Below the pieces are notes generated by a model. That model made no database searches and was not told where the DNA came from. It saw nothing but the letters and a program-made list of their open reading frames with translations. A stretch of 64,000 nt of DNA from Shinella zoogloeoides (GTDB taxonomy: Bacteria > Pseudomonadota > Alphaproteobacteria > Rhizobiales > Rhizobiaceae), in NCBI RefSeq assembly GCF_020883495.1, contig NZ_CP086610.1:1841501-1905500 (forward strand), given 5' to 3'. This document shows, in pieces, positions 1 through 64,000 of the stretch. The translations under genes were made by a program, and so were the position numbers. The number at the start of each line of letters is the position of its first letter. Position 1 is the stretch's first letter.

Positions 1-124
1 GGAGTGCTGCCAACATCCTGTTTTCAAAGAAATATTCCCGATACGGACACGATATTAAGCCTTCATTAACCTTGAAGGGCGTTCAATTGCAGGGACCATC
101 ATTCATCACGCGATGAGGTCCGCT

Positions 125-391
125 ATGACGAACGACATGGCAATGCAGCTCAAGGGCTACGGCATGACCACGGCCCAGATCCTCTACCGCATGCCGGATC
201 ACCAGCAATTCCTGCAGACCTATATCTGGCAGCACTACGATCTTGCCCCGGATTTCCCGGAGATGAAGAGCTTCCTGAAGTTCTGGCAGGAGAAGCTGGA
301 CGGCCCCATCCATTCCGTGCGCTACGTCCACCGCCGCCTCATCTCGGCGACGGAGTGGCGCGCGCTGAAGGGTGAATTCGTCATCAATTGA
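125..391 (+). CDS. usg: Usg-like family protein
   Basis: Small (88 aa) protein of the alphaproteobacterial Usg family, often found near trp genes; its biochemical role is not established. The sequence has the family hallmarks: GYGMTTAQILYRMPDH near the start, a WQxYDLAPDFPE block, and a C-terminal HSVRYVHRRLIS then EWRALKGEF. Start chosen at 125 because GAGG at 115-118 lies six bases upstream; an in-frame ATG at 113 has no such site. No trp genes are visible here, so it stands alone upstream of a convergent DUF2270 gene. The 124 bases before it show no gene. Family assignment is confident, function is unknown. Confidence 0.85.
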   Translation: MTNDMAMQLKGYGMTTAQILYRMPDHQQFLQTYIWQHYDLAPDFPEMKSFLKFWQEKLDGPIHSVRYVHRRLISATEWRALKGEFVIN

Positions 392-403
392 CGGCCGCCG
401 CCC

Positions 404-1174
404 TCAGACGTGAACGGACCCGTGCGCAAGCTCGCTGTCCGACATTTTGACCGTGAACGAGAAATAGGCGACGACGGCATAGAACAGGGCAACAAGCGCG
501 ATCACCACGCCGCCGGGCACCGGCCCGAGCGCCGCATTGGCCACCACATGATCGAAGGCGAGCGTCATGTCCCTGCCCGCCGTCGCCGGCCGTTGCAGGG
601 TCGAGGACGAGATCTTCAGCGCCCAGGCCAGAAGCAGGATGAGATACATCCAGCAATAGTTGCGCCGCAGCCGCCGACAGGCTGCATCGCGGTAGCTGAT
701 CAGGAATTCCGGCTTTCTGAGGCTCTTGGCGATGGGCTCGGCCCAGTCGAGCGCAAGCTGGCCGCGCGGATTGAGGATTTCCGCGAAATAGAACCGCTCG
801 AGCTGGCGCACCCGCGCGCGATAGACGTCGAAGAAACGATAGCGCCGGGCCTCGATCATCAGGAGCAGCGTTATCAGCAGGATGGCGAAGAGCAGCACGC
901 CATGGTGCGAGGTCGGCGTCGACAGCGAGACCGAGAGCAGCGCCGCCACCACCGTAATCGCCCAATTGGTCGTCCGGTCGATGCGGTCGCGCCAGCCGGC
1001 CATGCGGCCAAGCTCCCCGCGGTAGTAATGCACCATGGTGTTGATCGTCTCCATCGGCGTCGCCGGCAGGGCGGGACTCGGGGGACGGTTCCTATCGATG
1101 GACAGCGACGGCGGGGACATATCGCCGGGCATGGCATTCCTCCCAATGGTCTTTTTGGTCTTGGCAGGGATCAT
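404..1174 (-). CDS. DUF2270 integral membrane protein
   Basis: Predicted inner-membrane protein of about 256 aa resembling the DUF2270 family, whose function is unknown. The N-terminal 40 residues are polar and proline-rich. Then come MVHYYRGELGRMAGWRDRID, two adjacent hydrophobic segments (about residues 70-110), a charged stretch with EARRYRFFDVYRARVRQLER, another hydrophobic segment (YCWMYLILLLAWALK, about 170-185) and a last one near 225-245. It is transcribed away from the methyltransferase gene, whose start lies about 50 bp off. The start is uncertain: 1174 has AGAGG three bases upstream, while ATGs at 1132, 1120 and 1054 would remove the polar leader. The conserved part begins near residue 41. 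Confidence 0.75.
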   Translation of the reverse strand: MIPAKTKKTIGRNAMPGDMSPPSLSIDRNRPPSPALPATPMETINTMVHYYRGELGRMAGWRDRIDRTTNWAITVVAALLSVSLSTPTSHHGVLLFAILLITLLLMIEARRYRFFDVYRARVRQLERFYFAEILNPRGQLALDWAEPIAKSLRKPEFLISYRDAACRRLRRNYCWMYLILLLAWALKISSSTLQRPATAGRDMTLAFDHVVANAALGPVPGGVVIALVALFYAVVAYFSFTVKMSDSELAHGSVHV

Positions 1175-1226
1175 GCGCCTCTTTCGGCGATTGATAAACG
1201 GCTATTTGCGGCCTAAGAGACGCCCC

Positions 1227-2042
1227 ATGAAGAAGATCGACGAAGATGCGCTCGCGGAAGCCTATAACCGCGCCCTTTCGCTGGAAAAATCCGGCGATTT
1301 CGACGCCGCCGCCAAGGCCTATGCCGAAGTGCTGGCGCTCGACCCGGAAGACCATGGCGGCGCGGCCGTGCGCCTTGCCTCGATGGGCCGCGGCGACACG
1401 CCGGAAAAGGCGCCCGACGCCTATGTCACCACCCTCTTCGACCAGCATGCCGAAGTCTTCGACAACGTTCTCGTCGACCAGCTCGGCTATTGCGTGCCGC
1501 TCCTGGTGCGCCAGCGCTTCCAGGCGCTTGGCCTTGGCGGCTTCAAGCGCGTGCTCGACCTCGGCTGCGGCACCGGCCTGACGGGCGGCGCGCTGCGCGA
1601 CATGGCCGAGGACATTACCGGCGTCGACCTCTCCGAAAACATGGTCGAGATCGCCCACGACAAGGACCTCTACGAGACGCTCTACGTCGCCGAGGCCGTC
1701 GATTTCCTCGACGACAACGAGGACGATCCCTTCGACCTCATCACCGCGACGGACGTGCTGCCTTATCTCGGCGCGCTGGAACCCCTCTTCTTCGGGGCGG
1801 CCGACAATCTCGTGCCCGGCGGCCACTTCATCTTCTCCTCCGAGACCTTGCCGGAAGAGGCCTTCGCCGGCCGCCCCTTCATGGTCGGCCCGCACCAGCG
1901 CTTCGCCCATGCCGCCGATTATGTGCGCCAGCGCCTCGAGGAAACCGGCTTCGACCTCGTGGAGATGACGGACATCACTGTGCGCATGGAGGAAGGCGAG
2001 CCTATCCCCGGCCATCTGGTGCTGGCGAAATATCGCGGCTGA
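1227..2042 (+). CDS. TPR-containing SAM-dependent methyltransferase
   Basis: 271 aa protein combining a short N-terminal TPR-like helical pair (YNRALSLEKSGDFDAAAKAY, about residues 10-45) with a class I methyltransferase fold. The SAM-binding motif I is VLDLGCGTGLTGG near residue 115, followed by the acidic loop ITGVDLSENMVEIA and the post-motif LITATDVLPYLG. Proteins of this form are annotated as methyltransferases of unknown substrate; the TPR suggests it docks on a protein. Start 1227 (MKKIDEDAL) has an AAGAGA site upstream; an open frame extends further 5' but overlaps the divergent DUF2270 gene and is rejected. Substrate cannot be read from the sequence. Confidence 0.8.
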   Translation: MKKIDEDALAEAYNRALSLEKSGDFDAAAKAYAEVLALDPEDHGGAAVRLASMGRGDTPEKAPDAYVTTLFDQHAEVFDNVLVDQLGYCVPLLVRQRFQALGLGGFKRVLDLGCGTGLTGGALRDMAEDITGVDLSENMVEIAHDKDLYETLYVAEAVDFLDDNEDDPFDLITATDVLPYLGALEPLFFGAADNLVPGGHFIFSSETLPEEAFAGRPFMVGPHQRFAHAADYVRQRLEETGFDLVEMTDITVRMEEGEPIPGHLVLAKYRG

Positions 2043-2109
2043 CGGGAAACACTTTCGCGCAAATCGATCATCCGCTACATCTCCTGCCAAATTCCGCAGG
2101 AGATTCAGC

Positions 2110-2982
2110 ATGGCAAAAGTTGCATTCATCGGCCTCGGCGTCATGGGCTATCCCATGGCCGGCCACCTGAAGGTCAAGGGCGGCCATGAGGTCGCGGTCT
2201 ACAACCGCACCTTCGCCAAGGCGGAGGCATGGGCCGCCGAATTCGGCGGAAGGGCCTGCCGCACCCCGGCGGAGGCCGCGGCCGACGCCGAATTCGTCTT
2301 CACCTGCGTCGGCAACGACGACGACCTGCGCTCCGTCACCATCGCGAAAGACGGCGTGCTCGACGGCTTGAAGCCGGGCGCGATCCTCATCGACAACACC
2401 ACGGCGTCCGCCGAGGTCGCCCGCGAACTCGACGCCGCCGCGAAGGCGAAGGGCTGCCACTTCATCGACGCTCCCGTTTCCGGCGGCCAGGCCGGCGCGG
2501 AAAACGGCGTGCTCACCGTCATGTGCGGCGGCGAGGCGGAGGCCTTCGAGCGCGCCCGGCCCGTCATCGACGCCTATGCCCGCATGGTCGGCCTGATGGG
2601 CGCGGCGGGCGCGGGGCAGCTTGCCAAGATGGTCAACCAGATCTGCGTCGCCGGCATCGTGCAGGGCCTTGCCGAAGCCATCCACTTCGGCAAGCAGGCC
2701 GGTCTCGACATGGAGGCGGTGATCGAGGTCATCTCCAAGGGGGCGGCCGGTTCCTGGCAGATGGACAATCGCCACAAGACGATGCTCGCCGGCAAATACG
2801 ATTTCGGCTTCGCCATCGACTGGATGCGCAAGGACCTCGGCATCATCCTGTCCGAGGCGCGCCGCAACGGCGCAAAACTCCCCGCCACCGCCCTCATCGA
2901 CCAGTTCTACGGCGACGTGCAGGACATGGGCGGCAACCGCTGGGATACGTCCTCGCTGCTGGCGCGGCTCGAAAGGAAATAG
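2110..2982 (+). CDS. NAD(P)-dependent 3-hydroxyisobutyrate dehydrogenase family oxidoreductase
   Basis: 290 aa beta-hydroxyacid dehydrogenase. The N-terminal Rossmann motif is FIGLGVMGYPMAGHL, the substrate-binding motif DAPVSGGQAGAENG lies near residue 120, and the catalytic lysine sits in GAGQLAKMVNQ near 175. This matches 3-hydroxyisobutyrate, tartronate semialdehyde and glyoxylate/succinic semialdehyde reductases. The choice among substrates is not resolvable by eye. NRT after the second strand suggests NADP(H) preference, which is an inference. A good ribosome site (GCAGGAG) precedes the ATG at 2110. The next gene starts two bases after its stop, so the two are probably cotranscribed. 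Confidence 0.85.
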   Translation: MAKVAFIGLGVMGYPMAGHLKVKGGHEVAVYNRTFAKAEAWAAEFGGRACRTPAEAAADAEFVFTCVGNDDDLRSVTIAKDGVLDGLKPGAILIDNTTASAEVARELDAAAKAKGCHFIDAPVSGGQAGAENGVLTVMCGGEAEAFERARPVIDAYARMVGLMGAAGAGQLAKMVNQICVAGIVQGLAEAIHFGKQAGLDMEAVIEVISKGAAGSWQMDNRHKTMLAGKYDFGFAIDWMRKDLGIILSEARRNGAKLPATALIDQFYGDVQDMGGNRWDTSSLLARLERK

Positions 2983-2983
2983 G

Positions 2984-3352
2984 GTGCCGCGCCGCACCCT
3001 GCCCGCCCTCGCAACTCTCATCGCCCTCGCCGCACCGGCGGTGGCCGAGGATACGACACCGGCGCTCGCCATGGCGCTGCACCGGCAGATCGCCCGATGC
3101 TGGGCAATGCCGGCCGACATCCCCGCCCATGTCGGGACGGTGCGCGTGAAATTCTCGCTGACCGAGAGCGGTGAACTCGACGGCTCCCCCACGATAGAAG
3201 GCCCCGTCGCCGGCGATCCGGCGACGAAAGCCTTTGCCGCAAGCGCGGTGCGCGCAGTCGTGCGGTGCGCTCCCTTCAAGGGGCTGGCGGAGCTTGCGCC
3301 CTATGCCGCCTGGAAGACGCTCGCCGTCAACTTCAAGCGGCCGGAAACCTGA
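2984..3352 (+). CDS. Secreted TonB C-terminal-like periplasmic protein
   Basis: 122 aa protein with a GTG start two bases after the upstream dehydrogenase stop; GAAAGGAAA serves as ribosome site. Residues 1-21 form a Sec signal peptide (RRTLPALATLIALAAPAVA) with cleavage near AVA-ED. The mature part resembles the TonB/TolA C-terminal domain: HRQIARCWAMP, GTVRVKFSLTESGELDG, then AASAVRAVVRCAPFKG with two cysteines that could form a disulfide. There is no membrane anchor or proline-rich spacer, so this is a free periplasmic domain, not a full TonB or TolA. Function unknown. It converges with the Lrp gene. Confidence 0.7.
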   Translation: MPRRTLPALATLIALAAPAVAEDTTPALAMALHRQIARCWAMPADIPAHVGTVRVKFSLTESGELDGSPTIEGPVAGDPATKAFAASAVRAVVRCAPFKGLAELAPYAAWKTLAVNFKRPET

Positions 3353-3359
3353 GAGGAAC

Positions 3360-3848
3360 CTATTCCTCGCCGCTCTTCTGGTTGTCCACGACCATGTAGT
3401 CGAGCGGAAGCTCGGTCGTGTACTTGATCTGCTCCATCGCAAAGGCGGAGGAGACGTCGCGGATCTCGATGCGGGCGATCATGCGCTTGTAGAAGGCGTC
3501 GTAGGCAGCGATATCCGGCACGACGACGCGCAGCAGGTAATCCACCTCGCCGCTCATGCGGTAGAACTCGACGACTTCCGGGAACTCGACGATCACCTCG
3601 GAAAAGCGCTTCAGCCATTCCGTCGAATGGGAATTGGTGCGGATCGAGACGAAGACGGTGACCTTGGTGTTGATCTTCACCGGGTCGAGCAGCGCGACGC
3701 GCTTGCGGATCACGCCGTCCTCTTCCATCTTCTGGATGCGCCGCCAGCAGGGCGTGGTCGAAAGACCGACCTTCTTGGCAAGGTCGGCGACGGCGAGCGT
3801 GGAATCTTCCTGCAGAAGACGCAGGATTTTGCGGTCCAGACGATCCAT
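3360..3848 (-). CDS. Lrp/AsnC family transcriptional regulator
   Basis: 162 aa. An N-terminal winged helix (MDRLDRKILRLLQEDSTLAV, then VGLSTTPCWRRIQKMEEDGV as recognition helix) is followed by the RAM/AsnC ligand-binding domain (residues about 65-150; FYRMSGEVDYLLRVV). Length and motifs are typical of feast/famine regulators that bind amino acids as octamers. The start at 3848 gives the canonical N-terminus; earlier in-frame codons add an implausible leader. The upstream gap to the UDG gene holds a long AT-rich inverted repeat (3914-3966) that could be its operator. The target genes are not evident from context. Confidence 0.9.
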   Translation of the reverse strand: MDRLDRKILRLLQEDSTLAVADLAKKVGLSTTPCWRRIQKMEEDGVIRKRVALLDPVKINTKVTVFVSIRTNSHSTEWLKRFSEVIVEFPEVVEFYRMSGEVDYLLRVVVPDIAAYDAFYKRMIARIEIRDVSSAFAMEQIKYTTELPLDYMVVDNQKSGEE

Positions 3849-3913
3849 GATTTCCCCCAAGGCATTTCCGGTGACGGTGCGGTCGCTGTTTGCGTCCAGA
3901 ACGACGCGAAACA

Positions 3914-3966
3914 AAATTTAATTCCCTCATACACCCGTTTATAGGTGAATTGGAAGAATTAAATTT
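3914..3966. repeat. AT-rich inverted repeat upstream of the Lrp gene
   Basis: An 11-base arm AAATTTAATTC (3914-3924) is perfectly repeated in inverse as GAATTAAATTT (3956-3966), with an inner CACC/GGTG pair. It starts at the UDG stop codon and lies about 65-118 bp before the Lrp start. It could be an autoregulatory Lrp site or a weak terminator of the UDG transcript; neither is proven. Confidence 0.5.
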
Positions 3967-4604
3967 CAGGACGTCAGAGTTTTCACCCGATTTCGCAGCT
4001 CCGGCAACACCTCCTCCTCGAACCATGGATTGCGCTTCAGCCAGCCGGTGTTGCGCCAGCTTGGATGCGGCAGCGGCAGCACGGCCGGCCCCTCGTTGCG
4101 TCCGAGGTGGCGGCGCCAGTCGCGCACGGTCTCCGTCATGCTCGAAGCCCGCGCCGCGCCGAGATGCCAGCCCTGCGCATATTGGCCGATTGCCAGCACC
4201 AGTTCGATCTGCGGCATGGCGGCCATCACGCGTGCGCGCCAGAGCGGCGCGCATTCCCGCCGCGGCGGCAGGTCGCTGCCATGCGCGTCGTAGCCGGGAA
4301 AGCAGAAGCCCATCGGCACGATGGCGAATTTTTCCGGTGTGTAGAACGCCTCCCGCGTCACATCCAGCCAGTTGCGCAGCCGGTCGCCCGAGGCATCGTT
4401 GAACGGCAGGCCGCTCTCATGCACGCGAAGCCCCGGGGCCTGCCCGGCAATGAGAATGCGCGCCCTGTCCGAGAGGACGGCGACCGGCCGCGGCTCGTGC
4501 GGCAGGACATCCCCTTCCCGCGCCGGCATATCGCGACAGACCCGGCAGGCGGAAATCGCCGCATGAAGCGCCGCGATCTCCCCGGCATGGCCACCGTCAT
4601 CCAT
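3966..4604 (-). CDS. Uracil-DNA glycosylase superfamily protein with probable 4Fe-4S site
   Basis: About 212 aa. UDG-fold motifs are visible: AGQAPGLRVHESGLPFND (motif 1, GQAPG) and LPLPHPSWRNTGW (HPS motif 2). Four cysteines, CRVC near the N-terminus, one in PMGFCFPG and one in RRECAPLW 17 residues later, match the ligand spacing of family 4/5 iron-sulfur UDGs. It would remove uracil or a related damaged base from DNA. The start is ambiguous: a GTG at 4619 overlaps the stop of the upstream nuclease gene (GTGA), and an ATG lies at 4604. Translation coupling with that gene is likely. The substrate could differ from uracil. Confidence 0.75.
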   Translation of the reverse strand: MDDGGHAGEIAALHAAISACRVCRDMPAREGDVLPHEPRPVAVLSDRARILIAGQAPGLRVHESGLPFNDASGDRLRNWLDVTREAFYTPEKFAIVPMGFCFPGYDAHGSDLPPRRECAPLWRARVMAAMPQIELVLAIGQYAQGWHLGAARASSMTETVRDWRRHLGRNEGPAVLPLPHPSWRNTGWLKRNPWFEEEVLPELRNRVKTLTS

Positions 4605-4615
4605 CGTGTCGTCCG

Positions 4616-5182
4616 TCACTTCAGCCCCAATGTTCCCAGAATGCCGCCGAGCACGCCGGGTTCCGCGTCGTGCGCCTCCTCCTGCGGCCGGCCGTTCATC
4701 CGCCGCCATTGCTGCGGCATGTCGAACTCCGCGCCCCAAAGCCCCTTGCGCTCGGCCTTGGCGAACCGTTCCTCATCCTCGTAGTCGCCATAGGCGACGG
4801 CAAGCCCTTCGCGCACCATGCGCGCGCCGAGATCGCCGCCCCCGGCCTCACAGCGCGCCAGCCAGCGGTCATACTTGTCCCTGCCCTGCGTGCGGCAGGT
4901 GACGGAGCCGGACCGCAGAAGCTCGGCCAGCCGCGAGCGCGCGGCAACGCCGCAGCGCCAGTCCGCGCCGTCCCGCTTGCATACCTGCATCATCTCCGGC
5001 GTATCCATACCCGCCAGCCGGATGCGATGATCGCCGAGCGTCAGCGTATCGCCATCGGCCGCCCGCGCCGCGCCGGTGATCGTCTCGCCACCCTCGCCAC
5101 CGACACGCGCCACGATCAGCGCGGTGAACGCCAGGATCGCGACGGCCGTGCCGATATCGCGCGCGCGTCTGGTAAACCCCAT
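4616..5182 (-). CDS. Membrane-anchored or secreted thermonuclease (SNase) family protein
   Basis: 188 aa. An N-terminal hydrophobic segment (IGTAVAILAFTALIVARV, residues about 9-26) is a signal anchor or signal peptide, placing the enzyme outside the cytoplasm. The SNase/OB fold shows DGDTLTLGDHRIRLAGMDTP, which contains the acidic and arginine active-site residues, and DKYDRWLARC for the second arginine region. Extra cysteines (VCKRDGADWRC and TCR) suggest disulfides. A C-terminal tail of about 30 residues is polar. Start 5182 (MGFTRRARD) is preferred over 5221. Its stop overlaps the possible GTG start of the downstream UDG gene. Confidence 0.8.
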   Translation of the reverse strand: MGFTRRARDIGTAVAILAFTALIVARVGGEGGETITGAARAADGDTLTLGDHRIRLAGMDTPEMMQVCKRDGADWRCGVAARSRLAELLRSGSVTCRTQGRDKYDRWLARCEAGGGDLGARMVREGLAVAYGDYEDEERFAKAERKGLWGAEFDMPQQWRRMNGRPQEEAHDAEPGVLGGILGTLGLK

Positions 5183-5353
5183 GAAGATGCCTGTCCCTGC
5201 CCCGGAGTGATGACGCGGCATCCATGCCGGATCGCCATTGCCCTTACGTAATGGAAAATGCCGGAATGGTTCGCAAATGGTTTATAGGCGGCAGCATCTT
5301 CTTAAGGATTCCCCCCTAGACTTCAATGCTGTCCGCAACAGTTGCAATCCGTG

Positions 5354-6889
5354 ATGAGTACCGGCGTCAGCACCTCGACCGACAAGATCATTGTCGACAA
5401 GTCGCGCAGCCTTCGTAACAAGGCTGTCACGCGGACCGTCCGCGCGACCCGTGAACGGCTGCAGACAGCGACCGGCAATTCGCCGGGCTTCGAGCGCGAG
5501 ATGCTGCAATTGCACATCGATTCGGCCGTGCAGGGCGCGCTCGCCGTGCCCGTGGTCGTCATGCTGATCGCGGCCGTCGGCCTCTATCTCACGCAGGACG
5601 CCACCCTTCTCGCCTGGGCCGTGCTGGCACTCAGCATGCACGCCATCGGCATGCTCGTCGCGCGCCGCGCGCGCGGCAAGGATATCACCGGCGAGATCGT
5701 ACACCGCTGGCAGCGCCGCTTCCTTGCCACACAGTTCCTCATGGGCATCGCCTGGGCGGTCTTCGCCCTGCAGGATTGCAGCCAGTGCTCCGGCGTCTCC
5801 TTCGAATTCTACAAGGGATCCTCGCTGCTCGTGGCGCTGGCGGTGACGGCCATGGGCACGCTCATGCTGCGCCATGCGATCCTCTGCGCCTTCGGGCCGA
5901 CGGTCGTCGCGCTCGCCGTCTCCACCCTGCTGCACCCCGAGCCGGCAACCGTGGGCATGACGGCCATCGTCGCCGCCGCCCTCGTCTTCCTCGTCTTCAT
6001 GACGCGCCGCCTGCGCCACACCAGCGCGCAGCTCCTGTCCTCCCAGTCGGAGAAGGACGACCTGATCGCCGAGCTTGAAGTGGCCAAGGCCATGTCGGAC
6101 GAGGCGCGCCGCCGGGCGGAAGAGGCAAACCTCGCCAAGTCGCGTTTCCTCGCCTCCATGTCCCACGAACTGCGCACGCCGCTGAACGCCATTCTCGGCT
6201 TTTCCGAGGTCATGTCGACGGAAGTGCTAGGGCCGCTGAACAACCCGGTCTACAAGGAATATACCTCGGATATCCACCGTTCCGGTCAGCATCTCCTCAA
6301 TCTCATCAACGAGATTCTCGACCTCTCGCGCATCGAGGCCGGCAAATACGACCTGTCGGAAGAATCCGTCCATCTCGTCGATATCGCCGAGGATTGCATC
6401 GGCATGGTGCAGCTTCGCGCGCGGGCCAAGAACATCACGATCACCGAGCAGGTCGAAAGCGACATGCCCGCCGTCTGGGCGGACGAGAAGGCGCTGCGCC
6501 AGGTCATCCTGAACCTCCTGTCGAATGCCGTGAAATTCACGCCGCAGGGCGGCGAAGTTACCGTCAAGGCCGGCTGGACGGCGGGCGGCGGACAATATGT
6601 CTCCATCAAGGATAACGGCCCCGGCATTCCGGAAGAGGAAATCCCGGTCGTGCTCTCGGCCTTCGGCCAGGGCTCCATCGCCATCAAGAGCGCCGAGCAG
6701 GGCACCGGCCTCGGCCTGCCCATCGTCCAGGCGATCCTCGCCAAGCACAATGGCGAATTCATCCTGAAGTCCAAGCTGCGCGAAGGCACCGAGGCCATCG
6801 CCATCCTGCCGGCCAAGCGCGTGCTCCAGAGCCTGCCCGCCGTCAGCGAAACGCAGGCCGTGGCCCCTCGCCGCAAAAGCTTCGCCTGA
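5354..6889 (+). CDS. Membrane sensor histidine kinase (PleC/PdhS-like)
   Basis: 511 aa. The N-terminal 200 residues carry four to six hydrophobic segments (for example ALAVPVVVMLIAAVGLYL and VALAVTAMGTLML). A coiled coil (EKDDLIAELEVAKAMSDEA) leads to a HisKA domain with FLASMSHELRTPLNAILGF, phospho-acceptor His near residue 276. The HATPase_c boxes follow: N box NLLSNAVKF, G1 DNGPGIP, G2 GTGLGLPI. The H-box region resembles PleC/DivJ/PdhS kinases of alphaproteobacteria. No PAS or receiver domain is present and no response regulator lies nearby, so this is an orphan kinase. ATG 5354 is preferred; an upstream TTG at 5342 is in frame. No strong ribosome site is visible. Confidence 0.85.
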   Translation: MSTGVSTSTDKIIVDKSRSLRNKAVTRTVRATRERLQTATGNSPGFEREMLQLHIDSAVQGALAVPVVVMLIAAVGLYLTQDATLLAWAVLALSMHAIGMLVARRARGKDITGEIVHRWQRRFLATQFLMGIAWAVFALQDCSQCSGVSFEFYKGSSLLVALAVTAMGTLMLRHAILCAFGPTVVALAVSTLLHPEPATVGMTAIVAAALVFLVFMTRRLRHTSAQLLSSQSEKDDLIAELEVAKAMSDEARRRAEEANLAKSRFLASMSHELRTPLNAILGFSEVMSTEVLGPLNNPVYKEYTSDIHRSGQHLLNLINEILDLSRIEAGKYDLSEESVHLVDIAEDCIGMVQLRARAKNITITEQVESDMPAVWADEKALRQVILNLLSNAVKFTPQGGEVTVKAGWTAGGGQYVSIKDNGPGIPEEEIPVVLSAFGQGSIAIKSAEQGTGLGLPIVQAILAKHNGEFILKSKLREGTEAIAILPAKRVLQSLPAVSETQAVAPRRKSFA

Positions 6890-6898
6890 CGGCCGGCC

Positions 6899-7276
6899 TC
6901 AGAGGAACGACGAAATCACCACATAGCCGGCAAAGCCGGCATTGGCGACGATCAGGCAGAAGACGGCGAAGGAGCCGAGGTCCTTCGAGTGCTTGCCCAT
7001 CTCCGAGATTTCCGGAGACACCCGGTCGACGATTTCCTCGATGGCCGTGTTCAGCGCCTCGAAGGCGACCATCAGCAGGAAGAGGATCGCCATCGCCACA
7101 TACTGGAAGAACGAGGCGCCGACGACCGTGAAGATCACCATAGCGACGACGAAGGCGATCAGCTCGTGCCGGAAGGCCGCCTCGCCGAGCAGCCGGCGCG
7201 CGCCGGCCGCCGAATAGGTCGCAGCCGCGATCAGGTGGCTGAAGCCCGTCTTTTTCTCGATTGGTGCCTGACCCAT
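6899..7276 (-). CDS. dgkA: Diacylglycerol kinase
   Basis: 125 aa integral membrane protein of the prokaryotic DgkA family, which phosphorylates diacylglycerol to phosphatidic acid in the inner membrane. Three transmembrane segments are visible (about residues 32-48, 52-72, 100-122). The conserved active-site region is [17 protein letters not shown], followed by [11 protein letters not shown]. An N-terminal Glu is in [11 protein letters not shown]. The length agrees with the family. The start at 7276 (MGQAPIEKK) gives the normal N-terminus. It lies downstream of cobT on the same strand but is separated by 91 bp containing hairpins, so an operon is unlikely. Confidence 0.93.
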
Positions 7277-7300
7277 TCCAACAATCCCGTTCTCTTCACC

Positions 7301-7367
7301 GGCATGCCCTGTCGCGGGCATGCCGTGCTCTCAATTCACGCCATTGGGGCTTTTTCCCGGCATGGCG
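7301..7367. repeat. Two hairpin-forming repeats between cobT and dgkA
   Basis: GGCATGCCC (7301-7309) pairs with GGGCATGCC (7316-7324). CGCCAT (7339-7344) pairs with ATGGCG (7362-7367), which abuts the cobT stop codon. Neither is followed by a T-run on the minus strand, so at best these are weak terminators or mRNA-end structures. Confidence 0.4.
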
Positions 7368-8384
7368 TTACGAACGGTTGCTGACGCCCGCCTGAACGAA
7401 GGTCGCCATGCCGGAATGGCAGGCCGCCGCCGACTTGACGATGCCGGCCGCCAGCGCCGCGCCGGTGCCCTCGCCCAGCCGCATGCCGAGCGCCAGCAGC
7501 GGCGTCTTGCCGAGCTTCTCGATGGACTTCAGGTGCCCCGGCTCGGCCGATACATGGCCGATCAGGCAATGGTCGAGCGCCGAGGGATTGGCCGCGCGAA
7601 GAACGGCGCCGGCCGCCGTCGCCACATAGCCGTCGATGATGACGGGGATTTTCTGCATGCGGGCGGCAAGGATCGCCCCGGCCATGGCCGCGATCTCGCG
7701 GCCGCCGAGGCGGCGCAGCACTTCCAGCGGATCGGACAGATGCGCGCGGTGCAGGTCGACGGCCTTCTTCACGGCCGCGATCTTGCGCTGCAAAACCTCG
7801 CCCTCAGAGCCGGTGCCCGGGCCGACCCATTCCTCCGCCGTGCCGCCATAGAGCGCCAGGTTGATCGCCGCCGCGATGGTCGTGTTGCCGATCCCCATCT
7901 CGCCGACGCACAGGAGGTCCGTGCCGCCGGCGACGGCTTCCATGCCGAAGGCCATGGTGGCGGCGCAGTCGCGCTCGGAAAGCGCCGCTTCCTCGGTAAT
8001 GTCGGCGGTCGGATAGTCGAGCGCGAGGTCGAAGACCTTGAGGCCGAGGTCGTGCGCCACGCAGATCTGGTTGATCGCCGCGCCGCCGGCCGCGAAGTTC
8101 TCCACCATCTGCGCCGTGACGGAGGACGGATAGGGCGTGATGCCCTGCCTGGTGACGCCGTGGTTGCCGGCGAAGATGGCGACCAGCGGGCGCGTGACGG
8201 CCGGCGCGCGGCCGGTCCAGGCGGCGAGCCAAAAGGCGATCTCCTCCAGCCGGCCGAGCGCGCCCGGCGGCTTGGTGAGCTGCGAATCCCGTTCGCGCGC
8301 GGCCACCAGCGCGGCCGAATCGGGGCCGGGAAGGTTGCGCAGCAATTCACGGAAATCATCGAACGGCAGGCCGCTGGCACTCAT
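7368..8384 (-). CDS. cobT: Nicotinate-nucleotide--dimethylbenzimidazole phosphoribosyltransferase
   Basis: 338 aa. It makes alpha-ribazole phosphate from nicotinate mononucleotide and dimethylbenzimidazole, for the lower ligand of cobalamin. Recognisable blocks are RDSQLTKPPGALGRLEEIA near residue 30, IFAGNHGVTRQGITPYPS, MGIGNTTIAAAINLALYGG with the phosphate-binding loop, and a C-terminal RLGEGTGAALA containing the conserved glutamate. Length matches the family. It is divergent from cobS (189 bp between starts), the gene for the enzyme that uses its dephosphorylated product, so coordinated expression is plausible. I saw no cobalamin riboswitch in the shared gap. Confidence 0.95.
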   Translation of the reverse strand: MSASGLPFDDFRELLRNLPGPDSAALVAARERDSQLTKPPGALGRLEEIAFWLAAWTGRAPAVTRPLVAIFAGNHGVTRQGITPYPSSVTAQMVENFAAGGAAINQICVAHDLGLKVFDLALDYPTADITEEAALSERDCAATMAFGMEAVAGGTDLLCVGEMGIGNTTIAAAINLALYGGTAEEWVGPGTGSEGEVLQRKIAAVKKAVDLHRAHLSDPLEVLRRLGGREIAAMAGAILAARMQKIPVIIDGYVATAAGAVLRAANPSALDHCLIGHVSAEPGHLKSIEKLGKTPLLALGMRLGEGTGAALAAGIVKSAAACHSGMATFVQAGVSNRS

Positions 8385-8572
8385 CTTGGGGAATTCCTTG
8401 CTTGGAGCTTTTCAAAGGCGGGTGTCTGGTGTCGTCAGCGGTCTTTTCCGCAATCGCGGACGCAAAACCGCTGCGCGCTTTCGCTGGAACTGCTTAATAG
8501 AGCGAGGGCGCGAATCCGACAACCGCATTTGCGGCGGCCACCGTCGCCTTTTGCCAGGAGGGGCTTTTCAAG

Positions 8573-9355
8573 GTGAGCATACGGGACTTCATCGACGACA
8601 CGGCACGCTCCGTCGCCTTCCTTTCGCGCGTGCCGATGCCGCAGCGCCATTTCATCGGCTATGACGGAAGGCTGTCGCGCGCGGTGCGGGCCTTCCCGCT
8701 TGCCGGCGTGCTGATCGTGCTGCCGGCGGCCGCGCTCGCCGCCCTGCTCTCGGCCTTCCATGCCCCGCCTGCCTTGCTCGCCATCTCCACCCTCGCCCTG
8801 CAGGTGCTCGTCACCGGCGCGCTGCACGAGGACGGGCTTTCCGACAGCGCCGACGGCATCGGCGGCGGGCGGGACCGCGACAGCGCACTCGCCATCATGA
8901 AGGACAGCCGCGCCGGCTCCTATGGCGTCGTGGCGCTCATTCTCTCCTTCGGCCTGCGCGCCGCCGCCATCGCCGCGCTCGCGGCGGTCCTCACCCCGTC
9001 CGGCCTCGGCATGGCGCTGCTGGCCGTCGCCGCCGCCAGCCGCACCGCCATGGTCTGGCACTGGTCGCTGCTGCCGCCGGCCCGCCGCGACGGCGTCGCC
9101 GCCTCGGTCGGCGAACCGGAAAACAGCGCGACGCTCTTCGCGCTCGCCAGCGGCATCGGGATATCCGCCCTGCTGCTCCTGCCGCACGGCACTGTGGCCT
9201 CCTTCGCGCTTGCATCGGCCGCCGCCGTGCTTGCCGTCCTCCTCTTCAACCGTATTGCGCTGCGCAAGATCGGCGGCCATACGGGCGATACGATCGGCGC
9301 GACGCAGCAGCTTGCGGAAATGTCGGTTCTCTTCTCCCTTGCCTTGGCGCTTTGA
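8573..9355 (+). CDS. cobS: Adenosylcobinamide-GDP ribazoletransferase
   Basis: 260 aa polytopic membrane enzyme (CobS, called CobV in Pseudomonas) that joins alpha-ribazole to adenosylcobinamide-GDP to complete cobalamin. The diagnostic block is TGALHEDGLSDSADGIGGG followed by RDRDSALAIMKDSRAGSYG, with aspartates that bind metal and GDP. Several hydrophobic helices follow (residues about 35-60, 105-140, 175-220), ending with RKIGGHTGDTIGATQQLAE. The start is GTG at 8573 with a strong ribosome site (CCAGGAGGGG) about 11 bases upstream. It is followed by the small DUF1289 gene 36 bp later. Confidence 0.95.
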   Translation: MSIRDFIDDTARSVAFLSRVPMPQRHFIGYDGRLSRAVRAFPLAGVLIVLPAAALAALLSAFHAPPALLAISTLALQVLVTGALHEDGLSDSADGIGGGRDRDSALAIMKDSRAGSYGVVALILSFGLRAAAIAALAAVLTPSGLGMALLAVAAASRTAMVWHWSLLPPARRDGVAASVGEPENSATLFALASGIGISALLLLPHGTVASFALASAAAVLAVLLFNRIALRKIGGHTGDTIGATQQLAEMSVLFSLALAL

Positions 9356-9391
9356 GCTACCGATATTGAAAAGACAGAGACCGGAGACCCG

Positions 9392-9613
9392 ATGGAATCG
9401 CCCTGCATCCTCGTCTGCTCGATCGATATGGTGACCGGATATTGTTTCGGCTGCGGCCGCACGCGCGACGAAATCGGCGCCTGGACGCTCTACACGCCGG
9501 AGGAGCGCCGCGCGATCATGGCCGCGCTGCCGGCCCGGCTCGAAACCGTCGAGCGCAAGCCGCGTCGCGAGACCCGGCGGTCGCGCATGGCGCGGGAGCG
9601 CGGCGAGGCATGA
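9392..9613 (+). CDS. DUF1289 domain protein
   Basis: 73 aa. It has the DUF1289 cysteine pattern SPCILVCSIDMVTGYCFGCG (C-x3-C-x8-C-x2-C), which could bind zinc or an iron-sulfur cluster, followed by GRTRDEIGAW and TPEERRAIMAALPARL. The C-terminus is strongly basic. Function is unknown. Its stop overlaps the start of the aspartyl protease gene by four bases (ATGA), so they are translationally coupled. The start at 9392 has GGAGA upstream. Confidence 0.85.
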   Translation: MESPCILVCSIDMVTGYCFGCGRTRDEIGAWTLYTPEERRAIMAALPARLETVERKPRRETRRSRMARERGEA

Positions 9614-10308
9614 GGCTCTATATCCTTCTCGGCATCCTCGCGGCCGGTCTTGCCCTTCTCATCCTCAACCATGACGGCGGGCGCACGCTCGGCCTCGACA
9701 ACGACGACTTCGGCCGGCTCGTCACCCTTTCGGCCATCGGCACGATGATGGCCGCCGGCATCCTGGCGAGCCGTCGACAATGGGGCGAGAGCCTGCGCCA
9801 GGCCGCCATCTGGCTGGTCCTCATCCTCGCGCTCGCCACCGCCTATCTCTATCGCTTCGACCTGCAGGAAATCGGCAACCGCCTGACCGCCGGCCTGATC
9901 CCCGGCCGCGCCGTCGTGACGACCGGTGCAAGCGGCGAGGAAATCCTCGTCATCCACAAGGGCCTCTCCGGCCATTTCGAGGCGGACGTGACCATCGACG
10001 GCACGCCGCTGCGCATGCTGGTGGATACGGGGGCAAGCTCCGTGGTGCTGTCCTACGACGACGCCATGCGTCTCGGCATAAACCCGGACAACCTCGTCTT
10101 CTCCATCGAGGTCTCCACCGCCAACGGCCGGGCGCGCGCCGCGCCCGTGACGCTGCGCGAGGTCGCCATCGGCCCCATCCTGCGCGGCACGATCCGCGGC
10201 ATGGTCACCGAGCAGGGCCGGCTCGACCAGAGCCTCCTCGGCATGAGTTTCCTGGAAACCCTCGGCTCCATCGAGATCACCCGCGACGAATTGCGGCTGA
10301 AGGACTGA
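9610..10308 (+). CDS. Membrane-anchored retropepsin-like aspartyl protease (TIGR02281 type)
   Basis: 232 aa. It has three N-terminal hydrophobic segments (LYILLGILAAGLALLIL, LVTLSAIGTMMAAGILA, AAIWLVLILALATAYLY) and then a single retropepsin-like domain from about residue 115. The catalytic motif is MLVDTGASSVVLSYDDA (DTGAS), followed by VSTANGRARAAPVTL and a C-terminal LLGMSFLETLGSIEI that matches the clan AA fold. One domain per chain implies a dimeric active site, probably facing the periplasm. Substrates of this bacterial family are not known to me. The coupled DUF1289 gene is a recurring style of neighbour for it in rhizobia (from general knowledge, not checked). Confidence 0.85.
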   Translation: MRLYILLGILAAGLALLILNHDGGRTLGLDNDDFGRLVTLSAIGTMMAAGILASRRQWGESLRQAAIWLVLILALATAYLYRFDLQEIGNRLTAGLIPGRAVVTTGASGEEILVIHKGLSGHFEADVTIDGTPLRMLVDTGASSVVLSYDDAMRLGINPDNLVFSIEVSTANGRARAAPVTLREVAIGPILRGTIRGMVTEQGRLDQSLLGMSFLETLGSIEITRDELRLKD

Positions 10309-10312
10309 ACCC

Positions 10313-11074
10313 TCAGTTCTTCAGCTTGTACCCGGTCTTGAAGATCCAGGCCGTGATCGACAGGCACACGACGAGAAAGCCGAGCACCGTCACGAGGCTG
10401 ACGACGGGGTTCACGTCGGCGATCTCGAAGAAGCTCCAGCGGAAGCCGGAGACGAGGTAGAGCACGGGATTGAAGTGGCTGACGGCCTGCCAGAAGGGCG
10501 GCAGCATGTCGATGGAGTAGAAGCTGCCGCCGAGGAAGACGAGCGGCGGGATGATCAGCATCGGGAAAATGTTCAACTGCTCGAAATCCTTCGCCCAGAT
10601 GCCGATCATGAAGCCGAACAGCGAGAAGCTCACCGCCGTCAGCACGAAGAACAGCACCATCATGACCGGATGCTTGATCGATATGTCGACGAAGAGCGAG
10701 GCCGTGATCAGGATGATCGTGCCGACGATCAGCCCCTTGGTCGCCGCCGCTCCGACATAGCCGATGACGATCTCCAGCATCGAGATCGGCGAGGAGAGGA
10801 TCTCGTAGATCGTGCCGGTGAATTTCGGGAAATAGATGCCGAAGGAGCCGTTGCCGATGCACTGGTTGAGCAGCGTGAGCATGATGAGGCCGGGCGCGAT
10901 GAAGGCGCCATAGGGCACGCCCTGCACCTCCTGCATGCGCGAGCCGATGGCCGCGCCGAAGACGATGAAATAGAGCGAGGTGGTGATGACGGGCGAGACG
11001 ATGCTCTGCAGCAGCGTGCGGCGCGTGCGCGCCATCTCGAATGCGTAGATGGACTTGATCGCCTCGAAGTTCAT
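10313..11074 (-). CDS. ABC-2 type transporter permease
   Basis: 253 aa with six predicted transmembrane helices of the ABC-2 exporter type. The N-terminus [20 protein letters not shown] precedes the first helix ([18 protein letters not shown]). The typical motif region [18 protein letters not shown] and the later [20 protein letters not shown] are present. Its start codon overlaps the stop of the ATPase gene by four bases (ATGA), so both are one operon and form one exporter. The substrate is not evident: drug, polysaccharide or lipid are possible in this family. It converges with the aspartyl protease gene four bases away. Confidence 0.9.
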
Positions 11075-11997
11075 TTGCCTGTCCCTACCAGTTCCACGAA
11101 AATGTCTTCCAGCGAACTCTGCTCGGTGGAGATGTCCTTGACCCGCAATCCGCACTGGGAGAGCGCGGAGAGCAGCGACGAGATACCCGTCCGCTCGCCG
11201 GACGAGTCGAATTCGTAGACGAGCCGTTGCCCCTCGCCGGACAGCGTGAGCCCATAGGGCGACAGCACGTCGGGAATGGCGGCGATCGGCTCGGCAAGCT
11301 CGACGGTCATCTGCTTGCGGCCGAGCTTGGCCATCAGCGCCTCCTTCTCCTCCACCAGCAGGATCTTCCCATGGTTGATGACGCCGATGCGGTCGGCGAT
11401 CTCCTCCGCCTCCTCGATGTAATGCGTCGTCAGGATGATGGTGACGCCGGAGGCGCGCAGGCGCTCGACGAGCTGCCACATGTCCTTGCGCAGCGACACG
11501 TCCACGCCCGCCGTCGGCTCGTCGAGGAACAGCACCTTCGGCTCGTAGGACAGCGCCTTGGCGATCAGTACGCGCCGCCGCATGCCGCCCGACAGATGGC
11601 GCAGCACCGTGTCCTTCTTGTCGTAGAGCGAGAGGTCCTTCAGGATGCGCTCGATCAGCGCCGGGTCCGGCTTGCAGCCATGCAGGCCGCGCGAGAAGGC
11701 CACCGTGTTCCACACCGTCTCGAAGGCGTCGAGCGTCAGTTCCTGCGGCACGAGGCCGATGATGGAGCGCGTCTTGCGGTAATCGCGCAGGATATCGTGC
11801 CCCGCCACCGTGACGCTGCCGCCGCTCGGCGTGACGATGCCGCAGATGATCGAGATCATCGTCGTCTTGCCAGCGCCGTTCGGCCCGAGCAGCGCGAGGA
11901 TTTCCCCCTGCTCGATATCGAGGTCGACGCCCTTCAGCGCCTGAAAGCCCGTTGCGTAGCTCTTGGTGAGATTGCGAATGGAAACGATGGGCGCCAT
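11071..11997 (-). CDS. ABC-2 exporter ATP-binding protein
   Basis: 308 aa. The nucleotide-binding domain occupies about residues 1-230: Walker [13 protein letters not shown]-loop IIGLVPQEL, signature [10 protein letters not shown], Walker [14 protein letters not shown] and switch His in [13 protein letters not shown]-terminal extension of about 70 residues, typical of DrrA/CcmA-like exporter ATPases, follows. It is cotranscribed with the overlapping permease gene downstream. Start 11997 is an ATG. The AT-rich stretch at 12040-12090 between it and the TSUP stop may contain its promoter. Confidence 0.92.
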
Positions 11998-12090
11998 GGG
12001 AGGGTCCGGAAAGAGGAAGAGACGTGCGGAAGGACACCCTATATGGCGTGCCCTTCGTCAATTTTCACCCGTCGCAGGGAAAAAATTCGC

Positions 12091-12912
12091 TTACCCGTAA
12101 ATGCTGACGAGGAAGCGCAACGACACCAGCAGCAGGAAGACGCCGAAGCCCACTTCAAGCTGCCGCTTGCTCATCGAATGCGCCAGCTTGACGCCCCAGG
12201 GCGTGACGACGAGGGCGATGGGTACGATAAGGGCGACGGCGATCCAGTTGATGAAGCCGGTGGAGCCGGGCGGCAGGCCCGCCGCGCCCCAGCCGGCCCA
12301 GACATAGCCGATGATGCCGGGAATGGAGATGAGCACGCCGACGCCCGAGGACGTCGCCACCGCCTGGTGGATCGGCCGGCCGAAGGAGGTCATGTAGGTG
12401 TTGTTGAGCACGCCGCCGCCGATGCCCATGAGGCCGGACAGCGTGCCGATGACGACGCCCGCGATCTGGTTGGCGAGCCCCGTCGGCAGCGTGTCGCCCA
12501 CCCGCCAGCTTTCCCGGTTGAACAGCATGCGCAGGGCGACCAGCAGCGCGATGGCGACGAAGACGAGGCGCAGGCCGACGCTCGATATCACCGCCGCGAT
12601 GACCGAGGCGAGCACCGCCCCGAGCGGCAGCGCGACGATCCAGCTCTTCAGGAGCGCGGTATCGACCGCGCCGCGCTTGCGGTGCGAGGTGTAGGAGCGG
12701 ATGGAAGTCGGCACGATGATGGCGATGGAGGTGCCGATGGACAGATGCATGCGCACCGCATCCGGCACGTCGAGATAGCCGAACACCTGATAGAAGACCG
12801 GCACCAGGATCGCCCCGCCGCCAATGCCGAAGATGCCTGCCAGCAGGCCGGAAACCACCCCGGCGGCGGCAAGCGCGATGGCGAAGAGGACGAGATCGGC
12901 AATGGGCGGCAT
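12091..12912 (-). CDS. TSUP (TauE/SafE) family membrane transporter
   Basis: 273 aa with about eight hydrophobic segments in two related halves. Each half begins with the family glycine motif: LLAGIFGIGGGAILVPVF near residue 25 and LSGLMGIGGGVLNNTYMTSF near residue 155. Such proteins export sulfite, sulfoacetate or related anions, or take up organosulfur compounds; the substrate here is unknown. Start 12912 (MPPIADLVL) has GGGAG seven bases upstream; a longer reading to 12978 is less likely. No sulfur-metabolism gene is adjacent. The 354 bp upstream of the start holds the candidate small RNA described separately. Confidence 0.88.
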   Translation of the reverse strand: MPPIADLVLFAIALAAAGVVSGLLAGIFGIGGGAILVPVFYQVFGYLDVPDAVRMHLSIGTSIAIIVPTSIRSYTSHRKRGAVDTALLKSWIVALPLGAVLASVIAAVISSVGLRLVFVAIALLVALRMLFNRESWRVGDTLPTGLANQIAGVVIGTLSGLMGIGGGVLNNTYMTSFGRPIHQAVATSSGVGVLISIPGIIGYVWAGWGAAGLPPGSTGFINWIAVALIVPIALVVTPWGVKLAHSMSKRQLEVGFGVFLLLVSLRFLVSIYG

Positions 12913-13020
12913 GGAAGGCTCCCGGCAGGATCGTCGCGCGGGGGCGACTCGCGAGAATTCGCGCGGACAGGCCGCCAACTGTCATCAAACCGTGATCGAT
13001 TTCAACCATTCTCCCGGCGA

Positions 13021-13249
13021 GACCGAAGGAACGGCCTGCGCCCCGCCTGCCGATCCTTCCCGACGCCGCCCCCTCGGCGTCGGGCTGCGGCCTCGCCCCG
13101 GCGGCCCCATCCGCCCGCTTCCTCCCCGTGGAAGCCTCGCATGCATCCCCGCCGGCGTCCCCCGGCGCGGACAACGGAACGTGACAGTTCCAGGCAGAGC
13201 CGAACGCACCTGCCGCCCTCTTCGACCGGCGCCCCGCCGGTCTTTTTTT
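13021..13249 (+). ncRNA. Candidate small RNA with C-rich hairpin loops and an intrinsic terminator
   Basis: The gap 12913-13266 has no convincing gene but holds a run of hairpins on the plus strand. GAAGGA (13025-13030) can pair with TCCTTC (13054-13059). CCCGACGCCG (13059-13068) pairs perfectly with CGGCGTCGGG (13075-13084) around a CCCCCT loop. GCTTCC (13117-13122) pairs with GGAAGC (13130-13135) around TCCCCGT. CGCCGG (13150-13155) pairs with CCGGCG (13162-13167). A strong terminator ends it at 13249. Both flanking genes run on the minus strand, so this terminator serves neither. C-rich loops recall rhizobial small RNAs whose loops pair with ribosome sites. The 5' end and promoter are not determined. 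Confidence 0.45.
13224..13249 (+). terminator. Orphan plus-strand intrinsic terminator
   Basis: GACCGGC (13224-13230) pairs with GCCGGTC (13236-13242) around GCCCC, and seven T residues follow at 13243-13249. On the minus strand there is no T-run after the stem. The nearest plus-strand gene upstream ends at 10308, so the terminator implies a separate plus-strand transcript here. Confidence 0.8.
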
Positions 13250-13266
13250 GCCGTCGGCTCAGGCGT

Positions 13267-14493
13267 CTACAGGCTGCAATGCCGGTAGCCGGACTTGCGG
13301 GCGCGCAGGTCGAAATGGAAATGGTCCTTGTGGAAGCGGTCGCTGCCCGGGCCGAGCACGGTGGAGAAATATTTGCAGCTATCGCCGCGCACCGATTTCA
13401 GCAGCCCCTTCTCCCGGAAGGCGAAGAAGCCCTTCTTCTCGATGACGATGGTCTTGCCGGTCTTCAGCACGATCTTGCCGACGTCGATGGCGTTGCCCTT
13501 GGCATGTTCCGACATGGCCGCCCCCTTCTGCGAATTCATGGTGCGGCAGGAATAGGACGACATCTGGTGGATGGCGGAGACGCCCGAGAGATAGCGCGTG
13601 CGGGTGGACGGCACGAGTTCCTGCTTCACCCAGCGCGCGAAGGCTTCCGTGATCCGGCAGTTCACCTGCGCGGCCGGTTTGATCTGGATGCCGCCGGAAA
13701 GGCCCGAAAGCTCCACCGGCCAGTCGATGCCGCAGGAGCGGCCGCGGGAAATGCGCGGCACGTCGCGGAATTTCACGCCGAGCTTGACCAGCCGCTGCCG
13801 GCAGGCCTTTTCCGAGGCCGGCATGCCGCCCATCGTTTCGGGCACCTGCATCGGATCGTTGAGCCGCGGCAGGAACGCGACCTGATCCCCCTCCACCGCC
13901 TGCCGGCGGCGGGTCGTCGCCTTGTCCGGCACGCGCAGATAGCCCTCGCTCTCCGCCGCGCCGAGTTCGGCACCGCCCTCGGACATCGGGATCGGCTCAC
14001 CGACCTGTTGCGGCGTATCCGTGCCGATGCCGCCGACGACCACCTGGCTGGCATTGCCCTCGGCGATCTCGTTGGCCTGCGCCTCCGCAAGGCCCTCGAC
14101 GCGCCCGACGCCCAGCCCGGCGTCCATGTTGACGCCGCCCTCGGGCACGGTCAGCACGCCGGAAGACGCCTGCACAGGCTGGGAAATGCCCATCGCCTCG
14201 TCGCTGTCGATCATCGGCAGGCGCTTCTGCTGGCGCGCGGGCGTCGCCATGGCGGCATTCGCTTCGCCGGCCTGGCCGACAGGCTCGCTTGAGACATAGG
14301 CCGCGTCGCCGCCGGTATCGCCCGCCTCGCCGGCTGGCACGCGGGAAATGACCTCGACGGGCTGGATGGCGCTGACGCCGCCGCCGTCGATATCGTCGGG
14401 CGGCATCAGACCACCGGAGCAGGCAGCCAGCATCGCCGGGGCGACAAGCAGCCCAAGCGGCCTGCGGAGACGAGAAACAAACGCAATACCCAT
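13267..14493 (-). CDS. Extensin-like domain lipoprotein
   Basis: 408 aa. The N-terminus is a lipoprotein signal (RRPLGLLVAPAMLAACSGG; lipobox LAAC, Cys near residue 21). Residues about 25-215 are low-complexity, acidic and rich in Gly, Val, Ala and Pro, probably a disordered linker across the periplasm. The extensin-like C-terminal domain (from about residue 225) contains CGIDWPVELSGL, a conserved CRTM..., HAKGNAIDVG and near the end FHKDHFHFDLRA. These resemble the metal-binding motifs of M15/LD-peptidase folds. It may act on peptidoglycan; this is inference. Start 14493 has GGAAG upstream; a preceding in-frame stretch is rejected. Confidence 0.8.
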   Translation of the reverse strand: MGIAFVSRLRRPLGLLVAPAMLAACSGGLMPPDDIDGGGVSAIQPVEVISRVPAGEAGDTGGDAAYVSSEPVGQAGEANAAMATPARQQKRLPMIDSDEAMGISQPVQASSGVLTVPEGGVNMDAGLGVGRVEGLAEAQANEIAEGNASQVVVGGIGTDTPQQVGEPIPMSEGGAELGAAESEGYLRVPDKATTRRRQAVEGDQVAFLPRLNDPMQVPETMGGMPASEKACRQRLVKLGVKFRDVPRISRGRSCGIDWPVELSGLSGGIQIKPAAQVNCRITEAFARWVKQELVPSTRTRYLSGVSAIHQMSSYSCRTMNSQKGAAMSEHAKGNAIDVGKIVLKTGKTIVIEKKGFFAFREKGLLKSVRGDSCKYFSTVLGPGSDRFHKDHFHFDLRARKSGYRHCSL

Positions 14494-14687
14494 TGTCACT
14501 TCCGCCCGGCGTCCGGTTGCGCACGATGCGGATCCCGGTTTCGCACGTTCATGTCCGGCGATGGTGCAGGCCGCTTTTGTCCGCATTCGGACGCAAGGGG
14601 CGCAAAATCCGCACCGCAGGCCGACAGCCCTGCATTTCCAGAGGATTTTGTCGCAACAGGGTAAAGGAATGGTTCCCGCCGGATACG

Positions 14688-14715
14688 AAAACCCCGGCGC
14701 TTGGCAGCGCCGGGG
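14688..14715 (-). terminator. Intrinsic terminator of the chemoreceptor gene
   Basis: Read on the minus strand, CCCCGGCGCT and AGCGCCGGGG form a perfect ten-base stem (14692-14701 with 14706-14715) with a four-base loop, followed by TTTT (14688-14691 on the plus strand are AAAA). It lies 28 bp after the chemoreceptor stop codon. Confidence 0.8.
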
Positions 14716-14742
14716 CAAGGATTCGGACGGTGCGTTGAGCCT

Positions 14743-16560
14743 CTAGGCGGCGCGCCGCCGCTGGTCCGTTGCGGCCGCGTTCAGCCGGAAATTCCCGAGC
14801 AGCGTGCGCAGATGCTCGCTTTCCTTGGTCAAGGTCTGGCCGGCGGCGTTGGTCTCTTCCACCATGGCGGCATTCTGCTGGGTCATCTGGTCCATCTGGT
14901 TGACGGCCGTGTTGACCTCGGCAAGACCCGTCGCCTGCTCGCGGGCGGAGGTGGCGATGGACGTCACCTGCTCGTTGACGCGGTTCACCAGCGTCTCGAT
15001 CTCGGTCAGCGCATCGCCCGTGGAGCGCACCAGCGCGACACCCGTGCCGACTTCGGCGGCCGAGTTGCTGATCAGGCCCTTGATCTCCTTGGCCGCATTG
15101 GCCGAACGCTGGGCAAGCTCGCGCACCTCCTGCGCAACGACCGCAAAGCCCCTGCCCGCCTCGCCCGCCCGCGCCGCCTCGACACCGGCATTGAGCGCCA
15201 GAAGGTTGGTCTGGAAGGCGATCTCGTCGATGACGCCGATGATCTGGCTGATGCGGCTGGACGCATCCTCGATGCGGCTCATCGCGGAAACGGCGTCACG
15301 CACGATGGTGCCGGAACGGCTTGTCGACTGCGTCGTCTCGGTCACCATGCGGCTCGCCTCGGCCGCACGGTCGGAGGCGTTGCGCACCGTCGCGGTGATC
15401 TCGTCGAGCGCCGCCGCGGTCTCCTCGAGGGAAGCGGCCTGCTGCTCGGTGCGGTGCGACAGGTTGTTGGCCGCCTCCGCGATACCCGAGGCGCTACCAT
15501 GCACGATGTCGGTGGAGTGGGCGATGGCGTTGATGACGCTGGAGAGCGCATCCACCGCCCGGTTGAAGTCCTCGCGGAGCTTGGCATATTCCGGCGCGAT
15601 GGCATCGATGGAGACCGTGAGGTCGCCATTGGCAAGACGCTCCAGCGCCTCGCCGACGGTGTGCATGGCGTCGGCCTGGCTCTGGCTGACGGAGCGCTGG
15701 CGGCGTTCGCCCTCGCTGCGCTCGGCATCGAGCCGCGCCTGCTGCTCGCCCTCGCGGATGCGCATTTGCGCACGCTCGGCAACGGAGTCGCGCAGGATCG
15801 AGACCACCTTCGCCATCTCGCCGATCTCGTCCTTGCGGTCGGTCTCCGGCACCTCGCTGGAAACATCCTCCTCGGCGATGGCCTGCATAGAGGCGTTGAG
15901 CCGCAGGATCGGCCGGGTCACGCTCTTCACGATGGCATAGGCGGCAAGGATGATGGCAAGGCCGCCACCGGCCAGGATGATCGCCATGCCGATGGCGTTG
16001 CGGCGGAACATGGCCGCAAGGTCATCCGCATAGACGCCCGTGCCGACGATCCAGCCCCAGGGCGCGAAGCCCGCGACATGGGAATATTTCAGCACCGGCT
16101 CCTCGAAGCCCGGCTTCGGCCAGTAGTAATCCACGAAATCCTGCCCGGTCGGGCTGGCCTTCACGGCCTTCACGAATTCGGTGAAGATGTGCTTGCCCGT
16201 CGGGTCCGCCATGCCGGACTGGTCCGTACCGTCGAGCGCCGGCTTGATCGGGTGCATGACGATCACGGCGTTCATGTCGTTGATCCAGAAATAGCCGCTG
16301 TTCTCGTAGCGCAGCGCCCGCACGGCATCCTTCGCCCGCGCCTGCGCTTCCTCGCGCGTCAGCGTGCCGGCGGTCTCAAGCTCGTGGTAATACTTGAAGA
16401 GCGTCAGCATGTTCTCGTCCATGGCGGCAAGCTTGGACTTGCGCTCGGCGACCATCGCATCCTGATAGTGGTAAAGGCTGTAGACGAGCGCGGCGGCGAA
16501 GATGGTCAAGGCGAGGCCGACAAGCAACGACAGGCGCGTGGATATTCTGAAATTCTTCAA
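14743..16560 (-). CDS. Methyl-accepting chemotaxis protein with Cache sensor domain
   Basis: 605 aa receptor. TM1 ([20 protein letters not shown]) is followed by a periplasmic single-Cache domain (about residues 35-185) with [20 protein letters not shown] and [13 protein letters not shown]. Then TM2 ([20 protein letters not shown]), a HAMP domain, and the MCP signalling domain with hairpin tip [20 protein letters not shown] and [19 protein letters not shown]. Cache receptors of this type usually bind small organic acids or similar metabolites. No C-terminal CheR-tether pentapeptide is obvious (ends DQRRRAA). It is a monocistronic gene with its own terminator; no che genes are near. Confidence 0.93.
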
Positions 16561-16643
16561 CGGACTCTCCCCGACTTCAGGAGCATGGCGCCCCTCAAGG
16601 TCGAAAATCCCGAAAACCCTTTAAGAACGTCTAAAATTACAAT

Positions 16644-16658
16644 CATCAAATTTTGATG
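16644..16658. promoter_or_regulatory. Palindrome in the chemoreceptor/yciA divergent region
   Basis: CATCAAA T TTTGATG is a perfect 7+1+7 palindrome located 84 bp upstream of the chemoreceptor start and 98 bp upstream of the thioesterase start. It has the form of a regulator binding site; the regulator is unknown. Confidence 0.35.
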
Positions 16659-16755
16659 GTCGGGAATACTCGTGTCCACGTGCCCCGGGGGCGGCGGCCC
16701 TCTTTCTCCCCGGCCCGCATTCGGCTAGACCGAAGGAAAGAGGAGAGGACATCGC

Positions 16756-17142
16756 ATGACCGACAGCAAGACGCCGAACGGCCAGCTCACCCTGCGCACG
16801 CTCGCCATGCCGGGCGACGCCAACGCGGCCGGCGACATTTTCGGCGGCTGGGTCATGGCGCAGATGGACCTTGCCTCGGGCATCCGTGCCGCCGAGCGCG
16901 CGCAGGGCCGCGTCGTCACCGCCGCGGTCAAGGAAATGGCCTTCCAGCTTCCGGTCAAGATTGGCGATACGCTCAGCATCTACACGGACATCGCCCGCGT
17001 CGGCCGCACGTCGATCACGCTCACCGTCGAGGCCTGGGCGCAGCGCTATCTCACGACCACGCTGGAAAAGGTAACGGCCGCGACCTTCGTCATGGTCGCG
17101 CTCGACCTGAACGGCCACCCGACGCCCGTTCCGGTCGAATAG
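16756..17142 (+). CDS. yciA: Acyl-CoA thioesterase, YciA/hotdog family
   Basis: 128 aa hotdog-fold thioesterase. It should hydrolyse acyl-CoAs in the cytosol. Key blocks are LRTLAMPGDANAAGDIFGGW, with the catalytic aspartate and asparagine region, followed by VMAQMDLASGIRA; then KEMAFQLPVKIGDTLSIYTD and RTSITLTVEAWAQRY. The length equals that of E. coli YciA. A strong ribosome site (GAGGAGAGG) precedes the ATG at 16756. It converges with the DUF486 gene five bases after its stop. Confidence 0.9.
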   Translation: MTDSKTPNGQLTLRTLAMPGDANAAGDIFGGWVMAQMDLASGIRAAERAQGRVVTAAVKEMAFQLPVKIGDTLSIYTDIARVGRTSITLTVEAWAQRYLTTTLEKVTAATFVMVALDLNGHPTPVPVE

Positions 17143-17147
17143 CCCGA

Positions 17148-17501
17148 TCAGCCCTTGAAGACGAAAGCCGCACCGGCGGCGATCAGCATGAAGCCGATGG
17201 CGTGGTTCCAGGTCAGGCTTTCCTTCAGCCAGAACACGGAGAAACCGGCGAAGACCAGCAGGGTGATGACCTCCTGGATCGTCTTGAGCTGCGCGGCCGA
17301 ATAGACCTCATGGCCGATGCGGTTTGCCGGCACCGCCAGACAATATTCGAAGAAGGCGATGCCCCAGCTCGCCAGGATGGCGATGAAGAGCGGCGCGGAC
17401 TTGAACTTGAGGTGCCCGTACCAGGCGAAGGTCATGAAGACGTTGGAGAGGCAGAGCAGCACGATCGGCCAGACGGCCGCGGGATTGAGGCTGAAGGGCA
17501 T
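17148..17501 (-). CDS. DUF486 / DMT-like small membrane protein
   Basis: 117 aa with four hydrophobic helices: VWPIVLLCLSNVFMTFAWYG, PLFIAILASWGIAFFEYCLA, TIQEVITLLVFAGFSVFWL and AIGFMLIAAGAAFVF. The motifs NVFMTFAWYGHLKF and EYCLAVPANRIGH are those of the DUF486 family, related to small drug/metabolite transporters. Transport function is presumed, not known. Start 17501 (MPFSLNPAA) has CAGGA eight bases upstream. The gene is alone, back to back with the GGDEF-EAL gene. Confidence 0.88.
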   Translation of the reverse strand: MPFSLNPAAVWPIVLLCLSNVFMTFAWYGHLKFKSAPLFIAILASWGIAFFEYCLAVPANRIGHEVYSAAQLKTIQEVITLLVFAGFSVFWLKESLTWNHAIGFMLIAAGAAFVFKG

Positions 17502-17680
17502 CGGCGAATCCTGACAGGAGAAAGCTCCCACCGGGATAGCCGGACCATCGCCGCCGTCAAGTCCGGGCCTCATGGATTCTCGCGATCCCCCGTTAAGACA
17601 ATCTTATGCCCGCCCACCCACCATCCACGTTGAGCCGCAACACGTCCGCAAGGCGGCGCCCCTTCAGGCCGGAAACACGA

Positions 17681-19678
17681 ATGAGCGATGCAAGCCGGCT
17701 GATGCCGGCGGATGAACCGACAAGACGCCAGATCCTGTCCGCGCAGGCGCTCTCCCTGCTGGACGGCGTCGTGCTGTCGCTCGTCGCCAACAGTTTCCTT
17801 GCCGCGACGACCGCCGCCGTGCTCTGGCTCGACGGGCCGAATGTCCAGGTCCTGCTGTGGCTCGCCGCCGTGCTGGCGATCAATCTCGCACGCTATATCG
17901 GCGTGCGCATCGTCCGCCGATTGAACTGCGCGGTGGAGCGGCCGAGGCGCGCGCTCGGCGTGCTCTCGCTCGGCGCCATCGGCGGCGGCCTCGCCTGGAG
18001 CCTGCCGCCCTTCATCGGCGCGGCGCACGGGGCGGAAGGGCTCAACCCCTATCTCATCTTCATCATCGGCGGCATCTGCGCCGGCTCGCTGATGCAGAGC
18101 ACCGCCTATGCCCGCACCGCCCTGCTCTTCTCCGGCCCGCCGCTCGCCGCCGCCTTCGTCTCGCTGCTGATCGCCGGCACGACGGAAGCCTTCGTCATCG
18201 CCGCCGACGCGCTGCTGCTCGCGATCATGATGCTGCGCGCCAGCCAGCTCAGCGAGGCGGGCTTCATCCGCAGCCAGATCGACCGGCTGAAGGCCGTGGC
18301 GCTCGCCGCCTCGCTGTCCGACGCCAATGCGGAAATCCGCCAGTCCTACCACCAGCTCGCCTCGCTTGCGAACCGCGACCCGCTGACCGGCCTCGGCAAC
18401 CGCGCGCTCTTCAACCAGCGCCTGCGCGGCCTGCTTTCGAGCGGCGTGCAGCCCGACCGGCTCGCCCTGCTCGCCATCGACCTCGACCGCTTCAAGGCGA
18501 TCAACGACACGATGGGCCACGGCGCGGGCGATGCGGTGCTGGTCGAGATCGCCAGCCGCCTCGCCAGCCTCACCGGCCCGACCGATACCGTCGTGCGCCT
18601 CGGCGGCGACGAATTCGCCGTCATCGTCGACGGCAAGGCGGCCGAAGCGCGCGGGCGCGAGATCGGCGAAGGCATCGTGCGGCTGGCCGGCGACCCCATC
18701 CTCATCGGCGGCCGACCCGTCACCGTCGGCGCCAGCGCCGGCCTCGCCCTGCATCCGCAGCACGGCGAGACGGCGGACGCGCTCTTCGCCAGCGCCGACA
18801 TCGCGCTCTACGCCGCCAAGGAAGGCGGACGCCGCCGCCTCGGCCTGTTCAACCCGGAACTGAAGGCCCGCATCGAGCGTCAGCGCCTCATCGAGGCGAC
18901 GCTGGCGGAGGCCGTCGAGAGCCGGCAGTTGCAGGTGGTGTTCCAGCCGCAGGTGGCGCTTGCCGGCGGCGCCGTCATCGGCTTCGAGGCCCTGCTGCGC
19001 TGGTCGCATCCCGAACTCGGCCCGGTCGCCCCGCCGGATATCGTGCGCGCCGCCCATGCGCTGCATATCTCCACGGCGCTGACCGGCTATGTCGCCACCC
19101 GGGCCGCCGAGCTGCTGCGCACCCTGCCCCGCCTCGGCCTGCCGGAAGCGGCCGTCGCGGTGAACGTCTCCCCGCGCGAATTCTCCGGCGACACCCTGTC
19201 CCACCTGCTGATCGAGATCGCCCGCACACACGAGGTCTCCCCGGCCCTGATGGAGATCGAGATCACCGAGGAGGCGACGCTCGACACCCAGGCCGCCGGC
19301 GCGGAACTGGCCCGCCTGGAAGCCGCCGGCTTCCGCCTCGCCGTCGACGATTTCGGCGTCGGCCATTCCTCGCTGGCCTATCTCGTCAGCCTGCATATCG
19401 ACCGTCTAAAGATCGACCGCAGCTTCGTCACCGGCCTTGCCAGGAGCCGCGAGAACCAGGCCCTCATCGCCGCGCTCGTCGGCATCGGCCGGGCGCTCTC
19501 CATCGATATCGTCGTGGAGGGCGTGGAAAGCGAGGAGGAGGCGGAGGTGCTGCGCATACTCGGCTGTCGCCACGCCCAGGGCTACTATTTCGCCCGCCCC
19601 ATGGCCGCCGCCGAGATTCCGCGCTGGCTCGACCAGCACGCCGCACGCTTCCAGCAGGCCGCGGCCGGCAGCCCGTAG
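17681..19678 (+). CDS. Membrane-bound GGDEF-EAL cyclic-di-GMP enzyme
   Basis: 665 aa. The first 190 residues hold about six hydrophobic helices with no recognised sensory domain. The GGDEF domain has an intact RLGGDEFAVI signature (about residue 308) and DPLTGLGNRALF upstream, but no RxxD inhibitory site before the signature (sequence there is GPTDTVV). The EAL domain is complete: GFEALLRW, VNVSPREF, MEIEITEEA, VDDFGVGHSSLAYL, KIDRSFV, VVEGVE and AQGYYFARP. Both synthesis and hydrolysis of c-di-GMP are therefore possible from sequence. Start 17681 (MSDASRLM) was chosen for its GGA site and plausible N-terminus; an earlier ATG at 17606 is in frame. Confidence 0.9.
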   Translation: MSDASRLMPADEPTRRQILSAQALSLLDGVVLSLVANSFLAATTAAVLWLDGPNVQVLLWLAAVLAINLARYIGVRIVRRLNCAVERPRRALGVLSLGAIGGGLAWSLPPFIGAAHGAEGLNPYLIFIIGGICAGSLMQSTAYARTALLFSGPPLAAAFVSLLIAGTTEAFVIAADALLLAIMMLRASQLSEAGFIRSQIDRLKAVALAASLSDANAEIRQSYHQLASLANRDPLTGLGNRALFNQRLRGLLSSGVQPDRLALLAIDLDRFKAINDTMGHGAGDAVLVEIASRLASLTGPTDTVVRLGGDEFAVIVDGKAAEARGREIGEGIVRLAGDPILIGGRPVTVGASAGLALHPQHGETADALFASADIALYAAKEGGRRRLGLFNPELKARIERQRLIEATLAEAVESRQLQVVFQPQVALAGGAVIGFEALLRWSHPELGPVAPPDIVRAAHALHISTALTGYVATRAAELLRTLPRLGLPEAAVAVNVSPREFSGDTLSHLLIEIARTHEVSPALMEIEITEEATLDTQAAGAELARLEAAGFRLAVDDFGVGHSSLAYLVSLHIDRLKIDRSFVTGLARSRENQALIAALVGIGRALSIDIVVEGVESEEEAEVLRILGCRHAQGYYFARPMAAAEIPRWLDQHAARFQQAAAGSP

Positions 19679-19762
19679 CGCATTCGCCCGGCACGAAAAT
19701 TCGTTTCCCTTTTGTACTCATCCCCTCTTTTCTTTCGGCATGACTCTCGCCATATTCCCCGC

Positions 19763-22726
19763 ATGGCCAGATCTCCGAAAAAACCCTCCGCCTCGAACCC
19801 CGGTTTCGAGGAAGCCCCCCAGTCCGACTTCGAAGGCGCGCCGCTCAGCGGCAGCGTCTCCGACTGGGTGAAGCAGCTCGAGGCCGAGGCGGAAGCCTCC
19901 GGCATCGAAAGCCGCCGCGAGGTCGCCTCCAAGGCGGGCAAGCACCGCAAGACGGTGGAGAACGCCGCACGCCGCCACACCGAACAGGTAACAGCCACGA
20001 AAACCTCCCGCGGCGTCTCCATCGGCGCATCGTCCGATCCGAAGACCCGCGCCGCCGCCGGCCTCAATCCCGTCTCCGGCCTCGACGTCTCGCTGGAAGA
20101 CGCCGCCACCCTCAGCGCCGGCACGGCCGTCACCGCCACGGTGGAGGCGCTTTCGGCGCTCATCGAGAGCGGCAACCCGCTGTTCAAGGACGGCAAGCCC
20201 TGGACGCCGCACCGCCCCGCCCGCCCGGAAAAATCCGAGGGCGGCATCCCCATCCGCATGGTCAGCGAATACAAGCCGGCGGGCGACCAGCCCACCGCCA
20301 TCGGCGATCTCGTCGGCGGCCTCTCCTCCGGCGAGCGCAGCCAGGTGCTGCTCGGCGTCACTGGCTCGGGCAAGACCTTCACCATGGCCAAGGTGATCGA
20401 GGAAACCCAGCGCCCCGCCGTCATCCTCGCGCCGAACAAGACGCTGGCCGCCCAGCTCTACAGCGAGTTCAAGAACTTCTTCCCCGACAACGCGGTCGAA
20501 TATTTCGTCTCCTACTACGATTATTACCAGCCGGAAGCCTATGTGCCGCGCTCCGATACGTTCATCGAGAAGGAAAGCTCGATCAACGAGCAGATCGACC
20601 GCATGCGCCACTCCGCGACGCGCTCGCTGCTGGAGCGCGACGACTGCATCATCGTCGCCTCGGTCTCCTGCATCTACGGTATCGGCTCGGTCGAGACCTA
20701 CACCGCCATGACCTTCCAGATGGAGGTGGGCGAACGACTCGACCAGCGCCAGCTCCTCGCCGACCTCGTCGCCCAGCAATACAAGCGCCGCGAGATGGAT
20801 TTCCAGCGCGGCTCCTTCCGCGTGCGCGGCGACACCATCGAAATCTTCCCCGCCCACCTTGAGGATGCCGCCTGGCGCATCTCCATGTTCGGCGACGAGA
20901 TCGACGCCATCACCGAATTCGACCCGCTGACCGGCCAGAAGACCGGCGACCTGAAATCGGTGAAAATCTACGCCAACAGCCACTACGTCACCCCGCGCCC
21001 CACTCTCAATGGCGCCATCAAGGCCATCCGCGAGGAGCTGAAGCACCGCCTCGTCGAGCTGGAAAAGGCCGGCCGCCTGCTCGAGGCCCAGCGCCTGGAG
21101 CAGCGCACGCGCTACGACCTGGAAATGCTGGAGGCCACCGGCTCCTGCGCCGGCATCGAGAACTATTCGCGCTACCTCACCGGCCGCCGCCCCGGCGAGC
21201 CGCCGCCGACCCTTTTCGAATACATCCCCGACAACGCCTTGATCTTCATCGACGAAAGCCACGTCACGATCCCGCAGATCGGCGCCATGTACCGGGGCGA
21301 CTTCCGCAGAAAGGCGACGCTGGCCGAATACGGCTTCCGCCTGCCCTCCTGCATGGACAACCGCCCGCTGCGCTTCGAGGAATGGGACGCCATGCGCCCG
21401 GACACGATCGCCGTCTCGGCGACGCCCGGCGGCTGGGAACTGGAGCAGTCCGGCGGCGTCTTCGCCGAACAGGTCATCCGCCCGACCGGCCTCATCGACC
21501 CGCCGGTCGAGGTGCGCCCGGCGAAAAGCCAGGTGGACGACGTTCTCGGCGAAATCCGCGAGACCGCCGCCGCCGGCTACCGCACCCTCGTCACCGTGCT
21601 CACCAAGCGCATGGCCGAAGATCTTACCGAATACCTGCACGAGCAGGGCGTGCGCGTACGCTACATGCACAGCGACATCGACACGCTGGAGCGCATCGAG
21701 ATCATCCGCGATCTTCGCCTGGGCGCCTTCGACGTGCTCGTCGGCATCAACCTGCTGCGCGAAGGCCTCGACATTCCCGAATGCGGCTTCGTCGCCATCC
21801 TCGACGCCGACAAGGAAGGTTTTTTGCGCTCGGAAACCTCTCTGGTCCAGACCATCGGCCGCGCGGCGCGAAACGTCGACGGCAAGGTCATCCTCTATGC
21901 CGACCAGATCACCGGCTCCATGCAGCGCGCCATGGACGAGACGACCCGCCGCCGTGAAAAGCAGGTCGCCTATAACGAGGCGAACGGCATCACCCCGGAA
22001 TCCGTGAAGGCGAAAATCTCCGACATCCTCGACAGCGTCTACGAGCGCGACCACGTCCGCGCCGACATTTCCGGCGTCTCCGGCAAAGGCTTTGCGGATG
22101 CCGGCCACCTCGTCGGCAACAACCTCAAGGCCCATCTCGAAGCGCTCGAAAAACAGATGCGCGACGCCGCCGCCGACCTCGACTTCGAAGCCGCCGCCCG
22201 CATCCGCGACGAGATCAAGCGCCTCAAGGCCGCCGAACTCGCCGTCATGGACGACCCGATGGCACGCCAGGAGGCGTCGAGTGCCGAAGGCGCAAGGGGG
22301 AAAACCAAAGGAGCGGCGTCGAGCGCCGAAAGCGCAAAGGGCGGCGCGAGAAATGAACCGTCGAAATCCCTCTTCCAGAAACCGTCTCTGGACGACATGG
22401 GCCCCGGCACCGACACCGAACGTCCGCTCTTCCGCAAGCCGGACCTCGACGAGATGGGCCGCGACGTCGCCACACCGGCCGGCAAGTCCCTCTTCCGCAA
22501 AAACACCCTCGACGAAATGACTGTCGGCCGCACCGAAAAACCTGTTACCGGCGACCTGCCGGAGCGCCCGGACGAGACCCTCTCCACCAAGAAGCGCACC
22601 GCGCCCCTGCCCGATGAACCGAAGCCGGTTCGCCGGGAGAAAATCGGTGTAGGGAGTTACGAAGACCCGGCGGAGGCCAAGCGCAAGGGGCGCACCAAGG
22701 GCAAGACAGGGCGGCCGGGACAGTAA
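19763..22726 (+). CDS. uvrB: Excinuclease ABC subunit B with long N- and C-terminal extensions
   Basis: 987 aa, against about 670 for E. coli UvrB. The core is canonical: Walker [15 protein letters not shown] near residue 197, beta-hairpin region [19 protein letters not shown], Walker [15 protein letters not shown], helicase motifs [26 protein letters not shown] and QTIGRAARN, and a C-terminal UVR domain ([20 protein letters not shown]) near 790. An extra 150-residue N-terminal region (charged, then mixed) precedes the core. A tail of about 160 residues follows, containing three LFxKxxLDxM repeats at 870-919. Start 19763 (MARSPKKPS) is preferred over 19712. It functions in nucleotide excision repair. 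Confidence 0.95.
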
Positions 22727-22748
22727 ACATCCCGGCGGTGCAGGCGGC

Positions 22749-23366
22749 CTATTCCGCCGCCTCGCCCTTCAGGGGCTCCAACGCCGCGGCCAGTTCGTAG
22801 GAATAGCCTTCCAGCATGGTATAGGCCTGCTCGATGGCCTGGATCTGCCCTTCCGCATTGCGGATCGCCTCGGTGATCGACTGCGAGCGGGCGCGCAGCA
22901 TGGAGCCCAGAAAATCCGTGCCGGCCTTGCGGCCGAGGCGGTCGATATGCTGGCGCACGCGGTTGCGGTGGCGCTCCAGCTCGAGGATGTGGAAGCGGCT
23001 CTTGACGATGTCGTCGGAGAGTTTGCGGCGCATCGCCGCCAGCGGATCGAAGCTGCCCGGCTCGCGCTCGTCGAGGATGACGTCGTTGACCAGCGGTTCG
23101 AGCAGCATCAGGCCCTTGAGGTCGCGCGGATCGGCGAGCTGCGGGTCGAAGCCGGTGTCGTCGAAGACCTTTCGGCGCACGGGGTCGCGCAGCAGGTCGT
23201 AGCAGGCCTGCAGGCGGGCGAACTGGTCGGCATCGCCGCCCGAATCGGGATGCATGCCCTTGGCGGCCTTGCGGTAGGCGCTCTTGATGGCGCCGTCGTC
23301 GGCATCGCGCTCAAGTCCGAGCATGGCGTAGGGATCGATCACGCGGCCACCTGTCTGTTTCTGCAT
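22749..23366 (-). CDS. J-domain protein
   Basis: 205 aa. The N-terminal J domain (residues about 10-75) has DPYAMLGLERDADDGAIKSA, YRKAAKGMHPDSGGD with the essential HPD, and FARLQACYDLLRDPVRR. There is no G/F region, zinc finger or DnaJ C-domain. The remaining 130 residues are helical and charged (for example ELERHRNRVRQHIDRLG). It probably recruits DnaK to a specific client, which is inference. The annotated ATG at 23366 lacks a clear ribosome site; GTG at 23342 (MIDPYAML) preceded by AGGTGG is an alternative. Confidence 0.82.
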   Translation of the reverse strand: MQKQTGGRVIDPYAMLGLERDADDGAIKSAYRKAAKGMHPDSGGDADQFARLQACYDLLRDPVRRKVFDDTGFDPQLADPRDLKGLMLLEPLVNDVILDEREPGSFDPLAAMRRKLSDDIVKSRFHILELERHRNRVRQHIDRLGRKAGTDFLGSMLRARSQSITEAIRNAEGQIQAIEQAYTMLEGYSYELAAALEPLKGEAAE

Positions 23367-23446
23367 TACGTCGTCAGTTATTTACGCCGTTTTCCGACCC
23401 GGAGGGGACGAAATTGTGGTGACGCCGCGGCGATGCACAGAAAGCG

Positions 23447-24526
23447 CTATTCCGCCGCCTCCGTCCCGACCTGCACCCGCGCCGATAGCACCGCCGCGAA
23501 AGCCGCCGCGATCACCTCCGGCCCCGCGCCGGGCTTCGTGGCGTCGGCCGAAAGGATCTGCCGATAGCGCCGCGCGCCCGGAAACCCCTGGAACAGCCCG
23601 ACCATATGCCGCGTCACATGCGCCACCCGGCCGCCCCGCGCGATCACCTCGCCCGCATAGGCCATCATGGCATCGCGCACCGCCTCCCAATAGGCGGCCG
23701 GACGATCCTGCGGACTGTAGAAAGCGCCGGAAGGCTGACCGCCCAGAAGCGGATGCGGAAAAAGTTCGTCCACGCCCGTCAGAACGCAGCTATCCTGATA
23801 GGCAGTCCTTCCGAGCATGACACCATCGAGGCCATCCATCTCTTCAAAAGCCTGACTCAGATTATGAAGCCCGCCATTGAGACCGATGAAAAGATTTGGG
23901 TTTTCCGCTTTAAGCCGCCGCACCAGCGCGTAGTCGAGCGGCGGGATATCGCGGTTCTCCTTCGGCGAAAGTCCCTGCAGCCACGCCTTTCGCGCGTGGA
24001 CCCAGAGGGCATCCGTACCGGCCGCCTTTACCCGCGAGGCAAGCGCGCGCAGCGCGACTTCCGGGTCCTGATCGTCCACCCCGATGCGGCACTTCACGGT
24101 CACCGGAATGGCAACCGCCGCCTTCATCGCCGCCACGCAATCGGCCACGAGGTCCGGCTCGCGCATCAGGCAGGCGCCGAAGGTGCCGGATTGCACCCGG
24201 TCCGAGGGGCAGCCGACATTGAGGTTGATCTCGGCATAGCCGAACCCCTCGCCGATCCGCGCCGCCTCCGCCAGCTTTTCCGGGCTGTTGCCGCCCAGTT
24301 GCAGCGCCACCGGCTGTTCCACCGCGTCGAAACCGAGCAGCCGGTCGCGGTTGCCCCGCAGGATTGCGTCCGCGACGATCATCTCGGTGAAGAGCAGCGC
24401 GTTCTTCGTGAGCTGCCGCGCGAAGACGCGGTACGCCCGGTCGGACCAGTCGATCATCGGCGCGGTGGCGAAGATCTTCGTCCCCGTCTCCACGGCCTGC
24501 TGGTAGAATGTGCCTGTCTTCGTCAT
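23447..24526 (-). CDS. dusA: tRNA-dihydrouridine synthase A
   Basis: About 359 aa flavoenzyme that reduces uridine to dihydrouridine in the tRNA D-loop. The TIM-barrel blocks are ATAPMIDWSDRAYR near the start, LQLGGNSPEKLAEAA, EINLNVGCPSDRVQ with the catalytic cysteine in a CxMR-like region (FGACLMREPDLV), VTVKCRIGVDDQD, ALWVHARKAWLQGLSPKEN and FIGLNGGL. These match the DusA subfamily. Start 24526 (MTKTGTFYQQ) is chosen; 24538 (MSRAMTK) is also in frame, and its GGAG site is too close. Confidence 0.95.
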   Translation of the reverse strand: MTKTGTFYQQAVETGTKIFATAPMIDWSDRAYRVFARQLTKNALLFTEMIVADAILRGNRDRLLGFDAVEQPVALQLGGNSPEKLAEAARIGEGFGYAEINLNVGCPSDRVQSGTFGACLMREPDLVADCVAAMKAAVAIPVTVKCRIGVDDQDPEVALRALASRVKAAGTDALWVHARKAWLQGLSPKENRDIPPLDYALVRRLKAENPNLFIGLNGGLHNLSQAFEEMDGLDGVMLGRTAYQDSCVLTGVDELFPHPLLGGQPSGAFYSPQDRPAAYWEAVRDAMMAYAGEVIARGGRVAHVTRHMVGLFQGFPGARRYRQILSADATKPGAGPEVIAAAFAAVLSARVQVGTEAAE

Positions 24527-24629
24527 GGCGCGGCTCATACTCCATATGGCCGGGAAAAACCACCCTCGGCCTTTCCCCACCCCACCGGATGGGTGCTAGA
24601 GTGCGGCCAAGGATTCGAAGGAGGAACCC

Positions 24630-25160
24630 ATGCCGCTCTACGCCCTTGACGACCGGACGCCCACGCTTCCCGCGGACGACCGTTACTGGGTGGCGCCCGA
24701 TGCCAATGTCATCGGCAAGGTCATCCTCGGCGAGGATGTCGGCATCTGGTTCGGCGCGACGCTGCGCGGCGACAACGAGCCGATCATCGTCGGCGCGCGC
24801 TCGAACATCCAGGAAGGCACCGTCGTCCATACCGATCCCGGCAAGCCGGTCATCATCGGCGAAGGCTGCACCATCGGCCATGGCGCGATCATTCACGGCT
24901 GCACCATCGGCAACAATTCGCTCATCGGCATGGGCGCGACGGTGCTGAACGGCGCGGTCATCGGCAACAATTGCCTCGTCGGCGCCAATGCGCTGGTGAC
25001 GGAAGGAAAGGTCTTCCCGGACAACTCGCTGATCGTCGGCGCACCGGCGAAAGCCATCCGCACGCTGGATGCGGAGGCCATCGAGGGGCTGAAGAAATCG
25101 GCCGAGAGCTATGTGCGCAACTGGCAGCGCTTCAAGAGGGGGCTGAAGCCGATCGGCTAA
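24630..25160 (+). CDS. Gamma-carbonic anhydrase family hexapeptide-repeat protein
   Basis: 176 aa left-handed beta-helix protein. Hexapeptide repeats run from about residue 25 to 140 (for example VIGKVILGEDVGIWFGATL, IIVGARSNIQEGTVV). The zinc-ligand histidines of gamma-class carbonic anhydrases are present: VVHTD, then GHGAIIHG. An Arg-Asp pair (LRGDNEP) and Gln (IQEG) of the active-site network are also there. Activity as a carbonic anhydrase is plausible, but many homologues (YrdA, PaaY) are untested. The ribosome site is AGGAGGAA. It converges with zur; no other link to zinc genes is shown beyond its likely zinc cofactor. Confidence 0.88.
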   Translation: MPLYALDDRTPTLPADDRYWVAPDANVIGKVILGEDVGIWFGATLRGDNEPIIVGARSNIQEGTVVHTDPGKPVIIGEGCTIGHGAIIHGCTIGNNSLIGMGATVLNGAVIGNNCLVGANALVTEGKVFPDNSLIVGAPAKAIRTLDAEAIEGLKKSAESYVRNWQRFKRGLKPIG

Positions 25161-25164
25161 CCAT

Positions 25165-25560
25165 CTAGGCGCAGCCGGCGCAGGTGCCGCGGATTTCGAT
25201 GGTCGTCTTGCCGGTCTTGAAGTTGCGGTCCTTCGCAAAACCCTTCAGCCGATCCTCGATCATGTGATCGTGGAATTCCACCACATCGCCGCAGGTCTCG
25301 CAGATCATGAAGGCCGTCAGGCCATGGGCGTGGCAGCCCTCGTCCGGGTGGGCGCAGGCGACGAAGGCATTCATGCTTTCGAGACGATGCACGAGGCCGA
25401 ATTCCAGCAATTTATCCAGCGCCCGGTAGACCTGTAGCGGCGCACGAAACCCGCTGTCGCGCAGCTTGTCGAGGATGGAGTAGGCGCTGAGCGGGCCTTC
25501 GGAATGCGTCAGCACATCGAAGACGAGGCCCTGGTTGCGCGTCAGTTGTTGCATGGGCAT
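25165..25560 (-). CDS. zur: Fur-family zinc uptake regulator Zur
   Basis: 131 aa Fur-family repressor. The winged helix is in the first 75 residues (GFRAPLQVYRALDKLLEFGL). Metal-binding residues include CAHPDEGCHAHG, FMICETCGDVVEFHDH and a terminal GTCAGCA, giving the paired CxxC structural zinc site and the histidine-rich sensory site. It sits at the end of the znuCB operon, overlapping znuB by 19 bases, which identifies zinc as its ligand. Start 25560 has GGAGG six bases upstream; an ATG two codons later is possible. It is predicted to repress znuA, znuCB-zur and the nearby GTPase gene when zinc is sufficient. Confidence 0.93.
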   Translation of the reverse strand: MPMQQLTRNQGLVFDVLTHSEGPLSAYSILDKLRDSGFRAPLQVYRALDKLLEFGLVHRLESMNAFVACAHPDEGCHAHGLTAFMICETCGDVVEFHDHMIEDRLKGFAKDRNFKTGKTTIEIRGTCAGCA

Positions 25561-26378
25561 GCGCGACCTCCTTCGCTTGCCGCCACTCCGCTCGTCCTCG
25601 GCTTCGTCAGCAGGCTTAGAATGAACAGGCCAAGCGCTGCGACCACGATGGAGGGACCGGATGGCGTGTCGAATTTCAGGGAACCGAACAGCCCGCCGAC
25701 AACCGCCAACGCCCCGATGACGGAGGCGAGCACGGCCATGATCTCCGGGCTGGTGGAAAACCGCCGCGCCGTCGCGGCGGGAATGATCAGCAGCGAGGTG
25801 ATCAGCAGGATGCCGACGATCTTCATGGCGATGGCGATGACGAGCGCCATCAGCAGCATGAAGACGAGCCGCGTCTTCTCCGGCTGCATGCCTTCGGCCT
25901 CCGCCAGTTCCGGGTTCACCGTCGAGGCGATCAGCGGACGCCACATCCAGACGATGGCGAAGGTGACGAGGATGCCGCCGCCCCAGACGAGGTCCACATC
26001 AGCGCGCGAGACGGCGAGGATATCGCCGAAAAGGAAGCCGACGAGGTCGATACGCACCCAGGTCATGAAGGAGACCATGACGAGGCCGATGGCGAGCGTC
26101 GCATGGGAGAGGATGCCGAGCAGCGCATCGGTGGAGAGCGTGCCGCGCTTCTGGAGCAGCAGCAGCAGGATCGAGACCGTCGCCGCGACGATGAAGACGC
26201 TGAGCAGGAGATTGAAGTCCATCAGCAGCGACAGCGCGACGCCGAGCAGCGCCGAATGGGCCATCGTGTCGCCGAAATACGCCATGCGCCGCCAGACGAC
26301 GAAGCAGCCGAGCGGCCCGGCGGTCAGCGCCAGCCCGACACCGGCGACGAGAGCGCGGATGAAGAAATCGTCAAGCAT
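25542..26378 (-). CDS. znuB: Zinc ABC transporter permease ZnuB
   Basis: 278 aa with about eight transmembrane helices of the ABC-3 metal permease family. Typical blocks are FFIRALVAGVGLALTAGPLG, FVVWRRMAYFGDTMAHSALL near residue 30, and the late cytoplasmic loop LLITSLLIIPAATARRFS. It forms the inner-membrane channel for zinc together with ZnuC and periplasmic ZnuA. The ATG at 26378 overlaps the znuC stop by eight bases, and its own 3' end overlaps zur, so znuC-znuB-zur is one operon. It ends with a cysteine-containing tail (GGRACPCNN). Confidence 0.95.
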   Translation of the reverse strand: MLDDFFIRALVAGVGLALTAGPLGCFVVWRRMAYFGDTMAHSALLGVALSLLMDFNLLLSVFIVAATVSILLLLLQKRGTLSTDALLGILSHATLAIGLVMVSFMTWVRIDLVGFLFGDILAVSRADVDLVWGGGILVTFAIVWMWRPLIASTVNPELAEAEGMQPEKTRLVFMLLMALVIAIAMKIVGILLITSLLIIPAATARRFSTSPEIMAVLASVIGALAVVGGLFGSLKFDTPSGPSIVVAALGLFILSLLTKPRTSGVAASEGGRACPCNN

Positions 26379-27297
26379 CGCGCCGCTCCTGCCTGCCCGC
26401 CGCCTCATGGTCGCAGCCGCAGTTCGGCCCGTGCACATGGCCGAGGCGCATCCGCCCCGCCCGCCCGCCGGCCGGCAGGATATCGACGGCATGGTGACCG
26501 TCGTCCGGCCGGCAATTGTCGGTGATCGAGCCATCGGCATGCAGCACGCGGCCATCCGGCAGATGCGTATGGTCGTGATTGTGGTTGTAGAGCGCCAGCG
26601 TCTTGCTCGCCCGCGCGCCGAAGAGGCGCAGATATTCCGGGCTCTGGCTGACGATATCGGGCGTGCCACGGCAGCAGACATGGCCGTTGAGGCAGATGAC
26701 GGTGTCCGTCTCAGCCATCACGACATGCAGGTCGTGCGAGATGAGCAGGATGCCGCAGCCGGTCGCATTGCGGATCGTCTTGATGAGGTCGTAAAGCGCG
26801 ATCTCGCCGGAAAAATCGACGCCCTGCACCGGCTCGTCGAGCACCAGCAGGTCGGGCTTGCGGGCGATGGCGCGGGCAAGCAGCGCGCGCTGGAATTCTC
26901 CGCCGGAAAGGTGCTGCACCTCGGCGCGGGCAAGATGGCGGATGCCCGTCGCCTCCAGCGCCGCATCGATCTCCCCGCCCTTCAACGGAGAGGTCAGCGT
27001 CATCAGCCGCTCGACGGTGAGCGGCATGGTCCAGTCGACGGCAAGCTTCTGCGGCACATAGCCGACCTTCAGCCCGGCCTTGCGCTCCACCCTGCCCTCG
27101 TCCGCCTTCATGACGCCGATCGCCGTCTTGGCGGTGGTCGACTTGCCGGAGCCGTTAGGGCCGATCAGCGTGACGATCTCGCCGGGCGCGATGGAGAATT
27201 CCACGCCGCGCACGAGCCAGCGGCCCTGGCGGCGCACGCCGACGCCGGAAAGGGAGACAAGCGGCGGAGCGGTCCTGTTCGGGGTCTGCAGCATCAT
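26371..27297 (-). CDS. znuC: Zinc ABC transporter ATP-binding protein ZnuC with His/Cys-rich tail
   Basis: 308 aa. The nucleotide-binding domain shows Walker A LIGPNGSGKSTTAKT, Q-loop VGYVPQKLAVDW, signature LSGGEFQRALLARA, Walker B LLVLDEPVQGVDFSG and LLISHDLHVVMAETD. After about residue 235 comes an unusual tail of some 70 residues with HNHDHTHLPDGRVLHADG, NCRPDDGHHAVD and GHVHGPNCGCDHEA, which could bind zinc; E. coli ZnuC is about 250 aa. Start is 27297 or 27294 (tandem ATGs; GGA just upstream). It is divergent from znuA across Zur-box-like palindromes. Confidence 0.93.
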   Translation of the reverse strand: MMLQTPNRTAPPLVSLSGVGVRRQGRWLVRGVEFSIAPGEIVTLIGPNGSGKSTTAKTAIGVMKADEGRVERKAGLKVGYVPQKLAVDWTMPLTVERLMTLTSPLKGGEIDAALEATGIRHLARAEVQHLSGGEFQRALLARAIARKPDLLVLDEPVQGVDFSGEIALYDLIKTIRNATGCGILLISHDLHVVMAETDTVICLNGHVCCRGTPDIVSQSPEYLRLFGARASKTLALYNHNHDHTHLPDGRVLHADGSITDNCRPDDGHHAVDILPAGGRAGRMRLGHVHGPNCGCDHEAAGRQERRDA

Positions 27298-27332
27298 TTT
27301 TCCAAAAGCCTGTTGCCACTCGATATGGCACA

Positions 27333-27347
27333 CGTTATAGCATAACG
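27333..27347. promoter_or_regulatory. Zur-box-like palindrome 1 (znuC/znuA intergenic)
   Basis: CGTTAT AGC ATAACG is a perfect 6+3+6 inverted repeat, 36 bp upstream of the znuC start. It fits the GTTAT-N3-ATAAC type of site reported for alphaproteobacterial Zur. Confidence 0.7.
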
Positions 27348-27353
27348 CAATTG

Positions 27354-27370
27354 ATGTAATAACATTACAT
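27354..27370. promoter_or_regulatory. Zur-box-like palindrome 2 (znuA side)
   Basis: ATGTAAT AAC ATTACAT is a perfect 7+3+7 inverted repeat ending 22 bp before the znuA start codon. Position and symmetry suit a repressor site overlapping the znuA promoter or start region. Confidence 0.7.
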
Positions 27371-27392
27371 TTCCATTCAAGACGGAGATCCC

Positions 27393-28424
27393 ATGCAAAA
27401 GGCCATTCGCACCCTCCTTCTTTCCACCGCCCTTTTCGCCGCCGGCACAGCGGCGGCGCGGGCCGAAACACCCAAGGTGGTGGTATCGATCAAGCCGATC
27501 CATTCGCTCGTTTCGGCGATCATGCAAGGCGTCGGCGAACCGAGCCTCATCGTGGACGGGGCGGCCTCGCCGCACACCTATTCGCTCAAGCCCTCCAATG
27601 CGGCCGCGCTGCAGGATGCCGACGTCATCTTCTGGGTCGGCCATGGGCTGGAGGCGTTTCTGGAAAAGCCGCTGGAATCGCTCGGCGGCAAGGCGACCGT
27701 CGTCGAACTGGACGATGCTCCCGGTCTTGAAAAGCTGCCTTTCCGCGAAGGCGGCCCTTTCGAGGCACATGTGCATGAGGGCGAGGAAGGCCACGACCAT
27801 GCCCATGAAGCCGATGAGAACGGTCACGACCATACCAAGGAGGCCGAGGGCCACGATCATGCGCAAGGCGAGGAAGCCAGCCACGAGGGGCATGAACATG
27901 GCGAATTCGACATGCATCTCTGGCTGAGCCCGGACAATGCCCGCGCCATCGCCGCCGAAGCTGCAAAGGTCCTCGCTGAGAAGGACCCTGCCAATGCCGA
28001 GACCTACAACAGGAACCTCGCCAGCCTGAACGACAGGCTCGCAGCCCTCGACAAGGAGCTTGCCGAGACGGTCGCGCCGGTGAAGGACAAGCCTTTCATC
28101 GTCTTCCACGACGCCTACCAGTATTTCGAGCACCACTACGGCGTGCTGGCTGCCGGCTCCATCACCGTCAGCCCGGAAACCCTGCCCGGCGCGGAGCGCC
28201 TGACGCAGATCCGCGACAAGGTGAAGACGCTCGGCGCGACCTGCGTCTTCGCCGAACCGCAATTCGAGCCGAAGCTGGTGAATGTCGTGATCGAGGGCAC
28301 GCCGGCGAAATCCGGCACGCTTGACCCCGAAGCCGCCACACTGGACCCCGGCCCGGACCTCTACTTCACCCTGATGAAGAGCATCGCCACATCGCTCAGC
28401 GATTGCCTCGGACAGCCGGGCTGA
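27393..28424 (+). CDS. znuA: Zinc ABC transporter substrate-binding protein ZnuA
   Basis: 343 aa cluster A-I metal-binding protein. Residues 1-22 form a signal peptide (TLLLSTALFAAGTAAARA), so it is periplasmic. Zinc ligands are expected in GAASPHTYSLKPSNA, in FDMHLWLSPDNA, in IVFHDAYQYFEHHYG and in the C-terminal DPE-type motif TLDPEAATLDPG. Between them lies the flexible His/Asp/Glu-rich loop typical of ZnuA (about residues 128-170; HVHEGEEGHDHAHEADENGH). The gene is monocistronic, with an intrinsic terminator downstream and a Zur-box-like site upstream. Confidence 0.96.
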   Translation: MQKAIRTLLLSTALFAAGTAAARAETPKVVVSIKPIHSLVSAIMQGVGEPSLIVDGAASPHTYSLKPSNAAALQDADVIFWVGHGLEAFLEKPLESLGGKATVVELDDAPGLEKLPFREGGPFEAHVHEGEEGHDHAHEADENGHDHTKEAEGHDHAQGEEASHEGHEHGEFDMHLWLSPDNARAIAAEAAKVLAEKDPANAETYNRNLASLNDRLAALDKELAETVAPVKDKPFIVFHDAYQYFEHHYGVLAAGSITVSPETLPGAERLTQIRDKVKTLGATCVFAEPQFEPKLVNVVIEGTPAKSGTLDPEAATLDPGPDLYFTLMKSIATSLSDCLGQPG

Positions 28425-28457
28425 ACCACACGGCCTTGCAGCAAACGAACCAGCGAA

Positions 28458-28480
28458 GGCGGGACCCATCCCGCCTTTTT
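28458..28480 (+). terminator. Intrinsic terminator of znuA
   Basis: GGCGGGA (28458-28464) pairs with TCCCGCC (28469-28475) around CCCA, followed by TTTTT (28476-28480). It separates znuA from the downstream GTPase gene, which therefore needs its own promoter. Confidence 0.88.
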
Positions 28481-28490
28481 CAGCCGATCA

Positions 28491-28509
28491 AATGTAATGG
28501 TATAACATT
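28491..28509. promoter_or_regulatory. Zur-box-like palindrome 3 (COG0523 GTPase)
   Basis: AATGTAAT GGT ATAACATT is an 8+3+8 inverted repeat with one mismatch, 14 bp before the GTPase start and just after the znuA terminator. It combines the arms seen at the two znu sites, which is the main evidence that the GTPase belongs to the Zur regulon. Confidence 0.72.
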
Positions 28510-28523
28510 AAAGGCAAATCCCG

Positions 28524-29729
28524 ATGGACAACCGCCTCCCCGTCACCGTCCTCTCCGGCTTCCTCGGCGCCGGCAAGACGACGCTGCTGAACCACGTCCT
28601 CAACAACCGCAGCGGCCTGCGCGTCGCCGTCATCGTCAACGACATGAGCGAAGTGAACATCGACGCCGCCCTCATTCGGGACGGCGGGGCGGACCTGTCG
28701 CGCACTGGCGAGCAACTCGTCGAAATGACGAACGGCTGCATCTGCTGCACGCTGCGCGACGACCTCCTGAACGAGGTACGACGCCTCGCGGAAATGGACC
28801 GCTTCGACTACCTGCTGATCGAATCCAGCGGCATTTCCGAGCCGCTGCCCGTCGCCACCACCTTCGATTTCCGCGACGAACATGGCCGCAGCCTGTCGGA
28901 TGTCGCCCGCCTCGATACGATGGTCACGGTCGTCGACACCGCAAACCTCCTCAAGGATTACGGCTCTCAGGATTTCCTCGCCGAGCGCGGCGAAACGGCG
29001 GGCGAAGGCGATACGCGCACGCTGGTGGAACTGCTGGTCGAGCAGATCGAATTCGCCGACATCGTGGTGCTCAACAAGGCAAGCGCGGCAAGCCCCGCCG
29101 ACCTCCTTGCCGCCCGCCAGATCGTCGGCGGCCTCAATGCCGGCGCCCGCATCATCGAGACGGATTTCGGCCGCGTCGAACTCGCCGATATCCTCGGCAC
29201 CGGCCGTTTCGATTTCGAGAAGGCGAGCGAGCATCCGCTCTGGTTCAAGGAACTGCACGGCTTCCGGGATCATGTGCCGGAGACCGAGGAATACGGCATC
29301 CGTTCCTTCGTCTACAGGGCGAAGCAGCCCTTCCACCCTGCCCGCTTCAAGGCCTTTCTCGACGAGAGCTGGCCGGGCGTCATCCGCGCCAAGGGTTTCT
29401 TCTGGCTCGCCACCCGCCCGCATCATGTCGGGGAATTGAGCCAGGCGGGTGCGCTGGTGAGAAGCGGCAGGCTTGGCCTCTGGTGGGCTTCCGTACCGCG
29501 GGAGCACTGGCCGCAGGATCGGGCAGCGCGGGACGCCATCGCCCGCCATGCGGATCCGATCTGGGGCGACCGGCGGCAGGAACTCGTCTTCATCGGCGCG
29601 GACCCGATGGATGAAGCCGATATCCGTCGCCGGCTCGATGCCTGTCTCGTGGAAGCGGACAGCTTCGAGCCTGCCCGGTGGGCGACCCTGCCGGACCCGT
29701 TTCCTGTCTGGGTCCGGCAGGTGAGCTGA
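28524..29729 (+). CDS. COG0523 GTPase, probable Zur-regulated zinc metallochaperone
   Basis: 401 aa CobW/ZigA-type GTPase. The G1 loop is [16 protein letters not shown], the COG0523 metal motif is [13 protein letters not shown] (CxCC), and ESSGISEP and VVLNKASA (NKxD-like) follow. The C-terminal CobW_C domain begins near residue 265 ([19 protein letters not shown]). The Zur-type operator and location next to znuA point to zinc allocation under starvation, not to cobalamin synthesis. Client enzyme unknown. The cob genes elsewhere in the window are far away. It converges with the aldo/keto reductase gene. Confidence 0.88.
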
Positions 29730-29733
29730 AATG

Positions 29734-30765
29734 TCAGTCGCGTTCGGCGGAGCTGGCCCACAGGTTGATGTCGGCCTCCCTGGCGTAGACATCGATCTCG
29801 GCCAGTTCCTCGGCGGTGAAATCGGGGTTTTCCAGCGCCTTGACGCAATCGACGATCTGCGCGGAGCGGCTGGCGCCGATCAGCGCCGAGGTGATGCGAC
29901 CGCCGCGCAGCACCCAGGCGAGCGCCATCTGCGCCAGCGTCTGGCCGCGCTTTTCGGCGATGGCGTTCAGCTTGCGGATATTGTCGAGGATTTCCGGGCG
30001 GATGAAGTCCTTCTTGAGGAAGTGGTTCAGCGCCGCGCGGCTGTCGCCCGGAATGCCGCCGAGATATTTCGTGGTCAGCATGCCCTGCGCCAGCGGCGAG
30101 AAGACGATGGAGCCGATGCCGAGGTCTTCGAGCGTATCGACGAGGCCGTCGTCCTCGATCCAGCGGTTGAGCATGGAATAGCTCGGCTGGTGGATGAGGC
30201 AGGGCGTGCCGAGATCCTTCAGGATCGCGGCGGCCTCGCGGGTGCGCTGCGAATTGTAGGAGGAGATGCCGACATAGAGCGCGCGGCCGGAGCGCACGAT
30301 ATGGTCGAGCGCGCCGCAGGTCTCTTCCAGCGGCGTATCCGGGTCGAAGCGGTGGGAGTAGAAGATATCGACATAGTCGAGGCCCATGCGCTTCAGACTC
30401 TGGTCGCAGGAGGCGATTAGGTACTTGCGGCTGCCCCACTCGCCGTAAGGACCCGGCCACATGTCGTAGCCGGCCTTGGAGGAGATGATCAGCTCGTCGC
30501 GCAGCGCCTTGAAATCGGTGCGCAGGATTTCGCCGAAGGCGATCTCGGCGGTGCCGGCCGGCGGGCCGTAATTGTTGGCGAGGTCGAAATGGGTGATACC
30601 AAGGTCGAAGGCCGTGCGGCACATGTCGACCTTGCGGTCATGCGGCGTGTCGTCGCCGAAATTGTGCCAGAGGCCGAGCGAGATCGCCGGCAGCTTCAGG
30701 CCGGAGCGTCCCACGCGGTTGTAGGTCATCGTGTCGTAACGGTTTTCCGCCGGCTGCCAGGCCAT
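29734..30765 (-). CDS. Aldo/keto reductase, L-glyceraldehyde 3-phosphate reductase type
   Basis: 343 aa NADPH-dependent aldo/keto reductase of the YghZ/KCNAB branch. Blocks: YNRVGRSGLKLPAISLGLW, active-site FDLANNYGPPAGTAEIAFG with the catalytic Asp and Tyr, SSKAGYDMWPGPYGEWGSRK with the catalytic Lys, SLKRMGLDYVDIFYSHRFD, and the cofactor site GIGSIVFSPLAQGML and ALIGASRSAQI. E. coli YghZ reduces L-glyceraldehyde 3-phosphate and detoxifies methylglyoxal. The physiological substrate here is not known. Start 30765 (MAWQPAENR) is preferred over 30804. Confidence 0.88.
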   Translation of the reverse strand: MAWQPAENRYDTMTYNRVGRSGLKLPAISLGLWHNFGDDTPHDRKVDMCRTAFDLGITHFDLANNYGPPAGTAEIAFGEILRTDFKALRDELIISSKAGYDMWPGPYGEWGSRKYLIASCDQSLKRMGLDYVDIFYSHRFDPDTPLEETCGALDHIVRSGRALYVGISSYNSQRTREAAAILKDLGTPCLIHQPSYSMLNRWIEDDGLVDTLEDLGIGSIVFSPLAQGMLTTKYLGGIPGDSRAALNHFLKKDFIRPEILDNIRKLNAIAEKRGQTLAQMALAWVLRGGRITSALIGASRSAQIVDCVKALENPDFTAEELAEIDVYAREADINLWASSAERD

Positions 30766-30836
30766 GGTCGCGTTCCTTTGTCTGCATTTGGATTGTGCCT
30801 GCATAGCGCTCCCGTGCCGGTATTAACAAGGGGCTT

Positions 30837-30980
30837 TTGCCCCTCGCCCTAACCCTCTCCCCGCAAGCGGGGAGAGGGGACGTGCCCCACGCAAGGCTGG
30901 AGATGTGGGAAGCCGGCGAGGCATATCCCTTCTCCCCGCTGCGGGGAGAAGGTGGCCGGCAGGCCGGATGAGGGGCAGCG
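30837..30980. repeat. RIME-like intergenic palindromic element
   Basis: Two palindromes make up the element. CCCTCTCCCCGC (30853-30864) pairs with GCGGGGAGAGGG (30867-30878). CCTTCTCCCCGC (30928-30939) pairs with GCGGGGAGAAGG (30941-30952). They are followed by GGCCGGCAGGCCGGATGAGG. This is the structure of Rhizobium-specific intergenic mosaic elements. It lies between the aldo/keto reductase start and the Gfo/Idh/MocA gene stop. Confidence 0.8.
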
Positions 30981-30986
30981 CCGCCA

Positions 30987-32120
30987 CTATCGCAGCAGCG
31001 ACCGCGCCTCCTCGATGCCCAGCGCAGCCGGTTGGGTGCAGGTGGTCACGATGTCGATCGCCCTGCCCTCGTCCGCCGAGCGCAGGATCGCCGTCAGCAC
31101 GTCGATCGTGTGCAGCGAGCGGTCGAGCGAGCAGCGATAGTCGCGGCCGGTCGTCACCGCCTCCATCATGTCGGCAAGGCCGATGCCGCGGTAATTGGCC
31201 TGCTTGCCCCAGTCGAACTGGTAGTTCTGCGCGGTCAGCGGATGATCCCAGACCTCCACTTCCTTCGGCTCCTTGTCGTCGCCGGCGACCTCGACCTTGC
31301 CGCCGAAGAAGTTCGGGTCCGGCACGAAGACCGCGCCATCGGTGCCGTAAAGCTCCATGTTCTGGTGGCGATGCGCCCAGACGTCCCAGCTCGCCATCAG
31401 CGCGATCTGCGCACCGCTGACGAATTCGAGGATGGCATGGATATTCGTCGCGACCACCACCGGCACCTTTTCGCCAAGGCGCGGGCCGTTGCCGATCACC
31501 CGTTCCCCGCGCGCCTTGTTGGCGAGCGCCACGACGCGCTTCACCGGGCCGACGAGGTTGACGAGATTGTTGACGTAATACGGCCCCATGTCGAGGATCG
31601 GCCCGCCGCCCGGCGCGAAGAAGAAGTCCGGGTTCGGGTGCCAGCTTTCCATGCCCGGCCCCAGCACATGCGCCGTGCCCGACATGATCTTGCCGAGCTT
31701 GCCGCTATCGATGAGATGGCGCACGAACTGGTGCGCGCCGCCGAGATAGGTGTCCGGCGCCGAGCCGACCTTCAGGCTCTTCGCATCCGCGATGCGGCGC
31801 AGGTCCTCGCCCTGTTCGAGCGAGAGCACGAAGGGCTTTTCCGAATAGACGTGCTTGCCCGCTTCCAATGCCTGTTTCGAGACGGGATAATGCGCCTCGG
31901 GGATCGTGAGGTTCACGACGACATCCACCTCGGGATTGGCGAGCAACGCGCCGATCTCCTGCGCCGGCACGCCGAACTCTTCCGAACGCGCTTTGGATGC
32001 GGCGGGATTGATATCGGCGCAGGCGACGAGCTTCAGGTTCCTGAAGGTCGGGATCAGCTTGAAGTAAGCGCCCGAAATGTTGCCGCAGCCGATGATGCCG
32101 ACTCCGTATTCCTTGCTCAT
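30987..32120 (-). CDS. Gfo/Idh/MocA family sugar oxidoreductase
   Basis: 377 aa. The N-terminal Rossmann fold has VGIIGCGNISGAYFKLIPTF, then VVNLTIPEAHYPVSKQALE and the conserved HVYSEKPFVLSLEQG with the EKP lysine. The C-terminal alpha/beta domain contains GGGPILDMGPYYVNNLVNL, in which the active-site Asp and Tyr/His equivalents are expected. Such enzymes oxidise sugars or inositols with NAD(P). Position at the 3' end of the sugar-uptake operon, 11 bp after the TIM-barrel isomerase gene, suggests a role in processing the imported sugar. Substrate unresolved. Confidence 0.88.
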   Translation of the reverse strand: MSKEYGVGIIGCGNISGAYFKLIPTFRNLKLVACADINPAASKARSEEFGVPAQEIGALLANPEVDVVVNLTIPEAHYPVSKQALEAGKHVYSEKPFVLSLEQGEDLRRIADAKSLKVGSAPDTYLGGAHQFVRHLIDSGKLGKIMSGTAHVLGPGMESWHPNPDFFFAPGGGPILDMGPYYVNNLVNLVGPVKRVVALANKARGERVIGNGPRLGEKVPVVVATNIHAILEFVSGAQIALMASWDVWAHRHQNMELYGTDGAVFVPDPNFFGGKVEVAGDDKEPKEVEVWDHPLTAQNYQFDWGKQANYRGIGLADMMEAVTTGRDYRCSLDRSLHTIDVLTAILRSADEGRAIDIVTTCTQPAALGIEEARSLLR

Positions 32121-32131
32121 GACGCAGCTCC

Positions 32132-32893
32132 TCAGAATGCCTTGACGGACGCGATGGAGCGGGTGGCAAGCCGGGCGATATCCTTCGGATTGTCGTGCTC
32201 CACGATGTAGTGGCGGACCGGCGTGCCGGCGAGCGCCTTGGCGAGATCGCCCCACGGAACGGTGCCGTGGCCGACATCCGCCCAGCCGTCCTCGTCGGCG
32301 TTCTCACCCTTCGGCGCGATGTCCTTGACATGCACGGCGGCGATACGGTTGCCGTATTTCGCGATCCACGCGAAGGGATCGGCGCCGCCGCGGATGATCC
32401 AGGCGATATCCGCCTCCCAGGCAAGGTCCGGCCCGCCTTCGAAGAGGTGATCCTGCGGCACAGAGCCGTCGGGCAGCGTGAAGAATTCGAAATCGTGGTT
32501 ATGCCAGCCGAAGGTGAGACCCGCCGCGCGGATCGGCACGCCGGCCTTCTGCAGCCGCTCGCCGAGCGCGCGCCAGCCGGCGGCGTCCGTCGGGCGCTCC
32601 TCGGGCGTCAGGTAGGGGCAGTAGACCGCCTCGATGCCGAGCGTGCGGCAGATCGCGATCACGCGGTCCGGCTCGGCCTCCAGCATGTCGAGGCCGAAAT
32701 GGGCGGTCGGCATGGCGAGGCCGTTGGCGTCGAGATCGGCCTTGATCTGCTGGATGGCGGCATCGTCAAGCGCGGCGTAGAGCGCGCTGTAGCCTTCGAC
32801 CTGCTTATAGCCGGCATCGGCGAGGATGCGGAACACCTCGGCGAAGGGCTGGAAGTTGCGGGCGCTGTAGAGCTGGAAGCTGACTGTCTGCAT
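32132..32893 (-). CDS. Sugar phosphate isomerase/epimerase-like TIM-barrel protein
   Basis: 253 aa of the AP-endonuclease-2/xylose-isomerase-like TIM-barrel family (IolE/IolI-type). Blocks: VSFQLYSARNFQPFAEVFRI, MPTAHFGLDMLEAEPDR, LTFGWHNHDFEFF, WEADIAWIIRGGADP, IAAVHVKDIAPKGEN and HYIVEHDNPKD. The His, Glu and Asp residues in these strands would bind a divalent metal. Pairing with a Gfo/Idh/MocA dehydrogenase is common in sugar and inositol pathways. Reaction unknown. It lies 15 bp downstream of the mannosidase gene on the same strand. Confidence 0.85.
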   Translation of the reverse strand: MQTVSFQLYSARNFQPFAEVFRILADAGYKQVEGYSALYAALDDAAIQQIKADLDANGLAMPTAHFGLDMLEAEPDRVIAICRTLGIEAVYCPYLTPEERPTDAAGWRALGERLQKAGVPIRAAGLTFGWHNHDFEFFTLPDGSVPQDHLFEGGPDLAWEADIAWIIRGGADPFAWIAKYGNRIAAVHVKDIAPKGENADEDGWADVGHGTVPWGDLAKALAGTPVRHYIVEHDNPKDIARLATRSIASVKAF

Positions 32894-32908
32894 GATTGTC
32901 TCCTCAAA

Positions 32909-35362
32909 CTATTCGATATTCGTCTGGCAGGAATGGAGATCCAGCCAGCTAAACTGCGGAACCACACCGCTTTGCGCGGGCGTGAAGATGACGGTGCGGC
33001 GCTCGCCGGCCGTCAGGTCGAAGGCATTGTCGGACCAGCGGCCGGCAACGTCCGCCTCGAGCATGACGTGCAGCGCAAGGCCGGTGGCGGAAGCCGTGAC
33101 CGTGAAGGCGCCGTCGTCGCGCGGCGCGGCGTCGAGCGTCAGGCCGGAGGCTGCAAGGTCGAGCGCCTTGTAGTTGACAGAGACGTGATGCCCCTCGCCC
33201 TTCATGCCGTTAGAGGCCTCGAAGGACCAGAAGAGCAGCGTGTCTTCCGGCAGGTCGGCGGCAAAGACGGAGAACAGCATCTCCGCCTTGTCCGGCCCGC
33301 AGGCGCCCTCGGCGCTGCGATAGGGCCGGCGCTCGCCGGAAAGCGAGACGAGCCAGGTGTCGAGCCTGATGGAAACCGCCTCCGCCGTGTCGTTGACGAC
33401 GGAAAAGCCGATGGTCTCGCCGTCCTTCGAGGGAATGGCGGTGACGGCGACAGGCTGGAAGAAGCGGCGCACCATGTAGTGCATCGCCTTCCAGCTTCCG
33501 CCGTAGTCGAGGCTCGACCAGGAGGCGACCGGCCAGGTGTCGTTGAGCTGCCAGTAGAGCGTGCCCATGCAATGGGGCTTCAGCGAGCGCCAGTATTCGA
33601 CCGCCGTGCGGATGGCGAGGCCCTGCTGGATCTGGCTGAGATAGACGAAGCTCGGAAAATCCTTCGGGAAGCGGAAGTAGCGGAACATGGTGCCGGCGAT
33701 GCGCTCATTGCCGCCGTCGTTCTTCTGGTGGCTCTCCATGACCGGAGAGGCGATGTTCATGTCCTTGCGCTCGGCGAAAGTCTTCATGACAGGCATGGAC
33801 GTGTAGGACTGGAAGCCGAATTCCGAGCAGAAGCGCGGGCGCACGGTGCGGTAATTGTCGAACGACTTGTTCTCGTGCCAGACGGACCAGTAATGCATGT
33901 CGCCGGAACCGTCCGAATGCCAGGCATCGCCGAAATCGAGATAGCCGGAGGCCGGGCTGGAAGGCCACCAGATCGCGCCCGGCGCAGCCTTCTTCATCGC
34001 CACTTCGATGGTGCGGTTGAGGCGGTCGTAGGAGACGAGGTAGCGGTCGCGGTTCTCGCGGCTGGCATCGAACCATGTCAGCGCGCCGACCAGTTCGTTG
34101 TCGCCGCACCAGAGCACGACGGAGGGGTGCGAGGCGAGACGCCTCACCTGATAGTCCACCTCGGCCGCGACATTGTCGAGGAAATCGACGGTCGAGGGAT
34201 AGAGGTTGCAGGCGAACATGAAGTCCTGCCAGACCATCAGGCCCATCTCGTCGCAAAGGTCGTAGAACCAGTCCGGCTCGTAGAAGCCGCCGCCCCAGAC
34301 GCGCAGCATGTTCATGTTGGCGTCGACGGCCGATTGCAACAGGTCGCGCACGCCGGCGGGCGTGATGCGCGAGGGCAAGGCGTCGGCCGGGATCCAGTTC
34401 GCACCGCGGCAGAAGATTTCGCGGCCGTTGACCTTCAGCGCGAAGCGGCTGCCGGCCTCGTCCTTGTCGGTGATCAGCTCGACCTGCCGCAGGCCGATGC
34501 GGCGCACGACCGTCCCGGCCGGCGTCTCGACGCGCACGGCATAGATCGCCTGCTCGCCATGCCCCGCCGGCCACCAGAGTGCCGGCTTTTCGATGCGGAA
34601 CATGTGGGTAAGCTGCGTCTCGCCGGCATTGACGCCGATATCGAGCCGCACCCTCTCCTCGCCGAGCGCGAAATGCACCGGCATGATGCCCGGCTCGGCG
34701 GCGTGGAACGTGGCGGTGACATAGAGATCGACCGCGCCGTCCGCATGGTGGAACTGCCGGGTCGTGACATGCTCGATGCGGGCGACGACCAGCTTGCGCA
34801 GGGTGATTTCGCCATAGATGCCGAGCGGGGCGAGCGCGATGTTCCAGTCCCAGCCGAAATGGCACTGGGGCTTGCGCAGCATGTTGCCGTTGGGGATTGG
34901 CGAATTGCCGGGATGCCAGGGAATGAAGAAGGGCTGCTCCGCCTGCCGCACCGCGCCGGCCGCGATACTGGAATGGATCAGCACCTTCACCGTGTTCTCG
35001 CCGGCCTTCAGCGCATGGGTGACGTCGGGCCGGTAGCGGCGGAAACAATTGTCCGTGTCCTCGACCAGCACGCCGTTCACATAGACGGAGGCGACGGTGT
35101 CGATGCTGCTTATATCGAGATACCAGTCGCCCTCCAGCATTTCGGGGGCAAGGTCGAAGCTGCGCTCGATGGCCCAGTCCTTCTCCGCCACCCATTGCAC
35201 GTCCCGCTCGTTGCGGCCGGCATAGGGATCGAGGATGAGGCCGGCGGCGAGAAGCGCGCTGTGTACGTCGCCGGGCACGCGCATCGGCGCGCTGTGCTCG
35301 GCGTCGGTGCTGGCGAGCTGCCAGGTGCCGGAGAGGTCGATGGTGTCGGGTGTCTGGGTCAT
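32909..35362 (-). CDS. Glycoside hydrolase family 2 beta-mannosidase
   Basis: 817 aa. The GH2 sugar-binding domain (about 1-185) includes WQLASTDAEHSAPMRVPGDV and PQCHFGWDWNIALAPLGIYG. The (beta/alpha)8 domain has MLRVWGGGFYEPDWFYDLCD, the acid/base motif VVLWCGDNELVGAL (NE) and the nucleophile in FCSEFGFQSY. The FGWDW and WGGGFYE motifs are typical of beta-mannosidases and not of beta-galactosidases. There is no signal peptide, so it cleaves beta-mannosides after uptake in the cytoplasm. Start 35362 (MTQTPDTID) follows a RIME-like element; an upstream extension would lie inside that repeat. Confidence 0.9.
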   Translation of the reverse strand: MTQTPDTIDLSGTWQLASTDAEHSAPMRVPGDVHSALLAAGLILDPYAGRNERDVQWVAEKDWAIERSFDLAPEMLEGDWYLDISSIDTVASVYVNGVLVEDTDNCFRRYRPDVTHALKAGENTVKVLIHSSIAAGAVRQAEQPFFIPWHPGNSPIPNGNMLRKPQCHFGWDWNIALAPLGIYGEITLRKLVVARIEHVTTRQFHHADGAVDLYVTATFHAAEPGIMPVHFALGEERVRLDIGVNAGETQLTHMFRIEKPALWWPAGHGEQAIYAVRVETPAGTVVRRIGLRQVELITDKDEAGSRFALKVNGREIFCRGANWIPADALPSRITPAGVRDLLQSAVDANMNMLRVWGGGFYEPDWFYDLCDEMGLMVWQDFMFACNLYPSTVDFLDNVAAEVDYQVRRLASHPSVVLWCGDNELVGALTWFDASRENRDRYLVSYDRLNRTIEVAMKKAAPGAIWWPSSPASGYLDFGDAWHSDGSGDMHYWSVWHENKSFDNYRTVRPRFCSEFGFQSYTSMPVMKTFAERKDMNIASPVMESHQKNDGGNERIAGTMFRYFRFPKDFPSFVYLSQIQQGLAIRTAVEYWRSLKPHCMGTLYWQLNDTWPVASWSSLDYGGSWKAMHYMVRRFFQPVAVTAIPSKDGETIGFSVVNDTAEAVSIRLDTWLVSLSGERRPYRSAEGACGPDKAEMLFSVFAADLPEDTLLFWSFEASNGMKGEGHHVSVNYKALDLAASGLTLDAAPRDDGAFTVTASATGLALHVMLEADVAGRWSDNAFDLTAGERRTVIFTPAQSGVVPQFSWLDLHSCQTNIE

Positions 35363-35394
35363 GGTGTGATCTCTGAATCTCGCGGGTGGGGCCA

Positions 35395-35515
35395 GCCCCT
35401 CACCCTGCCCCTCTCCCCTCAAGCAGGGAGAAGGAAAGCAATGTTGCCGCATGTCTCCTTCTCCCCGCTCGCGGGCAGAAGATGGCCGGCAAGCCGGATA
35501 AGAGGCAGCCGGCCT
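35395..35515. repeat. Degenerate RIME-like element inside the sugar operon
   Basis: CCTGCCCCTCTCCCCTCAAG with CAGGGAGAAGG, then CTCCTTCTCCCCGCTCGCGG and GGCCGGCAAGCCGGATAAGA, reproduce the two-palindrome pattern of the copy at 30837-30980 with several mismatches. It fills the gap between the ATPase stop and the mannosidase start and may affect mRNA stability there. Confidence 0.7.
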
Positions 35516-36604
35516 CTAGATCCGCTCCTCCGTCTGCGCATCGAACAGCGACGCCAGCCCCATGTCGAAGGAGAGTTTTACCGCCGTGCCCGGCGCAAAG
35601 CGTCGTGCGCCGGCGACGCGGACGGACATGGTATGGCCGGCGTGCTTCAGCCAGAGCAGGTTGTCCGCCCCCATCGGCTCCTCGATATCGACGGTCGCCT
35701 GATGGGTCTCGATGCCGGCAAGCGCCTCATTGACCTTCACATGCTCCGGCCGGACGCCGAGCACGACCTTGCGGCCCGGCTGGAGCGCCTCGCCGGCCGC
35801 ATAGCCATCGAGCGAAACGTCGACGCCGTTCACCGTGAAGACCGGCTTACCGCCCTTTTCCACGATCTCACCGCGCAAGAAATTCATCGAGGGCGAGCCG
35901 ATGAAGCCGGCGACGAACATGTTCTTCGGCGCATTGTAGATCGTGTTCGGATCGGCAAGCTGCTGGATGACGCCGCTCTTCATGATGGCGATGCGGTCGG
36001 CCAGCGTCAGCGCTTCGATCTGGTCATGGGTGACGTAGATCATCGTGTTCTTCAGCGACTGGTGCAGCCGCTTGATTTCGACGCGCAGCTCCGAACGCAG
36101 CTTCGCGTCGAGATTGGACAGCGGCTCGTCGAACAGGAAGACGTCGACATCGCGCACCAGCGCCCGGCCAATCGCCACGCGCTGGCGCTGGCCGCCTGAC
36201 AGTGCCGAGGGCTTGCGCTTGAGGAGCGGGCCGATCTGCAGGATTTCGGCGGCGCGGGCGACGCGCTTGTCGATCTCCGCCTTCGGCATCCTGGCGACCT
36301 GCAGGCCGAAGGAAAGGTTCTTCTCCACCGTCATCTGCGGGTAGAGCGCATAGGACTGGAACACCATGCCGATGCCGCGATCCTTCGGCTCCTCCCAGGT
36401 GACGTTCTTGTCCTTGATGAAGATCTGCCCGCCGGTCGGCTCCAGCAGGCCGGCGATGCAGTTGAGCAGGGTCGACTTGCCGCAGCCGGACGAGCCGAGC
36501 AGCACGAGGAACTCGCCCTCGCCGATATCGAGGTTGAGGTCCTGCAACACGTTGACCGAGCCGAAGGAGAGCGAAAGGTCCTTGATGGAAACGGAATGCT
36601 GCAT
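35516..36604 (-). CDS. Sugar ABC transporter ATP-binding protein (UgpC/MalK type)
   Basis: 362 aa. The nucleotide-binding domain contains Walker A LLGSSGCGKSTLLNCIAG, Q-loop GMVFQSYALYPQMTV, signature SALSGGQRQRVAIGRAL, Walker B VFLFDEPLSNLDAKLR and switch VTHDQIEALTLAD. From about residue 235 the MalK-type regulatory (TOBE) domain follows, with IGSPSMNFLRGE and VVLGVRPEHVKVN. The gene lies three bases after the permease gene and energises the two permeases upstream. The ATPase subunit of this family is not substrate-specific. Confidence 0.93.
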   Translation of the reverse strand: MQHSVSIKDLSLSFGSVNVLQDLNLDIGEGEFLVLLGSSGCGKSTLLNCIAGLLEPTGGQIFIKDKNVTWEEPKDRGIGMVFQSYALYPQMTVEKNLSFGLQVARMPKAEIDKRVARAAEILQIGPLLKRKPSALSGGQRQRVAIGRALVRDVDVFLFDEPLSNLDAKLRSELRVEIKRLHQSLKNTMIYVTHDQIEALTLADRIAIMKSGVIQQLADPNTIYNAPKNMFVAGFIGSPSMNFLRGEIVEKGGKPVFTVNGVDVSLDGYAAGEALQPGRKVVLGVRPEHVKVNEALAGIETHQATVDIEEPMGADNLLWLKHAGHTMSVRVAGARRFAPGTAVKLSFDMGLASLFDAQTEERI

Positions 36605-36607
36605 GGC

Positions 36608-37516
36608 TTAACCCTTGACTGCGCCGGCGGCGATGCCGCGGACGAAGAGCCGTCCCGACACGAAATAGACGATGAGCGGGACCGCGCCTGTCAGAAGCGT
36701 CGCGGCCATGTTGACGTTGTATTCCTTCACCCCCTGCACGGAGTTGACGATGTTGTTGAGCTGCACCGTCATCGGGTAGGTATCCGGCCGGGTGAAGACG
36801 ACGCCGAAGAGGAAGTCGTTCCAGATGCCGGTGATCTGCAGGATCATCGCCACGACGAAGATCGGCATGGACATGGGCAGCATGATGCGCAGGTAGATCT
36901 GCCAGAACCCTGCCCCGTCGATGCGCGCCGCCTTGAACAGCTCTTCCGGCAGGGACGAGAAGTAGTTGCGGAACAGCAGCGTCAGTATCGGCATGCCGAA
37001 GATCGTGTGCACGATGACGAGGCCGGTGAGCGTGCCGTAGATGCCCATCTCGCGCAGCACGATGACGATGGGATAGATCATCACCTGATAGGGAATGAAG
37101 GCCCCGACGATGAGGATCGTGAAGAAGATGTCGGCGCCCTTGAACTTCCAGTTGGCGAGCGCATAGCCGTTGACCGAGGCGACGAGGATCGAGATCAGCG
37201 TCGAGGGAACGGTGATGCGCACGGAATTCCAGAAGCCGCGCGAAAGGCCGTCGCAGTTGAGGCCCGTGCAGGCGGTCGCCCAGGCCTTGGCCCAGGGTTC
37301 GAACGTGACTTCGACCGGCGGCGAGAAGATGTTGCCGAGGCGGATTTCCGGCATGCCCTTCAGCGACGTGACGACCATCACGTAGAGCGGCAGCAGGTAA
37401 TAGAACGCTGCGACGAGGAGCGTGCCGTAGAGCATGATGTTGCGGCCGGAGAGCGCGCGGCGGGGCTTTGCGCCCCACGGCTCGGAGCCGGTCTTGAGGG
37501 CGACGGTATCAGCCAC
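36608..37516 (-). CDS. Carbohydrate ABC transporter permease (MalG-like)
   Basis: 302 aa, about six transmembrane helices, beginning with MLYGTLLVAAFYYLLPLYVM. The EAA loop for ATPase contact is EELFKAARIDGAGFWQIYLR near residue 205. This is the MalG/UgpE-like partner. Its start overlaps the 3' end of the other permease gene by eight bases, and the ATPase gene starts three bases after its stop, so the operon is tight. Together with the binding protein it should import a mono- or oligosaccharide. Confidence 0.92.
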   Translation of the reverse strand: MADTVALKTGSEPWGAKPRRALSGRNIMLYGTLLVAAFYYLLPLYVMVVTSLKGMPEIRLGNIFSPPVEVTFEPWAKAWATACTGLNCDGLSRGFWNSVRITVPSTLISILVASVNGYALANWKFKGADIFFTILIVGAFIPYQVMIYPIVIVLREMGIYGTLTGLVIVHTIFGMPILTLLFRNYFSSLPEELFKAARIDGAGFWQIYLRIMLPMSMPIFVVAMILQITGIWNDFLFGVVFTRPDTYPMTVQLNNIVNSVQGVKEYNVNMAATLLTGAVPLIVYFVSGRLFVRGIAAGAVKG

Positions 37517-38411
37517 GCTTGCGTCCTCCGAATTCGAGATAGGCCCACGGCACGATGATGATGGCGACGGTGACGAGCATCATGGTGGAGGCGGCGAAGC
37601 CCTGGCCGAGATTCTGGGCGAGGAACATGTAGTCGTAGACATATTTGGCCGGCACTTCGGACGAAATGCCCGGCCCGCCGCTCGTCTGCGCCACCACGAG
37701 GTCGTAGACCTTGACGATGCCGCTCGCGATGATGACGAGCGTGGTGATGAAGACGGGGCGCATCATGGGAACGACGATGAAGAGATAGGTCTTCCACATC
37801 GGAATGCCGTCGACGCGCGCGGCCTTCCAGATATCCTCGTCGATGCCACGCAGGCCCGCCAGCAGCAGGCACATGACAAGGCCCGTGCCCTGCCAGAGGC
37901 CGGCGATCAGCACGCCGTAGATGACGATCTCGGCATTATAGAGCGGATCGAAGGCGAAGCTCTCCCAGCCGAGCGCGCGCACCACGGACTGGATGCCGAA
38001 TTCCGGGTTGAGGATCCATTGCCAGACGAGGCCGGTGACGATGAAGGACAGCGCGAAGGGATAGAGGAAGATCGTGCGGAACGTGTTCTCGAAACGGATC
38101 TTCTGGTCCATCAGCGCCGCCAGCACGAAGCCCATCACGAGGCTGAAGATCAGCGTGAGGACGCCGTAGATGGCGAGGTTCTCGATGGAGACGATCCAGC
38201 GCGGCGCGCTCCAAAGCCGTTCATACTGGTCGAAACCGACGAACTTGGCGCGCGGCAGCAGCTTGGAATTGGTGAACGAGTAGACGACCGTCCAGATCGT
38301 GCCGCCGAGAAAGATGACGACGGCGGTGAGCATCATGGGAATGGAAGCAATCTTGGCGTTCAGATTGCGAAAAAGTCGGCTGGGGCGACCGGTGTGTGCC
38401 TGGCCCGTCAT
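37509..38411 (-). CDS. Carbohydrate ABC transporter permease (MalF/UgpA-like)
   Basis: 300 aa with six predicted transmembrane helices, the first SIPMMLTAVVIFLGGTIWTV. The EAA motif is DEDIWKAARVDGIPMWKTYL near residue 190. It lies 74 bp after the binding-protein gene in the usual order (binding protein, permease, permease, ATPase). Substrate specificity cannot be inferred from it alone; the downstream beta-mannosidase suggests a mannoside. Confidence 0.92.
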   Translation of the reverse strand: MTGQAHTGRPSRLFRNLNAKIASIPMMLTAVVIFLGGTIWTVVYSFTNSKLLPRAKFVGFDQYERLWSAPRWIVSIENLAIYGVLTLIFSLVMGFVLAALMDQKIRFENTFRTIFLYPFALSFIVTGLVWQWILNPEFGIQSVVRALGWESFAFDPLYNAEIVIYGVLIAGLWQGTGLVMCLLLAGLRGIDEDIWKAARVDGIPMWKTYLFIVVPMMRPVFITTLVIIASGIVKVYDLVVAQTSGGPGISSEVPAKYVYDYMFLAQNLGQGFAASTMMLVTVAIIIVPWAYLEFGGRKRG

Positions 38412-38485
38412 GGGTCACTCCTCCTTGGTCTTCATCGGGGGTGAACGGCCGGCGGAAAACCGCCGGCCCTGTCACGCGCGCCCGA

Positions 38486-39721
38486 TCACTCCGCCGAAGC
38501 GATGATCTCGGCAAAACGCTTCTGGGCGTCTTCCGGGGTCAGCGACGGGTTGGCGAAGAACTCGGAGAAGAGGTCTTCCTTCTGCTTCTGGCTGTCGGCC
38601 GACAGAAGCTGGTCGGCCCCCTCGATCACATTGCCCTTGGCAAGAATGTCGAGGCCCTTCTTCATGCAGTCGTTGGCGGCGGCGAGGTCGACGTCGCCGC
38701 GCACCGGCAGCGAACCCTTCTTCAGGTTGAAGGCGACCTGCACGGCGGGGCTCACCAGCGTGGAGGCCAGCACTTCCTGCGCCTTGGACTTTTCCTCGTC
38801 CTTGAGCAGCGGGAAGTAGAAGGCGTCGCCCCCGGTCGAGATGATCTCGTTCACGCCGAGGCCGGGAAGGCAGGTATAGTCCTTGCCCGCCGTCTGGCCG
38901 GCCAGCGCGAATTCGCCCTGCGCCCAGTCGCCCATGATCTGGCCGCCGGCCTTGCCGGTGATGACCATGTTGGTGGCCTGGTTCCAGTCCTGCACATTCG
39001 TGCCCTTGGACATGCGGCGCGCATCGTCGGCCGCCTTGAAGACCTTGGCGATCTCCGGGCCGGCGGCGACATCCGCATCCTTGTCGCCGAATACCTTCTG
39101 GTAGACGTCCTTGCCGGCGATGGCGACCATCAGCACGTCGAACGCGCCGGCCGCCTGCCAGGCCTGCCCGCCGATGGCGAGCGGCACGATGCCGGCCTTT
39201 TCCAGCGCGGGAGCGGCGGCGACGAACTCGTCCCAGTTCTTCGGCACGGCGACGCCGGCCTTCTCGAAGGCGGCGTTAGACAGCCAGAGCCACTGCCAGG
39301 AATGAATGTTGACCGGCGCGCAATAGATCTTGCCGTCGATCGTGCAGCTATCGAGCAGGCTCGACGGCTTGATGACCTCTTTCCAGTTCTCCCTGGTCGC
39401 GACATCGGTGAGGTCGCGCATCAGGCCGGCCTCGACGAGCTCCTCGGCCTGACGGCCATGGTTGAACTGCGTGGCGGCCATCGGGTCGCCGCCGGTGATG
39501 CGGCTGATCATGATCGGACGCGCCGTGGCGCCCGAGCCGGCAATGGCGCCGTCGACCCACTTGTTGCCAGTGGCGTCGAAGGCCTTCGCCAGTTCGGCGA
39601 CCGCCGCGGCTTCCCCGCCGGAGGTCCACCAATGGGTTACTTCGAGATCGGTCGCATTGGCTGCGGCGAACGGCAGGACCACGGTCGCTGCCAGCATAGC
39701 AGCCATAAGGCGAATTTTCAT
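38486..39721 (-). CDS. Extracellular sugar-binding protein of the mannoside-type ABC transporter
   Basis: 411 aa. The signal peptide is KIRLMAAMLAATVVLPFAAANA, cleaved near ANA-TD. The mature protein begins LEVTHWWTSGGEAAAVAELA, a signature of family 1 carbohydrate-binding proteins, followed by GSGATARPIMISRITGGDPM. It is periplasmic and delivers sugar to the two permeases. It is the first gene of an operon that also encodes the ATPase, mannosidase, isomerase and dehydrogenase. GGGAGGAG precedes the ATG. A LacI-type half-palindrome lies 44-53 bp upstream. Confidence 0.93.
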   Translation of the reverse strand: MKIRLMAAMLAATVVLPFAAANATDLEVTHWWTSGGEAAAVAELAKAFDATGNKWVDGAIAGSGATARPIMISRITGGDPMAATQFNHGRQAEELVEAGLMRDLTDVATRENWKEVIKPSSLLDSCTIDGKIYCAPVNIHSWQWLWLSNAAFEKAGVAVPKNWDEFVAAAPALEKAGIVPLAIGGQAWQAAGAFDVLMVAIAGKDVYQKVFGDKDADVAAGPEIAKVFKAADDARRMSKGTNVQDWNQATNMVITGKAGGQIMGDWAQGEFALAGQTAGKDYTCLPGLGVNEIISTGGDAFYFPLLKDEEKSKAQEVLASTLVSPAVQVAFNLKKGSLPVRGDVDLAAANDCMKKGLDILAKGNVIEGADQLLSADSQKQKEDLFSEFFANPSLTPEDAQKRFAEIIASAE

Positions 39722-39764
39722 GAGTCTCCTCCCTCACTGAAACGTTGCAGTAAAAACGTAGACC

Positions 39765-39774
39765 AATCGATTTA
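39765..39774. promoter_or_regulatory. LacI-type operator candidate before the sugar operon
   Basis: AATCGATTTA contains the LacI-family core AAnCGnTT. The identical ten bases occur upstream of gnd at 42816-42825, in the same orientation relative to the gene. The site lies 44-53 bp before the binding-protein start, between a possible -35 (TTGCGT on the minus strand) and the start. Confidence 0.55.
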
Positions 39775-39866
39775 AACACGCAACCGGGCCGGGACCGCAT
39801 TTGCGCGTTTTCTGTCGGATGCCCATCGTCTGCGGTGGATAACGCCATGTGACGGAGGTCAGGAAT

Positions 39867-39884
39867 AACAATCAATATATTGTT
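39867..39884. repeat. AT-rich inverted repeat in the sugar operon/LacI gap
   Basis: AACAAT (39867-39872) pairs with ATTGTT (39879-39884), with the perfect palindrome CAATATATTG at the centre, followed by TTT. It lies in the 401-bp gap 39722-40122 between the binding-protein gene and its regulator gene. Otherwise that gap has no gene that I can support. Confidence 0.4.
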
Positions 39885-40045
39885 TTTGCTGTACTTTTAT
39901 GCATATTAATTCTTGCCGTGAAAAGGCGGCCCGGGCATGGAGAATTTATCGTTTTGTAGCACGGCCTGCGGTAAAAAAGCGAAAAACGGGATGCCCCCGG
40001 AAAATTCGACTCGACAAAACACCTGTATCGTTTCAGATTTACAGG

Positions 40046-40063
40046 CACTCCCCACGGGGAGTG
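40046..40063. promoter_or_regulatory. Inverted repeat upstream of the LacI-family gene
   Basis: CACTCCCC AC GGGGAGTG is a perfect 8+2+8 inverted repeat 60 bp before the regulator start. It may be an operator or a leader hairpin. It is unrelated in sequence to the AATCGATTTA site. Confidence 0.45.
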
Positions 40064-40122
40064 GCGAGCGTGGTTAAAATATGTATAACCAGCCGCCAAT
40101 ACGAAGGATGGGCAGGCAGGGG

Positions 40123-41166
40123 ATGGACAGGACGAAAAGCGATGGCCGCACCGCAGCAACTGCGCCCTCCAGCGAGCGGCCAACGCTGAAGACGATCGCC
40201 TTCATGACCGGCCTCGGCATCACCACCGTGTCTCGCGCCCTCAAGGATGCGCCCGACATCAGCAGCGAGACGAAGGAGCGCGTGCGCCTCGTCGCCCGGC
40301 AGATCGGCTACCAGCCCAACCGGGCGGGCGTGCGCCTTCGAACCGGCAAGACCAATGTCATCAGCCTCATCCTCAGCCTCGAGGAAGAGATCATGGGCCT
40401 GACCAGCCCGATGGTGGTGGGCATTTCGGAAGTGCTGGCCGCCACGCAGTACCATCTCGTGGTGACGCCTTACCGCACGCAGGGCAACGCGCTCGATCCG
40501 GTGCGCTACGTGCTGGAGACCGGCGCGGCCGACGGCGTGATCATCTCGCGCACCGAGCCGAAAGACCCGCGCGTCGCGCTGATGATGGAGCGCAACTTCC
40601 CCTTCGTCACGCATGGCCGCACGGAAATGGGCCTCGCCCACCCCTACCACGACTTCGACAACGAGCGCTTCGCCTATGAGGCGGTGCGCAAGCTGGTCGA
40701 GCGCGGGCGCAAGCGGATCATGCTGCTCCAGCCGCCGCCATACCTCACCTTCTACCTGCATATGCGAGCCGGCTTCGAGAAAGGCATCCGGGATTTCGGC
40801 GCGACGGTCGTGCCCTTCAACGGCGTCGATATCGACCATAGCCTCGCCGAAATCCGCGCGGCCGCCGAAGCGCTGTTCGACGCGCCCGGCGCGCCGGACG
40901 GCATCGTCTCGGGCAGCGGCTCGGGCGCCATCGCGCTCATCGCGGCGCTGGAGGCCAAGGGCCTCAGGCTCGGGCAGGATATCGATCTCGTCTCCAAGGA
41001 GCCGCATGTCCTGCTGCAATGGTTGCGGCCGGAAGTGATGACCATGCGCGAGGACATCCGCCTTGCCGGCCGGGAACTGGCGAAAGCGGTTCTCGCCCGC
41101 ATCGAGGGACGTCCACCGGAGGAGTTGCAGACGCTGAGCTATCCGATCCCGACGGGAGAGGTGTAA
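40123..41166 (+). CDS. LacI-family transcriptional regulator of the sugar operon
   Basis: 347 aa. The N-terminal helix-turn-helix reads PTLKTIAFMTGLGITTVSRA followed by LKDAPDISSETKERV and the hinge IGYQPNRAGVRLRTGKT. The remainder is a periplasmic-binding-protein-like effector domain (from about residue 65; NVISLILSLEEEIMGLTSPM). It is divergent from the binding-protein gene, the usual layout for a local repressor responding to the imported sugar. Start 40123 (MDRTKSDGR) is preferred; ATGs at 40108 and 40081 are in frame but have poorer spacing. Confidence 0.9.
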   Translation: MDRTKSDGRTAATAPSSERPTLKTIAFMTGLGITTVSRALKDAPDISSETKERVRLVARQIGYQPNRAGVRLRTGKTNVISLILSLEEEIMGLTSPMVVGISEVLAATQYHLVVTPYRTQGNALDPVRYVLETGAADGVIISRTEPKDPRVALMMERNFPFVTHGRTEMGLAHPYHDFDNERFAYEAVRKLVERGRKRIMLLQPPPYLTFYLHMRAGFEKGIRDFGATVVPFNGVDIDHSLAEIRAAAEALFDAPGAPDGIVSGSGSGAIALIAALEAKGLRLGQDIDLVSKEPHVLLQWLRPEVMTMREDIRLAGRELAKAVLARIEGRPPEELQTLSYPIPTGEV

Positions 41167-41221
41167 CAGGTCGGCCCGGAGGAGCGGCCTTACCACGGAC
41201 TGCCCTTACCTGCCTCAAACA

Positions 41222-41251
41222 AAACGGCCCGGTCTTGCAACCGGGCCGTTT
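41222..41251. terminator. Bidirectional terminator between the LacI-family gene and gnd
   Basis: AAACGGCCCGG (41222-41232) pairs perfectly with CCGGGCCGTTT (41241-41251) around TCTTGCAA. The arms end in AAA/TTT, so it can stop transcripts from both converging genes. Confidence 0.82.
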
Positions 41252-41273
41252 CATTTCAAACATTCACCGAATC

Positions 41274-42704
41274 TCAGCCGTTCAGTCCCGAACCCCAGGG
41301 GCCGTGGTGGCTGTCCGCGCCGTCCACGCGGTCGAAGCCGTGCGCGCCGAAGAAGTCGCGCTGGGCCTGGATGACATTGGCGGTGCCGCGCCCGCGACGG
41401 TAGCTGTCGAAATAGCCGAGCGCCGAGGCGAGCGCCGGAACCGGCAGGCCATGCAGCGCGGCGGCGGAAACGACGCGGCGCAGCGCCCCGTCGGTCTCCT
41501 TGACCATGTCGGCAAAGGCCGGGGTGACGATGAGGTTGGCGGCGTCCGGCGTCTTCGTGAACGCGCCGGTAATGGCGTCGAGGAACTGCGAGCGGATGAT
41601 GCAGCCGGCGCGCCAGATTTTTGCGATCGTCGGCATCGGCAGGTTCCAGCCATATTCCTTCGAGGCGGCGGACATGACGGCGAAGCCCTGCGCATAGGCG
41701 CCGATCTTGCCGGCGAGCAGCGCGCTTTCGAGGTCCTTGATGAAGGCGGCCCGGTCGGCGACTGCAAGCGCCGGAACGGCCGGCAGGCCGAGAATCGTTT
41801 CCGCCGCCTCACGCTCGCCCTTGAAGGAGGAGATGGAGCGGGCGGCGACGGCGGCCTCGATGCCGGTCGCCGGCACGCCCATGTTCTGCGCCTCGATGGC
41901 GGACCACTTGCCGGTGCCCTTCTGGCCGGCCTTGTCGAGGATCATGTCGACCATCGGATTGCCGCTGATCGGGTCCCTGGCGGCCAGCACCTTTTCCGTG
42001 ATCTCGATGAGGTAGGATTCCAGACGTCCCTTGTTCCATTCGCCGAAGACGGCGGCGATCTCGGAGGCACTCATCTTCAGGCCGTCGCGCAGGATGCCGT
42101 AGATTTCGGCGATCATCTGCATGTCGGCATATTCGATGCCGTTATGGATGGTCTTGACGAAGTGGCCCGCGCCGTTCTCGCCGAGCCAGGCGACGCAAGG
42201 GTCGTCGTTGTACTTGGCGGCGATCGAGGTCAGCACCTTCTCGACGCGCTTCCACGAATCCTCCGTGCCGCCGACCATGATGGACGGGCCGTGACGCGCG
42301 CCCTCCTCGCCGCCGGAAACGCCCATGCCGATGAAGGTCAGGCCGGAATCCTTGAGGGCGTCGAAGCGGCGCATCGTATCGCGGAAATTCGCGTTGCCGG
42401 CGTCGATCATGATGTCGTTCTTTTCCAGGTAGGGCCGCAGCAGCTCCATCTGCTGGTCCACGGCCGCGCCGGCCTGGATCATGATGATGATGGGGCGCGG
42501 CGGGCGAATGGCGGCGACGAATTCTTCAATCGTCTCGCAGGGCACGATCTGGCCCTTGAGGTCGCCGGCCTCCTCGTAGAATTCCTTCGTGCGCGCCGCC
42601 GTGCGGTTGAACACCGCGATCCTGTTGCCCTTCTCGGCAATGTTGAGCGCGAGGTTCGACCCCATTACGCCAAGACCGATAAGACCGATTTCCGCCTGTG
42701 CCAC
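41274..42704 (-). CDS. gnd: 6-phosphogluconate dehydrogenase, decarboxylating
   Basis: 476 aa NADP-dependent enzyme of the pentose phosphate pathway that makes ribulose 5-phosphate. Motifs: nucleotide binding IGLIGLGVMGSNLALNIAE with NRT for NADP, substrate block GMGVSGGEEGARHGPSIMVG, catalytic lysine/asparagine GAGHFVKTIHNGIEYADMQ, and DKAGQKGTGKWSAIEA. Length is standard. The start codon is GTG with GGAGG eight bases upstream. A LacI-type half-palindrome (42816-42825), also found before the sugar operon, lies upstream. A small palindrome TGTTCGAACA is at 42841-42850. Confidence 0.96.
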   Translation of the reverse strand: MAQAEIGLIGLGVMGSNLALNIAEKGNRIAVFNRTAARTKEFYEEAGDLKGQIVPCETIEEFVAAIRPPRPIIIMIQAGAAVDQQMELLRPYLEKNDIMIDAGNANFRDTMRRFDALKDSGLTFIGMGVSGGEEGARHGPSIMVGGTEDSWKRVEKVLTSIAAKYNDDPCVAWLGENGAGHFVKTIHNGIEYADMQMIAEIYGILRDGLKMSASEIAAVFGEWNKGRLESYLIEITEKVLAARDPISGNPMVDMILDKAGQKGTGKWSAIEAQNMGVPATGIEAAVAARSISSFKGEREAAETILGLPAVPALAVADRAAFIKDLESALLAGKIGAYAQGFAVMSAASKEYGWNLPMPTIAKIWRAGCIIRSQFLDAITGAFTKTPDAANLIVTPAFADMVKETDGALRRVVSAAALHGLPVPALASALGYFDSYRRGRGTANVIQAQRDFFGAHGFDRVDGADSHHGPWGSGLNG

Positions 42705-42815
42705 GATAATGCCTCCGTAGGATGGCGCGGCGGGGAGTGCTTCGGACCTGTGCCGGAAACGCCGCGCGAAGAGAGAGTGGGGAGCTTAGCTCCAGCGCAG
42801 GTGTTTTGGCATTCA

Positions 42816-42825
42816 AATCGATTTA
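42816..42825. promoter_or_regulatory. LacI-type operator candidate upstream of gnd
   Basis: AATCGATTTA, with an extra A upstream giving the perfect palindrome AAATCGATTT (42815-42824). It lies 112-121 bp before the gnd start. On the minus strand it sits directly after CTTGTC, which could be a -35 element, so it is well placed for repression. Confidence 0.5.
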
Positions 42826-42872
42826 CGACAAGCAATTGTTTGTTCGAACAGTGTTTTTAGAACCGCTCGAAA

Positions 42873-43028
42873 TCACTGCCCCGGCTTGTCGTCGCCATCG
42901 TCGAGGACACGCCAGGCGGCCCCCTCGACATCGTCGTACTGGCCGCTCTTGAGCGACCAGAGAAAGGCGCCAAGGCCGAGCGCGCCGAGAAAAAGCGCGA
43001 TGGGGATGAGGAAGATCAGCGTGTTCAT
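42873..43028 (-). CDS. fixS: Cbb3 oxidase assembly protein FixS/CcoS
   Basis: 51 aa single-pass membrane protein. The hydrophobic segment is LIFLIPIALFLGALGLGAFL, followed by WSLKSGQYDDVEGAAWR, which is the diagnostic GQYDD...A.R.L region of CcoS. It is needed for cofactor insertion into cbb3 oxidase. Its ATG overlaps the fixI stop by four bases (ATGA), making it the last gene of fixGHIS. It ends in an acidic tail (DDGDDKPGQ). Confidence 0.92.
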   Translation of the reverse strand: MNTLIFLIPIALFLGALGLGAFLWSLKSGQYDDVEGAAWRVLDDGDDKPGQ

Positions 43029-45319
43029 GCGGCTTTCACCAGGGTCTTGACCGGACGCGCCTCGTCCGCCGCGCGGGCGGCGAAGGCCGGCAGCCGGCCG
43101 CGCAGGCGAAGCGAGTTCACCACCACGATGATCGAGGATGTGGACATGGCTATGGCGGCGATCAGCGGGGTCGCATGGCCGAGGATGGCGATGGGCACGG
43201 CGATGGCGTTGTAGCCGATGGCGAGCGCGAAATTCTGCCGGATGAGACGGCCGGCGCGGCGCGCGGTCTCATGGGCGAAGGGCACGGCCTCGAGGCTTTC
43301 ATGCAGGAAGACGAAGTCCGCCGCCTGCCGGCCGACATCGGCGGCCGTCGCGGGCGCAATGGACACATGGGCAGCGGCGAGCGCCGGAGCGTCGTTGATG
43401 CCGTCGCCGACCATCAGCACACGATGGCCGGCCGCAGCGCGCTCAGCGACCGCCTCCGTCTTCTCGCGCGGCGACAGGGCGGCGCGCCAGCGGCCGATGC
43501 CGAGCAGGCCGGCAATGCGCGAGACGGCCGGTGCGCGGTCGCCCGACAGGATCGCCATGTCGATGCCGTCCCGCCGGAAGGCGGCGATGGCCTCGGCCGC
43601 CCCGGCCCGCAGCGCATCCTCGAAGCGGAAGGTTTCCAGCACCTTGCCGTTGCAGGAAAGGACGACTTCCGAAAGGCCGTGCGCCTCCTCGCCCGATACC
43701 GCATTGCCGCTGGCGAAGGCGCGGTTGCCGAGGCGAAGCACGCCCTGCGCCGTCACGGCTTCCAGACCGCCGCCAGCAACCTCCGTCACCGCGTCGATGA
43801 CCGGCGCGGGGCCGGCATTGGCCCCGGCGAGCGCCATCGAGAGCGGATGGCGCGAATGGGCTGCGAGCGCGGCGGCAAGGGCGAGATAGGCGCGGTTCAG
43901 CGTCTCGCGGTCGACGAGGCGCGGCTTGCCGAGGGTGAGCGTGCCGGTCTTGTCGAAGACGGCGGTGTCGATCTCGGCAAGACGCTCCATGGCCGAGCCG
44001 TCCTTGACCATGACGCCGCCGGCAAAGAGCCGGCCGGCCGCGACCACCTGCACCACCGGCACGGCAAGGCCGAGCGCGCAGGGGCAGGTGATGATCAGCA
44101 CCGCGATGGCGACGAGCATGGCATGCTTCCAGTCGCCGTCGAAAAAGCCCCAGCCGAGGAAGGAGGCAAGCGCCAGCAGGTGCACGGCGGGCGAATAGAT
44201 CTGCGCGGCGCGGTCGGCGATGCGGCGATAACGCGCCCTGCCCCCTTCGGCCGCTTCCATGAGGCCGATGACCTCCGAGAGGAACGAGTTGCGCGCGGTG
44301 GCGGTGGCCTCGACGGTCAGCGAGCCGGTGAGGTTCATCGCCCCGGCTTCCAGCCGCGTGCCGGGCGCGGCGGCAAGCGGATCGCTCTCGCCGTTGACGA
44401 TGGAGCGGTCGACATCGCTGACACCGGAAAGGACGCGGCAATCGACCGGAATGCGCTCGCCGGCGGCAATCGACAGGTGCTCGCCGACGGCGATCTCCTC
44501 GACGGGGCGATAGTCCCGCGTGCCGTCCGGCCCGACGACCATGGCCCCGCGCGGCGAAAGGCGGGCAAGGCCGGTGATGGCCGAGCGGGCGCGGTCGCGC
44601 ATGACGTGGTCGAGCGTGCGGCCGATAAGCAGGAAGAACAGCAGGCTGACGGTCGCATCGAACCAGGCGTGCTCGGCGCTGTGCAGCGTCTCCCAGAGCG
44701 AGACGGCATAGGAAAGCGTGATGGCGAGCGCGATCGGCACGTCCATGTTAGTGCGGCCGTGGCGGACGGCGTTCCAGGCGGACTGGTAGAAGAAGCGGCC
44801 GGAATAGATCAGCGTCGGGCCGGCGATGAAGGCGGAAATCCAATGGAAGAGATCGCGCGTGGCGGCCTCCGCGCCCGACCAGACGGAGACGGAGAGCAGC
44901 ATGATGTTCGTGGCGGCAAAACCCGCGACGGCGACGGCGCGAATGAGCTGGTTGCGCAGTTCGTCGCCGCCCTCGGCGGCGAGCGAGAAGAGATGCGTGT
45001 CGTAGCCGGTGGCGCGGATGGCGGCGGCGAAGCCCTGCGGGTCCGTGCGCCGGCCCTCGACCTCTTCCTTCCAGACGACCGAGACGCGGCGGGTGGAGAG
45101 ATTGACGCGCGAGCGAACGACCTCCGGCAAGGCGTTCAGCGCGCCCTCGACGGTGGTAATGCAGGTTCCGCAATGCACGCCCGGCACACTCAGATCGCTC
45201 TGGCGCATCCCCTCGCCCACCGGACGGCTGGCGAGCATCAGCTCTTCCGAGGACGGCAGCGCGTGGCTTGCACGCTCCGCTTCCATCGCGCCTTCGGTGC
45301 CGGGTGCGCAGCAGCTCAT
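43025..45319 (-). CDS. fixI: Copper-transporting P1B-type ATPase FixI/CcoI
   Basis: 764 aa. The N-terminal heavy-metal domain has VPGVHCGTCITTVEGALN. The membrane metal site is IITCPCALGLAVP (CPC) near residue 412, the phosphorylation site FDKTGTLTLGKP near 453, and the hinge MVGDGINDAPALAAA near 650. It exports or delivers copper for the CuB centre of cbb3 oxidase. Start 45319 (MSCCAPGTEG) overlaps the 3' end of fixH. It is the third gene of fixGHIS; the upstream FNR box serves the whole operon. Confidence 0.95.
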   Translation of the reverse strand: MSCCAPGTEGAMEAERASHALPSSEELMLASRPVGEGMRQSDLSVPGVHCGTCITTVEGALNALPEVVRSRVNLSTRRVSVVWKEEVEGRRTDPQGFAAAIRATGYDTHLFSLAAEGGDELRNQLIRAVAVAGFAATNIMLLSVSVWSGAEAATRDLFHWISAFIAGPTLIYSGRFFYQSAWNAVRHGRTNMDVPIALAITLSYAVSLWETLHSAEHAWFDATVSLLFFLLIGRTLDHVMRDRARSAITGLARLSPRGAMVVGPDGTRDYRPVEEIAVGEHLSIAAGERIPVDCRVLSGVSDVDRSIVNGESDPLAAAPGTRLEAGAMNLTGSLTVEATATARNSFLSEVIGLMEAAEGGRARYRRIADRAAQIYSPAVHLLALASFLGWGFFDGDWKHAMLVAIAVLIITCPCALGLAVPVVQVVAAGRLFAGGVMVKDGSAMERLAEIDTAVFDKTGTLTLGKPRLVDRETLNRAYLALAAALAAHSRHPLSMALAGANAGPAPVIDAVTEVAGGGLEAVTAQGVLRLGNRAFASGNAVSGEEAHGLSEVVLSCNGKVLETFRFEDALRAGAAEAIAAFRRDGIDMAILSGDRAPAVSRIAGLLGIGRWRAALSPREKTEAVAERAAAGHRVLMVGDGINDAPALAAAHVSIAPATAADVGRQAADFVFLHESLEAVPFAHETARRAGRLIRQNFALAIGYNAIAVPIAILGHATPLIAAIAMSTSSIIVVVNSLRLRGRLPAFAARAADEARPVKTLVKAA

Positions 45320-45813
45320 TTCGCGCCTCCCGCGACGACCATCCGCAGCGTCTGGTGGAATACCTTCCGGCCGTCCTGCTTCGTGCTGATATCGATGACC
45401 CACTGGCCGGGAAGGATATCGCGCTCGGCCGTGAACAGGCCCTGCCCGGCCGGCTGGAGCGCGAGGGTGAAGTCCTCCCGCTCGTCCACCGGGCGCTTGA
45501 AGACGGCGGAAACGTCGTTTGCGACGATCGGCGCGCCCTTGGCGTCGACCACGCGATAGGCGACGCGGCCGCCCTCGATGGCGAGGCTGCCCTCGATGCC
45601 GCTGGCGGCGAGCGCCTTGGCCTCGGCGACCTTGCCGTTGAACTCCTGGCTGGCGACATAGGTGTTCTGCACCACGAGGCCGCTCCAGCTATGCGAGGCG
45701 TTCCAGGCCATGATGAGGTTGACCGTGATGATCGTTCCGAAGAACAGCACCATGACGCCCAGCATGTGCCAGCCGGTGAAGACGAAGCCCTGTTCCCTGC
45801 GTTCTGCGGCCAT
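45316..45813 (-). CDS. fixH: FixH family cbb3 oxidase assembly protein
   Basis: 165 aa membrane protein. One N-terminal transmembrane helix (MLGVMVLFFGTIITVNLIMA) is followed by AWNASHSWSGLVVQNTYVAS, typical of FixH, and a periplasmic beta-rich domain ending with QWVIDISTKQDGRKVFHQTL. It is required for cbb3 oxidase assembly, possibly with FixI in copper delivery. The ATG at 45813 overlaps the fixG stop (TGATG); an in-frame GTG precedes it at 45816. Confidence 0.93.
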   Translation of the reverse strand: MAAERREQGFVFTGWHMLGVMVLFFGTIITVNLIMAWNASHSWSGLVVQNTYVASQEFNGKVAEAKALAASGIEGSLAIEGGRVAYRVVDAKGAPIVANDVSAVFKRPVDEREDFTLALQPAGQGLFTAERDILPGQWVIDISTKQDGRKVFHQTLRMVVAGGAK

Positions 45814-47384
45814 CACTTTGCTCCCGGCGTGTTGAAGTTGGCGGAATAGACGTCGCGCTCGTGGCCCTGCCGGTCCTCGGCGATAATCTGGAAGCCTTCG
45901 GCGGCTTCCGCAAGCCTGTCCTTCGGCAAGGTGACGAAAACACGCAGCGCCGTCACCTTGTCCGGGTCGACCGGCACGTCGACGATCCGGCCGTCCGCGC
46001 TGTCGTGACCGGCGACCTTCATCGTCGCGCCCGGCATGCCCTCGATGGAAACGGTGATGACGCGCGGCTCGGGAATCATGTTGAGCAGCTTTACGGCATA
46101 GCCGTTGCGGATCGAGCCGTCCGATTCGACGACGAATTGCGGGTTGCGGTCATGGATGACGTTGAGGTCCAGCCGGTCGCGCGAAAGCAGCGCGAAAAGG
46201 AGCGCCAGCCCCGCCAGCGACCAGACGCCGAAATAGAGCAGCGTGCGCGGGCGGAAGACGATACGCCAGTTGAAATGCCTGATCCTGTCGTCGAAGCGGC
46301 CATCGGCATCGCGCACCTGCTTCGGGTCGATCGGCGCGCTGCCGCCGGCGGTCGCCAGCGCCATGTTGGCCGAATAGTCCGAAAGGGTCGCATAGGCGAT
46401 CAGGCCGCGCTCCTTGCCGAGCTTGTCCATCACGTTGTCGCAGGCGTCGATGCAGAGCGCGCAGGTGATGCATTCCATCTGCTGGCCGTCGCGAATGTCG
46501 ATGCCCATGGGACAGACGACGACGCAGGCGTTGCAATCCACGCAGTCGCCGACGCTCTCGCCCGCGGCGGCCGCCTTCTTGGCATGGCGGGTGCGCGGCT
46601 CGCCGCGCCAGTCGTTATAGGTGACGACCAGCGAGCTTTCGTCGAGCATCGCCGCCTGGATGCGCGGCCAGGGGCACATATAGGTGCAGACCTGCTCGCG
46701 CATCAGGCCGCCGAAGACATAGGTCGTGGCCGTGAGGATGGCGACGGTGATGTAGGCGACGGGCGGCGCCTGCAAGGTCGCGAAATTGACGAGCAGCGTC
46801 GGTGCGTCGGCGAAATAGAAGATCCACGCGCCGCCGGTCGCAACGGCGATCACCAGCCAGATCGCGTGCTTGCTGAGGCGCTTCCAGATCTTGTCCAGCG
46901 TCCAGGGGCCGGTATCGAGCTTGATGCGCGCATTGCGGTCGCCCTCGATGGCGCGCTCCACGACGAGGAAGAGATCGACCCAGACGGTCTGCGGACAGGC
47001 ATAGCCGCACCAGGCGCGGCCGACGGCCGAAGTGACGAGGAAAAGCCCGAAGCCCGCCATGACGAGCAGGCCCGCCACGAAGAAGAACTCCTGCGGCCAT
47101 ATCTCGATGAAGAAGAAATAGAAGCGGCGGCCGGCAAGATCGACCAGCACCGCCTGGTCGGGCGCATGCGGGCCGCGATCCCAGCGAATCCAGGGCGTGA
47201 GATAGTAGATGCCGAGCGTGAACAGCATCACCAGCCACTTGAACTGCCGGAACCGGCCCTCCGCGCGCTTCGGGAAGATTTTCTTGCGCTTTTCGTAAAG
47301 CGGTTTGCGCACCTTGGCGGAGTTGACGGGTTCCGCCTCGTGGCGCTCGACGGAATTGTAGATGGTGGTGGAATTCTGCTGCAT
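45813..47384 (-). CDS. fixG: FixG/CcoG membrane iron-sulfur protein
   Basis: 523 aa. It has five or so transmembrane helices and two ferredoxin-like cysteine clusters, CVDCNACVVVCPMGIDIRDG and CITCALCIDACDNVMDKLG, for two 4Fe-4S centres, plus membrane cysteine motifs WCGYACPQTVW and CTYMCPWPRIQ. The C-terminal 120 residues form a periplasmic Ig-like domain. CcoG proteins are implicated in copper reduction during cbb3 assembly. It is the first gene of fixGHIS, with an FNR box 59-72 bp upstream. Confidence 0.95.
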   Translation of the reverse strand: MQQNSTTIYNSVERHEAEPVNSAKVRKPLYEKRKKIFPKRAEGRFRQFKWLVMLFTLGIYYLTPWIRWDRGPHAPDQAVLVDLAGRRFYFFFIEIWPQEFFFVAGLLVMAGFGLFLVTSAVGRAWCGYACPQTVWVDLFLVVERAIEGDRNARIKLDTGPWTLDKIWKRLSKHAIWLVIAVATGGAWIFYFADAPTLLVNFATLQAPPVAYITVAILTATTYVFGGLMREQVCTYMCPWPRIQAAMLDESSLVVTYNDWRGEPRTRHAKKAAAAGESVGDCVDCNACVVVCPMGIDIRDGQQMECITCALCIDACDNVMDKLGKERGLIAYATLSDYSANMALATAGGSAPIDPKQVRDADGRFDDRIRHFNWRIVFRPRTLLYFGVWSLAGLALLFALLSRDRLDLNVIHDRNPQFVVESDGSIRNGYAVKLLNMIPEPRVITVSIEGMPGATMKVAGHDSADGRIVDVPVDPDKVTALRVFVTLPKDRLAEAAEGFQIIAEDRQGHERDVYSANFNTPGAK

Positions 47385-47442
47385 GGGATCGGCCGCACCT
47401 GTCGTTGTGCCGGCACAATGACGCCAAGCGAGGCCGCTATCG

Positions 47443-47456
47443 TTGATCTACGTCAA
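47443..47456. promoter_or_regulatory. FNR/FixK box upstream of fixG
   Basis: TTGAT CTAC GTCAA matches the TTGAT-N4-ATCAA anaerobox with one mismatch. It lies 59-72 bp before the fixG start, a position compatible with activation from -41.5. The divergent SRPBCC gene starts 116 bp on the other side. Confidence 0.75.
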
Positions 47457-47571
47457 GTTTTCGGCGGAGCGAGGCGTGGCGGGTTGCCGCACGGATTCGC
47501 CTGCCGCGCATGTTCTCTTTTTGTTCGACATATGCCACGCGCTCTTCTATTGTCGGGGAAAGGAGACAGCC

Positions 47572-47988
47572 ATGGCCCCCCTTCCCGCCCGCATCATCCA
47601 CCGCTCGGTGCGGTGCGACTGGCGCATGCTCTACGATTTCGCCGCGCAGCCGCAGAACATGCCGCGCTGGGCCTCGGGCCTCGCATCCGGGCTGACGCGC
47701 GACGGCGAGGACTGGATCGCCGATGGCGGGCCGGTCGGCAAGGTCCGCGTGCGCTTTGCACCGGCGAACGATTTCGGTGTCATCGACCATCGGGTGACGC
47801 TGCCCGACGGCCGGCATGTGGACAACGCGCTGCGCGTCGTGCCCAACGGCGACGGCGCGGAGGTGATGTTCACGCTGCTGCGGCAACCGGATATGGACGA
47901 TGCGGCCTTCGAATCGGACGCCGCGCATGTGGCGCGCGACCTCGATGCGCTGGCAGGATTGATGGAAGAAAGGGAGACACGGGAATGA
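47572..47988 (+). CDS. SRPBCC family protein
   Basis: 138 aa START/Bet v1-like protein: IIHRSVRCDWRMLYDFAAQP, then PRWASGLASGLTRDGEDW and VIDHRVTLPDGRHVDNALRV. Such proteins bind hydrophobic ligands in a cavity; its ligand is unknown. AGGAGA lies six bases before the ATG. Its stop overlaps the start of the VOC gene by four bases (ATGA). It is divergent from fixG, so the FNR box in the shared gap might influence it, which is inference. Confidence 0.78.
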   Translation: MAPLPARIIHRSVRCDWRMLYDFAAQPQNMPRWASGLASGLTRDGEDWIADGGPVGKVRVRFAPANDFGVIDHRVTLPDGRHVDNALRVVPNGDGAEVMFTLLRQPDMDDAAFESDAAHVARDLDALAGLMEERETRE

Positions 47989-48341
47989 GCGGCAAGGGCG
48001 CGGATCGCAAGATCGACTATATCGAATTCAACGTCGCGGATATCGCGAAGAGCAAGGCCTTCTACGGCGGCGCCTTCGGCTGGACCTTCACCGACTACGG
48101 CCCGGAATATTGCGAATTCCAGGACGGACGCCTCACCGGCGGTTTCACGACGCTCGCGCCGGTCAACGCCGCCGGCGGGCCGCTCGTCATCCTCTTTGCC
48201 GACGATCTGGAAGACACCCTCGCCCGCGTGGAAACGGCCGGCGGCAGGATCGTCAAGCCGATCTTCGCCTTTCCCGGCGGCCGGCGCTTCCAGTTCGCCG
48301 ACCCGGATGGCTACGAGCTTGCGGTCTGGAGCGACAAATAA
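47985..48341 (+). CDS. VOC (glyoxalase-like) family protein
   Basis: 118 aa vicinal-oxygen-chelate fold protein: KIDYIEFNVADIAKSKAFYG, AFGWTFTDYGPEYCEF, ETAGGRIVKPIFAFPGGRRF and FADPDGYELAVWSD with the terminal metal-site Glu. The family includes glyoxalases, dioxygenases and antibiotic resistance proteins; the reaction is not known here. It is translationally coupled to the SRPBCC gene and followed immediately by a bidirectional terminator. Confidence 0.82.
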   Translation: MSGKGADRKIDYIEFNVADIAKSKAFYGGAFGWTFTDYGPEYCEFQDGRLTGGFTTLAPVNAAGGPLVILFADDLEDTLARVETAGGRIVKPIFAFPGGRRFQFADPDGYELAVWSDK

Positions 48342-48368
48342 AAAGGGCCGCGCAAGGCGCGGCCCTTT
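48342..48368. terminator. Bidirectional terminator between the VOC gene and fixP
   Basis: AAAGGGCCGCGC (48342-48353) pairs perfectly with GCGCGGCCCTTT (48357-48368) around AAG. The A/T ends allow it to act on both the VOC transcript and the converging fixNOQP transcript. Confidence 0.85.
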
Positions 48369-48386
48369 CCATTCGAGCATTGGCCG

Positions 48387-49250
48387 TTATTCCCCGCCGC
48401 CCAGCGAATGGACGAAGACGGCAAGCTGCTTGACCGTGGGTTCGCCGAGACGGGGCAGCCATGCGGGCATGACGCCGTGCTTGGGGGCGCGGACCTGAGC
48501 GGCGATGGCCGCCTCGCCCTCGCCCTTCAGCCAGATGGCGTCGGCAAGGTTGGGAGCGCCCATATCGCGCATGCCCTTGGCGTCCTCGCCATGGCACGAC
48601 GCGCAGTTGTCGGCGAAGATCTGCTTGCCGGGTTCGACCAGCGCGGCGTCGGACGGCGTGCCGGTCAGGCTGACGACATAGGCTGCGACCTGCTTGATCT
48701 CCTCCGGCTGGAGCATGTCGGCGAAGGCCGGCATTTCCGAAACGCGGGTCTCGTCGTCGCCCGCATGGCGGATGCCGTGGGCGATCGTCTGGAAGATATC
48801 GTCCACCGTGCCGCCCCAGACCCAGTCGTCGTCGTTGAGGTTCGGGAAGCCCGGCGCGCCGGCCGCGCCCGATCCATGGCACTGTGCGCAGTTGACCTTG
48901 AAGGCCGAGGCGCCGCCGGCAATCGCAAACTGCGAAAGCTGCGGATCGGCAAGAATCTCCTGCAGCGACGCCGTGGCGATCCTGTCGACGAAGCCGGCCT
49001 GCGCCGCCTTGGCGTCGGCAAGCTCGACCGCGACATTCTGCCGGCTCGACCAGCCGAGCATGCCCTTGGTCGCATCGGTGATCATCGGCAAGGCCGGAAA
49101 AGCGACGATATAGCCGATGGCCCAGAGGATCGTGGCGTAGAACGTCCAGACCCACCAGCGCGGCATCGGGTTGTTCAGTTCGCGGATGCCGTCCCATTCG
49201 TGGCCGGTGGTTTCGACGCCCGAGATTTCGTCAATATGCTTCTCGGCCAT
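48387..49250 (-). CDS. fixP: Cbb3-type cytochrome c oxidase diheme subunit FixP/CcoP
   Basis: 287 aa. An N-terminal membrane helix (WWVWTFYATILWAIGYIVAF) follows HEWDGIRELNNPMPRW, and two cytochrome c domains follow with heme sites CAQCHGSGAAG near residue 120 and CASCHGEDAKG near 216, plus axial methionines in SEMPAF and VMPAWL. It passes electrons from periplasmic cytochrome c or bc1 to FixO. Last gene of fixNOQP. Confidence 0.96.
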   Translation of the reverse strand: MAEKHIDEISGVETTGHEWDGIRELNNPMPRWWVWTFYATILWAIGYIVAFPALPMITDATKGMLGWSSRQNVAVELADAKAAQAGFVDRIATASLQEILADPQLSQFAIAGGASAFKVNCAQCHGSGAAGAPGFPNLNDDDWVWGGTVDDIFQTIAHGIRHAGDDETRVSEMPAFADMLQPEEIKQVAAYVVSLTGTPSDAALVEPGKQIFADNCASCHGEDAKGMRDMGAPNLADAIWLKGEGEAAIAAQVRAPKHGVMPAWLPRLGEPTVKQLAVFVHSLGGGE

Positions 49251-49252
49251 GA

Positions 49253-49405
49253 TCAGTCCTCCTTGAGAGGGATTTCGGCGGCCCGTTCGGCGGCCTTGCG
49301 GGCGCCGGGGCGGAGGGTGAAGAGAACGACGGCCAGGAAGAACAGCGTCATGGCGAGCAGACCCCAGCTATCGGCGAAGTGACGCATGGCGGTATAGGTT
49401 TCCAT
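49253..49405 (-). CDS. fixQ: Cbb3-type oxidase small subunit FixQ/CcoQ
   Basis: 50 aa single-helix protein: METYTAMRHFADSWGLLAMT then LFFLAVVLFTLRPG and a charged tail. It matches CcoQ in size, in the FADSWG motif and in position between fixO and fixP. It stabilises the oxidase complex. The ATG at 49405 has GGAGGGACC upstream; fixP starts 2 bp after its stop. Confidence 0.93.
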   Translation of the reverse strand: METYTAMRHFADSWGLLAMTLFFLAVVLFTLRPGARKAAERAAEIPLKED

Positions 49406-49415
49406 GGGTCCCTCC

Positions 49416-50147
49416 TCAGCGGTAGCCGGCGGCATCGTCATAGGTGGAGAAGTCCACCAGCGTGCCGAGCATCTGCAGATAGGCCACGAGCGCATCCATT
49501 TCGGTGAGCTTCGTCGGATCGCCGTCGAAATCGCCGAGCTTGGCCTTCGGATAGCGGGCCAGGACGCCGGCCGTGTCGGCGTTCGGGTCGGCCTGCGCCC
49601 GAAGATCGGCCTCGGCATTGGCGATCATCTCGTCGGTGTAGGGCACGCCAACGCCGCGATTGGCCGTCAGGTGCATGGCGATGTTGGTCGCCTCCAGCTT
49701 CGTCTCCTTGAGGAAGGCGTAGCTCGGCATCACCGATTCCGGCACCATCGAGCGCGGCTCGATCAGGTGCTGGACGTGCCATTCGTTCGAGTAGCGGTCG
49801 CCGACGCGGGCAAGGTCCGGCCCCGTGCGCTTGGAACCCCACTGGAACGGATGGTCGTACATCGATTCCGCCGCCAGCGAATAATGCCCGTAGCGCTCCA
49901 CCTCGTCGCGGAACGGCCGGATCATCTGACTGTGACAGACGTAGCAGCCCTCGCGGACATAGATGTCGCGGCCGGCCAGTTCCAGCGGCGAGTAGGGCCG
50001 CATGCCCTCCACCTTCTCGATGGTGTTCTCGAGGTAGAAGAGTGGGGCGATCTCGACGATGCCGCCGATGGCCACGACGAGCAGCGAGCCGACGAGAAGC
50101 AGCGTCGCATTGCGTTCGAGGAGGACGTGTTTATCAAGAATGGACAT
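49416..50147 (-). CDS. fixO: Cbb3-type cytochrome c oxidase monoheme subunit FixO/CcoO
   Basis: 243 aa. It has one N-terminal membrane helix ([20 protein letters not shown]) and a cytochrome c domain with [20 protein letters not shown] (CxxCH) near residue 68, and a downstream axial methionine in SVMPSYAFL. The sequence agrees with CcoO over its length, including [20 protein letters not shown]. It follows fixN by 11 bp and precedes fixQ by 10 bp. Confidence 0.96.
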
Positions 50148-50158
50148 GGATCCACCTC

Positions 50159-51778
50159 CTATTCGGCAGGCTGCAGGGTGGGCGCGGCGCCCGGGATCGG
50201 GGCCTCGTCACGCTGGTAGCCGAGGATTGTCATGGTCACGTTGTAGGCCATGATGAGCGCCCCCAAGAGGAACAGCCCACCGCCGACGGCGCGCAACGTG
50301 TAATAGGGGAACATGGCGGCGACCGTTTCGGCGAACGAGTAGACCAGGAAGCCCTGCTCGTCGTATTCGCGCCACATCAGGCCCTGCTGGATGCCGGCCA
50401 CCCACATGACGGCCGCGTAGACGACGATGCCGAGGGTTGCGAGCCAGAAGTGCCAGTTGACCATGCGGATCGAGTAGAGCCGCTCGCGCTTCCACAGCTT
50501 CGGAACGAGGAAGTAGACCGCGCCGAAGGTGATGAGGCCGTTCCAGCCGAGAGCGCCAGAATGCACGTGACCGATGGTCCAGTCCGTATAGTGGCTGAGC
50601 GCATTGACCGAGCGGATCGACATCATCGGGCCTTCGAAGGTCGCCATGCCGTAGAAGGCGACGGACATGACCAGCATGCGCACGATCGGGTCGGTGCGGA
50701 CCTTGTCCCATGCCCCCGAAAGCGTCATCAGGCCGTTGATCATGCCGCCCCACGAGGGCATCCAGAGCATGACCGAGAAGACCATGCCGAGCGTCTGCGC
50801 CCAGTCGGGCAGAGCCGTGAAGTGCAGGTGGTGCGGGCCGGCCCAGATATACATGAAGATCAGGGCCCAGAAGTGGATGATCGACAGGCGGTAGGAATAG
50901 ACCGGACGGTTCACCTGCTTCGGGATGAAGTAGTACATCATGCCGAGGAAGCCGGCCGTCAGGAAGAAGCCCACGGCGTTATGGCCATACCACCACTGGG
51001 TCAGCGCATCCTGCACGCCCGAGAAGGCCGAATAGCTCTTCACGCCGAGGAACGAGACCGGGATCGCCAGGTTGTTGACGATGTGCAGCATGGCGATCGT
51101 CACGATGAAGGCCAGGAAGAACCAGTTCGCCACGTAGATGTGCGGTTCCTTGCGGGTCATGATCGTGCCGAGGAAGGCGACGAGATAGGCGACCCAGACG
51201 ACCGTCAGCCAGAGGTCGACATACCATTCCGGCTCGGCATATTCCCTGCCCTGCGTGATGCCGAGCAGATAGCCGGTGGCGGCCATGACGATGAAGAGCT
51301 GATAGCCCCAGAACACGAACCAGCCGAGATTGCCGCCGAAGAGGCGCGCCCGGGACGTGCGCTGCACGATGTAGAAGGACGTCGCGATCAGGGCGTTGCC
51401 GCCGAAGGCGAAGATCACCGCCGAAGTGTGCAGCGGGCGCATGCGGCCGAAGTTGAACCACGGCTCGATGTTGAGATCGGGGAAGGCAAGCTGAAGCGCC
51501 ACGACGACGCCCACCAGGAAGCCCGTGACACCCCAGAACACCGTCGCGACGACGCCGTACTTGACGACCTCGTCGAAGTAGCCGTCGTCCTCTACGGCCG
51601 GCGCGCGGCCGGCGGGCGCGAAGGAGACGCGCCGGACCATGAAGAGCGTGCTGGCGAGCAGCACGAAGAAGAGGACCCACATATGGGCCTCGAAGAGCCT
51701 GTCCTGGGCAAAGGCCGCGCCGAGAAGGGCGAGGAACGCCCCCACGGCCAGGACGATCGTTTCCGTTACATATTTCAT
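50159..51778 (-). CDS. fixN: Cbb3-type cytochrome c oxidase catalytic subunit FixN/CcoN
   Basis: 539 aa heme-copper oxidase subunit I of type C with about 12 transmembrane helices. Histidines for heme b and the heme b3-CuB centre are in [61 protein letters not shown] and [20 protein letters not shown]. It reduces oxygen at very low concentration and pumps protons. Start 51778 (MKYVTETIV) is preferred to 51787. An FNR box lies 113-126 bp upstream. Only one fixNOQP copy is in the window. Confidence 0.96.
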
Positions 51779-51890
51779 CGTTGGCATCCCCCAACTCGTC
51801 GATTTCTCGCGACGGCCGGTCCCGCACGGAATCGGCCATTACGCTCGACTGAGCCTTCGCAGATGCGGCGCAAACCCTCCTTGACATGGA

Positions 51891-51904
51891 TCAAGGCACG
51901 AAGC
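51891..51904. promoter_or_regulatory. FNR/FixK box between fixN and the hemerythrin gene
   Basis: TTGAC ATGG ATCAA matches the anaerobox with one mismatch. It is 113-126 bp from the fixN start and 83 bp from the hemerythrin start, so it could serve either or both divergent genes. Confidence 0.78.
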
Positions 51905-51986
51905 GGAAGCCGGCGGCATCAAGAGACAGGTTGACGCAGCCGCGCGTCGCGACGCCGCGGCCCCTTCCCCAACGAGGAAGCACGAT

Positions 51987-52469
51987 ATGACGGACTATAC
52001 AGGCATCGCCCGGCTGCTTTCGGATCGCCCGACGGACGCCGTTTCACTCGACTGGCTGAAAAAGGCCCACGACGCCCAGCTCACGCTCTGCACGGCGCTG
52101 GAGGAGATCGCCGACAGCCTGCCGACCAACATCAACCGGCAGAAGTGCATCTATGCCGCCAAGTCCCTGATCCCCCTCATCAACGGCATTCACCGCTATG
52201 AGGAGGAGGCCCTGTTTCCCATGCTGGAGACGAAGGGGCCGGACAACCGGGAACTGACCGAATCCATCGCCCGGCTGAAATTCGAGCATGTCGAGGACGA
52301 GTGCTTCGCCGAGGAACTGACCGACACGCTGAACCGCCTCGGCAGCGGCGACGGCACCGTGAACGCGGAAGCCGCGGGCTACATGCTCCGCGGCTTCTTC
52401 GAATCGATCCGGCGTCACATCGCTTTCGAGCAGCAGTTCATGCTGCGCGGCGCGAACCCGGCCTCCTGA
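51987..52469 (+). CDS. Hemerythrin HHE domain protein
   Basis: 160 aa four-helix protein. Candidate diiron ligands are LKKAHDAQLTLC, GIHRYEEEALFPML (HxxxE type), LKFEHVEDECFAEEL and SIRRHIAFEQQFML. Such proteins bind oxygen or nitric oxide or sense redox state. Its promoter region shares the FNR box with fixNOQP, so it probably acts in microaerobic respiration or NO protection; this is inference. Ribosome site GAGGAAG. It converges with the PAS protein gene three bases after its stop. Confidence 0.85.
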   Translation: MTDYTGIARLLSDRPTDAVSLDWLKKAHDAQLTLCTALEEIADSLPTNINRQKCIYAAKSLIPLINGIHRYEEEALFPMLETKGPDNRELTESIARLKFEHVEDECFAEELTDTLNRLGSGDGTVNAEAAGYMLRGFFESIRRHIAFEQQFMLRGANPAS

Positions 52470-52472
52470 GTT

Positions 52473-53183
52473 TCAGGCGGCCATGGGATCGCGCGATTCC
52501 ACCCGTTCCTGAAGAACGAGGATGGCGCCGAGCACCTTGCCCGCGCTCGACCGGCACGGCGTCATACGACAATATGTCATGGCGTTGCCGCGCCGCGGCG
52601 ACATGTAGTCGAACTCGACCACCTCGCCGGCAAAGCAGCGGTCGAGATGCCGCTTCGCCTCGCCCTCGAAACGCTGCACGCCGATGAACTCGGCAACATG
52701 CCGCCCGACGAGATCGATGGGCTTCTCGCTGAAACTTTCCGCATTGAGCGGGTTGGAGTAGAGGTATCGGTAATGCGTCGTGACGACGAAGACGCGGTCC
52801 GGCAGGCTGTCGAGGATCGCCTCGTTGAGCAGCCCGTCTTCCGCGACGCGCAGGGCAGCCATAGGCCGCGCCACCTCGGCCGCAGCGGAAGCGACCGGCC
52901 TTGCGGCCGCCTCGGTTCCGAAATAGCGGTCCAGCAGCAGCTTGAAATTATGCGCCTGCCGGAGCACGCAAGCCCTGTCCTCCGATTCCTCCCGGAGAAG
53001 ATCCACCACGAGCTGGAACTGGGAACGGATCTCTGAGGCGTCCGTCGCCTCCTTCTGCAGCACGGCCAACAACGCCGGCTCGATTTCCCTGTCCAGCATG
53101 GCGACGAGATTCTCGTTTCCGGCCTTCACCGCATGCTGGAGTTGTGAATACTTAAACCAGAACAACTCTACAAGAGCTTTCAA
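52473..53183 (-). CDS. PAS-domain protein of unknown function
   Basis: 236 aa soluble protein. An N-terminal helical domain (residues about 1-95; FWFKYSQLQHAVKAGNENLV) resembles no family I can name. A short Ala/Val-rich linker leads to a PAS-like domain (about 120-230): LNEAILDSLPDRVFVVTTHY, RYLYSNPLNAESF and VLGAILVLQERVESRD. No kinase, GGDEF or HTH output domain is attached, so it may act through a partner. The start codon is TTG at 53183 with GGGAG six bases upstream; an overlapping ATG at 53188 runs into TGA after one codon. A hairpin (53196-53218) precedes the ribosome site. Confidence 0.75.
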   Translation of the reverse strand: MKALVELFWFKYSQLQHAVKAGNENLVAMLDREIEPALLAVLQKEATDASEIRSQFQLVVDLLREESEDRACVLRQAHNFKLLLDRYFGTEAAARPVASAAAEVARPMAALRVAEDGLLNEAILDSLPDRVFVVTTHYRYLYSNPLNAESFSEKPIDLVGRHVAEFIGVQRFEGEAKRHLDRCFAGEVVEFDYMSPRRGNAMTYCRMTPCRSSAGKVLGAILVLQERVESRDPMAA

Positions 53184-53195
53184 TTCATGCTCCCT

Positions 53196-53218
53196 AATTG
53201 CTGAGAACTACAGCAATT
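53196..53218. promoter_or_regulatory. Inverted repeat just upstream of the PAS gene
   Basis: AATTGCTG (53196-53203) and CAGCAATT (53211-53218) form a perfect 8-base inverted repeat with a 7-base spacer. Its near arm lies directly next to the AGGGAG ribosome site of the PAS gene. It may be an operator or a translation-control hairpin. Confidence 0.45.
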
Positions 53219-53373
53219 GCACCACAATATTACTTAATCTGTTCAGAAGCGCGGTAGATTTTGATCGAACCCTCCTGAAGGCACGCCCTCAAAAACGTTT
53301 ACATTAGCAAAATGGTAACAGCGCCCAAAGAGATGTCAAACCAATAATGCAGGAAAAAGCGCGTAAACAGGAA

Positions 53374-53391
53374 AATTGAACGCGTTCAATT
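53374..53391. promoter_or_regulatory. 18-bp perfect palindrome between lpxXL and the PAS gene
   Basis: AATTGAACG CGTTCAATT is a perfect 18-base palindrome without spacer, 29 bp after the lpxXL stop and about 190 bp before the PAS start. The 236-bp gap 53184-53419 is AT-richer than its surroundings and has no other gene. On the minus strand only TT follows the palindrome, so it is more operator-like than terminator-like. Confidence 0.5.
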
Positions 53392-53419
53392 CTGAAGGAA
53401 CAATAAAGAAGATCGATGC

Positions 53420-54355
53420 TCAAGTATTAAGGTTATGCTTGATGTTCCAGCGGTCGTGATACCACAGCCATTGGCCGGGATATTCCCGCACCCATTGCTC
53501 CACCTTGTCGTTTAGCATCTGGGCGGTCGCCTCGACGTCGATGGCGCCGTTCGCCTTGCGGGGGATCGCCATCGCCGGCTCCAGCTCGAGACGATAGCGA
53601 TTGCCCGGCAGGCGAATGCAGCGGGCGGGATAGACCTCGCAGCCGAACTGGCGGACGAGCTTTGCCAGAAGCGGATTGGTCTGCACGTCGCGGCCGAAGA
53701 ATTTGGTGTGCAGGCCCCGCGTGAACTTCTGGTCGACCAGCACGCCGACTGGTCCGCCGCCCTCCAGTTTGCGGGCGAGCGTGAAGGAGGAGCCGGCATG
53801 GGACGGCACCAGCTCGCCCATGCGCGCGCGGCGGAATTCGAACACCTTGTCGGCGACATAGGGATTGTTCGGCGGGCGGAAGAGCACCGTCACATCCAGC
53901 CCGAAGGCAGCGCCCGCCACCGGCAGAAGCTCGAAATTGCCGGTATGGGCGGTGAAGACGATGAAGGGGCGCGGATTGTCGCGCAGGTCCACGAAGAGCG
54001 GAATGCCGGACACCTCGATACGGCCCGGCTCCGTCTTCTCCGGATCGAAGTCGAACAGCTTGTCGAGGAAGACATATTCGGCGGCAAGCCGGCCCATATT
54101 GCCCCAGGCATCGAGCGCGATGGCCTCGATCTCCGCCTCGGATTTTTCCGGATAGGCATTGCGCAAGTTCGTCAGCGTCAGCTTGTGGCGGCGCGTCTTC
54201 GGGCCGACCCAGCGCGCCATGCGATCCGCGAAATTGATCGCACCGTCCGCCGGCAGCAGCTTCAGGATGTTCAAGAGGCCGAAGGCGAACTGCGCCACCA
54301 GCCATTGCTTGAGGTTCCTGAACGCCAGGACGAGGCGTGTGACGATCATCTTCAC
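53420..54355 (-). CDS. lpxXL: Lipid A very-long-chain acyltransferase LpxXL
   Basis: 311 aa LpxL/HtrB-family inner-membrane acyltransferase. It has an N-terminal membrane region (NLKQWLVAQFAFGLLNILKL), the catalytic HX4E motif FTAHTGNFELLPVAGAAFG near residue 140, and FRPPNNPYVADKVFEFRRAR and ARCIRLPGNRYRLELE. In rhizobia LpxXL transfers 27-hydroxyoctacosanoate from AcpXL to lipid A. Start 54355 is a GTG (giving MKMIVTRLVLA, like characterised homologues); ATG 54349 is an alternative. It is the last gene of the acpXL cluster, five bases after adh. Confidence 0.92.
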   Translation of the reverse strand: MKMIVTRLVLAFRNLKQWLVAQFAFGLLNILKLLPADGAINFADRMARWVGPKTRRHKLTLTNLRNAYPEKSEAEIEAIALDAWGNMGRLAAEYVFLDKLFDFDPEKTEPGRIEVSGIPLFVDLRDNPRPFIVFTAHTGNFELLPVAGAAFGLDVTVLFRPPNNPYVADKVFEFRRARMGELVPSHAGSSFTLARKLEGGGPVGVLVDQKFTRGLHTKFFGRDVQTNPLLAKLVRQFGCEVYPARCIRLPGNRYRLELEPAMAIPRKANGAIDVEATAQMLNDKVEQWVREYPGQWLWYHDRWNIKHNLNT

Positions 54356-54360
54356 CGCGA

Positions 54361-55389
54361 TCAATCCAGCTTCAGGACGATCTTGCCGAAGATCTGGCGC
54401 GATTCCATGCGCTCCAGCGCGGTCTCGATGCCGTCGAAGGTGACTTCCGTGTCGATGACCGGATGCACGATGCCGCGCGCCATCTTCTGCATGGCGTCCG
54501 CCATGTTCTCCATGCGGCAGCCGAAGGAGCCGAGGAGCTTGAGCTGCTGCTGGAACAGCATCATCAGGTTCATGTCGGTGGAAACGCCCGAAGTGGAGCC
54601 GCAGGTAACGAGGCGGCCACCGCGCTTGAGGCAGAGCATGGAGCCGGCCCAGGTGTCCTTGCCGACATGTTCGAAGACGACGTCGACGCCCTTCTTCTTC
54701 GTCAGCTTGCGCACGACGCCCTCGAAGCGGTCTTCGCGGTAGTTGATGACGTGATCGGCGCCGAGCGCCTTGGCTTTCTCGATCTTGTCGTTCGAGCCGA
54801 CCGTGGTGATGACGGTGCAGCCGATCTTCTTGGCAAGCTGGATCGCTGCCGTGCCGATGCCCGAGCCGCCGGCATGGACGAGGATCGTCTCGCCGGGTTC
54901 GAGCTTGGCGTTGTCGAAGAGCATGTGCTCGACCGTGCCGAAGGTGACGGGCGCAAGCGCCGCGGCGACGGCATCGATGCCGGGCGGTGCCGGAACCAGC
55001 AGGCGGGCGGGAAGGTTCACCTTCTCCTGCGCGAAGCCGTCGAGATGGAAGCCGTAGACGCCGCCGACATGTTCGCACAGATTGTCGCGCTTCTCGCGGC
55101 AGGGCTTGCACAGGCCGCAGGTGCGTGCGCCGTAGATGGAGACGAGCTGGCCGGGCAGAACGTTGGAAACGCCCGGGCCGAGCGCTTCCACGACGCCGGC
55201 GGCTTCCGCGCCGATGACCAGCGGCATCTTGCGCTTGGCAAAGGCCATGCCGCGCCAGCCCCAGACGTCGATATGGTTGAGGGCGACGGCCTTGACGCGC
55301 AGCGTCACCTCGCCGGGGCCGGGAGCCTCCGGTTCCGGGATATCGGTGATTTCGAGCTTGCGGTCGTCGAGAAGCTGGAGGGCGCGCAT
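54361..55389 (-). CDS. Zinc-binding alcohol dehydrogenase of the VLCFA cluster
   Basis: 342 aa medium-chain dehydrogenase. N-terminal GroES-like domain: VALNHIDVWGWRGMAFAKR, GAEAAGVVEALGPGV and the structural-zinc cysteines CGLCKPCREKRDNLC. Cofactor motif VHAGGSGIGTAAIQLAKKIG near residue 170. Its usual place in the acpXL-fabZ-fabF2-fabF1-adh-lpxXL cluster suggests work on the long fatty acyl chain, perhaps enoyl or keto reduction; the reaction is not established to my knowledge. It lies 13 bp after fabF1. Confidence 0.87.
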   Translation of the reverse strand: MRALQLLDDRKLEITDIPEPEAPGPGEVTLRVKAVALNHIDVWGWRGMAFAKRKMPLVIGAEAAGVVEALGPGVSNVLPGQLVSIYGARTCGLCKPCREKRDNLCEHVGGVYGFHLDGFAQEKVNLPARLLVPAPPGIDAVAAALAPVTFGTVEHMLFDNAKLEPGETILVHAGGSGIGTAAIQLAKKIGCTVITTVGSNDKIEKAKALGADHVINYREDRFEGVVRKLTKKKGVDVVFEHVGKDTWAGSMLCLKRGGRLVTCGSTSGVSTDMNLMMLFQQQLKLLGSFGCRMENMADAMQKMARGIVHPVIDTEVTFDGIETALERMESRQIFGKIVLKLD

Positions 55390-55402
55390 GGTAGACTTCC
55401 TA

Positions 55403-56689
<1,287 letters not shown>

Positions 56690-56699
56690 GGCCGGAACC

Positions 56700-57899
56700 T
56701 CACTTCTCTGCGGAAAGGATGGCGACGCCCTCGCCGCGCGAATGGCCGACCGTCGTGACGACGGCCGTTGCGGCGGGTGCGCTCATGGCGGCTTCGACGA
56801 CCGTATCGAACGGCGCGACCTTGACGCCCGCGCCGAGCGTCAGGGCGGCAAGCGCAAGACCGAGCGGGAACTGCGCTTCGAGCGACTGGCCGATGACGGC
56901 GCTGTAGCCGCGCAGGGCGCTGCCGGCAAAGCGCTTATCGAGCCAGGCCTTTTCACGGGCCGTCGCATCATGTGCGCCGGATGCGCCGGAGAAGACGACG
57001 GTCTCGTTGCCGGTCGAAGCGCCTTCGGCAAGACGCTCGAGGCGTGCTTCCAGCCGGCCTTCGTCGCGCGAGCCGCGGTCGCCGCCGATGGCGTCGATGG
57101 TCGCGTAGATGCGCGCGCCACGGGCTTCGGCATGTTCACGGGATTCCAGGATCAGGAAGGCAGCGGCCGAACCGGTGATGATGCCGCCACCGGCGTTTTC
57201 ATCACGCGACCAGAGCGGCGTCCAGCCGCCCGTCGCATGCGCGCCGATGGCTTCGTAAAGCAGGATGACGTCCTGTCGTTCCGCAACGAGCGCGCTGCCG
57301 ACGAGCGTATGCGTCGACTGGCCGGAGCGGATGCGGTGGAAGGCGGTCTCGACGGCGCTGATGCCGGCGGCTTCCTCGCCCATGAAGGTGCGCGACGAGC
57401 CGGTGACCTTGTGAACGATGGAGATATTGCCGGCGAGCAGGTTCGAAAGCTGGGCGAGGAAGAGCGTCGGGCGCAGTTCCGTGGTCAGCTTCTCGTTGAG
57501 CAGGCGTTCGCGATCGTTGCGCTTCAGGCCCTCGTCGACGATCAGCGAATCGACGGCGATATCGCGCTCGCCGCCGCCGGCCGCCACGATCATGTCCATC
57601 GTGCCGCAAGCATCCGCATTGTCCTTGAAGCCGGCATCGTCCAGCGCCAGGCCCGCGGCGAAGACGCCGAGACGCTGCCAGTTTTCCATCTGGCGCTGGT
57701 CGCCGCGCTTGGCGATCTGCTGGTTCCAGTCGATCTCCGGCATCGGATGGACCGGATAGGGCGCGAAGCGCTCCGTATCGATCTTCAGCTCGGGAGCCTT
57801 CGCGCTACCCAGAATCTGCACATGGGCCTCGGCCCCGACACCGTGACAGGTGACGATACCGACGCCGGTGATGACCACATCGTTCTTCGCCTTCGCCAT
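56700..57899 (-). CDS. fabF2XL: Ketosynthase-like protein FabF2, apparently non-catalytic
   Basis: 399 aa with the thiolase/KAS fold (VVITGVGIVTCHGVGAEAHV at the N-terminus). The expected active-site cysteine region reads VTGSSRTFMGEEAAGISAVE with no cysteine, the first histidine motif (NAHGTST in FabF1) is VFSGASGAHDATARE, and the second (GHTLTAAG) is VIGQSLEAQFPLGLAL. It therefore looks like a chain-length-factor type partner for FabF1; this is inference. ATG 57899 has GGGAA upstream, while an in-frame GTG at 57905 overlaps the fabZ stop. Confidence 0.85.
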   Translation of the reverse strand: MAKAKNDVVITGVGIVTCHGVGAEAHVQILGSAKAPELKIDTERFAPYPVHPMPEIDWNQQIAKRGDQRQMENWQRLGVFAAGLALDDAGFKDNADACGTMDMIVAAGGGERDIAVDSLIVDEGLKRNDRERLLNEKLTTELRPTLFLAQLSNLLAGNISIVHKVTGSSRTFMGEEAAGISAVETAFHRIRSGQSTHTLVGSALVAERQDVILLYEAIGAHATGGWTPLWSRDENAGGGIITGSAAAFLILESREHAEARGARIYATIDAIGGDRGSRDEGRLEARLERLAEGASTGNETVVFSGASGAHDATAREKAWLDKRFAGSALRGYSAVIGQSLEAQFPLGLALAALTLGAGVKVAPFDTVVEAAMSAPAATAVVTTVGHSRGEGVAILSAEK

Positions 57900-57901
57900 G
57901 C

Positions 57902-58384
57902 TCACTTCCCTTCAGCAGACGCTGCCAGCGCCTCGAACAAACCCACCTCGCCCGCGCGCTTGCGCACGATATCGGCGAGCGGCACTTCGGCAAACGGCAT
58001 GGTGCGCAGCTTGAGCTGCGCGTCGCACACCTTCTTGCCGGCCGACGTAATCTTCGTCTTCGTCACGGCATAACCCGATCCGTCATGCTCCAGCACGGCC
58101 TCGATGTCGAGCACCGCATCGGGCTCGACGAAGGTGCGCATCTTCGCGCCGTCGACGCTCATCAGGAAGGGCATGGCCGCGAAATCGGACGCCGCCAGCA
58201 CGAGGAAGCCGGAAGCCTGCGCCATGGTCTCGATGAGGAGCACGCCCGGAACGAGCGGCATGCCCGGGAAATGGCCCTCGAAGACCGGGCTTTTGGACGG
58301 GACCACGGAACGCGCTTTCAGCACGCGGCGCGCGCCGTCGACGGCTTCCACCCGGTCGATCATCTGGAAATATTCTAGCAGCAT
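57902..58384 (-). CDS. fabZXL: 3-hydroxyacyl-ACP dehydratase FabZ of the VLCFA cluster
   Basis: 160 aa hotdog dehydratase. Active-site motif VFEGHFPGMPLVPGVLLIE, with the catalytic His in HFPG, followed by TMAQASGFLVLA with a further active-site region. It removes water from 3-hydroxyacyl-AcpXL during C28 chain synthesis. Start 58384 has GGAGG upstream. Between it and acpXL lies a hairpin followed by a T-rich stretch that may attenuate transcription. Confidence 0.92.
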   Translation of the reverse strand: MLLEYFQMIDRVEAVDGARRVLKARSVVPSKSPVFEGHFPGMPLVPGVLLIETMAQASGFLVLAASDFAAMPFLMSVDGAKMRTFVEPDAVLDIEAVLEHDGSGYAVTKTKITSAGKKVCDAQLKLRTMPFAEVPLADIVRKRAGEVGLFEALAASAEGK

Positions 58385-58403
58385 CGGATATGCCTCCGCC
58401 GAA

Positions 58404-58433
58404 AACCGAAAGGCCTGCCGAAGACGGCAGGCC
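58404..58433 (-). terminator. Attenuator-like hairpin between acpXL and fabZ
   Basis: On the minus strand GGCCTGCC GTCTTC GGCAGGCC (58433-58412) is followed by TTTCGGTTTTC (to about 58401). It sits 64 bp after the acpXL stop and 28 bp before the fabZ start, so partial termination could keep AcpXL more abundant than the enzymes. Confidence 0.65.
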
Positions 58434-58496
58434 GATAGCCCCTTGCGCCGGGATCGTCCGGAACAGCGCCGCCAGCGGCGGCCGGGCGCCGTGTGA

Positions 58497-58775
58497 TCAG
58501 GCCTTGGCGGCCCGCAGTTCGTCGATCTTGGCGCAAAGGTTCTTCAGGACGAAGTATTCTTCCGTCGCGACCTTGCCTTCGTTGACGTCCTGCGTCCACT
58601 TTTCCAGCGGGATCTTGATGCCGAATTCCTTGTCGATCGCAAAGACGATGTCGAGGAAGTCCAGGCTGTCGATGCCGAGATCGTCGATCGTGTGGCTTTC
58701 CGGCGTGATCGTCTCGCGATCGATCTCGCTCGTTTCAGCAATGATGTCGGCAACCTTGTCGAATGTAGCAGTCAC
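58497..58775 (-). CDS. acpXL: Specialised acyl carrier protein AcpXL
   Basis: 92 aa acyl carrier protein that carries the C28 acyl chain for rhizobial lipid A. The phosphopantetheine site is [19 protein letters not shown], with Ser at about residue 37. The start is taken as GTG at 58775 because the product then begins [19 protein letters not shown], as in characterised AcpXL, and GAGG lies at the right distance. An ATG two codons earlier (58781) is too close to it. It is the first gene of the cluster. Confidence 0.95.
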
Positions 58776-58906
58776 GCCCATACCTCATGAATCTATAGTT
58801 GGGGCGATCCTATATGGAAATCCGACGCGATTGCCAATGGGGTTGATGAGGGACCTGCATGGCTCGCGCGTCTGTGTTGCGCAAAGACCATGGCTGCGGC
58901 CCGCTA

Positions 58907-60256
58907 TCAGACCGCGACGGAATGCCGGCCGCGCCCGCTCGCAAGATGCGCGTCGAAGACCGCCGCCACCGTGCGGGCGAAAGGCCGGCCCGCCGCCGTC
59001 AGGATGAACCGATCCCCCTCGATGCGGCCAAGGCCGTCCCTGTCCGAGGCGGCGAAGCTGCGGGCCTCGGCCCGGATCGCCGGCGCGAAGGCCGGATGGC
59101 GGGCGGCAAGATCGGCAAAGGAGAAGCCGAAATCGCACATGACGCGCTCGATCACATAGGCGCGGGCGCGGTCCTCCTCCGTCAATGCATAGCCGCGCAC
59201 GACCGCGACGCCCTCCTCCTCCACCCGGCGCAGATATTCCCCCGTCGCCGGCATGTTCTGGAAATAGCCCTGCGGCAACTGGCCGATGGCGGACGCGCCA
59301 AGGCCGATCAGGGCGTCCGCCCGGTCGTCGGTATAGCCCTGGAAATTGCGGCGCAGCGTGCCTTCCCGCGCGGCGACGGCGAGCCGGTCGGCCGGCAGGG
59401 CGAAATGATCGATGCCGACGGCCTCGTAGCCGGCGGCGACCAGCATCTCCGCCGCCATCGCCATCTGGGCGAAACGCTCGACGACACCCGGCAGCGCGGC
59501 CTCGTCTATCATCGTCTGGTGCTTCTTCATCCACGGCACATGGGCATAGCCGAAAAGCGCGACCCGGTCCGGCGCAAGCGAGACGACGGCGCGGACGGTC
59601 TGCGCCAGCGTCTCCATCGTCTGGTGCGGCAGGCCGTAGAGAATGTCGCAGTTGACCGAGCGCACGCCCCTCGCCCTCGCCGCCTCCGCCACGCCGCGCG
59701 TCTGCTCGAAGGTCTGGATGCGATTGATCGCCGTCTGCACCCTGGGATCGAAATCCTGGATGCCGAGGCTGGCGCGCGTCATGCCGATGGCGGCGAGCGC
59801 GTCGTGCCGGGCCTCGTCCAGATCGTTCGGGTCCATCTCCACCGCGATTTCGGCATCGGGCGAGAAGGCGAAATGCCGGTCGAGACAGCGTTTCAACGCC
59901 ACCATGTCGTCCGGCCGCAGCAAGGTGGGCGAACCGCCGCCGAAATGCAGCGCCGTGACGGGCGCATCGCGAGACACGCGGCTGCCAATGGCCGCAATCT
60001 CCGCATGAAGCCCTTTCAGATAGGCCTCGACCGGCTCGTAGCGCAGCGTCTGCTTGGTGTGACAGGCGCAGAACCAGCAAAGACGGTCGCAATAGGGAAT
60101 GTGCGCGTAGAGCGACAGGCGATTCGCGGCGCCCAAGGCCTCCAACCCCTGCAGATAGGCCTGTGGACCTACACTTTCGTCGAAATGCGGCGCCGTCGGA
60201 TAGCTCGTATAGCGCGGAACGGGGGAAGAAAGGCGTTTTACGAGTGCGTCCTGCAT
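58907..60256 (-). CDS. hemN: Oxygen-independent coproporphyrinogen III oxidase
   Basis: 449 aa radical SAM enzyme for heme synthesis without oxygen. The cluster motif is YIPYCDRLCWFCACHTKQTL (CxxxCxxC) near residue 60. Further blocks are ALHFGGGSPTLLRPDDMVAL, VEMDPNDLDEAR, SLGIQDFDPRVQTAINRIQ and DILYGLPHQTMETLAQT. The start at 60256 has AGGAG upstream; earlier codons would run into the promoter. A perfect FNR box lies 50-63 bp upstream. It is divergent from fnrN, consistent with low-oxygen induction. Confidence 0.95.
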   Translation of the reverse strand: MQDALVKRLSSPVPRYTSYPTAPHFDESVGPQAYLQGLEALGAANRLSLYAHIPYCDRLCWFCACHTKQTLRYEPVEAYLKGLHAEIAAIGSRVSRDAPVTALHFGGGSPTLLRPDDMVALKRCLDRHFAFSPDAEIAVEMDPNDLDEARHDALAAIGMTRASLGIQDFDPRVQTAINRIQTFEQTRGVAEAARARGVRSVNCDILYGLPHQTMETLAQTVRAVVSLAPDRVALFGYAHVPWMKKHQTMIDEAALPGVVERFAQMAMAAEMLVAAGYEAVGIDHFALPADRLAVAAREGTLRRNFQGYTDDRADALIGLGASAIGQLPQGYFQNMPATGEYLRRVEEEGVAVVRGYALTEEDRARAYVIERVMCDFGFSFADLAARHPAFAPAIRAEARSFAASDRDGLGRIEGDRFILTAAGRPFARTVAAVFDAHLASGRGRHSVAV

Positions 60257-60305
60257 GGGATTCTCCTTCTGGGAAGGGAAATAACCCCGAAACGATTCCA
60301 GCCAT

Positions 60306-60319
60306 TTGATTTTGATCAA
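60306..60319. promoter_or_regulatory. FNR/FixK box upstream of hemN
   Basis: TTGAT TTTG ATCAA is a perfect anaerobox, 50-63 bp before the hemN start and 138-151 bp before fnrN. It is the best match of the four sites in this window. Confidence 0.88.
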
Positions 60320-60347
60320 GTGAAAGCCGTCAGGACTGCGCTACGAT

Positions 60348-60361
60348 TTGACAATAGTCAG
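60348..60361. promoter_or_regulatory. Weaker FNR/FixK box upstream of fnrN
   Basis: TTGAC AATA GTCAG contains the symmetric core TGAC-N4-GTCA but departs from consensus in both arms. It lies 96-109 bp before the fnrN start and could mediate autoregulation, as known for rhizobial fnrN with paired boxes. Confidence 0.5.
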
Positions 60362-60456
60362 GAAGCGCTATTTCGCCGCGAGGCGACACGCTTTATGTTC
60401 ATGTTTGCGTGCGGTAGCACGGCTTTGTCATGCCGCCAGGGGAAGGGACAATCGAT

Positions 60457-61182
60457 ATGGAAGTTCGCCGCCAGGATATCCATAACTCCGATATTCCGCT
60501 GGTTTGCCGGGCCTGCGAGGCGCGCCACGGCGGCGTCTGCGGCGCGCTGACGCCCGAGCAACTGACCGAGCTGAACAAGCACACCTTCCGCCACCGGCTG
60601 GAAACGGGCGCCGAGGTGATCGGTCAGGGCGAGACGGTCGTGAATTATTCCAACATCATGCGCGGCGTGGTGAAGCTGACGAAGGTGATGGCGGACGGCC
60701 GCCAGCAGATCGTCGGCCTGCAGTTCGCTCCCGATTTCCTCGGCCGCCCCTTCCTCGAGGAAAGCGCGATCACCGCCGAGGCCGCCACCGAAAGCGAGGT
60801 CTGCAACTTCCCGCGCAACGTGCTCGACCGTCTCGTCAAGAAGACGCCCGAGCTGGAGCACAAGCTGCACCGGCAGGCGCTGAAGGAGCTGGACGAGGCG
60901 CGCGACTGGATGCTGACCCTCGGCCGCAAGACGGCGCAGGAGAAAGTCGCAAGCTTCCTCTACCTCATCGCCATCCATATCGACCCGGAAAGTGTCGATA
61001 CGTCGTCCTTCGACCTGCCGCTTTCGCGCGCCGACATCGCCGATTTCCTCGGCCTGACCATCGAGACCGTCAGCCGGCAGTTCACCAAGCTGCGCAAGGA
61101 AAACGTCATCCACATCGAGAACAACCGCCACGTCACCGTGCCCGACATGGACCGGCTGATGCGCCACGCGGGCAACGACTGA
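60457..61182 (+). CDS. fnrN: Oxygen-sensing Crp/Fnr regulator FnrN
   Basis: 241 aa. N-terminal cysteines VCRACEARHGGVCGAL (CxxCx7C) plus a fourth in ESEVCNFPRN match the 4Fe-4S ligands of FnrN, so it senses oxygen directly, unlike FixK. Next come a cyclic-nucleotide-like beta roll and a C-terminal HTH with LSRADIADFLGLTIETVSRQ, whose ETVSR recognises TTGAT half-sites. Start 60457 (MEVRRQDIH) has GGAAGGGA upstream. It is the likely activator of hemN, fixNOQP, fixGHIS and itself. Confidence 0.95.
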   Translation: MEVRRQDIHNSDIPLVCRACEARHGGVCGALTPEQLTELNKHTFRHRLETGAEVIGQGETVVNYSNIMRGVVKLTKVMADGRQQIVGLQFAPDFLGRPFLEESAITAEAATESEVCNFPRNVLDRLVKKTPELEHKLHRQALKELDEARDWMLTLGRKTAQEKVASFLYLIAIHIDPESVDTSSFDLPLSRADIADFLGLTIETVSRQFTKLRKENVIHIENNRHVTVPDMDRLMRHAGND

Positions 61183-61191
61183 GGCATCGCC

Positions 61192-61620
61192 TCAGCGCGT
61201 GATGACGATCCGCGTGTTGGCGAGGCCATGCGTATTGGCGAGCTGGTAGAACGTCGCCGCATTGTTCGGCGAGAGCCGCACGCAGCCATGCGAGGCGGGA
61301 CGGCCGAGGCGCTTGGTGTCGAAGGTCGCATGCACGGCATAGCCGCCATTGAAGAAGATCGCATAGGGCATCGGCGCATTGTCGTATTTGCGCGAGCGAT
61401 GATTGCGCGAGGCCCATTTCGCCTTCCAGTTCCCTGTCGGCGTGCCAAAACCCTTGCGGCCCGTCGAAACGCGCCAGCGGTGTTTTACGATGCCGTTCTG
61501 GCTGACCACCATGGTTTGCGAAGAAAGACTGACCTCGGCCGTCAGATTAGCGGCAAGAACGGCCTCCGTCTGGAACAGCACAAGAAGGAACGCGACCGCG
61601 GTCGCAAGCAAGGTACGCAT
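61192..61620 (-). CDS. Periplasmic L,D-transpeptidase (YkuD domain)
   Basis: 142 aa. A signal peptide (TLLATAVAFLLVLFQTEAVLA) is followed directly by a minimal YkuD domain: VSTGRKGFGTPTGNWKAKW, AIFFNGGYAVHATFD and RPASHGCVRLSPNNAA with catalytic His and Cys (HGCVRLS). It makes 3-3 cross-links in peptidoglycan or attaches proteins to it. There is no LysM domain. It converges with fnrN. Two tandem inverted repeats (61643-61676) lie just upstream of its start. Confidence 0.9.
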   Translation of the reverse strand: MRTLLATAVAFLLVLFQTEAVLAANLTAEVSLSSQTMVVSQNGIVKHRWRVSTGRKGFGTPTGNWKAKWASRNHRSRKYDNAPMPYAIFFNGGYAVHATFDTKRLGRPASHGCVRLSPNNAATFYQLANTHGLANTRIVITR

Positions 61621-61642
61621 GACTTCCCCTCTCCTCGATTGC

Positions 61643-61676
61643 ACATGACCTTTCCGTCATGTCTCACAGCGAGACA
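61643..61676. promoter_or_regulatory. Tandem inverted repeats upstream of the L,D-transpeptidase
   Basis: ACATGAC CTTTCC GTCATGT (61643-61662) overlaps TGTCTC ACAGC GAGACA (61660-61676). Both are perfect and lie 23-56 bp before the start codon. They may be operator sites or leader hairpins; no regulator is known. Confidence 0.45.
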
Positions 61677-61749
61677 GAGTATAGACGTTTCAGCCTTCCA
61701 CAATATTGACGCGCACAGCGAAAATTGAACGAAGCCGAGGGGAACATTC

Positions 61750-62682
61750 TTAACGGGCCGGTTGGGGAACGGCATATCTGCCTAAACCCGCACCACGCCC
61801 CAGAATACATGCCTTGAGGACAGCGACGATAAGGATCGCCAGGCCAAGACCGGCAACGATATCGACGAAATAATGACTGCCGTGCGAAATCGCCGAGATA
61901 GCCATGCCGATATTCAGAAGCACCATCGGCCATTTCACTGCGCGGACCGCTGATGCCGCCCATGCGCAAAGAAAAGCAGTGCCGGCGTGTACGGAAGGAA
62001 ATGTCAGGATACCGGCGGCTCTATCGGCCGAGAGCAAAAAGGCCACGGAATCCCTTACGGCATGGAACTGCTTCAGGAAGGCATAGCCGAAATATGGATT
62101 GAGGTTTTTCAGGGACGCAGGATCAACGTCGAGCGTGACATGCGCGCCCAATGCGGGAAACCAGATCGAAATCACGCTCGCGGACATGCAGAGCAGGCCG
62201 AATGCGGCGACAAGCATGTAACCTCGTACCGCATGTCCTAGCACCACGAGAAGCAGCGGAAGCAGGAGAAGCTGGTACATGAAGCTCTGGTACGCGGCAA
62301 AAAGGGCCGTGGCGAGCCAGGGTATCCCGTCAATCACATGCGCGAAGGCGAGCCAATCGAAGCCGAGGCTCCGGTCGAGGCCGAGCAGCCTTTCGTCCGC
62401 AAGAGGCAAGGCGAAGGAAATCGCCGTATAGCTCCAGACGAGACCGGCATAGGAGATCAGGACTGCGCATCCCAGCACATCCATGAGGCCACGCAACATG
62501 ATCATGCCGCGCCAGTGCAGATAGAAGGCAAGCGCGAACAGCAGGACGACTGACGGCAGGACGCTGTAGAACGACTGCCGGTCGAGCGTGACCTTCGTCC
62601 AGGGAAGCACGAGCAACCCGCAGCATGCGGCAACCGTCACCGTAAAGAGTGCGATACGTGCGCGTGTCAATTCTGAAGACAT
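61750..62682 (-). CDS. PAP2 superfamily membrane phosphatase
   Basis: 310 aa with about nine hydrophobic helices. PAP2 catalytic motifs are FPSVHAGTAFLCAW (motif 2) and ISHGSHYFVDIVAG (motif 3); motif 1 is less clear, around LKQFHAVRDSVAF. It resembles phosphatidic acid phosphatase or lipid-phosphate hydrolases of bacterial inner membranes, and could also be an inositol-phosphoceramide synthase-like enzyme. Start 62682 (MSSELTRAR) is preferred; the preceding TTG is in frame. Its substrate and the relation to neighbours are unknown. The base composition is slightly lower in GC than its neighbours. Confidence 0.8.
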   Translation of the reverse strand: MSSELTRARIALFTVTVAACCGLLVLPWTKVTLDRQSFYSVLPSVVLLFALAFYLHWRGMIMLRGLMDVLGCAVLISYAGLVWSYTAISFALPLADERLLGLDRSLGFDWLAFAHVIDGIPWLATALFAAYQSFMYQLLLLPLLLVVLGHAVRGYMLVAAFGLLCMSASVISIWFPALGAHVTLDVDPASLKNLNPYFGYAFLKQFHAVRDSVAFLLSADRAAGILTFPSVHAGTAFLCAWAASAVRAVKWPMVLLNIGMAISAISHGSHYFVDIVAGLGLAILIVAVLKACILGRGAGLGRYAVPQPAR

Positions 62683-62749
62683 CAATTCCCGTTCCGGCTG
62701 GAGACGAGTTCAATATCCGACGCGCGGCTAAAGATACTTTAAACAGTCC

Positions 62750-63736
62750 TCAAAATAAGCCCGCGCCAAGGGCAGCCAGCAGCACGGCAAAGGCCAGAAC
62801 GGCGCAGGCCCCGGAGAAGATGCGGAGCGACAGATCGATATCGGCGGCCGTTGCGACGGTGCGGCCGCTGGCGTTCATCATCGGCTCGTCGACGCGCGCG
62901 CCGCCATAGATGCGCGGGCCGGCGAGACCGATGCCGAGCGCGCCGGCCATCGCCGCTTCCGGCCAGCCGGAATTGGGCGAGCGATGGAGGCCGGCATCGC
63001 GCAGCGCCGCGCCTATCGCCGCCCGCGCCGCCGCCCTGCCCTTGGCCATCCATGCACCGGCGGCGATGAAGAGGATGGAAAGGCGGGCTGCCGGCCAGTT
63101 GGCGAGATCGTCGAGGCGGGCGGAGGCCCAGCCGAAATCGAGATATTTCGCATTCTTGTGGCCGATCATGGAATCGGCCGTATTCAGCATCTTGTAGGCG
63201 AAGAGGCCCGGCAGGCCGAACAGCGCATACCAGAAGGCCGGCGCGACGACGCCGTCGGAGAAATTCTCCGCAAGGCTTTCGATGCCGGCGCGGCAGACGG
63301 CCGGCTCGTCCAGCGTCGCCGGATCGCGGCCGACGATCATCGACACCGCCTGCCTGCCCCCCTCGATGCCGCCTTCGCGCAGGCCGACGGAAACGGCGCG
63401 CACATGATCGTGAAGGCTTTTCTGGGCGAGAAAGACGGCGACAACCGCAATCTCTATGGCCGCGCCGAACAGCCCGAACGATGCCAGAACCCGATGCAGG
63501 ACGACGCCGAGGAAGACGCTGGCGGCAAGCAACACGGCGATACCGGTTGCGCCGTTGAAGCGCCGCGTCTCGGCGGAAAGGCGCTTTTCATTGAAGAGCC
63601 GGTCCATCGCGCCGATCGCCTTGCCGAACAGCACGACCGGATGCGGCACGCGCCGCCAGAGTGCGTCGGGGTCGCCGACGATGCGGTCCAGCACCAGCGC
63701 GAGGAACAGGATGAAGAGCGTGCAGCCCATGCCCAT
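62750..63736 (-). CDS. cobD: Adenosylcobinamide-phosphate synthase
   Basis: 328 aa polytopic membrane protein of the CbiB/CobD family, which attaches aminopropanol phosphate to adenosylcobyric acid. Blocks: LDRIVGDPDALWRRVPHPVV at the N-terminus, ESLAENFSDGVVAPAFWYAL, FGLPGLFAYKMLNTADSMIG, HRSPNSGWPEAAMAGALGI and a C-terminal hydrophobic segment. Length is standard. It begins three bases after the cobC stop, in one cobalamin operon. Start 63736 or 63730. Confidence 0.94.
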   Translation of the reverse strand: MGMGCTLFILFLALVLDRIVGDPDALWRRVPHPVVLFGKAIGAMDRLFNEKRLSAETRRFNGATGIAVLLAASVFLGVVLHRVLASFGLFGAAIEIAVVAVFLAQKSLHDHVRAVSVGLREGGIEGGRQAVSMIVGRDPATLDEPAVCRAGIESLAENFSDGVVAPAFWYALFGLPGLFAYKMLNTADSMIGHKNAKYLDFGWASARLDDLANWPAARLSILFIAAGAWMAKGRAAARAAIGAALRDAGLHRSPNSGWPEAAMAGALGIGLAGPRIYGGARVDEPMMNASGRTVATAADIDLSLRIFSGACAVLAFAVLLAALGAGLF

Positions 63737-63739
63737 GGT

Positions 63740-64000
63740 TCAGCCCATCACCGCGCCGAGCGCGGCGGCAAGCCGGGCGTCCGACGCCGCATCCGGCGCA
63801 AGGCCGAAGCGCAGCCAGCGGGGATTGTAGTCGAAGGGCCGCACCAGAATATGATGGCGGCAAAGGCCTTCATGGATGGCGGCGGCCGCGGCATGGTCGA
63901 CCAGCGAGAACAGGCCGGTGCCGCCGGCGACAGCAAGCCCGGCACCGGCAAGCGCCGCATCCAGCGCGGCCTTGCGCTGCGCGATATCGTGGCGGATGCC
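63740..64000 (-). CDS. cobC: L-threonine-O-3-phosphate decarboxylase CobC, C-terminal part
   Basis: The last 86 residues of a gene that runs off the window's right edge. The reading from 64000 includes GIRHDIAQRKAALDAALAGA, AGGTGLFSLVDHAAAAAIHE and the conserved ILVRPFDYNPRWLRFGLAP, which ends PLP-dependent CobC proteins. The enzyme makes aminopropanol phosphate used by CobD, whose gene starts three bases downstream. Truncation is due to the window limit, not mutation. Confidence 0.88.
   Translation of the reverse strand, partial: GIRHDIAQRKAALDAALAGAGLAVAGGTGLFSLVDHAAAAAIHEGLCRHHILVRPFDYNPRWLRFGLAPDAASDARLAAALGAVMG

Follow-up and report, generated by a model that had tools for sequence, protein, structure and literature searches.

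Repeated hairpins with C-rich loops are a feature of the CcsR/Cuckoo RNAs of Rhodobacter, in which the loop motif is CCUCCUCCC. Three further small RNAs (sRNAs) serve here as points of comparison, each as described in the covered parts of the cited papers. PmaR, an Agrobacterium sRNA that pairs with its targets through a C-rich single-stranded loop, is made of one spoon-like hairpin with a single loop and has been reported only in Agrobacterium and Rhizobium sp. IRBG74 (PMC6234868). EcpR1 (SmelC291), which is encoded between divK-pleD and rpmG, has two stem-loops, a 101-nt main form and the loop UCCGCCGCAUCU (PMC4414408), while GspR (SmelC775), an RNA of 143-144 nt flanked by SMc03844 and SMc03845 about 145 kb from the origin (PMC5928217), is reported among the families mostly restricted to Sinorhizobium/Ensifer (PMC3927594).

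Here, we describe an element in Shinella that, judged by its sequence, is most likely a free-standing sRNA gene missing from the annotation. The best overall explanation, which we regard as probable, is that this gene is activated by an OmpR-family regulator (most likely PhoB) and that its RNA pairs with mRNAs through C-rich loops.

Locus, predicted promoter and predicted RNA

Within the window (the whole 64-kb stretch of DNA that was analysed), the element occupies a gap (12913-13266) between a TauE/SafE permease gene (PF01925, start codon at 12912) and an Extensin-like_C gene (PF06904, stop codon at 13267). Both genes are on the minus strand, as are two neighbouring ABC-transporter genes, in agreement with the initial annotation, for which all surrounding genes ran on that strand. 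The candidate is divergent from the permease gene and convergent with the extensin-like gene, and its predicted 3' end (Table 1) precedes the stop codon of the latter. The seven top named matches to the permease protein (among the best 80 of 365) are all from Shinella (L055-L061). A little further along, on the minus strand, the conserved upstream region of an ABC-transporter gene (12031-12100, with TTGAC and TATAGGG) is the junction at which Shinella genomes have or lack the permease gene.

Table 1. Features of the candidate sRNA gene, with positions in the window; loops are in square brackets where stem letters are given
Feature	Position	Strand	Basis
Operator CTGTCATCAAACCGTGAT, two 7-nt half-sites, 4-nt spacer, Pho-box-like	12979-12996	+	15 consecutive invariant columns, 18 Shinella copies
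-10-like hexamer CATTCT, exactly 10 nt 3' of the operator	13007-13012	+	A at position 2 and T at position 6 invariant
Predicted sRNA, about 231 nt	13019-13249	+	Start from -10 rule; end is the last T of the terminator
Hairpin, loop CCCCCT (13069-13074)	13060-13083	+	Minimum-energy fold; form special to the window's species and genome G004
Hairpin GGCGG[CCCCAT]CCGCC, loop 13105-13110	13100-13115	+	Minimum-energy fold; helix 2, 96.7% of cells paired
Hairpin GCTTCC[TCCCCGT]GGAAGC, loop 13123-13129	13117-13135	+	Minimum-energy fold; helix 3
Hairpin GCCGG[CGTCCC]CCGGC, loop 13156-13161	13151-13166	+	Minimum-energy fold, covariation sets
Hairpin GGAAC[GTGACA]GTTCC, conserved GTGAC loop	13176-13191	+	Minimum-energy fold, alignment
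Stem GGCAG/CTGCC	13193-13214	+	Minimum-energy fold; helix 6, 85.7% paired, absent from two copies
Intrinsic terminator, 8-pair stem, 3-nt loop, seven T	13224-13249	+	Stem columns invariant in 18 copies

The alignment of 18 Shinella copies shows no variation over 15 consecutive columns, GTCATCAAACCGTGA, and a constant, gap-free distance from the operator to the -10-like hexamer; a nineteenth copy (genome G005) has an operator with one change, ATCAAGCCGTGA. There is no TTGACA-like hexamer in the -35 place, and a search for a standard sigma-70 promoter on the plus strand in 8000-20000 found none. With the RNA start set 7 nt past the -10 hexamer, a rule given in the covered part of PMC2573895, the operator, the 10-nt spacing and the -10-like hexamer therefore predict a start near 13019 and an RNA of 231 nt.

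Pho boxes consist of two CTGTCAT repeats with a 4-nt spacer (PMC3131613), and those of S. meliloti that overlap the -35 region lie 22-25 nt upstream of the start, which is the range expected of a PhoB-dependent promoter and includes the 22 nt that separate the operator box from the predicted start (PMC3616915; both papers covered in part). When the operator is set against CTGTCAT-N4-CTGTCAY, its first half-site is exact and its second, CCGTGAT, has two mismatches that never revert within Shinella, which argues against a plain Pho box. Its own genome holds 36 sites at the operator's level of Pho-box match (6 of them better) vs 14 when the pattern is reversed. In the pst promoter of this genome, GTTTCGTCAAACCGACAT, 12 of 18 positions equal the operator consensus, and TCAAACCG is common to the two (pst promoters were located by string search in 11 of 21 loci). 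The foremost candidate for the regulator that would act on this operator is PhoB. Two others were discarded by inspection, since the motifs given in the covered parts of the respective papers do not fit the operator: ChvI (N-GCC-N8-GCC and TTGC-N3-GCAA; PMC9731502) and CenR (TGA-N8-TGA; PMC9275681). In PMC3687685, the part covered gives no motif letters.

Two side observations concern the same genome (G000). It has 14 more operator-like sites with three mismatches (vs 1 in the reversed control), one of them about 1.5 kb upstream of pstS, and these might be weaker targets of the same regulator. A Pho-box-like CTGTCATCGAACTGTAAC (L050; G000:C1:3477000-3479700) stands upstream of two frames that resemble, by eye, bacterioferritin-associated ferredoxin and bacterioferritin.

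At the other end of the element, the terminator is the sole site on either strand of the window that combines a perfect stem of 7 or more pairs with a run of 6 or more T behind it, and this strict rule finds 0 sites in 60 dinucleotide shuffles. It is thus, as the initial annotation had it, the lone strong plus-strand terminator, and even over a much longer stretch under the strict rule. A loose match alone would prove nothing, since loose terminator-like sites in 8000-20000 are about as numerous as in shuffles (7 vs 6.0 +/- 2.5).

The predicted 231-nt RNA folds at -113.2 kcal/mol (z -4.7), and the C-rich loops CCCCCT, TCCCCGT and CGTCCC that had been noticed at the outset are all present in the minimum-energy fold. 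Fold energy cannot tell the strand, because in a comparison of the two the minus strand (z -4.18) scores like the plus strand (z -4.20). Similarly, the C-rich loops of the window's RNA are conserved and not statistically odd, since its unpaired CCCC runs (4) match those in shuffles of its C-rich sequence (mean 3.7). Across 30 folded sequences – the window and 29 hand-picked loci, of which L102 and L114 have no located terminator end and L105 was cut before the terminator – a hairpin loop with CCCC occurs in 25 and a z of -2.0 or lower in 24.

Conservation in Shinella and homologues in other genera

The element is widespread in Shinella: a DNA search with 12900-13300 found it in most genomes, and 19 of 21 have a match to an RNA model built from its 3' part. 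This model (R1), like alignment A2, was made from 16 of 18 Shinella copies, with L009 and L011 left out, and it has six further matches (27.9-30.9 bits) in six Shinella genomes. Shinella forms of the RNA are 204-249 nt long. The element stays while both flanking genes change: in 8 of 17 aligned copies (L003, L010-L014, L016 and L017; by inspection) the upstream neighbour is the ABC-gene upstream region and not the permease gene, and in 12 genomes the conserved end of the extensin gene is found 0.4-1.4 kb past the element instead of adjoining it. These comparisons support the view that the promoter block, the hairpin body of about 230 nt and the plus-strand terminator are inherited together while the neighbours change. 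Two genomes have apparently lost the RNA and offer natural losses usable for comparison, i.e. G013 (L022), where the element is gone and the ABC-gene upstream region runs up to the extensin gene, and G016 (Shinella pollutisoli; L019/L061), where a worn operator remains and the RNA body is missing.

A covariance search, which the initial annotation had proposed as a check, gave a weak result within Shinella and a clear one once three distant homologues were added. Within the genus, the stems show little variation, with 95.4% of cells paired. Both partners have changed in 2 of 40 pairs; 119 of 500 shuffles, and slid versions of the structure too, give at least as many. Upon addition, via the model, of L028 (G005), L105 (Rhizobium alarense) and L150, compensatory changes appear at 12 of 33 pairs, which 0 of 500 shuffles reach (slid versions have at most 5), a result favoured by the fact that this 21-sequence alignment was fitted to the model's structure. 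The hairpin that has the TCCCCGT loop in the window keeps its pairing in every one of the 21 sequences, and 4 of its 5 modelled pairs show compensatory changes.

Beyond Shinella, the element was followed through the best 80 of 365 permease loci, 7 of which are from Shinella. An operator matching at least 13 of 16 positions lies within 175 nt of the permease start in 37 of these 80 loci and is absent at that threshold from the other 43; the reversed operator occurs in none. Behind it, a perfect-stem terminator follows in 28 of the 37 (vs 2 of 37 in a reversed-stretch control) and is lacking in 9. Five Agrobacterium loci (L090, L116, L121, L125 and L129) have a diverged operator, TTGTCACAAACATGTGAC, followed by a terminator. 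Of 297 family genomes, 20 contain the pattern TGTCAYSAAACSGTGAY, at 21 sites in total, and the reversed control has none. Behind 14 of 15 operator sites from other genera there are both a C-rich hairpin and a terminator-like hairpin that has a T run (partly by inspection). R1, searched in 55 sources, has matches at the expected place in L060 (53.5 bits), L105 (39.4 bits) and L150 (36.8 bits). One genome has a second operator copy (L145, the remaining one of the 15 sites; G217:C159, 6100-7700), which precedes an apparent small exported-protein frame and no sRNA-like element.

In Ensifer/Sinorhizobium and others, the RNA takes a short form of 91-109 nt that comprises (i) a small 5' hairpin, (ii) the stretch TGATTTGCA, (iii) in most cases a hairpin whose loop is C-rich, for example TCTCCCCCTATT, and (iv) a terminator, the loop of which is often C-rich too. 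The stretch TGATTTGCA is identical in all 20 short-form RNAs of alignment A3, the rows of which were hand-picked from loci already seen to have the short form. RNAalifold yields 11 pairs on A3, 1 of them changed on both sides, a poor result due to misaligned terminator arms. At the matching place, 7 of 18 Shinella copies have TTTGCACCCC and the window's species has CCTGCGCCCC, which makes a link to the short-form stretch only a suggestion. The composite of operator and TGATTTGCA was found in 0 of 397 genomes drawn from the order; 21 of these are in the family, including two (G000 and G098) with the operator and no TGATTTGCA, and the zero therefore shows only that the strict short form was unseen outside the family in that draw.

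Several loci have peculiarities of their own. TGATTTGC is doubled within the RNA of L151, L152 and L153, three of the short forms in A3, as if a pairing site had been copied. Inserts with palindromic parts, resembling repeat elements common in rhizobial gaps, are found between promoter and RNA body in L083 (a longer one) and directly 3' of the terminator in L073.

Proposed mechanism and alternative readings

The plus-strand sRNA gene of about 230 nt put forward in the initial annotation is well supported by the conserved promoter block, hairpins and terminator, by the exchange of both neighbours and by the fact that no reading frame is kept throughout. A predicted promoter and terminator in a gap, an apparently non-coding body and conservation as a unit are also what would place it among the trans-encoded bacterial sRNAs in general. 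In the mechanism that we propose, an OmpR-family response regulator, most likely PhoB, would bind the operator in place of a -35 box and recruit the housekeeping polymerase, and a transcript would be formed from the predicted start (about 13019). The C-rich hairpin loops of this RNA – and, in other genera, the single-stranded UGAUUUGCA stretch as well – would pair with mRNAs, probably near ribosome-binding sites, and Hfq might sit at the U tail.

The main rival, which we hold to be improbable, is a decoy RNA, whose repeated C-rich hairpins would titrate a protein or another RNA instead of pairing with mRNAs. It could draw on the several hairpins of one kind per RNA and on loops that are alike between genera when the stem letters are not, but the short forms elsewhere have just one or two such loops and keep the linear TGATTTGCA stretch as strictly as the loops. 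Rather less plausible is a local regulator, i.e. an RNA whose effect, by itself or through its transcription, is confined to the convergent extensin-like gene or the divergent permease gene. The 15 operator sites of other genera, 12 of which are beside an extensin-like gene and 7 beside a permease gene, would fit such a role, as would synteny with cobT (a match 4.7-9.1 kb from the operator in 5 of 5 genomes from four genera). Against it stand two loci (L144 and L146) with neither gene within the 1.6 kb examined, the many Shinella in which one or both neighbours differ, and a terminator that would stop the RNA short of the extensin stop codon.

In the window, 66 nt separate the operator from the permease start codon, and in 37 loci (of the best 80 of 365) the operator is near the permease start, which raises the possibility, in our view a very slim one, that it serves the divergent gene, the terminator and hairpins being incidental. 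However, the gene on one side changes, whereas the operator, the spacing, the hairpins and the terminator on the other are retained, and the conserved -10 positions are found on the RNA side only. The weakest reading of all, and one that is hardly credible, makes the element a short coding RNA or a leader to a plus-strand gene: a 154-codon plus-strand open frame (12824-13288) does cross the element, and 6 of 18 Shinella copies share a frame of 32-36 codons that starts with TTG at nt 61-66 of the RNA, but the aligned copies differ by many 1-2 nt indels, 6 of 18 copies have no frame of at least 15 codons, the window's copy has an 18-codon GTG frame elsewhere only, no frame is common to all 18, and the next downstream gene is convergent.

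Returning to a free-standing sRNA gene whose RNA would pair with mRNAs, its operator is better conserved than the RNA itself; this speaks for a single activator and means that the inducing signal can be tested for directly. A bolder and more tentative proposal, to which we lend less than even credence, is that of a Rhizobiaceae-wide sRNA family of the PhoB phosphate-starvation response, in which the operator would serve almost only this RNA, and a fast-changing body would keep a C-rich loop, a short linear seed and the terminator. If the element is what we propose, it represents a widely conserved sRNA family without an Rfam entry, in a group that includes nitrogen-fixing symbionts and Agrobacterium, and the differing forms between genera show what such an RNA keeps (loop, short linear stretch and terminator). 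Should the PhoB reading hold, the rhizobial Pho response would gain a post-transcriptional arm.

Comparison with known small RNAs

Rfam 15 has 0 matches at gathering score in the window; across 11 related loci, the one match at cut-off is an FMN riboswitch, which lies elsewhere in L090. Far below cut-off are weak matches to anti-hemB in L028 (E 0.015) and to Bp1_781 in L143 (E 0.065). In the window, the best weak match (12987-13089) is sX13 of Xanthomonadaceae (RF02232), which resembles the candidate by its C-rich loops and is rejected at 18.6 bits vs a cut-off of 50 (E 0.36). The CcsR/Cuckoo RNAs of Rhodobacter share with it the repeated hairpins and C-rich loops, but their motif CCUCCUCCC is absent from 12979-13249.

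We take SMc00704-SMc00709 to be the likely S. meliloti region of the locus, and a literature search for these tags found no paper. Searching the literature by sequence strings gave, among the matches listed, only UGAUUUGCA or TGATTTGCAC and no operator or loop strings. Published RNA-seq lists for S. meliloti or Agrobacterium may already contain the RNA as an entry without a name, since their supplementary tables lie outside such searches. As for GspR, the aconitase gene presumably adjoins SMc03845, and in 5 of 5 genomes (no named S. meliloti among them) at least 0.58 Mb separate the present locus, beside cobT, from the nearest full-length aconitase gene of the contig; the candidate thus most likely differs from GspR. 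The two are alike in that GspR has three stem-loops and a gene convergent with its downstream neighbour (PMC5928217, part covered). None of the families in the covered parts of PMC3927594 has the candidate's neighbours, and a term search of the covered part of PMC2873474 gave no matches.

The remaining two sRNAs are compared as the covered parts of the respective papers describe them. PmaR is, like the candidate, a Rhizobiaceae RNA with a C-rich loop, but it has one hairpin and a narrow range (PMC6234868), whereas the candidate has several hairpins and is found in 19 of 21 Shinella and in several genera. EcpR1 differs in its neighbours, which in the candidate's case are the permease and extensin-like genes, with cobT 4.7-9.1 kb off, and in its loop UCCGCCGCAUCU, from which the candidate's loops differ; it is a stress-type rhizobial trans-sRNA that, like the candidate, has a conserved loop and a syntenic locus (PMC4414408).
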